64,000 nucleotides of DNA. It comes from Saccoglossus kowalevskii (lineage: Eukaryota; Hemichordata; Enteropneusta; Harrimaniidae). The notes under the pieces were generated by a model. It worked only from the letters and a program-made list of their open reading frames with translations. It was not told where the DNA came from and did no database searches. Each line of letters opens with the position of its first letter. Position 1 is the first letter of the stretch. The DNA is taken from contig NW_003155247.1 of assembly GCF_000003605.2 (NCBI RefSeq), positions 114,846 through 178,845 of the forward strand, in the 5' to 3' direction. Positions 1-64,000 of this stretch are shown piece by piece. The translations under genes and the position numbers were made by a program.

Positions 1-3000
1 AATCTCAAATTCCAACTTGTTTGTATAAAGTTAACTTTATTTCAGTAATGAAAACGGATAGGTAAATTATAGTATTACACCGTGGAGTCCGTTTTGATTT
101 TATGTAGAACACGAAAATGAAATATTCAGGTTTAATATCATGATTATGTTGAAGATATTGTCATACAATAAGTGTACGTTACGTTATGTAAATGAACTTG
201 AATGTTTAATTTATTTATATTGAACTTCTAATCAATAATTTTCCTTGTAACTCTCGGTAAGTTTATAATTTTTTTTACCTAACATGAATGTATTTAAACA
301 CACGTGTCACGTAATGAAACGCTGTTTAGGTTATAACTTTTGACAAACAAGCTTGTAACTGAACACTAAAGTATAATATTATAAGAAATACACTTTCAAC
401 TTTCACCAAAATGGTATTTCAATACAATTATAATCTTAAGCTGTGTAAATATAACTTGTACTTCCTCAGTTACTATGTTTAAATTCTGAATATTTCTCTC
501 TACAAACGACGGAATCCCGAGATAAAAAAACACTTATTTACAAAAATACAAATCGTTTGAAAACTACTTCCTTATATAGACGTATAACCTTGCTTCAAAT
601 AGATGAAGCTAAATATTTAATGGACGCATGTAAGCATTAAAAGCTGTGTTTAAGATGAAAATTATTTTCAAATCCTCAAATGAATGTTTTGCTTTGAAAC
701 CATACCTATGATTGGTTCAATGCGTAACTTACGAGCAGAAATACTAATTATTTAAACAAAACAAAAATAGTATGTCACTTGAAGTAAAATAATATGTTTT
801 CCAAACACGCTAGATTCGTAACATCGTTACAAATACAAGACAAATATCCATATGATGCTTCCAGGGATCGATGAAGAGTGCCCGACATAAACCATAGGGA
901 CACTGACGTACGCAACATCGTTAAAATTTAGTTTTATAAAGCTGCATATGAAATTAAATATGTAAAATATTTACATATGCTGAATAAACATGTATACTTG
1001 TTTTAACGACTGTTGGAAAGTAGGCAGCTTCTACGTGGAAAGTAGGCAGCAACTTTTATATGGTTTTGTTATGCATTCGCGATTATAGAAACAAAATGTG
1101 GTTATCATTTCGAACTTTCGGGTCCGTGGCCCTGAACATCAACCAGGAATATATACAAAGACAAGCATTGAAAATCGGTGAAAAGAAAAAAATATGAAAT
1201 CCATATCGACAGTTCTCCGCTGGAATGTTGTTGGACAGGATACCAGATTGAGCAAAGATGGTTACTCTATTTTACTCTATTATCAGTTCGCAAACTAAGT
1301 AACGAAAGTGCAATAGTGGGCAAGTTCACGACGATGTATGAAAGTCTAAAACAGGTTCCAAAAGTAGCACTCTTTATATCTCCGCTGTCAGTGATTTGAC
1401 CTCAATCAAACTCTATCGACGTCAAAATCCCCTTTCACGCTACTTTAAAGACGGTTTTTTTTTCGAGAATCGCCGTCAAATTTTATTCACTAATATCTTG
1501 ACATTTATTGATCTTACAGCAGGTGCAGAGGAAGAAAGACTATTCAGCAAGTATTTTGTAAGTGTTCATCAGCTTCTGTTAGTTCACATCAGTCTCAGAA
1601 TTCCAATTGAGGAAAGAGATCGAGAAAATTGTCGGATTTAGATGAGACATTAAAGCTTTAATCAGTCATCGTTAACCTTATCTTGTATTGCTTATTTTTA
1701 CGATTAAAGCGTTTTTTTAACACGTGCAATGAAGTTATCGCTGTCTCACACTATCTTTGTCGCATTTCACAGATTCTCCGTTATGCATATCTGAATACTG
1801 TTTATTATTGCAGTTGTATATGTCACCACGGCAACAACAAACAAGTACATACTTGCATGTCAGAAATATTATCAATAAGTTTATATGGCGCCTGATGTTC
1901 ATGCCCCACATGAAGAAGCTCATTGTTCTCTGAAAACGTGTTGAAGAAGATGAGTTTTAAGTCTGAATTTGAAGATATCTATATTTCATTTGGTGCTGTG
2001 TGGATGTTATTTGGTAGATGTATCCAAACTGACGAAGATGAGTATGCAAATGATTGGCCAACATAAAATTTAATTCTACTGGTTGGTACATCGAGAGTTT
2101 TTTTGTTGCTGGAGTGTAGAATTTCACTTGAGACACTTTTTTCTACAAGGTCTGTAATTATTAGGAGGTATCAATCTGATGATTAATGTAGAGTTGGAAT
2201 GTTTGTATGTATTGTTTATTCGGTTTTCGACATAACTGTTGAATATGTTGAACCAAGCTATGATATATCAGCTTGATGGGCTACTAATGTTACACGGCTG
2301 GAGGAATGCACCATTTTCTCGAAAAAAGGGTGTATCTCAATTAACTAATCCATGCCGCTGCAGATACATAACGATGAATTAGCTTGCAGTGTCCAGACAC
2401 GAATTCCTTTCTTTTATATAAAGTTGACTTCGAATATAATTAATTATTCGACTCAATGGTTTGCTCAAAGGTACATATGTTTTATATAAAAACACGTTCA
2501 ACGTGGTAAATATTTAGACCAATTACCAAAGGTAAGATGAGGAACTACAGTAGGATGTCCGCACAATGAATGCACGTGCACACTACGAATCGCTGTGTTG
2601 TTAATAACATCATTTAGCAAATGTTTACTCGACTAAGAATATTAAGAACAAGAGACCAATGGCACACAACACGACGCGACTTAATATGACACGGTGCGAT
2701 ATAACACGACACGACGCAAAATTGAAATACAGAAAGATTGAAACAGAATGAGAATGAAGCAGGACAACAAAGACATACGGAAACCCCCGATGCTATAACA
2801 CTGAAATACATCATGTATAACAAGACTGGTCGTGTTGTGGGTCTAAATCTCAAACCAATCAATATTACAATTCTTTCAGGAGTATAATGAATTTCATGTG
2901 TCAACAGAGAACGGTGATTGCCTGCCACGCTCGCAGTAGTGATTTTCTTTCTGTCTCGCGGGCTAGCACATTAACGAGCTCTGACTGGCTAGAAGCTCTC

Positions 3001-4775
3001 CCAGCGGACCCTCTCTGAAACCCATGCCCGCAGCTACTGGCATGATAAATGCGTTACAATTCCGAGAGAACGATTTATACGGCAACAGAGAGAAGGTAGC
3101 ACTCGCCGTAAATGAACACACGGCAACGGAATAGCAAACATGGCCGAATTATAAACGCCACGTTCCTTTTCATTGGCACTACGCGTCGATTTCACCACTG
3201 TGCATACCTAATGTCTATTTCAAAGCATTAAACATGCAAATTTCACTCTGTACGTGTTACCCTGTCTATGGCTAATTTATCGAACATCAAAGTAGATAGA
3301 AACCATTTTAATGTACTCACATCAATGTTATTAATAACCAACACAAGTCCGTACTTTAAAAGTCCATCTCAGGAGTATTTATTCAAATATTTATGAACAA
3401 ATTTCATTACGTGTACTTTTTCTTTGGTTTTCTATTGTAACCCTCCTTGGTGTCAACTCCTGGCATTTACGCTTATTTCAATTAAATCTTCTGATAAAAA
3501 TTGCATCTTTAATATTTTATTGAATGAATCCTTTCAATTTCTCGTACTTCACACCAGACATGAAAACGTGCTTTCAGTACTATCAACTCATCATTTTTTT
3601 TCTCACGGTAGCATTCTCTATCTCCTTATTATTTTAAAAATTTCTTTCACTCTATTTTTTGTTTATGTCATGTCGTAATAATTTTTGCAATCTATAATGC
3701 ACAACCCTTTTAAGAATTCCCATGGGACCCTGCCTCGCTCATGTCAGTTTCACTTTGAGTGCATATCAATCTCAGTTATAGCTGGCGACGACTGTAAAAT
3801 GGACAAACTGTGTAGATTTCTCTATACTTGACAGGTATGGCATGACGAGGAGGTTTTGCAACTTCTTTACAGCAACGTATTCGATAATTAACAATATACT
3901 TTAATCACGGTGACGGTGATAACCATGGTGACAACGCGAATGATTTAATTTTCGGGAAGGAAGGCGGGGCATAGTTGATCACGTATACAGCGTTCCAAAG
4001 GATATCACAATTTGGTTGATTAACGTACATATGTGTGCGAATACGGATGACACTCACAGTTTCCACTCTGTCACATCCTTCATTTCTTCGTATGTAAGTA
4101 CTTCAAAACGGCAGGCTCAGTGCTTGTACAGTTGTGGACCGTTTACCCGAAGAATATACGACTGTTGTTTTAAGTGTGTGCCACTTTAAAAACAGACATC
4201 TCCTCGACCAGCTGATCAAAACAAAAAATGGAAATTATTAGGTATATATGGAGATTGAAAGAGTATATATTGATACAGTTGATTGGTGGCCAGTCAGTTG
4301 GTTAAGTAACGGTTATTTTCTGCAAATGATTAGAGAGACTCGGCATAATAGACGAATATTTTAGTAACTACAAGTATTTCAATGCTAACACCTGCGTTAA
4401 AGATTCAAGCCACAATTAAACTCCACATAGGCGACATTGTATTTTTAAAAAAAACTTCCAACGTAAGGCTATTTTACACTTATAAGCATTGAGCTAAGTG
4501 CCCGTAATTTAAAGAAAAATTAAAACGAGTGTTTTACATAGCTTTTAAAATCTAATAGTAACAGTAACAGCATTATCACAGATTTGTCTCCAAGATGAAG
4601 CCGATTCAACTACTAGTATAGACAATATTAGTGATGTTGACCGAGCTGATTAAATGTTTCTGTCCGGTCATTGTCGCTAAAAATATATATACACAAATCT
4701 AACGCTTTGCCGCTTATTTTGATATCATTAAATACAACTATTGCAAATGCCTTGAGAAACATTATAATGGTGGTG
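1..4775. other. No gene recognised
   Basis: AT-rich non-coding DNA. Frames of 60-105 codons are scattered on both strands, without splice-linked partners, conserved motifs or coding bias. A GC-richer patch lies at about 2930-3070. Whether this is intergenic or intron cannot be told. Confidence 0.6.
2662..2718. repeat. Degenerate ACACGACGC-type short repeat
   Basis: Imperfect reiterations of ACACGACGC and CACGGTGCG in about 55 bases. The minus-strand open frame across it has no recognisable content. Confidence 0.45.
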
Positions 4776-4907
4776 TTAAAGGGCGGCTGTCGTCGCGCAG
4801 CGCGTGTTTAAAATTTATGTAAACAAACAAATATTTTACACGCGTTGTGTACATTGCTATGAGTCCCATATCTAACAGGAAGCGACGCGGCGACCACCGG
4901 CCTTTAA
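4776..4907 (+). repeat. CpG-rich TTAA-flanked MITE, copy A
   Basis: A 132-bp element bounded by TTAA at both ends, with imperfect terminal inverted repeats (AGGGCGGCTGTCGTCGCG against AGGCCGGTGGTCGCCGCG). TTAA target duplication is typical of piggyBac-type elements, but the termini alone do not prove the superfamily. The ends stand out as CpG-rich in AT-rich DNA. An inverted copy is at 34287-34417. Confidence 0.7.
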
Positions 4908-7628
4908 GCGATAAATTGGTGTTTTTTTGACAGTACCACGAACAGTGGGTGCATACACATTGTCCTGCTAAATTAATATATTTCGTAAATCCCGATAACG
5001 TGACGTAGGCGGTGATACGTGCAATATGAACAACAGCTGGCAAATCATTGCGGGCAACAGCGTGTATAACACACAGCACACGTTCAATGCCACCTTGTGG
5101 TTGCCAAACGCTTCGTGTAACGCATGCACACTAAGGCGATAAGTCATAATTACGAGCACGTTTCCATTCATAAGTCAGTTTCTATGAACTAAATTACGTA
5201 GTCATATGTTTTGCATGGACAAATAACACTGACCCGCAATAAAGGTGGTCTTTAATGTCAAGAGCGATACGCATATTATATACGGGCATTTCTTCATTGA
5301 TGCTGCTCGCGGCGTCTGTATATTTTCTAGAGGAAATGCTACATATTCTAGCCCTAGCCTCACTCACAGAGTCAAACCCAGTACTTCGTGGTCTTTAACG
5401 CCAAATTGAAATACTGTATACACCGCACATGCGCGTTTCACTACGGGTTTATGAGAAGCGTCCTGGGGGAGGGAGATCTGATAAACCATCTCCCATGCCA
5501 CGCGGCCTGATAGTTGAACCGCATTAAAACACTCATAGCAACATGTACGGGGAAAACATTCCGAGTGAAATGCGAAAATTGGACGCACCTTGAAAGATTT
5601 GAAAACGAAGACTGTCTAGATCGATGTAAGATAAACAAATCTTAGCGATATCGGCAAGGAATCGCAAAGACAGCGTTACAATGCGAACACGGAGTTTTAC
5701 GTCGATACATGGAAAGGTCACATAATTTACGACTCGCGATTGCATCAATATCTATTGTACGTCTGCCCATTAAGACGACGGAGCAGTTACGTGGATTAGT
5801 CTGGCGACATTCGTGGTATAGAAATATAATAGGCTTCAAGAATATAAGCGTAGCCGATACGATATAATGTTTCAAAAGAATAACTTGGGAAAAATGGCTT
5901 GCACGTTATTTAATATTATAACTGTAGAATTATAATGTATTAGTCTTTTGGGGATGTGGGATGTGTGATTACTCGGTGATTGTCATGAAGTAATGACAGC
6001 GTGGTAGACGGATGTCGTTAGGCTGATGTAGGAACATTATATATATTGCGGCGGCATAACGTATGCAACTTGGTAAAGTAGAGCATACGGTTTGAAATAC
6101 AAGTAAAAGTCTCTCGGGATAGAGAATGCAAACAATACATATATTTGGAAAATTGTGCAGCACGTTTCATCAAAATTTGTACCAACGCCAAGCTTGCACT
6201 GTTGCAAAAAATGTCCAATGACGTCATTTTTAATTCTAATAATAAACCTTGGGAGAATGAATGACATCAATATCGAATGTGTTAGTGTGTAACGTGATGA
6301 GTGTCAAGTCGCATACACAGCGTGGAACGGGGTTTACAAAGAGGTATTTATATCATGTCCGACACGGGCAGTCATGGTTGCTTGCATAAAATAGTAACTG
6401 AATTCAATGTTGTTGCGTACTTATAATCAAATCACTGAGCCCAAATCGCATTCATTCCATTATTTTGACCATTCAATATATAGCCAATTAACACATTTTC
6501 AGAAAACAGTGGGTATTTGAAAAAAATTAACACAGTGTCGACAATTTCATATCGATATAGTTTCACATATTGTGAGACAACGACGAATAATTAACATTAG
6601 ATAATGCAAACGTGTAGCAAAAAAAAAAAAAAAAAAACACCGCGAACTCCAACAATGGTTTATTTTTATTGATTATTGACATCTATACGTTGTTGAAGTG
6701 AATTGTCGCTGCGCACGTACACATTTATTAAAATATCAGCCCATTCCCCTAATAACGCCGTGTTATGCGGTACACGTCAGAGAAAGGGTTCAACTTCCCA
6801 TCGTCACATATCAACTGAAACTTAATTGCGCATCTTGATATAACAGTAACATAGGTGACAACTATGGAAGAGTGAGAAACGCGAAGTGGATGTTTTTTTC
6901 ACACCCATGAATCCACCGTAAGTGCCATCTGACCTGTTTTTTAATAACAAAAAGCGATTACTCGCAATCGCCGTAACATACAGTGGCCATGGCGTCGACT
7001 CTCAACACATAGTAAAGTAACTTTCAACGTTTCCTCCTTGTCTTATTTATTTATGTCAATATGTGATGTCGTCTGATAGACGTCTCTCACCTGAGGCTAT
7101 GGTAATACATATTTTATAGATACATGAGCGCGACACGTGGGACCGTGATACATGCGATGTAGCCATTTTCTTCTGTCTTGTTTGAATTCACTTGTAGATG
7201 TGTACGGATAGAAGGAGTGTTCCCCTGTGTGCTGTCAGGCGTCAATGTTGACTTTTTATATCAGTTATCTTATAGTTGGTTATAAACCTTTCATATGGTA
7301 CCGCTATGCGTTGTTAAATGTTATGGGCAAGACCAGTTGTATTTCGTTGCTAGGTTGGATGGTCTCGCGGGGGTGCTGAATTATTATATACTTAGATATA
7401 AATGTCAATTCCCTGTTTCGTGGAATATCAAACATCGTATTCGCTGACGCGAAATCAATAAAATTATTATTTTGGGTTGTTCATATCCATAGTTACATTA
7501 AGACAAATTACAGTAAGAGGTGATAACAACATTTGATCATAAACAAAACCATGTGGGTTGTAAATTGTTCATTTCCAATATAGAAACTAGACAAGCAAAG
7601 CAGTGCGATACGACAGATACGATATTGC
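4908..7628. other. No gene recognised
   Basis: Several overlapping minus-strand frames (4968-6270) are short and mutually overlapping, as chance frames are. A poly-A run lies at about 6620-6637. Confidence 0.6.
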
Positions 7629-7706
7629 ACACTACACTACACTACACTACACTACACTACACTACACTACACTACACTACACTACACTACACTACACTAC
7701 ACTACT
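7629..7706. repeat. (ACACT)n microsatellite
   Basis: About 15 uninterrupted pentanucleotide units. The open frame across it encodes only a Leu-His-Tyr-Thr-Thr repeat and is not a gene. Confidence 0.95.
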
Positions 7707-7820
7707 GCACTTTTTAATGTTAACACATGATACACGTATCTGAAATTCTTGTTTTTATATTTTCTATTCTTGACTATGTTTTGATGTATTATCACGCATA
7801 GTGCACACACTGCATAGCAA

Positions 7821-8300
7821 TCAACTTTCAGAAATGCTCGAGTAAAATACACTCATCGCTACAAAGTAAATAACAGTCCACCAAGAAAGAGAAATGCCGA
7901 CAGCATTCGACAAGTGATCTTTCTCAGAACAACGAGTACCTATCACAATTCCAGTAATCACGCTGGTTACGGTATTTTGAACACGAGAAGTGTCGCTCAA
8001 CAGAAGGACATTGTTCATTGAGGCATGCGGGACTCTCGCTGCCTTTATACTGACTAGAGTCATTACCATACAAATACCGTAATTAAGCACCATATTACGA
8101 ACTAGTGGGTTTTTTTTTCTAGTAGATAGAGCACATCGGAATGTTTTCTTCCAATACTGGTATTGTAAAAAAAATGGACACCAAAATTGCAACGTATTTA
8201 TACGTAAATAATCGCGAAGTTTGCCGTAAATATCAGTAATATATGCATGAACGTGATTAATAACTTTTAAAATATAGCGCTGTACCTGCCAAACAGACAA
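7821..8300 (-). CDS. Open frame with three hydrophobic segments; possible class C GPCR C-terminal fragment
   Basis: At 159 codons this is the longest gap-free frame in the window. The part from about codon 67 (8102 downward) looks most protein-like: a hydrophobic helix, then the loop KAARVPHASMNN, then a second helix around VTSVITGIVIG, a short charged loop (TRCSEKDHLS), and a third helix (ISLSWWTVIYFVAMSVFY) before the stop. Helix 5, a loop with a basic stretch then Val/Ile-Pro and Asn, helix 6, short loop, helix 7 is the layout of class C receptors such as GABA-B. A possible acceptor (CCCACTAG) lies at about 8103. Without neighbouring exons this may be a lone terminal exon, a remnant, or a chance frame. 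No function is claimed. Confidence 0.3.
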   Translation of the reverse strand: MSVWQVQRYILKVINHVHAYITDIYGKLRDYLRINTLQFWCPFFLQYQYWKKTFRCALSTRKKNPLVRNMVLNYGICMVMTLVSIKAARVPHASMNNVLLLSDTSRVQNTVTSVITGIVIGTRCSEKDHLSNAVGISLSWWTVIYFVAMSVFYSSISES

Positions 8301-10530
8301 GGTTCCGGTTGATTACGCATAGAGATAGTCTTATACCATTAGCTTTTAGTGTTGCTGGTAATATCGTCTCGGCAACTATGTCACTGCACTGATTATAGCG
8401 CTGATATACTCGCTGCGCATGTACCAAAGCGGGGATTCTTTTTTATAGTAAATAATTTTAAAACATATTTACCCCGGGTATATAGATGCTATCAATACTC
8501 TACATATGTGTTTAACAATATTACTTTTTTTTAAAAGACAAAGAATTGGAAAACAAAGATTGTTAAACCGATATGTGTGAAATATTTCGCCGTTTAACAA
8601 GCCTTAATGACTGACCTGTGCCCTTCATGGAAACAACGCTTCGAAATACCTTGCACGAGAATGAATTTAATGTCGCACCCATTGAATAATTATGGATAAT
8701 CCAAAAGTAAATACATAATACAAATTGTTCTACGACAATCATGTATCGATTTGAAATTAAATTTCGAGGAAACACAGCTCGAGTTTTCTTATTTCCGGGA
8801 ATGTACTTGAGCTGGCGCCAACGCGTGTTTATGTGAATATTTGTGATATGGAATCTGCAACGAGGAGAACAGCGATGTGGCTATGTGGAGTAGAATTGCA
8901 AATATCCCGAAGGGGCGGAAACCTGATCGAAACTATACATGCATAGCTCTTAAGAAAAGGTTACAATGAATAAAGTAGATATTCTGTAAACAACCAGGCA
9001 AGATGTTTCCCGATGTATCATATTTTTTTGAACCTTTGAAGAGACAAATTTGTCCGCTTGTTTTAGAAAAAAATAAAATAACTGTTTAATTTAAAAGATT
9101 ACAATTCCAATTCCAATTGATTTTAGGATTCATGTGTATGCCTTGTAGGTTTGCAATTATTTTTCTTACATTTCCCAGCTTATATATCACAGCGAACATC
9201 CCCGCTAATGTACACCGGTTACAATAAAACTTACCTCTGTCATTAAATTAAAGGTCACACCGAAAAAACGTGTCACTTTTATTGAGTTTGAATAAAAATC
9301 ACGCTCCGATATTTCTTGCCATTACCCATATTTCCGAATAACAGATTCGCTGATCATCAGATTTTGCTTAGGAATATCCATTACTTTTACAAGCTGTTAC
9401 ACGCGCGTATGGAATAGTGTAAACGACTACGAGAATTACCTATCGTGACTCGCTATGTTGATTAAGTGTTAACCGTCAAATGACATATACAAGTCTATGT
9501 AGACCAGACTGTGACACAATACGATGACTAGGCACTATCTCTTTAATTTCTCGAATATACCTGTAGGTTAGGTTGGCGGAGATTGTTACCCACATTTAAA
9601 CACTCGCTAAGTAACTAACAATTGTTAACAATACAACTTATCTATATAGTCACGAATATAAAAAATATGTATATTTTTTCAAATCCTTCCAATTACATAC
9701 TTTATTCAATACCCACTTTACCCCACAATCTCCACGACAAACAGATAATACAACCCATTAGATATTACAGATGAAAATAGTAAATTTGATAACGTGTCTT
9801 TAGATTTTGAGTCAATTGGTCACACGTTGCAGCCAAGTTTGGCACCTTTCATGATTGGTGTGACATCAAGATATAACTGTTACTTCTCTTATTACATTCC
9901 AAATTATTTGTGATCAGTTGGGAGAGATTGGAAGCTGTATACAGTAATACGTTCATGGTACAAACATACTTGCATAAAAACTTCACATATTATGAATATA
10001 GTTTTAAAGTTGAAATTAGCTTTGAAGCAATATATCAGAAGATATCATTAGGAAAATATACTCATTATTGACATAGAAGATATTCGATGGCAGACAAGTG
10101 ATATATATTTCATCCAGACCTTATGACATCCTGCTTGTCACGTGGAACTCGATCGCCAATCATCATAATTAAGAATTATACATTCACTTACCCATCAGTT
10201 TGCTGTCGATTATTCAAATGGCAACTCTGATTTAATAAAATGTTCTAAACCTAAAATGGGCGGGATAATTCCATCAATTTGTGGGTACTTGATTAGTGTT
10301 GACTTGGACTTGATTAGCGTTGACATTGAAGGATTGTTATTTTACCCTATATTACAGGCGATTAGTTATATCACTTGTGTTAAATTTGAGGTAAAAATCT
10401 GATTTTATTAAAACTGACCTTGTATGATTTTAACACCATTGTGTTAGATTATAAATTTTTAGGTAAATGCTGACAAATTTCGCCGTCGTCCTCTGAAACT
10501 GCGAGCTTCTACGCGATTCACCAGACTAAG
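8301..10530. other. No gene recognised
   Basis: AT-rich DNA between the possible receptor-like frame and the ~330-bp element; nothing supported. Confidence 0.6.
10287..10325. repeat. 21-bp tandem duplication
   Basis: ACTTGATTAGTGTTGACTTG is followed immediately by ACTTGATTAGCGTTGACA. Confidence 0.75.
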
Positions 10531-10893
10531 TTATATTTATATAATATGTGGTTATTACGAGGATACCAGCGGAGTATCGACCGACGCACAACGGAGGTCG
10601 ATGCGATGGCGTACTGTCTGAGTGCATAGTTTTCGATATCCTCGTAATAACCTTATTATTATACATCTTTTCCTCCAAGGAATACATCATGGGAATGCCG
10701 AAATCTAAAACGTTTAGAACAGATTTAGTGAACTTATTTGTGTGAGGTCCGGTCACACCTTGGGGGCTGCCATGGGTTTTTTTAATTATTAGAGGACGCA
10801 TATACGCGTAATCGTTCCATATTTGGCATTCGTGTTTCCTAATATGGTAGGATGAAAATACCCAGTGCAATACCGCAAAATTACAGTACGCTT
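10531..10893 (+). repeat. Dispersed ~330-bp element with a hairpin end, copy A
   Basis: This copy matches the reverse complement of 62850-63180 over nearly its whole length with scattered changes. One end carries a perfect 16-bp inverted repeat (10550-10565 and 10637-10652, core TTATTACGAGGATA) around an ~70-base loop. The reading frames over it differ between copies, so it is not a gene. A non-autonomous DNA element is likely; target duplications are not obvious. Confidence 0.75.
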
Positions 10894-11290
10894 AATATAA
10901 AATAACGAATGTAAAAAAATGAACACTAATACATCTAATTCCACAGACTTAACAGTAGAATATTCACTAAACTATAATCCTTTAAACGTTCAGATTGAGG
11001 TTAGTATACCATGTATTAAGTTAGGAAAAGTCATTTAAATGGTGAATACAATTGTTTTTTTGCTTCAATTTCATCATTTTTATAATTAAATACGTTAAAA
11101 CATCTTATACATAGACTGGCACAACATTGTTCATTCAATTGAAACAAAATCAGAAACAACACGTCTCCAGTCTGCAGAGTTTCTCATAATAAGACAAAAA
11201 CTTACTGATTTAATATTATAAATGTGACCTGGCGATATTATTGGTGCTATTTAAGCACATTACGATCAAAATAAATTACACTATTCACTG

Positions 11291-11340
11291 TTGAGGAAGG
11301 GAGGGAGGGGGAGGGAGGGAAAGAGAGAGGGAGGGAGAGA
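11291..11340. repeat. GGGA-rich purine tract running into a gap
   Basis: A one-strand purine run of G and A adjoining the 144-N gap at 11341-11484; the repeat itself probably caused the gap. Confidence 0.85.
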
Positions 11341-11484
11341 NNNNNNNNNNNNNNNNNNNNNNNNNNNNNNNNNNNNNNNNNNNNNNNNNNNNNNNNNNNN
11401 NNNNNNNNNNNNNNNNNNNNNNNNNNNNNNNNNNNNNNNNNNNNNNNNNNNNNNNNNNNNNNNNNNNNNNNNNNNNNNNNNNNN
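11341..11484. other. Assembly gap, 144 N
   Basis: Run of N. Open frames across it are artefacts. Confidence 0.99.
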
Positions 11485-14400
11485 AACGCATTAAAGTAAT
11501 ATTTCTATTATATTACCAATTGCAGCTTAACGCACTTACTTAATACGATAAAAAAACATGTATCGGCATTCTCGTGAAATGCCAAAAATTGTTAGTATTA
11601 CTATCAGATCAAAGCATGACGTCACGATCTAGATTTTATCTGCTCCGCAATGTCCTTCATTATATTCCGCTTTTAATTGTTTCTTGTGTCGTAGTTATGT
11701 GTACCTTGCATTGTCTATATGCAACTGCCTACGCGCGAATACCAACTTGTTCAGCGCAGCAGCCCGGGAAACATTGAACAGTGTGTTTATCGTCAGTCGT
11801 TTTGATCGTAATGTGCTTGTTTTACTGCCACATTCACTCGCAAGTAAAGCTTTAAATGCCTCTTTAGACTATACTTGCAATTGTAATGATGCACCTCATC
11901 CCTTATCAAGCAACCCTCCCGTAGTGACCTGTCACAATGTAGATAGAACGATCTTATCTAGTCAGATTTACTGGTTTCACATTCGCCTTATCAAGTGGCA
12001 ACACCAGGGAGGATTTCACAAATCGGTTTGTCTGCAATCCTACCGTTCTATATGCAGAATAAAAGACGTCGTCGAAAAATTGAGTTAAGAATTTTAACGC
12101 TGCCAGGAGATTTAATTCTGTTTCAGTGTTATAATAGCAGTATCGAGTCAGATAAGATTAATGCGACGTGAGAAATCAAGTCTGTCAAATTGAATTGAAT
12201 TATACGAAATCAAAGTCAGTTCTATGCTATATCTACACTGAAAATGTAATAGAGTGTTCTATTATATTTTTCCATGTGCCCGTGCCGATAATGTGACTTG
12301 CCATGAATTACAATGATCGAACATCCTGCCAAAAGTAAATGCAAATCTATTAGGCAGCGTCACGTAATGGAGAAAATTAACCAATTATTATCTACGCAAG
12401 AAATATATTATATAACAATTATTCTCAGATTTGTTTGATGACTATGCATTTGGATTTTATTTAAGCAGGTTGTTATTTCTACGTTACTAGTTGGAAGTGA
12501 GATTAGAGACCGTAATATTACTCGTTGGTTGTGTTTTTTTTATTTCATTCCTCGATGAAAATTCTACATACAAGGACACTATATTTTCTAGTTAAATGTA
12601 TTTGTGCGAAAACATGGTTATAATAATAAACAAAATTATATGAAAACAAATATTAACACATATTTAGGTTATATAAACCTGTTTTCATCAATATGTTGTA
12701 GTGAGTTTGAAATTTATACATGGTATATTATATTGTTAGTCTGTTAATTTTTTTTTACAAAACCACAATTTGAATCAGAAAGAAAAGTAGGAATATGTAC
12801 GAGTATATATAATTTGGTCCGACTTATCTGTTCTGATTACTAGTTATGGGGTCTTATTTTTTTTAACGTAAACTGTGGCGTTTTGAAAGGTGTCATAATG
12901 TTCTTTTTATTGACCATGTTTTGACAAACAACGAATTTTATGTCCTGCGCATTCTACTATTAACAGAGATTTTCTGTGAAAAAGAAGAATGTTCATATCA
13001 TTACTGTTAATAATTGTATGTAAATGTTTAAAATGCACTCGATCATAATTTTTAGTTTTCAGCACGTGGTTTTAATTGAGGCATTAACACCTAATAAATA
13101 TGCAACAATTATGCAAATAATAGTATTAAAGTATGGAGTTATCTATCGGTTTTGTAAAACAGCATGTGTATTCGGGTGATTTTGACTATTTAGGGATGTT
13201 TAGGACAATTAACGCTGGTAGCTGTAATCTTGCTTATTCACAGTCTAATCAGGATGTAATTATGCAGCGAGGAAAACTGAAAAAGCAGAAAACGGTGAAA
13301 ATATTATTTGATACTTCGTGATGTTAGTGTATTGTGTTTGTTTCAGAATCCTCTTATACATTTCTGAGAATTGCCTCCAGTGGTAAACGAGAGATGTCTT
13401 GTGTGGGTCCTCGTTCCCAAAATGTGATTAAGTTCCCTCTCAATACCTAATCCAATAAAATAAATATCACGAGTGACCTTCAACCTGTGATACTCTTATT
13501 TACTAGCTATTGATATGATTACAACGACGTAGGTCAAAGGTCAGTCTTTACCCATTACAATAAACCGATCCCCCCGGGCTAGCCCTTCTACAGGTACGTA
13601 TTGCATTACTAATATGCGAGTCAACGAATCGGATAAAACCACACTGATTCTTTATAATGGGAAACGTACGAATGCATGAACTATTCCCAACTGTTGTTAA
13701 AATAACAATCATTCCTCGCGTTACAAAGAAAATGTCTACATTTGACGCGTCAATCGAGCGAACTTTTTTATCGTCAATTTTGTGGCTGTTGATACCAGCT
13801 ACACATTTATTTCCGTGTAACTTTATTTATTTAAAGAATGACATCTTGGTCGATTTAGAAATGTTTGTTTGATGAATTGAAGCTTTCATAATCACAGACA
13901 TATTCAAATATCTAAATAAACAGAGAAATAATAGTAATTCAACTGACACCTGGCACAGTTGCATATGCGTGATGATTGAGGCACCTTCTATTTTTGCAAT
14001 TATCGGAAGGTCCGGTTATGATGGATCGCTAGTAGAATATCAAGTAACCGTAGTGTGTCGCCGCTGGAACAGCGCCGAACATGACGGCTCAGGCTGCAAC
14101 ACTGAGTTTCTCCCGGGAAATGTGCGAATTGATACATTCAAATGGTTTGATTTGGATCACAGCCGGATGAAACATTCTTTCGGTAAATGGGTAAATCAAT
14201 AATTAACACGACATTTTCCCATTCTACAGTTGCGGACACGCATATCAGCAGTAGACACGCTACCATTACTAATTTCACATAAGCAAAAAAAAAACACGAC
14301 TTTGCAAATTACGCGCCACACGTTAACTCTCGCGGAGACGACTTGTTTTCATCATTTATTTAAAAAGTCATTACAGTGCAATCAAAAAGTGTACTTGGCA

Positions 14401-17400
14401 AACACACGTGCTTAAATGAGTATGTCAAGTTTTAAAGACACCGCGGCATTTCCAACGATCCGGGTGATGAATTTGCTTATTTTGCCTTTTCTCTTTTATT
14501 TTGCTTTTCAATTGAACGTAGTCCGATTATTGAATATGCGTCTTCTCTATCGTATAATATTAATACAGAAGGTCAATGCATGTTTGTGTTTTAGGAACAT
14601 GTGAGCGTCGATTAAAAGTTACACTCTTCCCGTTCATGCTTGAATCAAACTGTTCGCTTTCACAGTGGTTTATTCTTGCGTTAATGCCCGAAGTATTTAT
14701 TCACCACATTAAAAAGAAAATGACGGCCCGAAGGGTGGCTAATTCCGAGCTTACAAATCACCTGGCCTTATCTCTTACCTCAAATCGTATGAAATATTCA
14801 AAATTCAATTAAATGGAGTCTTCTTCCATCTGCCCCGTTCGGGAAAAAAAAAAGAGATAGAAAAAATCAGATATATTCGATCTCAAAGACTTTGCCGCTT
14901 CTTGGTGAAAGTAAGCATGCCTGTAGGTGCTCGGTTCTGGTCTCGTAAAAGCAAAACAAGTATAACAGGTAAACTATGTAATGTGCTAAAAGTCGTGAAA
15001 ATAAAGCAGGGATCATTAAGACAGCCCAGCTTCCGGGCAGCTTTCTGTTACTGTAACGCGAACAATCAACGACCTGACTTCCATAAAATTCAACGATGCA
15101 CGGTTCACATTTGAATCATTATCTCACTCAAATATTAAAACTGTTAAAGTATTAATATTGTTTTTATTTTATTTTATTTAAATCTAGGTATATCTCATTT
15201 TTCCATGACGCATGAATTTATATGACCAGCTACGTTAGTATAAATGCCAGGCGCAAACTTCACCGTGATATATATGCGTACCCTTATTCAAAATGTAAAT
15301 TTACCTCAATGTCATCGATAATACTCAGACGAATGCAATAGACATAGCATAAAACAATAACACATTACTGACAAACTCAAGAACCATTACGCAAATGTGA
15401 CGGGTACGTGGTGCCGTGTTCCGACAATAAATCAAACGACTGCTCCTTTTTTTTAATAATGAACTCTCTAGGGACATCTCAGTTCTTTTAAAACTGATCC
15501 GTGTTATTATCATTCATATTAGTATTTACATTGAATTAAATAAATCGTCAATCATCTTGGCTATTTTGTAAACTCACACATTGAATCGCAGACGCCTTCG
15601 AGATGAATAAACGTCTCTCTCAACTTAAATTAGACAGATAGATCGAATGATGAGTTAGGTTATGAAAATAAGTTATGAGTGTCCACGTATATATTTTGTT
15701 TAATCTTACAGTGTGGCAGATTACTTAAGCTGGGGCGATGTGAAGCTTTATGTTCGGATTAAGCACATTTCAAAACGCCTCCGGGTCTAGAGAATCGATT
15801 CCGAAAGAAATGCTATAGACGCTAACAATAATAAACGCGAGGGAGATAACAGTTTTAAGCTCCGTAGCAGTGACGGAATCAGAAAGGAGAATAGACGCCC
15901 TAGCGATTGGCAGACTTATCCCTGTCAATCCTTCAATGGCGATTATCATTTATGCCAACGTATTAATCGCGACCTGTCCATATTTTATGAATATATCTCC
16001 GAAAATCATGATTTTTTTTGTGATTTGACGTTGTCCATCTGGGACTACGTGTATGTATACAAATACGTTCATCTGACTTACTTTGAAGGTGGACGGGTAA
16101 GAGGGGGAGGGATTTGTTCAATCGCCATTTTGAGAAACTTATTGTTCAGTCCCACAGTCTGAGTTTTAAAATATAGTAAAGCGTTTAATCACAAATCGAT
16201 TATCATGGCGAGTAGAGATTCTGCGCCACGCATTACGAGAAAAAAAACAATATTTATCAAATACAAGGTCAACAATTGAACCTGCGAGAAGAAGATCGCG
16301 TTTGAAATGTTATTAATTACGTTTGACTTAAATCTGTTAGTACATTGCACATTAAACAGAATGGAACAAACATTGAGGTAAAACTTAATGATTCTAAATC
16401 ACTACCGCGATGTCGCACGTGTCGTTCTGGAATGACGACGCGCATCACAAGCCGTGGTAGTTTTCGAGTAACTTAGCGGTATTTTTTTTCAGTTCGTCAT
16501 ACCAATTAACAGAATTCATTCGTCTTATCGTCGGTGTGCCTAATTGCCACCTGAACGTGCCTAGTTACGAGCGTTGCGTATTTGTATATGTACTCGCGCA
16601 TGACTGGCTTGAAGATCCCGGATATAGATACAGGACGTACTAGACATGTTGGTTCAATTAATGGCATATCCATCGATATTGTCATCTTGATACATACAGA
16701 CTCCGAATCACTGACCGTAAATACTCTAAAAAAAGTCCTAATACGTTTGTGTTCGCCTTTCAGGATAATATGATTCTATTTTGCAAATAACTACCGTCTC
16801 ATTTGAAGTCTATAGGCACACTCAGATAAAAGCGACCACTAAGAGTTCAACGCATATTTTTATACGGCTTATCGTTTTCTTTCAATTATGAATGACATTT
16901 CGTGGCCCTGATCTCACAGGATTCATGCCAATTGTTAGGTGAAAAGTCCCTAATTAGTCATCAAAATAAAACGCACCCAAGCATATCACTCGTTGCCATC
17001 TGCGTTTGTACACCGCGTCATTGCATCTCCTGTCGGTCAAGTTCATGTATAATTGTTTTTGTTTTAAAATTTAGACTATATTATGAGACGCAAAACACTG
17101 TGACGCCTTGTCCATTTCGGTGTATTTAAAGTATTCATAGAGTAGCTGAAAGGTAATTTCAGAGTTTCACACTTTAAAAGAAAAAAAAAACGTTTTTCAT
17201 GTATTACTAACTGTGTATTATGTGTCTGGTTGCGACAGATTCGACATAATTAAACAGTTATTTTTTGTATATAACCATTTAGTTTTTGCTATACCACAAT
17301 GATGGCATTTTATTATGCGTGTACGTATTTGCCGAATGACACGCGTGCAAGTACAGTCACATACAACTAAACACATTCACACAGCCATCCAGCTTAAAGC

Positions 17401-17639
17401 AAATTTGAATTAATCTTTCGCTGACAGTGATCTAATGTAACCTAAAAAAGCCATCCGATAATCTGCATAAAAAGAACGAAAGGGCATCTTCTCCGCTTAA
17501 TATGCCCGCTACGATGTAGAACCCCCACAGGAGTGTATACATGCAAGACAATTTGAAAGATATCACTGTCCCTTCATATATCAATCATGCAACATGAGTC
17601 GCCTTTTGTATAGTACATTACATCATGAATTTAGATTAA

Positions 17640-18128
17640 ATGATCAAATATTATCGTATGTTCTATATTAAATATTATTTGAGTCTAACTAATGGAGCAA
17701 TTAACTACAAAAGAAAATTATTTCGTAAATGTTGTATTTCGTGTACATCAATTAATTGCAAGATTTCTCATTACTTGCTTTCAATCTTGACAGACACAAA
17801 GCAGCAACGGGTTCTTGGTGTTGACTCTCAACTTGACCTACCTTCAATACTTGTCCATTATAAACGAAAACCAATTGATTATCACCACGAATACCCTCGA
17901 AGACGGTATCCACTCTCCTAGTTCTTCATGGATTGGGTGCACGCGCTGGTTGCAATCTATTATACAAATAAATCGTCGGTATATTCTTATTATTCTCCCG
18001 CAATTGCGTTGAGAAGGGAGGGAACAGTGTACCTTATTGCGGCGCCAGGAAATGAAAATACGGTGTACAGAATCCAATCTCGTAAATTGCCACGATTGCA
18101 TAATGTGAAAACCGCCGACAGATGGTAG
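17640..18128 (+). pseudogene. Interrupted open frame, unrecognised
   Basis: A single reading frame runs 489 bases with one in-frame TAG at 17919-17921. A plausible acceptor (CAATCTTGACAG) lies at about 17793, after which the frame is less AT-biased. I recognise no family. The opposite strand is also open across 17844-18239, which weakens the coding case. It could be a decayed gene piece, an exon ending at the TAG, or chance. Confidence 0.2.
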
Positions 18129-19289
18129 ATACTCTCTGTCCAAACTTAAAGACGAAAGAATGTTCCATGATTGTTTGAACTGTTGCACAAATACACATAC
18201 ATATAAATATACTTTGTCGGTTGATGAAAAGACGAACATGCAAAATTGAAATTCACAGTCTGTAAATGCAATATAGTGGAATCAGTATAAAAACACACTA
18301 ATTAATGTCAATGGTTTCGCATAACTTATGAGTCATAACTAAGAAGCAGTCTTTCAACTTTAGGAAAAAAAACATGGCGTACTTAGATATTAGATGATTT
18401 CACTAATTGTAAATCTCTATTGAAAGTTAAACTTGGACATTTTATGATTTATTTCATGATAATTAATTAAGGGAAATAAAAATAAAATAAAACATTCCAA
18501 ATTACATCCAACTTTGTTTTATTTTGTTATTAAAGTACTCTTTCCCATTCTCTTTTAGTCACTCACCTCTACGTCACTTTTCTTTGAAGCCATGGCGGAG
18601 AGACATCATCGAAATCAAAGAAAAACATTTTATTCTTCAAGTATAATATACATTGAAATATCAAAGCTGGTCAACCAAACTGCTGCCAATTTGTCTGACT
18701 TATTTATTTAATTTCTGTTATGTTGGTTTTCAATTTGCACGGATGCTTTTATATCTCTCAAATGAAAGATTGTATTCCTCGCATATCATTGTTTGAAAAT
18801 ATGGTGATTAATAAATACTTTTGAATGGAAAGCTCCGTGCCGTTGAAGGGTTTCGGCGTTTACGTCGTTACTGGCTCTTAACGAAGTTTTATTTGAGCAA
18901 ATTGATGTTTTTGTGCTGTCATTTTTTTAATCGAGAATTCCGCTGTTCTCTTTTCTTTCGCCATCGTGTAATTAATTAAGTAATGCGAACTGAACAAAAG
19001 CATTGTTTACGTCAAAGCTTTTTCATTTATTTGTTTGGAATTGTTCTTGTTTAACAGTTGCATTTTCAATACATGTTAGACTCGATGAATATGCGCATGC
19101 GTGACGTAGAAATTATGTTCACTGTTATGTCCGGCTTTATATATCGTCGGATGATCTATACGTAAATAATGGCCGAACCAGGGCCTGTGAACATGAATAT
19201 ATTATATGCCTCTAAACAGCCCCATACCACCAAGGTTGATGTTCATCAAGTAATTTACATTAAGTAAAACACACGCGCATTGTCAAGAA

Positions 19290-19620
19290 GGGAACTTCAT
19301 CGATCGTGTACCGCGCCAACCTCGATCACCGTGGCGGGTAACCCTCACAATGAAACCATCAATCATGTAGGACTTAATTCTCAACCCCGGTACTTGTAGA
19401 CGCCAAGCTATTCGACGCAGCCATGGTGGCGATAAAATCCAAATCGCCTATAAATCGCTGCTAAAACGACAAGTTGACACCCTGCGTAATGCAGGCCGCA
19501 CGTTCGTCGGTGAGGAATATCCTTGAACTCCGTGTCAGTGGTGTCAACAGGGCGCGACTGAGCACGTGACTACTCCCCTGATGACGAGACTCTTTTTCAA
19601 GGGTCCATCAATCCCCAGCA
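19290..19620. other. GC-richer block without an open frame
   Basis: About 330 bases visibly richer in GC and CpG than the flanks, with no long frame on either strand. It could be a regulatory or conserved non-coding element, an old repeat, or a non-coding exon. Confidence 0.3.
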
Positions 19621-21658
19621 AATCCGCAGTTGTTCCTGAGATGACAAGTGTATTTAAATATTTTCAGTCGTCACTTTCTAAAAGGTATTATCGTTCTAGA
19701 TTCGTTTAGAGAGGGCGACATATCGCTGGACGATAACACAATTATAAAAAACGATTTCAACCCATGTTTTATTTATTGACCATAGTTACATAAAATATAA
19801 TCTAACCGTAACAACATGATCGGCATGGTAAAACATTTCATAAATACGATCGTCAATGATTTAAACCAATTTCCCATTTACCGTGCTTTTTATGCATCAA
19901 AGAAAAGAGAAGGTTGTCGGGTTAATTACATATAATAAAATAATACTTTCTGAACACTCAGTATACTAAAATATGTAGAATGTAGTCGCGTCTCGAGTGA
20001 AGTGTGTTCGCACAATGCAGTAATACGAGATCGCAGGGAAAAACACGATTTTATTTAGATCATTGTGTTCCGTGTGTAACAGAAACTGAAACGTGATGAT
20101 TGATTTTCATATTTACTTATTTATCATCATCACTGAAAATACTTCGTTTATATTCATTGTATTTTGATCCTTACGGAATTCACCCGGTGACCTTTATCCC
20201 TCGAACTAAGATGCACTTTGCCCCTGGCAACGTGGTTAAATTGACTATTTCGGAAATAATGTTATGGGGGCAATGACAATTGAGGGAAGATTTATTTCAA
20301 CTCTTTAAAATATATATTTCGGATCTAGGTCATTGTTAATAGGGTCGCATATTTAAAAATTTAGTTTTTCAAGAACGGCATTTATTGCTTTTGCACAAAA
20401 AGAATGATCATGACGTGTAAATGTGTTTCCTAGCAATTGTACATATAGTTACCTTTGTTCACGATATAAGACATGCTGGCAACGTTCGAGCTATTACTAG
20501 ATCTCATTCCTGCTATTGTCACATTGTGCTATAAAATACAGTAATTTTGCTCGATTATTTTGCTACAATTTCTGATTCGAAAATGAAAGAAGTATAAAAA
20601 AGTGCATTGTGGCTGCAAATCGCCGTCATCGCTTTTGAAAAAAAAATAGTGAAAGGCCGATACAACGTTACTGTCAGTGTGGTAGCGTTTAATTGGATGT
20701 TTTGGGATTTTTACTTTAAATTAGATGCAAAATGAGAACATGCAATTCCAGCTGTGCATGTTGGTTTCAGAGAACCCATTGTTCATTTCGTTTTGGTGGA
20801 GACTGACTGTTGACAGGTCCTATTTGGCAAGTTACTGCGGCTAAGTAATAGAGCAATTCCAAAGACCAAACAAGGTAGCATGCAAGCTGTCACTATTCAT
20901 TCTCGTTCAATTACCGGGTATATTCCCCGAGCGCAACTTTTGCTACTGAGTTAGCGATCAATTGTAACAAGGAAAAACCTTGATACATCAAATACGCGTA
21001 GAGTCTTCGCCGGAAACCTGAATGCATATTATCAATGGAACGTGTCAGATTACCAAGTTCAATGCAAATGTGGCCCCGTTACAATGGTACTACAGGGAAT
21101 GAGGTTATTCAAGTATGTGGTGGTGGTGGGTTAATAAAAAAAAACCATTTATAATATGCTGACTATTAAAACATATTTAGCTTTAATATTAAGGCGAGTT
21201 TGTATCATCGTGTGCATATTTATATATATGTTTTTCAATTATTATTTTTTACGTAAAATTAAAAAAAAGTATAATTTAAATTTTAAAAAATAGGACTACA
21301 CGTCATTTAAATATTTGTCGCACATATACAACGGTGCTCGTCAGCGTGTACACCTTTCCTGTGCGATATTCGATCCCAGCCTATGCAGGTAACAGCTTTG
21401 CGAATGTCTATGCACAGTCGGGGAACTTGATACCGATTTACAGGTACACTGGGAGATGTGCTTGACGTCCCGGAATACGCTTACATAATAGCGAGCGTAT
21501 AAAGACACGTACTAACCAATCCGAGGTAATTCTCTATGTAGTTCATATTTCACGCGGCCAATTTCCGCTCTTTTCTTATCCTGACTCATTTTCATTTTAA
21601 CAACGTCCGCTCAATTGTTCGCCCTCTGTAATGGCTCGTGCCATGTATCGTCACTTAC

Positions 21659-21887
21659 GGCCAGTGGGATTTCAGCGACAAGTGAATATACCCTATTTTG
21701 TTAACACGGCATTGTATTGCTTTTATCAGACGCCGGTATAGTAATTTTCGTAAGAGACGGTTTTTGCGCATAAATTCTTAAGGCCAGTGGGATTTCAGCA
21801 AAAAAGTAAATATACATTATTTAGTTACTACGGCATTGTATTGCTTTTATCAGACGTCGGTTTAGTAATTTTCATAAGAGATGTTTG
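21659..21887. repeat. Tandem duplication, 123-bp period, about 1.9 copies
   Basis: GGCCAGTGGGATTTCAGC starts at 21659 and again at 21782, and the similarity continues through GGCATTGTATTGCTTTTATC and GTAATTTTC in both units. The copies differ at scattered sites. Confidence 0.85.
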
Positions 21888-23601
21888 TTTACACCTACAT
21901 TTTTGTTTTCGTGAACTATCGTTGTCGTTTTTTCACGTGAGTGTCACGAACATTTCCCAACTAATCCGTAATCATTACAGTTAACTAATTTCATTGAAGG
22001 ATAAACACGATTTGTAAAACCAGGTCATCTCATTTGCACCGGGAGACGCTGATTATATTATGCTTCTGACTTGCCTGGAGTTACGATGAGGTTCAAATTA
22101 AAATTGCCATCATTTATTCCTTGAGGGCGTAGTATATAGCGTAACACGAGAGAAATATTAAAACTATGACATACAGTCTGATGTCGCGGATTATAATATA
22201 TAACGTTTTTAAATATGAATGCGCACACCACGTGATGTGAGTATTGTGAAATATCTCTGCTGGTATATGGTACGGTGAACTTCACGCTATTCAGATTACA
22301 CGTCAATATTTTATACGAACAATTCGTGTCATAGTTCCGTTTTAGCCGCCACAATACGAGAATTTCAGACTGGATAACAACATTTATTATATAAGCAACT
22401 GTGATATCCTTCGTTTCCTATTGTCTGAACAGGGATAATATCACACGATACTGTAAATTACTTTATTTTAGCTGGAAATAATTTTCGGTGAAATGGCTGG
22501 ATGATTTAATTTTATTTATGCTGGATTTTAAAGTTGAGTGTAAATGTAAGAAAAAGATATATTCACAGAATTGTATTCACTGAATCACCCCTTCAGCGAT
22601 AATAGCTAAAATAAAGTACCTACATTAGGTGTTATTGACAGGTGTTATTTTTATGATGGGGTCAAAAAAAAGAACAGCGACATACAAAGCAAAACCCTGT
22701 TAGTGCCGACAACTTTGCAGGAACGTAGATTACCTTATTCATATCGACAATTAAAATACATTTCTGACTGACGATATTTTGCTGTTTTCGGAAAAAAACC
22801 TTCACCATAACTGTGGCCTGCGACTCGAAGATGTCAACGTTCTCTGACGATTCCATTTTCAAATGTGGATACTCTACTTGGGTGCATATTTAATATTGTA
22901 TGCAAATTTAACATAGAAAATCAAATTTTCTCAGATCTTTACTGAATAATATGGGAATATTACTCGATTAAAACATATTTTGAGTCAATATTTCGGCAAA
23001 ACAAAATTGTGACATTGGATAATAATCCCCACATCATATAATACTACATTCCAGAAAAACGAGCGCGTGGCCCGGGACGTAGGCGCTCCGCCACTGCCGC
23101 AGATTTCGGCTGTCTTTTTTTCGCGCTCTTCCGCTTTTCGTGGTCTTTTTCATGTTGTTCTTGCTGGCGCAGTTGCGCATATTAGAGAGATCATTCTCAG
23201 CAGATACCGAAGATAACTGTGGTTTTTCTCGAAACAGTAATGATTTCGCGCTACACGCTCGAAAAAAAAAATCAGCACTGATTTGAGAAATACCACATGT
23301 TAACTCTGATGTTCGCCGCGAGTGACCTCTAATTATTCGCATTGGCGCAGTGCAGTGACAATAACGCATAATGTCAAATAATGAACAAATATCCCTAATA
23401 AGGAAAATATTTCTGCGGATTTCAAAGACCATCGGCGACCATAACTCTTAATGTGCGTCCACCGACGCGCTTAGACGTAACGCCTAATTAGCATATGCTT
23501 CATGGGCATGGTCGATTTGGAATATTCTGAATTGGTCACAAGGTATCACTTTTTCACAGAGCTGGCCGATACTTGTGACATAATATATTATTACGCCATG
23601 A

Positions 23602-23627
23602 ATATCAACTAACAAATTAGTTGATAT
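23602..23627. repeat. Perfect 11-bp inverted repeat
   Basis: ATATCAACTAA and TTAGTTGATAT separated by four bases. No gene context; AT-rich sequence makes such hairpins fairly common. Confidence 0.7.
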
Positions 23628-26600
23628 GCTAATTTTGCCTTGTTCTGTAGCAAAAATGAAGAGGGTTAGATGGTAGTAACGACCCCGACTGACTAACCGG
23701 AAATTCTATAGCACAGAAGTAAATACAACCTAATTCATTAATTCTTAATAGCGAGGCACTCATTTTAAATCGAGAAGCATGCATGGAACCGGCTCATGTG
23801 TCGGGTGCCAATCACTTTAATGCTCTGATCGGACTCAAGTCAAAGGTGAATTGTCTATGGAAACACACAGTATGTTTAGTCGCCTCAAAAGAAACGAACA
23901 CATTTCGAGCTGAGCTGCTACAAAGTTAGGCGTTTTACAGATGCGATTGTATTATGATGGTAGTGGATACAGCTAAATGGATTTGTATCCACGACAGAAT
24001 ACGTGTTCGTTGTAAATTAAATGTTAATTATTAAACAGTTACGAATTACTGCAAATACTTACAAATTACAATTTACGAATTACGGCAAAGACTAGACAAG
24101 CAATCCGTTAGCAAAAATAAAATTGAATAACGGACCCTTCAGCGAATATTTTTCAGTTATTACTATATTACACAAATGCGCTTAATGTTATCGAGAAGAA
24201 AACACCAACATACACTGCATAATAAGTCGTGAATAAGTCGAGCGTTTTAAATCAGCATATCAGCTCTTACTAGACGTGTTGTACGAGATCTACAATTCTG
24301 TAAAACAGTTTCATGAAATGTAATTTGTCGCAGTAATTATTCTGAAACCTACAACCATAAATATATGATAGGGACACGTGAAGATGTAATTACATGGGTA
24401 ATGGTTTATGAGTTGTTTATTCTCCTTCAGCGTGTTGTCGTAGAAGAAAACATGAGGCCAAAAAGAAATCAATCAACACGCTGTTTATTCAGATTCAGAT
24501 TAATATAACATAACAGATGCGTTAGTGCCTCATCCATAACATTAATTCTTTTTCAATTATGAAAATTGAAATGTATTTCCATATATGTATACGTAGCAAA
24601 AAACTGCAAATACCCCATGTCCACTTTTTAGGCATGTATCTCGAAAAGCAAGTATCAGTATTTGAGTAAAAATGTAATAGATGTACCCAAAATTCAATAA
24701 AAGATCATCGCGACTAACTGACATTTGAGTTCAAGGCTATCACGGTGACAGACGTAGCCACGCTGGTTTATTAGTCATTCATTATAACAAGGCTATCATG
24801 TGCTAAGTTTAATTAGTTCCTTAATTAAAAATAAATTTATTCAGTGTAAGAGTATCTTTAGATCCTCCTTAGTTGACAGACCGCATCGGGTTTTGTTTTC
24901 TTATTATCACTTATCAAACACCTATTCGCCAAGCTGTAATTGACGCGTCAAACTGGCATTAGGCTGTTGCACTCAGCGGACACACCATTTCCGCCTTTCT
25001 CCCGTACCAATGCCACTCGCTCAAACTTGATAAAAATAAATAAAAACAAGACAAATGCGATAGTTTTAACTGCGTTCACTAAGAATCAATTCGTTCTCTT
25101 ATATATATAATATTTTAGTTTTACATATATGCATGTACATAATTCTTTTATGAAAAATAGGTATAAATTGATAAATTGCGTAATTTCGTGTTACTACATT
25201 TCAGTGACATTGAACTACACGTATGAGGTGAGCATACTTCAGAAACGGAGGTCCTCTAATGATATATTATAATACATCTCCGGAGAGGCCAATTCTTATT
25301 CAAATACAATACCTCCATGACGAAATGAAGCCAATACCTAGATGAGATAATACGTTGGATGTGACAATAGTTACACTTAATAAACAAGCAATACATTTTA
25401 CACGCGTCGTATTCGTTTCACGGGACCAAAATCGACTCTGAAACGGTACGAGGACCACGATCTGTGAAACGTATTAATTGCATAATCTCTGGGAAAAAAT
25501 AATCTTTCCAATGCAACTTCAATATGTAGTATATCGTTTGGACGAATAGGGTTTACTTTGTGAAGCAGTATAATTTAAGTCTGCATCGCTGTTCTCGGGT
25601 TTCTGCAATTTACCCGAAGACGTGTATTTTCTTTACTTAGGTAATTAACATGAAGAATGTGCGTAACACAGAAAGACTGATCACTCTCATTTGTATTGGC
25701 TTACGTTTTTTTTCTTAATATCGAAAATAGATTCACGTAAACAAGATTTATCTAGCTTCAGCATGACCCCTTTTAATTCCGAAAAAAGTCTTCTTTTTAA
25801 ACCAATTAATGGAAACATTAAATCATGCAAAGCGGAAAGATTATATAATTAAGAATTTTATATTTGGTAAACCTCCAGCATCTCCATAAATTGGTTAGCT
25901 TAACAGTAAAAACATCCGGATTACCGTTTTTGTTATTTTGAAGTCGTATACAGGCGTATAATTACAGTTTTTTTCTAAAGAACGCTACCCCCTGCGGCTG
26001 TTTGGAAAGAATCCACGTAGAATGAAGCAGTACTGACTTTCCTATTACTGTGCGGTAAGTATAAGCGCATGTAGATCAGTTCAGTCGGAAAAAAAACGTC
26101 ATTGTGACAATTCCATTTAAAATTACCGTTACTCAGACTGTAATTTAGTAGACGAAGATGATGCTTCAAGGAGTACCTCAGATCGCATACATACATACAT
26201 AATCCGAATTACGCCCTGGGATATTTCTTTCCTTCCACTGCATTCGAAATGGCCTAGATTAAGTCAGTATAGCTTCGGTTTTCAGATGTCCAATCACAAT
26301 GCGACTTCAAATGTTCGATGTTAATATAAAAAAAGTTAAATGGTATTTGTGTTTTTTTCAACCATGCAAACTACCACAGCCACTGGCGCTCATACTGTGA
26401 ACTGTGCGTTAACATTGGGGTACAATTATATATGCATACATGAGATATTATACATTCACATCGGAAAAACGATCTACTGATGATACCCATAGTTAATATA
26501 ATACGCGGTTCTGCTACAAAACTACAAACATTGTCGCATAAAGAATACATCTGTTAGTGATGAAATAAAGCAACATATATACTTTTGCAAACAGATTGAT

Positions 26601-28453
26601 GCATCTACAATATGTCTATCTTAGTCACAATCACAATATCTGATTGAATCATGATGGTCAATAGTATACAGACGCCCGCTAATTTTTTGTGACATAACCA
26701 TGCCCCAGGATTATACGAGACATTGTACACCCTATGATATATGTAAGATAAAAATATAACAACGATAACAATCTTTAATAAAAACAATGAAATTATTATA
26801 TATGATTCCATAATTATGTGTAAATACTTTTCATTGCCATTTGCGTGAAACTGAAAGCTTGTAATAGAATACATTTCCCGTCTTGTTTCACTTTGTATCT
26901 TTCGTTGCATGGATGGACGACTAAAGTACGACTAAAGAAAGTCTCTACTTGTACGTCGAGGATCAAGCTTTTTCTTTTCTGGCTGACCAGCATTTCTACT
27001 CGACTGTGCTTTCAAAACAAGGGAAATAATTATAGTGTTATTTTTTTCAAATATTCCGGGTAAAATGAAAAGTTGGATTGCTGAAAAGTGGAAATATTGC
27101 TGAAATAATATATCATCTGCTTCTTCCAGCACTCTATTCGTATGTAAATGTTGTTCAGACAAATGAATTACAATCAACACGCACTGTTTTGTGTAGTCTG
27201 TGCATTCGTGATGTTTGCTGAGATTTGTAATGCAAGTGTTAAATCTCAACAAAATGATTCGAGTGACTGAATAATATTTCTTTACAAACAAAATCGGATT
27301 GGCAATATGGACAATGTCTCGCATTATTAACGCACCGACAGAAAACCAACAAACATCAGACAACTTTCCGTCTAGCAGTATTTAATGTGGTAAGATGGAT
27401 TTGTAAACTATCCTGGCTTTCTTACTGCGAAGATACATACATATATGTATGTACGTACAATATAGCGGGATTTGTGTATATTAAATGCGTGCTATGTTTG
27501 CTGTGAATAGCGCCATTGTCCGTGTACTACTTTACAATCAAGACAAACTCAACTACAAACTACAAACCTGTGTAGGATAATTCCAACTTTTTTTTGCTGT
27601 CTCTACATTGTGTGCTCTATTAATTGTATTCTGTTCAAGCATGCATTATAACATCGTAAGCTGGTGGATCATCTACTGTGTTCCTACGTCTGTACATGTG
27701 ATTTTCACGTGGAATGCAAATGATATCTTCCACTCGAATATATATTAAAACGTCAGTCTATACATGTACTTTAGATTCTTGAAATCTCTTATTGCATCAT
27801 TTTACTTATATTATAATGAGTGTGCATAAGTTTTGGCGTGATTCTCACGTGCGCGGAAAATCATCAATACTCGTTATATCATCTAGAGTCTCTATATGGC
27901 GTACTCACTGTGAAAACAGAACTACGCGTTGAGGAGGAGTTTCCATTCGCTTTCAGTAAACTCGATTTCAGGAACAAATTTTATTTTCAAAAGAGAATAT
28001 TGACCTATTGACCTTGTTGATGGAAATTGTATTTGTGAAATGGTAAACTAATAAAGTATTTGATATATGTTCTTTGGCGGCTTTCCAATTGCCGACTAAC
28101 AGCGTTATGCTATGTGAAACATTATGCAAATAAAAGGTCTAGGTCACTATTGGCTAATATATAATTAACATTTCTAGTCAAATTAATTTAATTAAGTTGG
28201 ATGGTTTACACATACTCTGTATATCCGATATACCGACAGCTGGACACTTGATTACGCTTTGTAAAAACAAAACTCCACAGATCAGATTGTCAGAAGTATA
28301 TTTTCGAATATTTACGAAAAACGATTAGCATGTAACAATATTGTTAGTTAAACAATCATCTGATCAAAGGTGACATGTCATCAAGGTATGTTTCCGATTA
28401 CTAATATCATTTTGTTGCAGTTCGTAGCCCACTTATCTATGTAAAAAGTATTC

Positions 28454-28530
28454 ACTGTCGCTGGGGTGAGCGTCTGCTAACAGCGACATTGCGTATTTGT
28501 CGTGGCCGTGGGTTTGAATCTCGCCTTGTG
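28454..28530 (+). repeat. tRNA-derived SINE-like fragment
   Basis: An A-box-like stretch (GGGTGAGCGTCTGC) and a B-box-like stretch (GGGTTTGAATCTCGCC) are spaced as in a tRNA, but no acceptor stem pairs, so it is not an intact tRNA. Confidence 0.45.
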
Positions 28531-29274
28531 TGTTTATATATTCGTAATATGCTAATAATGTATTTTAGTGCCAACTGGAACATATATCATGCAGTGAAAG
28601 TGAAAGTAGCCGAGACTGAAAATAAACTCAATCTGACGCTGATTACCATGCCAAACCGCCGAACAACTCAAATGTATTTGCATATTGTCCCGACGTCGAT
28701 TGCAAGAATCAGCTCGGGGCTATTTCTCGGTCTCATCGTCCGATCAGATTCATATAACCTGTATTGTATAACTACTAAAGACATTTGAAAGAATTCTATG
28801 TGTGACATACTATGCTTTACTATTAAACATGTTAGTTGAGTATTGTAGCCACACCCAAAGTAAAGTTGTCAACTCAATTCGCACAAACTACAATACACAT
28901 TGGCAAAAGACATCAATGTATGCGTATGTTTAATTAGTCTTAGTCGAGGCATTATAAACAATTTAAAAAATGTAATTAATATCTTTATCTTCCCACCCTG
29001 TATTTTGAACAAAAAATAAATTGTGTTAAGAATGTTTCGGTAGTGCCTTTATTTAACGTCATATCTAATTATATATAATCTCATGATATCTTGTCATTGG
29101 TTGACGTCAGCAGACACGAGTTTGTTTCGGAGGATAGGGATTGAATAATAATATTGAACATACACACATGAGCTTGTCAAAATGAACCATTGTTACTACA
29201 GTCTGTAATTATCGAAGCGTAGTAACCCGGACAACATTCAGACAGCGCGTACAATGACAAAAGTTTGCCAGTAT

Positions 29275-29385
29275 GTGACGTAACACTGTGGTGATATGGA
29301 TTTTTTATCTGTCCCGTCTCACGTCACATTGTGGTGATATGGATTTGTTATCTTCCCTGTCTTACATCACACTGCAGTGATACGT
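29275..29385. repeat. Tandem repeat, 43-bp period, about 2.5 copies
   Basis: Units anchored on CACTGTGGTGATATGG begin at 29284, 29327 (CATTGTGG) and 29370 (CACTGCAG, partial). Confidence 0.8.
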
Positions 29386-32300
29386 AAGTTATGCATTTAA
29401 TAAAGATTAATATGGAATGCGGTCAAAAAGTGGTGCACATTATTGCTTTTGTTTCTACACACTTAGAAAGGTTTTTAGATAGTATAATATATTAAATATA
29501 TTTAAATAAAATAATTAAATTTATGTGTACATTACGAAAACAATATTTGATGTTATGACGTAGACGGTTTTGTAAACAAAGATTAAATGAGAGATTGACT
29601 GGTGTCAAATTGCTCGGTACAGAGAATAGAACATTCACGCATTATGTAATAGTGCATTTGACAGCCACGTGGAGCCAGTGAGATTTCAAAACACATGTAC
29701 GGTATTTCATGTCTAGTATTATTTCTCAAAGAATACTTGATCGTTTGCCCATTCAAGAGACTGTTTACAGGTTGACCACGTGAATTTACTAATATATGCA
29801 TAGAGGCCAACCACATCGTCTCTGTTTTGTTTAATACAAGCTGGTCATTAGACGACAACATTCCACTAATGTCGTCGGTAATTTCAACATAGTGTCAATT
29901 GCTTCATTCCTACTGGCTGATTTAATTAGACGTTGGGATCGGTGTATGCCGTGATTAGACATACTGAAAAAAAACTCTCCGACAACAATGGATCTAGATT
30001 TATTAAATGACCGCGAATTTAAATTTATACAATAATTATCAAAATCCGTTACCAAATAGTCCACAAATGAGAGAATTTAGTTTAATCTTGTTATTAGTTA
30101 TGTATCTCTTCAATTATTGTTAACCCCCATTTTATTCAAACGTATTCATGACGTTTTTATTCCGTAATTATCGATTTTACACCTTTCCATAAACGATGTT
30201 TATTACCATACCTTGTCGACCCATTGCTGATTCATTCCATTTCTTATTCAACATTTGCTCAAAAGCGCATGCCCAATTTACAGTGGCGTTTCAAATCGTA
30301 ACAAAAAACGTGTTTGTTGTTCTGTGTGATTAAATAATTATTTAACATCATATAACTATGAATAGTATGACCTTACCCGGGCCTACCCATGGTTGATTGA
30401 GCAAAACCTAATTATTACATTGACTATTCGCCTGAATGCTTACACGTTCCTCTATTCAATTCTTATTTCTGTACATATTTATGAATATTGTACATTCATT
30501 ATTATATCCAACAATCATATGTGGTATATATAAAATCGGTGTTCGTTTAGTGGAAATATAAATTGAATATTACTCGACACCTCCTTTGTGTTTTTCCTGT
30601 TACAAATTCCCCCTGTTTTTTTTTTTTTTTTTTGTTTTTTTTTTTTGTTGTTGTTTTTGTTGTCTTCGATTTAAAAAAAAAACTTATAAGCTGAGGTGAG
30701 GTATATTTACAGCTGTTATTTATTTATTGATTTAATTTTTAATATTTTAGTTTGAACGATTCTTAATTTGACATTTGCAGTGTTCGTGATAGAATGATAA
30801 TTTATTTTGTTTGACTTTATCAAGTAAAAAAAATCACTAAAATAGTTTAGACATGTTTCAGCCAATGGACAAGTCAGTGTAAAGCAATGGCAGCTCTGAC
30901 GTATGTTTCCGAGTCGTAATTATTGTCTGATTAATCGGAACATTTTCATTATATTAATGGCATGTACGTAATGTATTCCATGTGTACTTTACCCAGTTTG
31001 TGGGTTTTTTCAATGTTACGTCTAAGTTACTGAAATTTATAGACTCGCATATGCATAGTTGCTAAAACCCGTGGCCTCTTTCCATCGTACTTTACAGTCG
31101 CAGAACAAAATTGCACGAATCTCATTAAACGCCGTGAGCCAATGTCACTAAGCATCGGGAAGCTATAGTAAAATATTACACAAGAAGGTTAGACGAAGAG
31201 TTAAGCAACCTCGTGGCTCGTAAACTCATTTGACTCTATGGTTAAAATTGTGAAGAAATTGCAATCAAAATATATTGGACACCTTATTCCAAATAGAAAG
31301 GAAAAACTTGAGAACCATTTTTAATATATATATATAGGGAATATCTGTAAAAGACTTTTTTTCAAAAAAATGTGCTTATGAACGATTTATTATCCCGCGT
31401 GCTTTTAATGTGATAATCGTCCGAATACAAATCAATAACCGGTATAAGGCTGTGAAAGCTAAATAGAATTACATTTATTTTACATCAAACGATTATTTTA
31501 AGATAGTGTGTGAAAACGAAAGCACAAAATAAGACATCCAATCAAGTGAAAATGCCTATCACATCCTGGGGTCTTGCTTATTACCATCATCATCGGCTGT
31601 GACTTATACGCACCCATTAAATTCGCATCGTTGAGTTGCCAGGTTCGGAATTCGATTTCTGTTATCCTTTTCAGCTAAACGAGAGATTAATCGCTGACAG
31701 TACGTGCTGAACATTCTGTGAACGTAGAGACATTCACAAACTAATGAATACAAACGACTCAATTTCGAGTCAGTTCTTTATGTTTTCTTCAATTCAAGTT
31801 AGTGTCTGGGTGGATTACTTGGCCCACGCTGACCTTGTGTGTACAATCACCTTTTCTCACTTTTGACGTGAGAACTATATCAGATTTACTGTAACATTAA
31901 AAGAGATAGGGACGTTTAATTTTCCAGGGGTTAATTGACAGACAAGTACAAGTGCTATAAAACGGAAAGGTCGATTTAATGTGGCTGCCTCGTCCTTTAA
32001 AGATCATTTGATTTTAGACAACAAACACAACAATTACCCAGACTGCTGACTGGAACCGGTCAATATACATACATAGCGCCCTCAATAGCTACATTGTTGA
32101 TACGTCACGTGAGGCTTGCGCTATCATTTCTGTTACCACGTGCTGACGAGGTGGGAGACTCGTAGCATATCGCTTTTCAGAAAGAAGTTTTAGAAATTCG
32201 CCCCCACTCCGGAAACTGGAAAAGAATTCATATATGTTTCAGTGACGAATGAACATGTTTTATTACTTTATTTATGTGGAGACATTTTGTGATTGAGCTT

Positions 32301-34286
32301 CAATAATAAATAGATTAACTTTTGAAACTTTAATACCATTAATTGTGAATACTGTGGTGTAGTTTTTTTCCTTGATTACGTACAAATTGTATGTGATTCG
32401 TGTTGACGTTAATATGCAAATGTGGCCCCTGGAGCGTGACATTAAGGAGTTCATTAGTTCTGCTACATATATTTTGCGTAAAAATATGACTCTAATTTGC
32501 AAGCAAATACCCGTGTAACTTTATCTTCGAACCAATTATCATTAGAAACACTATAATCGTCTCTCATTTCCCGCCTAATGGGTTCCCAGAAACTGACAAT
32601 ACGGTCGTTTGAGATATACTCAAAGCTATGTGCGCGTGTGCACCTTTTTAACTACAATGCCGGTGTGACAAAATGTACAGGTTTTAATATCACCGGGGAC
32701 AATATGGTTTGTCAACATATGAAAAGTTGTCTCCAAAAGCGCCAATAGACTTCGCATTGTTTTCAACATTAAACTGAGTGAAATTTGGCCATACGAGTAA
32801 ATTCTGGCCAATATAATGATTTGTGTTTTATTGTCTTTTGTTTGTTTTGTTTTTTTACTTGAAATGGCTAATTCTATGTGTAATTGTACATGTATGATCA
32901 TAAGTTGGTCGACTAGGCAATATATATTATATACTAGTACAGTCCCCTACAATTCTTGGAACTTAGCGTTTTCATTGATCGATCGGTATCCCGGTTTTTC
33001 GGAAAATAATCGGGCTGTGATTGAAATCAATGGACAAACAGAAACCAAATAAAACATTTTCCGTTGACTGTCAGATCATGTATACTACGTGAAATTGATG
33101 GTAAAACAGAACAAAGAAATGTCATAGCGTTGTACTAGCATTAAAACATCGTGTACGATTTCAACATCCGGGAAAGTATTTTGGTTGTTTCAACTTTTAG
33201 TAATATGGTAATAATGTATCTACATTTGGTGATAGTCAATTTTGAAGTAAAGATATTTCAACGCCATATCCCCTGCAAATGAACGGATGTTTTGACATAG
33301 AACAATAAATCGAAACTCAAGTTCAAAATCAAATCATTCGATTTTTTGCGGCAGACTTTTTGGTTCGTGCCTTTCGGGAGATCTCTATGTAAACAGATAA
33401 TCAACTATTTTTGGTGAATCGAAATGTTAATCAGCAAAATCCCTGATGCCTGGCTATAATTGTGTGGAATGCTTGAACAATAAAAATTCCGTGATTCTTT
33501 CATTGTGAAGATATCCTGGTCATTTTCAACTGGAAAATTATCTATCAGCGTGTTTTCATATGTCGCTTGGCAGTGAACTTTATATGTGTAACTGAAACGT
33601 CTACGACTCGGACTCACTACCGCTGCATATTAAATCTATAATTGAAATAAGAACTCAACACTCCTCGTTATTACGTAGAAGAAGGGCTCGGGTGGCTATG
33701 TCACTCCCATTATTTGCTATATTCGAGTCCTGTTACCACACAATAATATGAATTTTGATGTTTTGTGGAGTTTAATTTTCACAAATTTGTCATGGAAATA
33801 ATTTTGTTAATTTACATGTCCATTTGGACTTTTTAGCGGATTATATTCATGAATGATTTTATTCAAATTATTCCCTACATATCGATTTCGAATGCAAGAT
33901 TAGGCAAGTATACTGAGCCTATCCTGATGGGTGGCAATGTCGGTACATCGCACCAAACTTAGTGAGTGTGGAAGATGGGAAAACGGGTAGCGAGAGGGGT
34001 GAATTACAGTATGCCATCCCGTCATTCAAAACCTTCATTTACCCAATATTGTTTGAAAGCCTGGTTACCAGAAGAGAAACGTGTTTGAACATATTAGATA
34101 ATATTTATTTGCATAAGCATCACGTGACACATTGCCGGACCTTGTCAAAAGGACACTGTAGTATTTCCGGGTGAAATTTACGGGATACAATCAGTTTTAC
34201 TATTTATATTTATACCAATCTTGGTCACGTGACCTATTGTTCTAGCCGTTTGTTTATTTTAGTAAATCTACACGTGACACTTTGTC

Positions 34287-34417
34287 TCAAAGGGTGGTTC
34301 GTCGCGCCGCGTCCTGTTCGATTTGGGACTCATAGCGACGTACACAACGCGTGTAAAATACATTGTTTATTTACATGAAATTCGAACGCGCGCTGCGCGA
34401 CGACCACAGCGATTTAA
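34287..34417 (-). repeat. CpG-rich TTAA-flanked MITE, copy B (inverted)
   Basis: A 131-bp inverted copy of 4776-4907, sharing long blocks such as TGTACACAACGCGTGTAAAA on the same scale. One flank is TTAA, the other TCAA, consistent with a decayed target duplication. The start of the long open frame at 34363 lies within it and is not a gene. Confidence 0.7.
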
Positions 34418-34604
34418 TGTTAATTGTGAAACGACCACGCTTATATTCATATGCAGAGTGTAATGTCTACAGTAGCATTTATATGCTAAGTGTAACTGCA
34501 ACAGATAACAGTGACATATTTTGTAAACCGGAATTGTCTTGCACCTTGGCTACGAGATTTCGTTTTAAGTTATTGAAAAAGTTGGTCAAGAATCCACGAC
34601 CGGG

Positions 34605-34735
34605 GGCGACAGAATGCGCGACCACTTGCGCCTTCTGGGCGCAAGGGGTAGTGGGCAGACCCCCCCCCCCCCCCAATGCAAAATGTCGTGCCGCCGCCTC
34701 TGAGGTAGAGCCCATAACCACTGAGCTATTAGATT
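34605..34735 (-). repeat. Dispersed repeat with tRNA-like head, copy 1
   Basis: Minus strand reads TAGCTCAGTGGTTATGGGC, an A-box-like start, then a GGCGGCACGA block and a G run (a C run of about 15 on plus), then TCTGCCCACTACCCCTTGCG. The GGCGGCACGA block and what follows recur at 44076-44150. Confidence 0.5.
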
Positions 34736-36345
34736 TCCGATCGAGGTTTCTGAAAAAAAGGGTATTAGAAAAATCATGTCTATGTCAAATGTTACGTATT
34801 GAATTATTGACGAGTAAATGACAAAGTGTACAATGCAACGCAACTGATTGCTGAATCTTTCAAGTTTATCGTTTTCTTCGCGGTATAAGTCGTTAATCGC
34901 ATCTCGGCCTCGCGCGTTGACAAAAAACTATGACATTTACAGTTGTAAACGTACTCTAACTCGTGCGATTAACCATACATAAATATGTCCTGACTGTTTT
35001 AAGAACCTATTTTTAAGCGCTTACAGAAATTTGTTTTTCCTCTTAGTGATTAATATTCACTATTAGTTAACGCCTCTGATGGGCCATTATTCCGTGACAA
35101 AGAATTGTATTTCAAAACCGAGACACATTCGTATCTCTCATTGTCTAGTAAATCATCGGCGTAAATTTAAAACACTAACCATGAAACTAATTGTACGTGG
35201 TTCGTAGTTCCATGCACCATGGAGGTAAAAGACAGAATGCCTGCACTAACGAACTATATGTGATGGGAGTCCCAGTGACATAGTTAATTTTATTATTCAA
35301 AGTTGAAAAACACAGAAAAAGCATAGTGACTACTAAACACAAATGGGTCAAATTTTCAAAGTACAACCAAATTTATTGACAAGTGCTGCCGTGGAATATG
35401 GTAATCACATTGTTAAGAGAATAATTTCATATCAAAAGGTGTGAATTGTGAGGAAAAGCGTGTACATGTTGCCATAGCAACCAAGGGGTGACCCATTGTC
35501 AGACATTACTGTTCCACGGTGCGCGGCAAAAATTGCTCAGGTAAAAATGACACCTGTCCACAATGCCTGTAGTATGGTAATTATCAAAGGACAATTCCAG
35601 TACGGTAGCCGTATTTCATCATCGCATTTCACCATATGTTCATTTCAATTAATAAAGATCAATTATTGTAATAAAACAATTATTTGATTCGTCACCCAAG
35701 TGAAGTTAGTTATCCAATGAGCAGTAATTTGACTTTCTTGTCACCAGTATTGTCGAGGGTTTGTAAGCGATGGTGTTGACGTTGTAGGTTAGGGGGAGCA
35801 TTGCTTGTACATGTATATGTTAATAAAATTCATTCTTTTTTATTACAGCTGCGGTTGGGCGTTCCCTGTGCTACACAAAAAAACTGCATCACTTATACAA
35901 TTTAGTTTAATGACTAAAACGTTAATATTGATGTGTGAGCAGCTGACAATACTGGAATCCAAGGTACTCCGAGAAAAAATATCGAGAGTTGTGATTCTAA
36001 TCGTTACTCAACAATCTGGGTATTCTTAAAAAGGCGCCAGTTTGTCGCGATATAAAACTGCATGATGGCGACCAGTCATGTGTTGTGTGAATTGAAGGTA
36101 GCTGTTGCAATGTAATCGATTACAACACTGGAAACGTGGTGCCCCGCAGAGTGAAATATAGCGATGCTGTGTCCAGCCTCCAAACTGACGTGCAAGCGAT
36201 TGTATATTATCAAAATTCTTAAGACAGAAATTAGCTGATAATAAAGTGCTTAAATATACCAACTCAGTCATACCTAGCACTGTTTTCTATCACAGCATAT
36301 CGCGTGTAAATGCTATCCGAATAAAATAAAACGAATAAACGACTG

Positions 36346-36395
36346 NNNNNNNNNNNNNNNNNNNNNNNNNNNNNNNNNNNNNNNNNNNNNNNNNN
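36346..36395. other. Assembly gap, 50 N
   Basis: Run of N. Confidence 0.99.
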
Positions 36396-37132
36396 AAATA
36401 ACATAATGCGATTGTATGTTTAAATTGTAAAATTAATCTGGGTTTGTTTAGATAACTCGTATTCTTTTTTTCAATATAGTTTACGAAGCTAACGAATGTT
36501 TGTTTGTTTTTATATTGTCGCGAATTAACACTGCCATCTGTGGCGCTGTTGCCGGGTTTAAATCGAAAATAATAAACCAGGACAGACAATGAGAACATAA
36601 AAATCCTTCATAGTTCATATTCCTGTCAGAAGAACACGATTCGGAGATAAGAACGCGATATTTTACTGCCCTATTGGGAGCACGAATGTGAGAAAAGATT
36701 CTCAATATCTTGTTAAAATCCGATCCCGTACGCGCGGCTCGTAAATCGTTCTCAGGTGACTCAATTACCGAGACGACAGTTGCCCGATTTTGTCGATTAG
36801 CAACGGGGATGGGCGAGTCCCAAGTGTGTTCATGGAATAGCAACATATATGCTATATATATTTATATCTATACTACATAGAACCGACTATACTACCGAAT
36901 GACCTGCTCCCAGGCGAGTTTGAGATAACGTCTGTTAGACTGCATGACATCATTCATATTTCACAAGAACGCTTATCAGACATTTAGTGAATTAACCGAG
37001 TGTTCGTGGTTCTGGAAAAGCGACTTCCATAATTTTGAAAATTCCAATTTAATATCGTCTGTTTGCTTTCTGTTTTTAATTGTTTACCATACAACACAGT
37101 TTCTAACTAACTTGATAATACAAATAGGCTGC

Positions 37133-37411
37133 TCATTCATTCATTCATTCATTCATTCATTCATTCATTCATTCATTCATTCATTCATTCATTCATTCAT
37201 TCATTTATTCTTTCAATCATTCATTCATTCAATCATTCATCTATTCATCATTCATCCATTCATCCATTCTTTCATTCATTCATTCATTCATTCATTCATT
37301 CATTCATTCATTCATTCATTCATTCATTCATTCATTCATTCATTCATTCATTCATACATTCTTTCATTCATCCATTCTTTCATTCATCCATTCATTCATC
37401 CATTCATTCAT
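37133..37411. repeat. (ATTC)n microsatellite, interrupted
   Basis: About 280 bases of tetranucleotide array with variant units in the middle (CAAT, TTTA, CATC). The long open frame over it reads His-Ser-Phe-Ile repeatedly and is not a gene. Confidence 0.95.
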
Positions 37412-38560
37412 CTGAAATAATTTGTTTGCATTCATGTCGAGAGTATACCATCAACTATAATTTATTAAATTTCATTTAGTAATTAATGTTTTCGATCACC
37501 ACACACGAATTTTTACATTGCGTTTAGTGACTATAGACCAATTGATATGGCAACGGTCATATCAAAGTTGTACGAAAACATTGTATTGGCCAGCTGTGAT
37601 AAATACAGACGACTGACCCATTCATCCTGGGGGACGGGGCACTCCATTGATATGTGTATTTTTCTTCACATGGCGAGTACTGGTGTAGATACCTGTAATC
37701 GAATAAATCATTGGACACTGATCCGAAAACATTGTATTGAGGTGGTGGTATTTTGGTATATATAGTGCCCAGCTATTAAATGTTTCACGCCCTCGACGGT
37801 GTAAGAGAGAGTGCAATTCTGTCATCGTCCCATCATTTTACTGTGTATGTTGATAGTCTAAATTGTTGGACATCATTTGTCAGGAATTATGTAATACTGA
37901 CATCCTGTGTGCGAGTGACATCATACTATCATGCAATTTTGTTAAAGTCTTACTAGTATATTGACAAATTCTTCTTTTTGCTGTCATGTCGTTGGATCTA
38001 TATATTAAGAGTCAGCTTGTGTTTGAAACTCGGTTTTATTGACATTTAATATATTGTTTAATGTTTAATATACTTGTTTCTTTTTTGTGACTTGCATGAG
38101 TCTAATCTCGAATTAAATTAAATTTCGTGGTTTTCATTGCTGGCCTTCTGAGTAGCTATCTAACCTCGAAATTAGATGTATTATGTAAATACATACTATC
38201 TAGATTACATTTTCTTAAATACATGATTAATGACTAAAAAACTTACATAACAATGCAATACTAAGCAGACATGGGTGCGTGGATAATGATGGCAAAGTAA
38301 ATTTCTAGTATTTTCTAGAATCTTGGTTTTTGGCGTAAATTTACTAATTAATGTAAGCAATCACAATTTAAAGTTTAAGTGTGGTTCTCGAATTTATGCC
38401 TGTGGCGGCGACATCTCCCTTTCAACAAGAGAATTTTGAAATGAACGACGAAATTAAGTCTTATTTTCTTTTTCTTGACGCACTAGGATTCTTTTCAGGT
38501 ATTTTACAGCGTAAATTACGATAGACTAAAAGAAAGTGGAATCTACAATGTTTCCAGTCA

Positions 38561-38584
38561 GTTATGTGAAATCTTTCACATAAC
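38561..38584. repeat. Perfect 11-bp inverted repeat, 2-nt centre
   Basis: GTTATGTGAAA and TTTCACATAAC around TC. It could be a dimer-binding site or cruciform; no gene is seen beside it. Confidence 0.7.
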
Positions 38585-39580
38585 GACATTTAGTTGTACG
38601 TCTATTTAGAAAATATGAGCCAGAGTAACGTTGAGGGCGTCTGAGTTATTTTCTGATACGTTTTATATTTTGAGGCAAAGTGCAAAAATCTTTACATAAC
38701 TGGACGCGTGGCGAATCAACACGTCTTTTGATTGTCACGTTGCTATAGTGCAGTCATGTCATTTGTTGAAACTTTGTTCACACACTGTTATTCAAAAGTG
38801 CTATCGCCTTTTATGAAATCGTCATTTCCGTGTTTGAAAAACTTGAGTAATAAAATTATTTTAGGGTCGGTGTCGAATCGTGTATTGTCTCTATGTTTGA
38901 GCCGAAAGTGGGCGTTGGTGTTTTTTGTTGTTAGGAAATAGTTACGGTTCTCGGAATTCCCACAGCCACATGGGAACAGACCTGACTGCTAACATTGTAG
39001 TTTGCGCTTGTCTTCCGTTTGTTAACATTTGTTGTTGGGCTCGCCGGCGATTGAAAATATACAACTAACCGAAAAGACCCCCCCCCCAGTGATTCAATAA
39101 AGTGAAACGTTGCCACTACAGTTATAAAATGGAGAATTAAAGCGAAAATCTAAATTGTGATTACGTACCACCAAATCATCAATTGAATTTAAGTCAAAAA
39201 CCTAAATATTATATTCCATACATTTTGGGAATTCACTTGGACGTCATTAGCCGTCATGGACCCACATGCTGTTCACATACCAAATACATAGTACGAGGGT
39301 TAGGTAGCAAAAAACTTGGATATAATGTTCAAAATGCGAAATTGAATATTTGCTGTAATTAAAAAACAAAAGAAGATATATATGATTTTATTGCGATTGA
39401 GGGCAGTATAATAACAAGATATGCGGCAAGCGAGTATAGTATGTGAAGCCTTTATAATGAAGAATTCTCACTGAAAAGAAACGAAAAGACAACCAACGTT
39501 TATATTTTTTTTTAGAAATATGAGGACGAATTGCTTCAAGCCCGGATTTTTGTCAAACGTAGAGGGCGTTATTAATTATG

Positions 39581-39791
39581 TACTGTAAAATGACTAATTT
39601 TCACTTGGTTTAAATTTCGCTGATTTACCATTTCAGGTATATTCAGTGGGTTTTAAATTCACGGTTTTGTCATTTAGATAATGTATTCTATGCTAAATTT
39701 TACATATTCACTGGGTTTTAATTTAGCGCATTTTTCATTCAGCGAAATAAGCCAAATTAAAACCCAGTGAACAATTGATCCTTTTACAGTA
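39581..39791. repeat. TA-flanked MITE with internal triplication
   Basis: The ends TACTGTAAAA and TTTTACAGTA begin inverted repeats of about 45-50 bases. Inside, a motif CACTGGGTTTTAATTT-like recurs three times in direct orientation (39602, 39643, 39708) and once inverted at the right end. The TA-flanked CTGTAAAA terminus suggests a Tc1/mariner-type non-autonomous element. It lies just beyond the 3' end of the micro-exon gene. Confidence 0.7.
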
Positions 39792-39913
39792 TAGTGTCAA
39801 AATAAAAACAAATACGTGGCAGCCAACGCCAGAGGGCACTCTAAAGTTTGGTCTCCAGAGAAACACTTAGCAAGAAGAAACAAGGCAGATGCATTTCAAA
39901 AGATAACACTTAT

Positions 39914-39919
39914 TTTATT
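39914..39919 (-). promoter_or_regulatory. Possible polyadenylation signal of the micro-exon gene
   Basis: AATAAA on the minus strand about 520 bases past the stop codon. It is the first canonical hexamer I noticed downstream; such hexamers are common by chance in AT-rich DNA. Confidence 0.3.
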
Positions 39920-40435
39920 ACATCCAATCACGTTGCATATTTTAATAACAGTGTACAACTATTATACTATTTACTTTTTTTCACCGTCGACACCGCGTGA
40001 CATCTTATCTCATAATGTTGTCACAAATAGAGCCTGACATGGGAAAACATTGACATCAATTTACAAATCGTTGGTAGTAAGAAATATTATAGAAGTGACG
40101 TATGTGACGTCACTTCCCCCATCTCAGGCTCGATCTGCAATCGTATTAACGAGTTGGTATTTACATTCACGCGAAGTTCTCGTTTTTATACATGCGGAAA
40201 AGTATAGAGAAAACAAAAATTGTTCATCAAAACGATATAATATAAAGAAAATATTTTGGGGTTAGTAAATTTTAACTGACCAACGATTACCAGGGAATGC
40301 GTACAGATTCTATAATTTTGTTACAAAGTGATACGAAAAGGCCAGCCATGATTATGGAGTTTAAAAATACGATAAAGCGAAAATCAAATTCAATAATGAG
40401 TTTTCTTCTTCGAATTTAAGACGGCGCCCTCAGTG

Positions 40436-40581
40436 TCAGTTCATTTCTTTTGCACAATTGTCAACGCAACTATCGTGGCGCTCTTTACAACTGGCTAGGC
40501 AGGATTGTTGGTGGCCGTCCTTTTCGTTGCACGATGATGAACACTCCTTCAACGGTTCAATGCATTTGATAGTGTAACAAT
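40436..40581 (-). CDS. Exon 21: C-terminal eight-cysteine domain and stop
   Basis: Acceptor CCTTCGCAG; the exon completes an Asp codon and encodes 48 residues to a TGA. Eight cysteines have spacing C-x4-C-x6-C-x3-C-x9-C-x3-C-x6-C-x3-C. The two CxxxC pairs either side of a nine-residue linker, with charged intervening residues, suggest a disulfide-pinned helical hairpin, a fold seen in several small secreted peptides; this is inference from spacing only. The frame stays open 36 bases into the intron with an ATG, but the good acceptor and the phase match argue the exon starts at 40581. Role unknown: it could be a mature peptide, a folding aid, or a recognition domain for processing enzymes. Confidence 0.85.
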
Positions 40582-43500
40582 CTGCGAAGGCAAGAGAGAA
40601 CATGGGGTGTGAATACATGGAGCATAGTGTGTGTGCAGTTTGTTTCTACTACAAAAAATACAGTTCTCAGATAAGTATCAATAACATTTTAATAAAATCA
40701 CGCCCTCTACGGCCAATTGTGCAGCTGTAACCCAGTATCCGATAAGGTCGATTTCAGAGTTTTTCATTTACTGGAAAAATTATTTTTCACTGGGATGGAA
40801 TAGGGTGCAAAAGGAACTCTTTACCCTTACTAAACGTGTTTGCTCACAAAATGCATGGCATCACACTGACCACTGAGCTGGTGTAAATTTACATAGAACA
40901 TTTGAAGAACTTGCTCGTTCATTCTGGCAGAGGATCATACTAGCACGACCTCACAGTTGAACCAACACGTGGATAAGTACATAATACGGTCATGTATTTC
41001 TCACGTGACAACAGTACACTTACCTATGATTAGTTCTGCTTGAGTTTTCGACATGTCATATAACGCATCAGCTGTTGGGATGGAGGAAAGAAAATCGAGC
41101 AATTCAGTAACGACCCACAATTCTATTCGTTTTACACTACAATACGTAATAACGACAAGTAGATTAGCGCCATCTACGGCAGCTATAGTTTGTCCAGGAC
41201 AGGTATTTGTGCGTTTAAAACAAATATTTAACAAACGTGCAACATTACAACTATAGACATTGGGTATATAAAATATGCATGAAGGGTTGCTGTATGGACT
41301 TAAAATCACTTATAATTTTAATGGAATCTTTTTTTTTTGCGCTTCCCACTAGTACAGTGTATCACTACACATTCTTGCGTACTGAATTTTTTGTTCAACG
41401 TGTCAAATACCGAAAAGAACGTTCCATAGAATGAATGCAAAATTACGATCCGAAACGTGACACAGTGCCATAAAAAGTTACTGTGATCTAGTAAAATCAA
41501 TTTACACTAAAGAGTTGGCAAACATCGTTCTAAACAAATATTGACGTTTTAATGTTTCTACAACCTTCAATTGTAGCGTCCTCGCCGCATACCAATTATA
41601 CAAATTAGAACAGTAGGCACTTTATGCGAGCTACGATAGGACAGCTTTTTGAAGGCAATATCAAATTATGTTTTTTACACAAACACAACAGTGTTCATAT
41701 TTGTTTCAAAGATTTTAATCAGAACTTGTAGCGCGGCCAGTGTGAATTAAATCAATTAACAATGAAATTATACAACAATACGCAGAGAATGATGATTGCA
41801 TCACGATGATAAATAGGTTAATACATTTCTAATATCTAGTAAAAGGAGGAAACACTTAATTTGTCGTGCGTGCTTTGTGAATAATAATGAAGAAGAAAAA
41901 AAAAAAGAACTGAACAACTAATTGGTGGACGTATGAGAGCATTGAATTTCGTACTTTCGTATAAGCACACTTGAAACACGTGAGAGCCAAAGTCGCCGTT
42001 TTAAACGAAAAGTTCAGGGTAACAACAAATACTCGCATACATCCTTGTGAAATGATTGAATGAGGAATACAAAACTTGTCGGTCACTATGGAAACTATGA
42101 CGGATCTTCCACGTCTACCACAATACCGGATGTGACGTCACTGGACACCGAACATATTGGTAAAAGAGAGAGACTAATCTTACTTAGATGTCATACCCGT
42201 GTCTGCTTCTTTTTTGTCCACCCAGAATACTGTGAAAAAAACGAAAACAAATACAACAGTAAGATTTACACCAATTATTCCGCACTAGTGACACATAAGT
42301 CCGCCATTTTGTTTTACAAATTCATTATCACACACGCGTTATGTTGATGTATGTTTCAATTTCTTTACGATGTAGACGACAGAATCCTGGAATAATTATC
42401 TTACCTCGTTTATCTTTATCGGCTGCATATTGAATTCAAGAAACACAAAACACGTTAAACGTTGGCACAACGTGAATGAAGAGATATGATGAAAGTTGAA
42501 TACTGCCAATATGCAAATTGTATATATTACGCCAGCGGCGTGTAGGCTCGTTCGCGACACCCACAACCACCGACACGTGCGCGTGATTCGACGAGATATT
42601 CATAACAAGAATGTTACTATGTACAAACATATTAACGGCCAATGAGGATGAATATATCATGGCAACGAGCAAAGTAAATTCCAGTTGTAATATTAATTTT
42701 CGATTATTGGGTTTTAGATTGAAAAAAATCGTGCACAAAACAACCTATATAATAACAATATTTTATTTTGTATTGTGTGTCATGCAGAAATAATGAAAAA
42801 GTAAAGCAAATGATAGTGTAGAACGTTATATTACAATGATAGCGCTAGACTATTTGAATGTACTTGACGTGCACCTACCTTGGTCGTCCTTCTTCTCCAC
42901 CCAGAAAACTGAACGCAAGAGAAAAACAAAGATTTTACATTTTCTGTTATTATATAACGAACATTTTTTTTAATTTTAACACTAATAATATCGTAAATAT
43001 TTGTTGTGTACATTGCCTGATTAAACATAACTATAGAGGGCGACTTTCTAAGTAAGTAAACAATTGCAGTAGACAGGCAGTGAAATGGGCGGGACATAAA
43101 TTAGCGCTCGAAAGTGAGATTTGAAAAGAACACCAGTGTGTTCGAGTATACAAATTTGACCTGTCTCATATTACTAGAGCTAGAGTTACACTAATTTCAA
43201 TACCATGCATTTCAAATCTATTCATATTTGACTTAAATTGGTAGCAAATTTTACAAAAGTTTCGGCTTAATATAGGGATAATTTCAGTTAAGGTCAAAAC
43301 ATGGACAATTGGGTGACTATTAACTCCGTCAATTGTTTTCGAATCTCCCGTTATCGAATGTGTGCACACATCTAAATGTGCTACACATTATAGTGGTTAT
43401 AGTGTAAAAATGCTAATGCTAAGTATGTCCGAAATGAAAAATAGGGCGTTATCATATCATCTAAAGCATAACTTATGTAATAATGTTCGCTCACCTCTTT

Positions 43501-46500
43501 TCTCCTGGTCTGTTGAAAAGAAAAATATTTAATTAGATAAAGCGGAAACAAGTAGGGGAAGATGTATTCTTTAGCGTCGAATAGTAAGCATACTGGTGGT
43601 CATAAAGTTTGAACACGCGCCATGTGATCGAGGCTATAAGACACGCGTTATCCTCGTGAACGCCGCGTGGCGACTGCTTACAGACACAACCAGCCTAAGA
43701 GCAGACATACACAAAAACACCGGTTGACATAAATAACAATTTTGTTATAATAAATGTGACTACCATGAGCACAAAGTAAAGAGAAAATTCAGACAACTTT
43801 GAAAATATTTTAGGATTTTTGCTTGATAAACGTTGTTTCGGTTCCGTATGAATAGTCGTTTGATTAAATGCTAACATTCTCAAACTACATTTAGAAAAGT
43901 TACCAAATTGCCTGGTCACGTAAGCACAAGCACCTCAATCAAGTTTTTTTATTGAAAAACAAAAATAATTCTTGCAATAATGGTATCATTTTTTGCATAT
44001 AATATCAAACGACATATAAGTGAAAGAGATTGGCATCGACCAAATATTGTAGTTAAAGACGAATCGTAATCTTGGGCAGAGGTGGCGGCACGAAATTCTA
44101 AATGGGGGTGGGGTGGCAAGATCTGCTCACCATCCCTTACGGGGAATGCCCTTCCTTAAAAATGTTGAAATCTCGACATTCTGAAACGCTATTTCCTGCA
44201 TATTGAGGGGCAAATTTTGCTGACACAAAGGGTTTCATCTTGATCTGCTCTCCGTGCCGCCGCTACTGTGGGGGTATGTCAAGTTGAATTTATTTTAAAT
44301 GTGAGCTATTCCATAATACCATTCAATCAAACAGATAGATATCTTAATTGAATTTGAAAACAAACCTGGATTTACAAACAAGGAGCTACAAAACATTGCG
44401 ATCGGTTGATTTAATGATGGATACAAGTACAAATAATACACAGAAACAACGACACAAATACAATAAAAATCGCACTATAATAGTCATGACGAATGTACGA
44501 CATTACATTACCATATATTTACACATACATGCATAATAGTTGGGATTGATACATACCTTTGCCGTCTTTCTTTTCTACCCAGAACACTGTAAATATAAAA
44601 ATAGGACATGCAAATAGGCGTCTCGGGTATAGGCGAAAGCATTGATGGATTGTGCATGGCGAAGGTGTTAAAGTGCATTTTTACTTCACGCACACACACT
44701 TATAACATGTAACGATGTTCGTGTTTCAGACTTACGATTGCATACCAGATAACACATTGTACTGTCAATGATATTGTTTTAATCACGTTTCGCTGTAAAA
44801 AACAGTCTGCACCTTGTTTGCATAAATGATAAGTATCGATAAAATTTGTTCCGTATTACGAGAATTAGTATGTATTTCAGATAAAACCGGCAGTTAATAC
44901 GTTCTCGAACTTTACCTCGTTTGTCATCTGCAGCTTTTAAAATAGAATAAATGAATACCGATAAGTTAATTTGCATATGTAAATAAATCAGGGACGATTT
45001 AACAGTGCTTCCGTTATCGTTGGCGAGCATGAACTCAGAATATGTCATACAAAACGCCGATGGTAACGCCTTACCAGTTCATATAAAAGGCTCATATAAT
45101 ATGTTTTTATTTTCTTAAAAATCTACGCAAAATTTAGAGAAATGTTATACAACATTTTAGTGGGAACGTGTATTGTGGTTTTGGAAAGAATATTAACCAG
45201 TTTGGAGCCTATCAGTTCATGTGGCATACGTCATCATAATGTAAAACCGAACTTATTCGGTAGGTTACGATATTAACTAAATATTAACCTTTGGAGTCAT
45301 CGTCCTTCTTCTCAACCCAGAAAACTGCAAGTTAAATGGAGAAAAATGTGAATACCATATATGTAAAATGTATTATTGCACAGATATATACATAATATAA
45401 TAATAACGCGTCAAGTCATACTTATTCTCACCTCTTTTGTTTGGATCTGCGGCTTCATTACAAAGAAAGAAAAAAAGGGAAATACATTATGTTATTATTA
45501 ATTGGATGTATTGCTAGGCGACGCCTCATTTAACTTTATTTCACCGGAATTTAAAATCATATTTTGTTATCGCTCTAGTACGTCATTCTCTGTTGATGGC
45601 CGGAAAACTTTATACCGTATATATGTACAGGTGATTGGTTTTTGACAATTAAATTAATAAAAAAAAGCTAAAAAAAGAAAAAAAATCTTAAGATCTGAAA
45701 ATAATGAGTGCCCGAAGGAATATAGGTTGACATTGGCGCAGTCGCGGTGCATCATGGTTGGAAAAAGCACTTCATTCTCACACAATAAAAAAAATGTAAT
45801 GCTATAATATGTATTATCGGAAACTCTCAATGTCCTCATTATGAGTCTTTATAACAGGAAGCTGTTCACCCATCGACGATGTACCATGCAAGTAGGAGAC
45901 TTTATTGCTTCGTGACTATGATGTTTAACTTGATATCCATATTTTTTATTTTATTTTTTAACTCTAATTCTATTCACGTATATATCCAAATTGGCTAACT
46001 ATTATTGTGTGGATGTTGTTGTTTTTTGAGATCAAACCTAGATATAGTTAGTTGTTTTGCTGTACATCAATGCAAATGAAGCTATTTTATTGAATAACTC
46101 CAGAGTAACAGCGATACGATTATATCGTCAGCTTGAATAATTATGATTATGGGACCACTAAACAGCTCGTGTAATATTATGAGCGTAAGACAGTAAGAAA
46201 CCTACCTGCTGCGTCGGCATTTTTCTTTTCCACCCAGAAAACTAGAATATAATGATTATGTATTCTGTTTAGAGTCTTTAATGCCATATAATTGAATATT
46301 CATTCTGAGTTGCGTTAAGATACCTTATCAACTTAAATACTAACAATTGAAGAAATAATTTGCGATAAAACGATGAATTGTTGATGTCCTCACCTCTTTT
46401 GTCTTGTTCTACAGATTTGTAAAATGAAAAAAAATATGAATTAGTCATAGAATTTATTTATTCACGTTACTACTTTAAGAAAGACGAATCTAAAACCCAT

Positions 46501-49500
46501 CACTTGAAGCAGCAACAGTACATGTAGTACACTCAATGATATCACAACAGACAAAAGTAAATCGTATATGACAATGGTAAATCGTTCTTTAAAGTTGTGG
46601 CCAGAGACTTATAATACAAGTGGATGGGTAAGGTGGCATCTCACCTGCTGCATCAGCATTTTTCTTGTCTACCCAGAAAACTGTGGGAGAAATTAAATAA
46701 ATAAAAATTGGAGATTTGACATTACACTACATTATCATCTTTGATTTATGCCCACAGATCCTTTTCATCTACCTTTGTCAATATGTAATAACTCATCGAT
46801 ACTTGCCTCTTTTCTGATTATCTGAAAAAATAACAGAGAGAATAATAACTTTAATATTATATTAAATGTCTTTACATGATAGACGTGATAGACAATATTT
46901 TCCGCTCTTCTATTTGATCAACGTGTTAAGATGATATGTTATCGTACTTTGATTAATGATTGAACAGTCAGTATGCTTTTCAAGCACTGTCGTATAATTG
47001 ATATGTAATCCCCTGTGTCTATATAGTCAACCTGTCTCTTGGATGATGAGTGAAGTGCATTTTAGTCCTCTCACATATTTGCGTTAATGCTCAAAGCAAA
47101 GGTTATCGCTTGAGAGGTGTGAACTCCACAGTTTATAAAGTTTGTTGTTTCAGTACTTGATCAGTGTGGGCTAGGACAGATTATACGGAGTTCTAAACTT
47201 AGAAGCTGATTGTCGTCGCTATGATGTCGAAGATACATCGACATCCATTAGTGTGACACGTGACATGTTTCACAGCTTGTGTCCAAGTTATACTTATGAG
47301 TGAGGGTGTGTGCACGTGTAAAACACATTGTCGTTTAGGCTATATTCAAGAAACCTGTTAGAATCGAAAAATTCGATGACTTTTTCCTTGGAAGCTTTTG
47401 CATTAGCAGCAAATTATCTAGTAATTTATTTCAGAACAGAGAAATTGACATTAATGTAAATGTAAGTAGTATATCTTACCTGCAGCTGCTGCTTTCTTGT
47501 CAACCCAGAACACTGACAATAAAAATAACAAGCCATGAATGAATAAATAAATTAAAAAAATGTTTTGTTGACATTTTTGCAATTGGTGCGTAGTTGAATA
47601 CAACTGGTTATATAGAAATAATAGTATTATAATCTACGCTTTAAAATCATATATCTACATAACATATATAAAATGAAATGTACATTGACGTGGTTTGGGG
47701 ACGAATTGTAGCTTAATTTAGTTTAAAAACAATTTGTACACTAATGCAGTTTGAAAAGAAATGTACATTAATTTACTTTGAACTTTACCCTCAATACGAA
47801 CAAATATTTTAAGATCTGTATTACCGTCGCGATCGGCTATATTGGAGTTATGATTTGAAAACTTATATCAATGAACCGTTCTAGTTTCATATTTAGTCGC
47901 AAAGCATACAATGACCCGGAAAATGACTTTTATTTTACGATCGGAGCGGTGGCGATTCCACGAAATTAGCCTGAGAAAGACATATGCTATTCCTTTTCGT
48001 AATTTGACAATTCGAGGTACTTGACAACAATTCTAACAGTGCATGGTCTAAGTGCTAACAATGTTTCTCCTAATCATAGTTTCAATCTGCTGATACTGTC
48101 ACCTGAAGCTGAGAATTGTGCTTCACCCAAGTGACGTGACGACCTAGAATATATTTGTTGACCCGCATTTAAAGGTCCTCTACAAATTTAAATGAGAAAG
48201 TAGTATACAATAATACAATTGTATTGACATTACAGTGACATACACTCGAATAACCATTAGAATAGCAAGCTAGGTGGTTGGCATTTCATGCCTCGTTTAG
48301 GGGGCACGGTGGCCTGCCACAATAATTAGGATAGTCATGAGAATTCAGAATGGTTAATCACAAGAGACGAATAGCTGTTCAAATCTTATCGTCTCGCACG
48401 TTACAAAGAACCTGCAATTTTACTGAGGAGACGCGGACTCCCAAATCGGCGATGCACGTTGACAAGATGAAGAGACTCGTGGTGCACACTCTTAGTTACC
48501 CTATAGCGAATTCTCACTATACACTTCTATATAATTAATGGTCTAATTATTTTACATACACACACATATCAAAATAAACGTACCTCTTTTGTCTATATCA
48601 TCTTGGGATGCTATCAAAGGCAAAACGAGAATACAAATGTCATTTGAAAGCAAGATTACTGTTAAATTCGACGTTTTTCGAGACGTGTAGGTACAGTTCA
48701 GGGAATCATTAACGGTGTTAACTAACTAAGATGCCTCATTAACGAGTCCACTGTGAGCCGTTCAACGAAATACTGTAATTTGCGATCGGCTGAACGGACA
48801 CCGGAGATACAGCTGTAATGATGTTTGCATTCATTGTAAGGATACGATGTGTTGCACTCACCGTCTTTCTTGTCAACCCAGAACACTGTAGAGAAAGTAG
48901 AAAATAAATGTTATAAAAATTTACTAACGAGTGAATTTGAGAAATAAAACCAACGAATAACTAATTTGTGGGGTAATGATTAGTGTGTCAGCTTATCAGA
49001 CTGCGGGTGGGTTCGACTCGCACCGTCGGCTGCATACTCAGCAGTGACAACAAATACATTCTGCCTGCCCGCTTGCTAGGGTCGCAGTTTTGTCGGAGGA
49101 GCGTAAAGCTGCCCCGAGTGCTGTTCGCATTCACAGTGCACGCACGAGATCCAGTTGTTCATGCCCCAAAGAGTAACGCATTTTTCTCAAAACATGTGTA
49201 TGTTTGAGTTGTATTGCGTTGTCCCTCATTTCTAAGTCTGGCCCCGGGCTAGTTGACAGTATGACTCGGTAATATGCATTTTCAACCCAATAAATACAGA
49301 CTAAATAATTAGGATTAATTATGACATTCGTCGCGTTACATATTGGTGTTATTAATTACCACGATCACACGCTGGTAGGTGTAAGTGCGCATGTGTGGTA
49401 CGAAGTCCTGGTACCTTTCACATATCGATGTTCCATTTCTTCTCATTAGTGCCCGCAGTTGATAGCGAGCTTATACGTCAGCAAGAAACAAGGACTGATC

Positions 49501-52500
49501 GCACGTTTTATTCACTGTCATGTTTGCCTTAATCGATGGTACGAGAGCGTTTAGATATATAACAAATTAATAAAATTGTGTACATTAAAATCAGTAGAAA
49601 TTATGGTTAGCAATTAACATTATTGTAGAAAACAATAGGTAAAAAAATGATAATATTTCCATATTTCCTACTTTTACGAAAATCGCTGCTAACCAGATTA
49701 TAATATACTAATGAAAATATGCTAATTATATGACGTCACACACACATATAATTTACCTCTCTTGTCATCTTCTTTTTCTGAAAAAACAACATAATAACTT
49801 ATAGTTAATATATTATTTATTCATATATCTATCTAAATTATTAAAAAAAATAATAATTGATCTTCTAAGATACGTAGCAAATTCCAAAGGTCAGTAACTA
49901 CCCGGAAATGCTCCGTAATGATATTACCAATAAACTAAAAGCACTTACCAAGGTCTGCGTTTTTCTTATCTACCCAAAATACTGTTCAAAAAATTTAAAA
50001 AAAATAGTCTATGAGTGAAACGGAATCGAGATAACGCATAGACGGTAATTATGTGTTTGTATTCTGTATCCACACTAACTAGTATTCAAAAAGGAAGTCT
50101 ATTTGTCATTTTTCGGATTAACGAAATATGCACAATGACACAGTAGATTCGGAAATGAAAGGACATTACGACTAAATGATAATAAATTCTTTCAGTGACA
50201 AGATTACATTTTTTTTCAAATGGAAAAACGACATCGATTTTCCTTGAGTAAATACAATTAGTTGAGCCCGATTATCCAGTGGAATAACAAGTGTGTTTAG
50301 CGACTAATGCTAGGAAAACGAACCGTCGTCTTCCCCCATCCCCCACGGGTTAACACACAACAAGGAGTGCAATATTCATTGAGCTGACCTCTGATAACGG
50401 GCTGTCTCAGTTGATTTATATATATTATACCGTTGATTGCAATGAATTCTCAAGTGGCGCGTTTAATATATTACTTAATAAAATGTACGCCACGAGAAAA
50501 CGTCAAAGACACATGGGTACAATGTACCTATGTAATTGCGCGTGTACTTGACATGTGCATATCCCATATTGTACATCACTGTAATATTGTTCAATATATC
50601 AAGTGTTAGTTCACATGTGTGACAATCGTATTTGTCAATTGCAGAACGTTTAGTGGTTTCTACCCGAATACAGTAACAATGTCGCGCTATTAGTTCACTA
50701 GTTGGTTTCCTAACACATTTAATCGCAATGAAATGTACACATAACATGTGTTGCGCACTTTTGCGTGTAGTAAGAAGATATTCATATGACGATAGGGTGT
50801 TCTCATGTGGGTGGACCGATTTATGCGACAGCTATTTATATTTCCCCATACATTAGATTTGATTTATAAATACGTCCAAATACGACAATGTTCTTGGTGG
50901 ACTGGGCCGTATAAAAGTAAGAGGCAATCCCACAACAAAAACATTTTACTAGCTAACAACTTTACTTAATCAATAAATCGGATGATATACATACCCCGTT
51001 TTGATGTATCTCGTTTGTCTACTGTTGGCGCTGCATTGACTGTGAAAAAAATAAATAAAAATAAATTATATGTGAATGGCCTGGGTAAGAATTCCTGGAG
51101 TTTAACAGCAGTACTTGTACAACTATACAATGCAACAGATGTTCAAACAACTCACAAGCGAGTTACATTTATAATTCGTGTTAGCATTCAGTTCGGTTAA
51201 GGGTTACATCGCTCCCATGTTCGTTCAGCCAACTCAAAAGGTACTGATTACACAAAGCAGATTACTGTCCTATATACATAAAGGCCGCCTGAGTCTACAG
51301 ACGTTACCTATAGTAGAAAACATTCGTCTACGATTACTTCTCTGGCATAACGCGAAATTTACGAAAAAGAGATACAATCACAAATCAGAAAACAAATTTT
51401 TATATTTTATGTACGGTATATGTGAATATTTCAATATTTCAATAAAATCTATTGATGGCTAAGTAATCGACAATGACGTAACTAGATTATTCCCAGCATT
51501 CTAACCTTTTTCATACACAATAGATCTTCGTGTACAGCTAAAAAAACAAACATTGATATGCTTTCATGTACGTGAGCTTTTTATCTAAAACTGGTTTGGC
51601 ATGTGTATGGTAAACCCCCTTAGGTCGTTATTTGAATGGTAACAAGTTCTCAAGTTAAAGAAGGTTTAATTTGTTGCCAATTATCCACGGCAAGAATGAT
51701 GTATTCCTATCAGATTACCAATTTAACTTTTTCGATTTTACCAAAAGGCGTCCAATTATATGTTCGAGAGGGTGGGTGTAGAATAAAATGTCTTGTGTTT
51801 CTCTAAACGACAACAGAAAAGACATTTAAATGACCCCAAATGATTTTTTACAGAGTTTTGATGATTTAAAGCCGATCCACCGGTATTTGTCTTCGGATCT
51901 AATGTACTATAAAGTCAGGGACTCATATCCCTGGTGTAATTATACACAGAAACATAGGATAGCTTTTCATGATCAGTCAAGACTCATTTGTCAAATGATA
52001 TACCCAATAGACGTTACTTTATTACTGAAACATAATAGTAATATTTGATTTGTATCACGGCGTGGGTAATAATGCGTAAGGTATCGCCATTGTATTTTTC
52101 CTATCACATATACGTTTATACGGCATATGTAACAGACACGTATCGCTGCCTTCTCTTTTTATCGTTTTAATATCGCTCAAAATAAATGCTTCTGTCTACG
52201 TTATTCCCGCTTTAGGCGCAGCGCTTAAGCCGTTCGCATTATGTAACACGGACCATGATTAAAGTCGGCGACTCAATTATTTTGTAATTAATTGCAATTT
52301 ATACTCAGACAACTCAGAAAACCTACTGCGTTATAGTCTATGCCAACTTCTGGGCACAACACGTGTAGCAGAAACAGAAATGGCGAATACAAACAAACGG
52401 GAAGTTGCGATTTAATTACGTCGCGATCACGTGCTGGTAAATGCTATTATATTAATGTAATTCAAAAGCAGTTTTAATGAGAACAAAATGAAATGGAATA

Positions 52501-55500
52501 TTATTATGAATCCTATCCGTGTGCTATCACCGTCTTGGTAATTGATTTATGTTTTTAATACCAAAGCACACAATTTAGATTTATCCGTCTATCAATTATA
52601 GACCAAACATAGCGGCACAAGGAAGCAATTTCCAAGCGATTATGCACGAAAGCAATAAATAAAAACGCGAGCACAAGAGATGAGTTATTGCCGCTGGCTT
52701 TAATAAGAACTGAACTTACCCGTGTCGTCATACGCGCCTATATTAGACTATCAGTATACAGTGATTTATAGCACGCAATTGGATTTCAATGTAATACCAG
52801 GCTTTCCTAATTTGTTTTGCAGATGCATATTTGCATGCATAATGGGATGAAACAGCGGAGGATGGTGGCTCGCCTGTGGGATGAGGCAACTTCATTGGAT
52901 TAACCGTAAGTGCTTATTAAGTCTCAAAACATGTGCGTGTTACTGTAAATATCGCATTAAAACTTAGATACAACACAGCGATGTACGCAACCTTTATTAT
53001 CAAGAAACTTAAGCCCGAGGGAGTTCGGAAAGATATCACTTAAAACGCAAAATTAGCATTCAAATTATAATTATGTTTTGCTTTTTTGCAGGCTTGTCTC
53101 AATAGATCTCAACTGCAAATAGCCGCTGAGATCTCGTACTGAACGAGAGAGCTTCGAGACTTGTGTTTGCCCTTCAAATAGTAATCTATGTAGACTGTAT
53201 GTAACTGTAGACTGGATGACAGGAGAGATCAAGTCACGTGGACCACTCGTTCTCAACGAGATCTCGGCGGCCATCTACGTTCAATTTCCATCAATCGGAT
53301 TGAATAGTAGTTAACAACTTATAGTTAAAATAAAAAATGTAACATGATACCAGAATAGGCAAGTCTTAGTTTTGTGCAAGGAACTATTAGCAAAAACCAA
53401 TTGTTTTTTTTAAAATGGCGGAATGATACGTTCAGAGTGATCAGTTCGTTTGGTCAACTTTTCCAGTAGTGCGAATACAAGTGTAGTTTAATAGCCTTCA
53501 TTTTGGAGACTTTCAACACCATGATGATGTATTTATTAGCTGATTTAAAATGTTGTATATTTGTGCGCACCTTTACTTTTTTGCACTATGTGTGAAATAT
53601 CCCAGTTTGTCAAGTGTTTATATTGTTGCCTGTTGGGAACTTTATTGAAGTATTAAACATAAAACTGTATTTTTACTTTTGGAAAACGCGACGTGTACTA
53701 TTGGGTGATGTCAAACATCAATTTCAAAAGAACAAGTTATCTGCCCTGCCCTTCAATTGTAACGACGTATGCGATAAAGTCACGCGTGTATTTTGTCGAA
53801 CGTCGCGCGATATACGCAAGTTTTGTTTAAGGTCACGGAACGTCACCTGATAAGCACGAATTCTACCGAAAATCTCACTATAAGAGCGAGTTTTATTTAA
53901 GGTCATGGAACATCACCTGATAGGCACGAATTCTACCGAACATCTGGCTATAGGAGCGAGTTTTGTTGACCATCACAGTAGAGACTAATTTGATAGCGAG
54001 GCGATGAATATTACAACTAATAATTTGAAAATGACTTTCAAAATTTAAAATATCCTGCCAAATGTTATAAATTAAAATTTGATTCTTGCTTATAACATAA
54101 GGCTATGTATACTGTGAATGGTGTCTCCCACACAATATATTAAATTACCCGATAAAGTAATGTAATTCGGACATGAATGAAAGGGGAGTTTTAGATGATT
54201 TCCCAAACACAATTGAGTCGCGCAAGTAAAAAAAACCCAAGCGCGAGGTTAGTGTTAATCCGGTGATTTGATTTGCATAATTGGCTTGAATAATTAACAA
54301 GGTTTAAATGACAACTATATTCTAAATTTTAAATACACATATTCTCATTTCCCGAAGAAACGTTCCAAATTGATAATTAGAATCCATGTGATTCATCGGT
54401 CGGCAACGTAACTGATTGGTCATAAAGGCAATTATTACGATTTTAATTATTTCACTGACTACTTCCAAGTGGCGGGAAATTGACAACCCACCCATGGGTA
54501 ATTCTCGCGTCTAATTATGATTAATTTCGTTTCTGTGTATGTTTCGCAATTTAAAGTTCGTGCAATCTCTCGTTCTGTCATACCCAAAGCCCCCCCCTAA
54601 TCCTCTAGATGCATTCACTCTGTAAATTGTTATGTAAAGCGACTATTTCATTTTTTTTTCATACACTACAAGTTCAATTAATATATGTTACCTATTAGCT
54701 GATCAGCAAACCCAACCTGCAAACAGTAGGACGGCGATTTCTTTACCTTACTGACGCAAGTCATAGAATAAACATAACTATTAGACAACTAAACGGGGGG
54801 GGGTATATTTTTTCCATTCAATTTAAAACGGAATTGATATGACTTAATTGAATGAATGCAAAGCTTTCCCTTAATACAGATAGTAAGATCGTCACCAGTC
54901 TGTGAGCATACAAGATACGCCAGATAGCATACAACACAATGGTTTCCTTGGAGACTATCGTAATGCCTACCCAATTGACGATATTAAGGCTGATTACTCG
55001 ATACTTTGACATTCACGGTTGCGTTTCATGTCACATTTCTCTCGTGTTAGCCGTCGTAACCAATAATTAGTGGGTTTTAGTATCACATGAAATGTTTGCA
55101 GTCTCGTTCGCAGCTAGTTCTGTAATAATCATTAATATTACACAAAATATCTATTTATCATACTAGGTGAAACAAACAATGGGATTTTTTTATTGTGCAG
55201 TGTGCGCTCGTTGACTAGTTGCTAACGTACTTACGTACATCTCAAGCTGACATTTCAGAAAAAATAAACTATGAATTATTAGACAACAAAATTGCCCTGG
55301 AATCTAAAATCGTGTATATATGTGAAAACGGAAACAACTCATATAACTCATGAAGCATTCAGAATGTGTGCTAAGATTTATCTAAATGCGCTCCTAAGCT
55401 GACGTTAATAAATTTTTCATAAGAACAATCAAATCTTGTATTAAATGCTTCACTGATTTCAAAGTATCGAAGACTTTATTTGACGGCTCATATTCAGATA

Positions 55501-58500
55501 GCAGTAATTGCTTAACGCGTCCGAAGAATGAAACCATGGTATATTCATGTTTTAGATTAGACTTAATCCGTACCTTGTCGAAATTGTTAAGCCGACTTAG
55601 ATCTTAGTTACTGAAATAGATGAAGCCGTAGTATTGTTTTCTCTTAAAGTTCACTCAAGTTTATCATAACTATCCTATTTGAATTGAACAATCAATGCCT
55701 TCTCCGGAGATTTTGAAAGCACATCCGATATTACTATCAGCTCTATACATTGTCCCGGGGAACATGTCTTGACATCTTTGATAATTTACGTGAACGTGAA
55801 AAAGGGAATACGGTGCTCCAGCAAGCGCTGTCAGAACGTGTTGACTTAATGTCTACCACCGTTACGTCAAATTTTCTTATCGAATCAATAAATCAGCCAA
55901 ATGTAGCTCTCGTCGTAGTCTAATGAGAAGTCATATCTATGGAGATCGATTAATTTGTGAACATACAGGTTAACCCCCTGCATGATACAACGGACTGACC
56001 TCGTACCTTACCTCCCAAGACTCTCAGTCTTCCGCATCGACTTATACTAGTATACGTAAGTAATATCAGTCACCCTAACCGGATTATTCACGTGCACGGC
56101 GAGGAGCTGTTAACTCAATTCAATCTAAACGAGTCGTATCAATAATGCATGCGTGTCAATAGTTTGGTCGTAAATGTCTGCATGGCAGAGTATGCTCTAC
56201 GATGGATATGAAAACTTACTGTATTTTCCTGTGGGTATTTTTGTACCGTACGCTTTGAACAATGACCCAAAGTTGTCATAAATAGTATAACTGCAGTCCT
56301 ATAATGATAATATTTCGCTTAGGAAGGTAATAATAAAATAATAGTAGTAAGACTAATCTGTGTAGATTTCTCCCTGTCTCGTATTTACTTCTACATGAAA
56401 ATCACAACCCTCAACGCATGGAAAATGATTTTTTAAAAAACCTCATTCAAATATTTCTACGGCAAATCTGTGAGCGTAAGGATGGGATGCCAGNNNNNNN
56501 NNNNNNNNNNNNNNNNNNNNNNNNNNNNNNNNNNNNNNNNNNNNNNNNNNNNNNNNNNNNNNNNNNNNNNNNNNNNNNNNNNNNNNNNNNNNNNNNNNNN
56601 NNNNNNNNNNNNNNNNNNNNNNNNNNNNNNNNNNNNNNNNNNNNNNNNNNNNNNNNNNNNNNNNNNNNNNNNNNNNNNNNNNNNNNNNNNNNNNNNNNNN
56701 NNNNNNNNNNNNNNNNNNNNNNNNNNNNNNNNNNNNNNNNNNNNNNNNNNNNNNNNNNNNNNNNNNNNNNNNNNNNNNNNNNNNNNNNNNNNNNNNNNNN
56801 NNNNNNNNNNNNNNNNNNNNNNNNNNNNNNNNNNNNNNNNNNNNNNNNNNNNNNNNNNNNNNNNNNNNNNNNNNNNNNNNNNNNNNNNNNNNNNNNNNNN
56901 NNNNNNNNNNNNNNNNNNNNNNNNNNNNNNNNNNNNNNNNNNNNNNNNNNNNNNNNNNNNNNNNNNNNNNNNNNNNNNNNNNNNNNNNNNNNNNNNNNNN
57001 NNNNNNNNNNNNNNNNNNNNNNNNNNNNNNNNTCGCACAAGAATATAACGTTCAATCGGGAATGACATTTTATAATTTGATAGCTCATATCCGTAAATTT
57101 CAAATGGAGGATTAAGGGGACCTTGCAACATCGCTGTGGGTATCGCGTAAATGGTTTCATAATAGGGTGACCAATATGGATATTATACCCCACATTGATC
57201 ATTGTAGTAGCAAATTTCGTATTTTCGTCTCTCATAATTGTAATTGTCCTTGTAATATTAGCGCTATGTGTTACTTATCATGGCGTACTTATCCTAAGAC
57301 GACAGGCGCGGATTTCACCCGCTGTGAACGATGGTAGTTTAGGGTTCCAGTTTTTTAAATCGCTCTGTGATATAATTAAAGACGAGCATGTCATATGAGT
57401 GAAACTCCTCCCCGAATGAGTTTCTCTTACAAGTACGATGAAACACAAATGGTCATAATGGTGGTTACATTGCACTAACCCCCAGATGATCAGCCTTGCT
57501 GACTAATTTCGTATGTGTTTGCCTCCAAATAACAAAAACGCTTCCTTAATCCAACTAGATATATGCTCTAAGGAGCAAATCATATTACGTGAGTTTGTTG
57601 TGTTCATTAATAAGGGAGAATCTACAACCTCGCTCCAGGACCTGTAGAATTGCGATATTGAATGGTTCAGCGTAAGCAGGGGGTAGTATTGAAGTTTGCG
57701 TAAATCATTAACCATCCTTACATAGATCAATCAGGCGAAGTTGAACCCGGGATCTGCACGTTTCTTTTTCTGTTAGTTGGATTATTCAGACGCTTTGCGT
57801 ATTTACGTTAACAAATTTGACAGAGTTACTCAAGGAGATTGGCAATTTCCGCCAAGAAAATCAATTTTGTCTTAACCCATAGCTATCAAACACCAGCCTG
57901 GGGGCAATTCCTTGTTCATCATCTAACGCTAACCAGTCGTGTTGCATCAAATACTCTTTCAAGCGCTTCACAATTGCTGTCGCTATTTCTTATTGCGAGG
58001 CATGTTACACATGATGATGATGATAGCGTTAGTTTGTTTAGATCGTGTTTTTAGTGATGCAGCGATTGTCGTATCCCTATTGTATCTGATTATGTGTATA
58101 CTGTACAAACCTTACAGCACATTTTAAACCTTTAAATCAGTGGTCTCGATGTACAACTTTCATGAATAATTTGCATCGTGAAATCACGTCGTATTCAATT
58201 CTAATAAAGTGCTTTTGGCACTTTTGCTTGAATTTGCTTCATCAAATTGCGAGAGAGAAACGGTGGCGCCAGTAAGATCCGAAATGACCTGACCAAGAGC
58301 CACATCAACGGACGCACAATGTTAAAGAACGCCAACTAAGTGATTTTTTTACTGACGATGGTATAGTGTTGATGACAGTAACAACATAGGCCTTTTTTAA
58401 TACAGTACATGATTCAAGCCAGAGAACTTGTGATTGATTAAAATTGTTTGTTTTTCCAAACTTCATATGTCAATATTAACCCCCGGGATTCCACACAAAG

Positions 58501-59656
58501 GTTTAATGTATATATCCGATGAATTGAAGTTGCGGACAAATTAAATCCAATGCCTGTTTGCAGAACAATAACCGTCGAGCGCTCTTGGGACCTGCTATGA
58601 CAACTTTACGTACGGCGTAATTTGTTATTCTGGTTTGTGAGCCAATTGTTTTAAAATAAAAACACAAGAGAACCCCATTAATCATTTTTATTGCATTTCG
58701 AATTGGTTCATCATCACAGATCGAAATTAGCTTAGAAACCTGGTATGAAGCTAATATAAATGTTAGAGTTTTGAAGAAGATTGAGACGAATCGTGTCTCA
58801 GCGAAAACCCCACAGGACCGCACTGCAGATTTCAAGAAACGTGTTGTTTTAGAAATGATTAGAATGGACAATAAAACATATTTTCAATTCCATATGTGTT
58901 GATTTATATTACTGCAGTCAACGTGCTTTCTCGCGAGTTACGTGACTTGTGGGCATTTACCAATTCACCAATGATAAGTTGGAAAATAACCAGGCTATAG
59001 ACAATCTCAATGTGTCGTAATTGCGTGGGAGAAGAATAGGGATTCTTCTCATTTTAAGCATAAATACATTGTTTTGTCAAAAACATTTTATATTGAAGAA
59101 ATTTAAATATGTGTTAGTCTCGAGAAATAAGTGTGGTTTAGGTGTTGGCATATGTTCGGGGAAATCGCAGAAAGCAGTGAAATGTAAACCACGCCTTGCT
59201 TCTCTGAATCCTCAACCCAATTCTGAAGGCATTGGAAGGAAATTACGTTAGCGGTTGTAATATTTGTGTTTTGAGAAATTGAATTTGTTGACATTGGCAA
59301 AACAATCATAGCAGCGTAGATTGAACGTTCAGAGAATGAATTCGCTGTCTCAATTTCGTTACTAAGTCTTGAAATGGTTGTAGCCACGAAACAGTTCATT
59401 ATCATCCAACAGTATCACAATCTCAATTCTAGCGTATGTATCACATTCTTCTTATTATTACCTTTGCCACAACATTCCTTTTTTTGCCAATAACTCGGGC
59501 GCATCATGATGAAGAACAAATTCCATCTGCGTGGAATAACAAACACCCGTTAACAACACCATTGAAGTTTCAACCGCATTTTGATAATAAGGAATATAAC
59601 TTACCTGCAATACAACTAAGAACTAGGAGGCACGCACACAACCCAACGCTTGCCAT
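40436..59656 (-). CDS. Multi-copy secreted peptide precursor built from alternating micro-exons (21 coding exons)
   Basis: Seen: a signal-peptide exon, a propeptide exon, nine exons encoding VFWV[D/E]KK peptides alternating with eight exons ending in Lys-Arg, a spacer exon and an eight-cysteine terminal exon, all minus strand. Every junction is phase 1 (a G left over joins two bases of the next exon), every internal exon is a multiple of three (12-48 nt), and the 720 coding bases give 239 residues plus a stop. Introns run from 107 nt to 8.6 kb; all are GT-AG except one GC-AG. Known: repeated short peptides between dibasic sites behind a signal peptide are the hallmark of prohormone-convertase precursors (neuropeptides, defence peptides, toxins); chains of tiny symmetric exons recall schistosome micro-exon genes. 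Inferred: the protein enters the secretory pathway and is cut after Lys-Arg to release nine related peptides. I do not recognise the family. Transcript evidence would settle exact exon borders; the overall model is strong because frame, splice sites and repeat agree throughout. Confidence 0.85.
41024..41071 (-). CDS. Exon 20: linker ADALYDMSKTQAELII
   Basis: A 48-nt exon with a strong acceptor (a pyrimidine-rich run ending CCCAACAG) and a strong donor (GTAAGT), phase 1 on both sides. It shows no similarity to either repeat type and joins the peptide array to the cysteine-rich tail. It contains no dibasic site. Confidence 0.78.
42197..42229 (-). CDS. Exon 19: peptide copy 9, VFWVDKKEADT
   Basis: A 33-nt micro-exon with acceptor TTCACAG and donor GTATGA, phase 1. 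It reverts to Asp at position 5. No Lys-Arg follows; the next exon is the C-terminal spacer, so the Lys-Lys inside this copy is the last dibasic site before the cysteine-rich tail. Confidence 0.86.
42405..42422 (-). CDS. Exon 18: spacer ADKDKR
   Basis: An 18-nt micro-exon with acceptor ATATGCAG and donor GTAAGA, phase 1. Last of the Lys-Arg exons, preceding copy 9. Confidence 0.83.
42879..42908 (-). CDS. Exon 17: peptide copy 8, VFWVEKKDDQ
   Basis: A 30-nt micro-exon with acceptor GTTCAG and donor GTAGGT, phase 1. Last of the four consecutive Glu copies. Confidence 0.87.
43495..43509 (-). CDS. Exon 16: spacer DQEKR
   Basis: A 15-nt micro-exon with acceptor TTCAACAG after a good pyrimidine tract, donor GTGAGC, phase 1. 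It supplies the Lys-Arg before copy 8. Confidence 0.84.
44076..44150 (+). repeat. Dispersed repeat, copy 2
   Basis: CAGAGGTGGCGGCACGAAAT, a G-rich run, then TCTGCTCACCATCCCTTACG match the minus strand of 34605-34735. A partial inverted match (GCCGCCGCTACTG) ends the region near 44270. It lies in the intron between exons 15 and 16. Confidence 0.5.
44557..44586 (-). CDS. Exon 15: peptide copy 7, VFWVEKKDGK
   Basis: A 30-nt micro-exon, acceptor TTTACAG, donor GTATGT, phase 1. It is the only copy with a glycine in its tail. That Gly-Lys is followed by Asp of the next exon, so it is not a clear amidation site. Confidence 0.87.
44916..44927 (-). CDS. Exon 14: spacer DDKR (or AADDKR)
   Basis: At 12 nt this is the smallest exon if the CAG acceptor is used; the outer AAG acceptor extends it to 44933 and adds two alanines. 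Donor GTAAAG. The AAG-then-CAG acceptor pair resembles that of exon 12, suggesting the two exons share an origin. Confidence 0.75.
45289..45324 (-). CDS. Exon 13: peptide copy 6, VFWVEKKDDDSK
   Basis: A 36-nt micro-exon with acceptor CTTGCAG and an unusually weak donor (CAAAG followed by GTTAAT). The peptide has the most acidic tail of the nine. The weak donor makes this exon a candidate for skipping. Confidence 0.82.
45432..45446 (-). CDS. Exon 12: spacer DPNKR (or AADPNKR)
   Basis: A 15-nt micro-exon with donor GTGAGA. Two acceptors six bases apart (AAG and then CAG) follow a long pyrimidine tract; use of the outer one extends the exon to 45452 and adds two alanines, still in frame. I chose the CAG as the stronger site. 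Confidence 0.78.
46206..46241 (-). CDS. Exon 11: peptide copy 5, VFWVEKKNADAA
   Basis: A 36-nt micro-exon, acceptor ATTCTAG, donor GTAGGT, phase 1. This is the first copy with Glu instead of Asp at position 5; the next three copies share the Glu. Confidence 0.88.
46394..46408 (-). CDS. Exon 10: spacer EQDKR
   Basis: A 15-nt micro-exon with acceptor TCTGTAG and donor GTGAGG, phase 1. It provides the Lys-Arg site before copy 5. Confidence 0.85.
46645..46680 (-). CDS. Exon 9: peptide copy 4, VFWVDKKNADAA
   Basis: A 36-nt micro-exon, acceptor CCACAG, donor GTGAGA, phase 1. It differs from the exon at 46206 in one residue (Asp versus Glu at position 5) plus a few silent bases, so the two are probably the most recently duplicated pair. 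Confidence 0.88.
46807..46821 (-). CDS. Exon 8: spacer DNQKR with a GC donor
   Basis: A 15-nt micro-exon with an excellent acceptor (TTTTTTCAG) and a GC donor (AAAAGAG followed by GCAAGT), the only non-GT donor in the gene. The rest of the donor matches consensus, as is usual for functional GC-AG introns. GC donors are often alternatively used, so this exon may be skipped in some transcripts without loss of frame. Confidence 0.8.
47480..47512 (-). CDS. Exon 7: peptide copy 3, VFWVDKKAAAA
   Basis: A 33-nt micro-exon, acceptor GTCAG, donor GTAAGA, phase 1. The tail is four alanines coded by GCA/GCT, unlike the Asn-Ala-Asp tails of neighbouring copies. Confidence 0.85.
47675..47783. repeat. Degenerate ~30-bp repeat, four units, in an intron
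   Basis: Variants of a unit like AATTTGTACATTAAT..AGTTTGAA occur four times with periods of 28-33 bases, between exons 6 and 7 of the micro-exon gene. Confidence 0.5.
48584..48610 (-). CDS. Exon 6: spacer ASQDDIDKR
   Basis: A 27-nt micro-exon with donor GTACGT. The acceptor GATAG follows a pyrimidine-rich stretch. A second AG nine bases further in would give an 18-nt exon (DDIDKR), also in frame. It ends in the Lys-Arg site before copy 3. Confidence 0.75.
48862..48885 (-). CDS. Exon 5: peptide copy 2, VFWVDKKD (shortest copy)
   Basis: A 24-nt micro-exon, acceptor CTACAG, donor GTGAGT, phase 1. Only one residue follows the Lys-Lys, making this the shortest of the nine copies and showing that the VFWV[D/E]KK part is conserved while the tail varies. 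Confidence 0.85.
48966..49030 (+). repeat. tRNA-derived SINE-like fragment in an intron
   Basis: GATTAGTGTGTCAGC followed by GGGTTCGACTCGCACC resembles A and B boxes of a tRNA-derived SINE head. The following ~150 bases are richer in GC than their surroundings and may be the SINE body. It lies between exons 4 and 5 of the micro-exon gene. Confidence 0.5.
49757..49777 (-). CDS. Exon 4: acidic spacer EKEDDKR
   Basis: A 21-nt micro-exon with acceptor TTTTTTCAG and donor GTAAAT, phase 1. It supplies an acidic run and the Lys-Arg site before peptide copy 2. Acidic spacers before dibasic sites are common in neuropeptide precursors. Confidence 0.85.
49949..49981 (-). CDS. Exon 3: peptide copy 1, VFWVDKKNADL
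   Basis: A 33-nt micro-exon with acceptor AACAG and donor GTAAGT, phase 1 both sides. The first valine is a codon split across the intron (G + TA). This is the only copy where Phe is TTT; the other eight use TTC. It begins right after the Lys-Arg of exon 2. Confidence 0.85.
50995..51039 (-). CDS. Exon 2: N-terminal propeptide with two dibasic sites
   Basis: A 45-nt exon, acceptor TTCACAG, donor GTATGT, phase 1 on both sides. It encodes VNAAPTVDKRDTSKR. Two Lys-Arg pairs occur, the second directly before the first VFWV peptide, so cleavage there would free that peptide from the propeptide. The exon is longer than the later Lys-Arg exons but shares their end (AAA CGG G). Confidence 0.8.
52720..52737 (-). 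CDS. Possible extra micro-exon GAYDDT in the first intron
   Basis: An 18-base stretch with a strong donor (ACACGG then GTAAGT) and an AG (AATATAG) 18 bases before it. It is phase-compatible and would add six residues between the signal peptide and the propeptide exon. The acceptor lacks a good pyrimidine tract, and the segment matches neither repeat type, so it may be chance. Confidence 0.25.
53119..53275. repeat. Palindromic element (fold-back MITE)
   Basis: Arms at 53119-53164 and 53229-53275 are near-complementary for about 45 bases (core GAGATCTCGT, with GAACGAG and GACTTG also matched) around a ~65-base loop. It lies in the first intron of the micro-exon gene. The minus-strand open frame here merely reads through the element. 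Confidence 0.65.
53821..53973. repeat. Tandem repeat, 70-bp period, 2.2 copies
   Basis: Two 70-bp units start at 53821 and 53891 (shared TTTAAGGTCA and GCACGAATTCTACCGAA); a third begins at 53961 and fades. Confidence 0.85.
56494..57032. other. Assembly gap, 539 N
   Basis: Run of N inside the first intron of the micro-exon gene; it could hide a small exon. The long frames drawn across it are artefacts. Confidence 0.99.
59605..59656 (-). CDS. Exon 1 (coding): signal peptide
   Basis: The exon encodes MASVGLCACLLVLSCIA and ends in GCAG followed by a strong donor (GTAAGT), leaving phase 1. A hydrophobic core of about ten residues and a small-residue end (Cys-Ile-Ala) make a typical cleavable signal peptide. 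A second in-frame ATG lies 15 bases upstream (59669-59671), giving five extra residues. However, a pyrimidine-rich tract ending in CAG lies between the two ATGs (acceptor at 59666-59667), so this exon probably starts at 59665 after a 5' UTR intron and the inner ATG is used. An antisense open frame over the same bases is taken as a shadow. Confidence 0.8.
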
Positions 59657-59671
59657 AGTTAGTATCTGCAT

Positions 59672-62600
59672 GAGAAAGACGGGGAATTGAGAAAACGTTA
59701 GTGATTCGTGTACGCATGCGCAGAATAACTACCGACGCAAATCGGCTTCTGCAAAGATTCTACATCATATATATGTATATATATATATATCTCTACCGAT
59801 ATGTTGATGAGGTTAACTGATGGGCGTTTTAGGAGAGTACTTCAAGTATGTCAGTACATAAAGCTAGGATTTTTGATGATAAAAACTAGTTTCAAAACGA
59901 TTATGTAAAAACCTGAAACGTGGGCGACGTATTTAGAGTCTCTTTATTGCCAGCTGCATAGCAAGACGTGTTAATGGCGAGGAGTGTTTACAGTCTTTTG
60001 CCGTGCCGTAAGCCGTTGTTAAAAACGCACTGAATTAACTAAACTTTGTCAAGAAGCTATGTACAATTCGCATCATAGCGAGAAACATGCGGCGATCAAG
60101 TAGCTTGTCGACACATAGCAATTACTAATTCCTAGTTGAGCTTGTTCAGTAACAAGATGAGAATTACAAGTTGGTGAATACTTATACAAAATATTCGAAA
60201 TCAGAAATAACAATAACTGACATTTTACTTTTACTTTAGTTTTATATGTATTGTACTTTATTACTAACATTTTATTGCTGTCAACCAAATTATTATTATT
60301 ATTATTATTTAAACATTACAAAACTATCTCTCGCGTCTCATGTAATCAACATATCATGTGACTTTTTATTTCATATTTTGTTACTAGACACTTTAACCCC
60401 CCCCCCCCTAACCGCGCACTACCACACAAGCCGTTTGCACGTCGTGTGACTTCAGGAGTTATTACGATTTTAAACATTTCAATTGAAAGCGAGAAACAAA
60501 CCGGCAGATTTTAGTCGTCTTGTCACATTTTACCGAGAAATCTGTGATCTGCGTAATCACGTACGTGACGTAGTTTGATACTATGTGATCAAACAGTACC
60601 AAAAAAACGAAATATGAAGAAATCTATATGTAATGCATGATCTTAATTTAACCCTTGACCGATGAGTGGTGTTGTTCGTTTCATCAAGATAATTAATTAT
60701 ATTACACATGATGGCATTTTCTTATTCAAAGGGCCCAATTAAGTCGCGAACAAGGTATAGTGTCTCGGATATTGACATGCTCAATTGCTTCAAAATTATA
60801 GTGCCGCGCTATTACATATTTAGTATAACAATGCATTTATATTGTCTTAAAAATCATACAGCCTGGACAATGTTGTTTGCGGAGTTAGACAAATGGAATG
60901 AAATGACAATGAAATATTCTTGTAACTGATAAAAAATACATCTGCGATACATCGGCGAGGCCACTGGGCGGTACAACGCAACTAGAACAGACATAATTAT
61001 TGATGCTCTGCACTAACGTATGTCATTGCAATATTTAACAAATACTTCAAACTAGAAATCAGAGTCCTTGTCAACAACGGTCCATACTCATAGAAATGGA
61101 ACGGGTCACGCCTAGGAACGTGAGACAGAAGACACGACATCTGGCACTACGACTTTACGCACGTTATAATGTATCGCGATAATGAAAAAACATTGGATCA
61201 AACTTACAACATTGTAATTCATCTTCCTCATTATTCGTTTGTGTGATAAGATAATTCAAAGCTATTTGGATTTCCCTTTAAATTTGATTTCTAATGAAAT
61301 ATTATTTTCTAAGTGTATTGCTGCTTCATATTTATTATGTGGAATCACCTTATATCTATAACGAAAGTGCATATTTTTGATACACCGGTGCGTTAAATTG
61401 TACAACACAATGATATAGTTGTTTAGCAATTGTCTTGACGGTGAACACACAAAGGGATACATATTTTATATATTACTGGTAATCACACAAATTTAGTTTG
61501 ATATATATTGTTGGAATGCACGGAGTACCTACACGGTAAAACACTCCATGAAAAACAAAAACATAATGAGTTATCCAGCATGCCGTCCATAATCTAAAAT
61601 ATTCCTTGTCGGCTTTGCATAAGAAGCACCGTAACTATGGGTTGCAAAAGACTGAGTGATTGTCATTTTTTTAAGTGACGCATATACTATACCACGTGTT
61701 GAGAAATAACGAACAAACGCCACTCAATTGAGCACATTGTAAACTCAGTGATTCTCCCAGCGTACAGTGTATATACCGATATCAGTCTCCATAGAGAGGG
61801 ATTACGGACTGTCGTAGCATATAATTCTTCACGCCGCCGATGAATCAGTCGATCGATTTTTTTTCTAAACGACAGTGTATTTCTTGCTACACTATAAGCT
61901 ATTAACGAAATCACGCGTGATTACACTGTTTAAATTTGAACGCATTTGCAATAACTAAAATATCATGCTCCACAGCGTGGAATTAGTTATATAAGCATGA
62001 TCTTTGAATTACAACTTCTTAGCGATCATGAATCGGGAATCATGTTTTCTGCCATATGAATCAGTGCGATGGTTATCTTATTAAAGTACTAATGCTTGTA
62101 AGTCCACTGCATCCTGTTGCAAGTTGACTGAGCTTCAATGCAGATTTGTATAAAACCGCGCTCTCAAAATCAAATGAAGATAGATATTCACACTGAGTTC
62201 GATTAAAACACATCTGACCAGGCAGCAGATGCCGCTGCTGAAGTAGGAATCAAGATAAATGCAGGAGAAAATTAATGAAACACGGAGACATGGATGGGGA
62301 TTTATCACCCAGTTCAATCACGCGATTCAGATAAAATTTGAGCTGAGATTATCGACATAAACGCCATAGTTATTTATTTAGGTTTTCTGAACAATTTGTC
62401 TTTAAATCAATTTCACTGACGTATGAAGTTTTCTATTATTGTATTAAGTCAGCGATAGACAAAGCAGAGGTAATTCTCAGTAATGAAATAAATTAGAGAT
62501 GATATCAGTGAATATGAATACATATATATTGAAAATCGCGTAATGTTTTGGAAAATGTATGTTTAACCGCAAATTGATTAATACACACTGAAAAAAGCTG

Positions 62601-62849
62601 GAGACGAATTAGCGGGTGGCGTGGCTCGACGCCTAGCTAGCAAAAATACTTAGGTCTTCTAAGAAAAGGAATCTCCCATTGACAAAATAGACATCTATTG
62701 CGATGAATCTTAACGTATTTGGTATTTCAAACAGTCTCTCACCATGTAATGTTGTGATTCAAGTATTTTCATATTTACAATGATAGGAACGGAATATTCG
62801 ATATTATATATCATCATTATTACACATCTGTCACTGTAATGCCATAAGT
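59672..62849. other. Upstream region of the micro-exon gene; nothing firm
   Basis: Should contain the promoter and any 5' UTR exon of the minus-strand gene, but I cannot locate either. An (AT)n-rich run at about 59769-59791 and a C run at about 60399-60408 are the only notable tracts. Confidence 0.5.
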
Positions 62850-63180
62850 TACAGCGTACCTTAATTTTACGGGGTATTTTCATCCTACCATATTAAGAAA
62901 TGCGAATTCCAAATACGGAATGAATAAAAACAAACATGGCTGCTACCAGGGTTTGACCGGACCCCATTCAAATAAGTTCTAAAGATTTTGTATTTTGGCA
63001 TTCCCATTATGTTTCACTGGGAGAAAAAGATGTATAACAATAAGGTTATTACGAGTATACCGAAAATTATGCACTCAGATAGTACGCCGTTGCATCGACC
63101 TCCGTTGCGCGTCGGTCGATACTTTCGCTGAACTGTATTCGTGCATACTTTTCGGTATCCTCGTAATAAACTCATATTAT
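62850..63180 (-). repeat. Dispersed ~330-bp element with a hairpin end, copy B (inverted)
   Basis: Reverse-orientation partner of the copy at 10531-10893. Here the hairpin is longer: about 31 bases on each side (63044-63075 and 63141-63171) pair with few mismatches, extending through ATACCGAAAA. The two copies lie 52 kb apart. Confidence 0.75.
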
Positions 63181-64000
63181 CAGTGTAGTAAGTCTAAAAG
63201 CTTCCAAACTGTAGCCTTTACATTGACTTTCGCATTGTAGCCTGTGACCCTAATTACCCACACACAAAAAACTCCTATCGCGATATACCGGTCTTCACGC
63301 TGGGTTAGCAACGCTAGAAGAGATATTAAAGTTACTCGCTTACATTTACGCAATTAAAGACAATGGTGAACGAACAAATTTAACATCATAATTTTTCTGA
63401 CAACGTGACTTGATACGAAATATTCCAATTTCACAGACACTATCAACCTTATTTGCGATGAAGTAGTATTAAAGGCATCATTAACGGTGTCGCTTCAAAA
63501 CTGATAGGAATTATAATAATTGTAAAGTGATACGCAGTATGCTAGCAATGGCAATTTTGACAAATTCCGGTATATTTCAATGAATATACGTTATTCAAAA
63601 GTGCAGTCAATAACACCATATTTTGCTCCCGCCAAACTTACGATGCCTTATTTTGTATATTTCTGTCTTTTTTTTCATTTCCCTGTTAATTTCGAACTAA
63701 ATAACAGGATCGAACTTTTTTGTGAAAACAGAAACTATTATCTATTTTTAAAAACGAAATGTGATTTTGACGTTAAAGTGCTTAAGTTAAACTGGAATAC
63801 AAAAATAAACACGAAATAGCTAGCAATAATGAAATTTGGGTTCTCAAATAAAGATCATTTTGAAAAGGAATTTGGTAAATTTTCGTGAATACCTCGTGTT
63901 ACATAATCTTTCCGACGAATGTAGTTATAAAAATCCATGAACAAATTTGGCAGCTCAAAATATCATTTTCTATTTCATATAAACAATTTTTCTGACATTT
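63181..64000. other. No gene recognised
   Basis: AT-rich end of the window with no supported feature. Confidence 0.6.

Follow-up and report, generated by a model that had tools for sequence, protein, structure and literature searches.

A candidate multi-copy prohormone encoded by alternating peptide and cleavage-site micro-exons in acorn worms

We describe a 21-exon gene on the minus strand of a 64,000-nucleotide stretch of Saccoglossus kowalevskii DNA (the window, in which the gene occupies positions 59665-40436). Judged from its sequence, the reading we favour is a secreted prohormone that carries its peptide in multiple copies, with neuropeptides or another class of endocrine signal as the most likely products. 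Multi-copy peptide precursors are a known kind of molecule; this family appears to be new, and so does a layout in which peptide and cleavage site sit on micro-exons that alternate.

A gene built from alternating micro-exons

Exons chosen ahead of any database search gave a product of 243 amino acids that was 99% identical to the NCBI protein LOC102807013 over its full length. The acceptor of exon 12 was afterwards shifted by 6 nt (from 45452 to 45446), following LOC102807013 isoform X2, and the spliced product, an open frame of 241 codons across 21 exons, is identical to the S. kowalevskii entry "uncharacterized protein LOC102807013 isoform X2". The NCBI model derives from the genome of the same species, so its agreement with our exon reading is not fully independent; conservation in Glandiceps and Ptychodera provides independent support for the gene model. 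The name "isoform X2" implies more than one isoform. The central proposal of a preliminary description of this DNA, a multi-copy precursor assembled from alternating micro-exons, is thus well supported by the protein match and by conservation in two further acorn-worm families, whereas its expectation that annotation would overlook a gene of this kind fails in the face of the LOC102807013 entry. The gene looks unnamed despite this public model and its peptide family looks undescribed: the literature searched contained no title or passage describing the gene, and the core strings were not found in it.

All 20 introns are phase 1, as had been claimed for the junctions, and range from 107 to 8565 nt. 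Nineteen are GT-AG and one is GC-AG, so the earlier statement that the splice sites are correct holds except for the GC donor after 46807. Each of the 19 internal exons (15-48 nt) has a length that is a multiple of three. The span originally proposed, 40436-59656, runs exactly from stop codon to ATG.

Exon 1 (59605..59665, with a guessed acceptor as its 5' limit) carries the ATG at 59656 and the putative signal peptide MASVGLCACLLVLSCIA, and the 45-nt exon 2 (50995..51039) encodes the end of the signal peptide and a pro-region, VNAAPTVDKRDTSKR, with two KR sites. Exons 3-19 then alternate strictly between nine peptide exons (24-36 nt), which encode VFWV[D/E]KK plus a variable tail, and eight KR exons (15-27 nt), each ending in Lys-Arg. 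The peptide exons are exon 3 (VFWVDKKNADL, 49949..49981), exon 5 (VFWVDKKD, 48862..48885), exon 7 (VFWVDKKAAAA, 47480..47512), exon 9 (VFWVDKKNADAA, 46645..46680), exon 11 (VFWVEKKNADAA, 46206..46241), exon 13 (VFWVEKKDDDSK, 45289..45324), exon 15 (VFWVEKKDGK, 44557..44586), exon 17 (VFWVEKKDDQ, 42879..42908) and the last, exon 19 (VFWVDKKEADT, 42197..42229). Between them lie the KR exons 4 (EKEDDKR, 49757..49777), 6 (ASQDDIDKR, 48584..48610), 8 (DNQKR, 46807..46821, followed by the sole GC donor), 10 (EQDKR, 46394..46408), 12 (DPNKR, 45432..45446), 14 (AADDKR, 44916..44933), 16 (DQEKR, 43495..43509) and 18 (ADKDKR, 42405..42422). A 48-nt linker exon follows (ADALYDMSKTQAELII; exon 20, 41024..41071), and exon 21 (40436..40581) encodes an eight-cysteine tail and the stop codon. 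All lie on the minus strand.

The nine conserved cores, their strict alternation with KR exons and the framing of the array by a signal-peptide exon and an eight-cysteine exon are therefore as first described. The count of seventeen micro-exons also stands, while their size range, given as 12-36 nt, becomes 15-36 nt provided that the NCBI model is correct; the 12-nt figure follows from use of an inner CAG in the exon at 44933.

The cores are not coincidental and do not look recently duplicated

The core pattern anchored to an upstream AG matched nine times, against a mean of 0.00 in shuffled sequence (none in 100 shuffles). A slightly looser splice-anchored core, searched across the whole 572-Mb genome, again had nine matches, all in this gene, with one in a backwards control. 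These searches bear out the assertion that nine such cores are not due to chance, and we rejected a coincidental motif. The 18-nt core by itself matched the genome 15 times, nine of them in the gene, against ten in the backwards control; the six outside matches do not exceed that control and were dismissed as paralogues. Five of these six lacked a splice AGTN in place, and the sixth was absent from the anchored search. The eight-cysteine tail has a single copy in the genome.

Comparison of the 20 introns by blastn on the same strand yielded no pair at E≤1e-3, and repeats of at least 40 nt between 40 and 60 kb amounted to one 70-nt intronic pair. These results counter a recent duplication of exon pairs, and the duplications thus look old. 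Among the nine S. kowalevskii cores, differences fell at 0.76 of synonymous versus 0.031 of nonsynonymous sites, which indicates that selection keeps the peptide. Of 46 stop-to-stop frames with 90 or more amino acids, the 20 searched against Pfam gave no family at the curated cut-off, and neither Rfam (gathering threshold) nor ARAGORN reported a feature in the window.

Conservation across three acorn-worm families

Relatives were found in Glandiceps talaboti (56% identity, seven copies) and Ptychodera flava (39% identity, five copies), which with S. kowalevskii span three acorn-worm families. VFWV is invariant in all 21 copies from the three species. Position 5 of the core is E in 14, D in six and Q in one, and positions 6-7 are always dibasic (KK in 20, RK in one). 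Every copy is preceded by KR, and the segment following every core is net negative. Glycine, the amidation signal shared by amidated neuropeptide families, precedes none of the 48 dibasic sites across the three proteins.

The hydropathic N terminus (10-residue means up to 3.03) is a putative signal peptide ending in VNA-AP; both relatives have VHA-AP. All eight tail cysteines are kept in the three species, and the tail retains no more than 57% and 39% identity in the two relatives, which marks the invariant VFWV core as the more constrained part. The tail is modelled fairly confidently as a helical hairpin (mean pLDDT 81.5), while the full-length AlphaFold2 model is uninformative (mean pLDDT 41.7; residues 1-175 below 50). 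A Foldseek search with the tail model returned nine matches at E≤10 and none at E≤0.001; the best, a hairpin of walnut Jug r 2 (E 3.5, probability 0.54), is too weak a resemblance to claim. Tail sequence matches in the PDB, to two ankyrin-repeat proteins (E 0.59 and 0.6), were taken as chance.

Among 1409 and 7998 scored candidates, the only homologues at E≤10 were the three acorn-worm proteins. A weak search with the tail, which scored two candidates, returned only LOC102807013 itself and missed both known relatives. Pfam placed the full precursor in no family at cut-off (the best was Vps36_ESCRT-II, at 16.9 bits versus 24.1), which includes the vasopressin-type neurophysin domain, and listed no family for the tail. 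As far as Pfam, homologue and literature searches reach, the statement that no named family has this core holds.

Predicted processing and alternative readings

All 21 copies show a conserved peptide repeated between dibasic sites, with KR ahead of each copy and KK or RK within it. The signal peptide would direct the precursor into the secretory pathway, where cleavage by a proprotein convertase would follow KR and probably KK too, although the latter is a weaker convertase site. After removal of basic residues by a carboxypeptidase, non-amidated VFWV[D/E], or longer forms comprising VFWV[D/E]KK and a tail, would be released and act on a receptor. Free-acid VFWVD would reflect KK cleavage, and VFWVDKKNADLEKEDD cleavage at KR only. 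The acidic segments that separate KK from KR may be spacers, and the eight-cysteine hairpin may be a folding, sorting or co-released domain. From these features, the VFWV[D/E] products are probably neuropeptides. The available text of PMC10508912 reports PC2, along with further enzymes of peptide processing, from neural territories of S. kowalevskii. Two observations count against a neuropeptide: the amidation signal is absent, unlike in many neuropeptides, and the sequence features do not indicate nervous tissue in particular.

Other roles for a secreted repeat can be weighed against the same data. Defensive or skin and mucus peptides, antimicrobial or deterrent, might be released onto the body surface from a multi-copy secreted precursor, and secretion, a cysteine-rich tail, a hydrophobic core and the abundant mucus of acorn worms would all suit them. 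A sea-anemone cysteine-rich family with venom and neuronal members also has micro-exon genes, according to the available text of PMC10210398. Defence peptides usually diversify, however, whereas VFWV is invariant over 21 copies in three families, and what is released here would be a tiny core that is acidic rather than cationic; we consider such a role unlikely. It is less plausible still that bioactivity resides in the hairpin, with the VFWV repeats serving as a pro-region that is processed or discarded. This would account for the retained cysteines and the fairly confident hairpin model, but a mere pro-region hardly explains repeated conserved cores, the tail is less conserved than VFWV, and only KK, not KR, separates it from the last copy.

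The charge pattern, similar in every repeat, could instead belong to an uncut secreted protein of matrix, mucus or adhesive, with KR and KK as structural or binding residues. We give this little credence, as KR, VFWV and a dibasic pair with acidic variable spacers form the layout of a prohormone and AlphaFold2 does not fold the repeats with confidence. An annotation artefact or dead gene, to which the one GC donor might point, is scarcely credible given a 241-codon frame open through 21 exons, purifying selection and relatives in two other acorn-worm families.

Returning to the prohormone, every internal exon is phase 1-1, so the reading frame survives the loss of any peptide or KR exon. Exon skipping would give splicing control over copy number and possibly over the cleavage pattern. 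We raise, as a doubtful but conceivable extension, a splice-tunable prohormone in which skipping sets how many VFWV peptides are made and which are cut apart, within acorn-worm-confined signalling that has its own receptor. Its basis would be the placement of peptide and convertase site on separate, alternating, frame-neutral micro-exons; omission of a KR exon would give fused, longer peptides. Compatible with it are the isoform names X2 and X3 and the consecutive KR modules that lack an intervening VFWV, KDKR-AGNDKR in Glandiceps and DDDKR-EDLDKR in Ptychodera.

Comparison with known systems

Proenkephalin-type opioid precursors have pentapeptide-sized cores between dibasic sites, free C termini and one cysteine-rich domain, and resemble the VFWV precursor in all three. 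Their cysteine domain is N-terminal with six cysteines, whereas that of the VFWV precursor is C-terminal with eight; the VFWV copies sit on separate micro-exons, and the opioid hallmark YGGF is absent, by inspection, from the 241-residue precursor. Pedal peptide/orcokinin (PP/OK) precursors, in their familiar traits, share a signal peptide, near-identical copies between dibasic sites, the lack of an amidation signal, and peptides with a conserved N-terminal and a variable C-terminal part; they differ from the VFWV precursor in its eight-cysteine tail. VFWV[D/E]KK is not known to resemble any PP/OK motif. The available text of PMC5656890 states that no PP/OK genes were then known from hemichordates; that the VFWV precursor is the missing, diverged hemichordate member is a less likely variant of the splice-tunable reading.

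Schistosome MEGs, as the accessible parts of PMC10526429 describe them, have numerous short exons, most of a length divisible by three, set between long introns, encode a secreted product and are challenging to annotate automatically. The exon and intron lengths of the VFWV gene fit this pattern, but it differs in its repeated peptide with processing sites, its two alternating exon types and its deuterostome host, and no MEG protein was among the matches at E≤10. A schistosome MEG origin of the DNA, raised by the micro-exons and base composition, was dropped when the protein search matched Saccoglossus. Luqin precursors, in the available text of PMC4062910 and PMC4772807, have two tail cysteines and an amidated peptide that is single-copy in echinoderms and S. 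kowalevskii, and so differ in cysteine number, amidation and copy number. The sea anemone 8 (SA8) family, compared by description only from the available text of PMC10210398, resembles the VFWV gene in encoding secreted cysteine-rich peptides from micro-exons with large introns; as described there, it differs in having 3-5 exons and no VFWV repeat.

The VFWV gene exemplifies those that domain libraries cannot name even though a public database models them. Its alternating, symmetric peptide and cleavage-site micro-exons would offer a clean natural test of splicing control over prohormone processing. Inferences about early deuterostome nervous systems draw on hemichordates. In this group, a strongly conserved but undescribed precursor may serve as a marker and as a source of candidate ligands for orphan receptors.

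A micro-exon gene for a probable multi-copy peptide precursor

The gene lies on the minus strand of the window, from 59665 to 40436, and has 21 exons. Exon 1 (59605..59665) carries the ATG and signal peptide, and exon 2 (45 nt) encodes a short pro-region containing two KR sites. Exons 3–19 alternate strictly between nine peptide exons (24–36 nt), which encode the core VFWV[D/E]KK, and eight KR exons (15–27 nt), which end in Lys-Arg; they are followed by a 48-nt linker (exon 20) and by exon 21 (40436..40581), which encodes an eight-cysteine tail. Phase 1 follows every exon except the last. The introns, which range from 107 to 8565 nt, have GT-AG boundaries in 19 cases and GC-AG in one. Comparing them with one another revealed no similarity at E ≤ 1e-3, which argues against recent duplication of the exon pairs. 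The preliminary description, which had set out the alternation, the common phase, the signal peptide and the cysteine-rich tail, was accurate in nearly every detail.

It had also held that the cores could not reasonably be chance. A 22-nt pattern combining the splice AG with VFWV[D/E]KK codons matched nine times in the window and in none of 100 shuffles (mean 0.00), which bears this out. Across the whole 572-Mb genome, a slightly looser anchored pattern gave nine matches, all inside the gene, against one for a backwards control. The unanchored 18-nt core gave 15 matches, nine in the gene and six elsewhere; the latter look like background, because the control gave 10. The cysteine tail matched that genome once, in the gene itself.

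An acceptor-like CATGCAG lies just before the first coding exon (59605-59668), and the Glandiceps talaboti protein has 11 additional N-terminal residues, the ending of which, TLT before M, is similar to ATACTAACTATG (ILTM) of S. kowalevskii. An upstream 5′ exon is therefore likely.

Elsewhere in the window we observed a (TCAT)n microsatellite with roughly 70 copies (37133-37411), open in three forward frames and so giving long spurious ORFs of HSFI-type repeats, a perfect ACACT array of 15.4 copies (7629-7705) and a 124-nt unit in 1.8 copies with 87% matches (21654-21881). The gene's 8.6-kb first intron contains about two copies of a 70-nt tandem repeat (53819-53964). A stretch of intron 4 (48970-49090) resembles a tRNA-derived SINE by eye; ARAGORN and Rfam reported nothing across the whole window, this stretch included.

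Relatives in three acorn worm families

Exons were first chosen by eye and spliced in silico, yielding 243 amino acids. When about 5.8 billion proteins were searched with this product, three of 1409 candidates reached E ≤ 10: S. kowalevskii LOC102807013 isoform X2 (P0001; 241 aa, 99% identical), G. talaboti LOC144436064 isoform X3 (P0002; 56%) and an uncharacterized Ptychodera flava protein (P0003; 39%). Shifting the exon 12 acceptor by 6 nt, after comparison with P0001, made the window product identical to that NCBI entry, so the expectation that annotation would miss the gene was wrong here. Each of the three species comes from a different enteropneust family (Harrimaniidae, Spengelidae and Ptychoderidae). 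No further relatives emerged from a profile search in which the best 7998 candidates were scored, or from a tail-only search, which scored two candidates and missed even P0002 and P0003; the apparent absence of relatives outside acorn worms is an outcome of the searches run, not proof.

The isoform names X2 (S. kowalevskii) and X3 (Glandiceps) imply several isoforms, and any internal exon could be skipped without a frameshift, since each starts and ends in phase 1. At exon 14 the NCBI protein uses an AAG acceptor despite the presence of a CAG 6 nt deeper in the exon, and the intron that follows exon 8 has a GC donor; this hints, weakly, that the model has transcript support.

Conservation and predicted processing

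Within the gene, the nine cores differ at 0.76 of synonymous versus 0.031 of nonsynonymous sites. The three species have 9, 7 and 5 copies. In all 21, VFWV is invariant and KR precedes the core; position 5 is occupied by E in 14 copies, by D in 6 and by Q in 1, and positions 6–7 are KK (20) or RK (1). The post-core stretches vary in length and sequence, yet are net negative in 21/21; a further KR module is present in two of them, and in each species the final stretch continues into the linker. Both P0002 (KDKR-AGNDKR) and P0003 (DDDKR-EDLDKR) have two adjacent KR modules without an intervening VFWV core, as if KR exons could move or splice independently.

The signal peptide, identical cores, dibasic boundaries and acidic spacers are conserved elements that probably mark a multi-copy prohormone. 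Cleavage after KR would likely release peptides, and a second cut at KK would free the pentapeptide VFWV[D/E/Q]. We consider this pentapeptide somewhat more likely than a long KR-to-KR product, because positions 6–7 are dibasic in all copies while everything downstream varies. Amidation is not predicted, as Gly precedes none of the 48 dibasic sites in the three species.

All eight tail cysteines are kept in the relatives, although tail identity is only 57% and 39%. The tail was modelled as a two-helix hairpin (residues 2–16 and 24–46 of 47; mean pLDDT 81.5, pTM 0.53). Its cysteines, at positions 1, 6, 13, 17 and 27, 31, 38, 42, have near mirror-image spacing, which makes four disulfide rungs across the hairpin plausible. 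By analogy with other prohormones, we would guess that the tail is a folding or sorting domain.

A probable new peptide family

No Pfam family reached its cut-off, and the literature searched mentioned neither the core strings (VFWVDKK, VFWVEKK and shorter forms) nor either LOC number. A 2023 study of the S. kowalevskii nervous system described PC2 and several peptides in neurons (PMC10508912); the accessible portion of that article does not name a VFWV peptide among them. 'Undescribed' here thus means lacking a description in the literature searched, the gene model's sequence being already public. As far as we have seen, the gene would be the founder of a new family within a known kind of peptide precursor. 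Its exon layout is unusual, and its product and function we infer from sequence.
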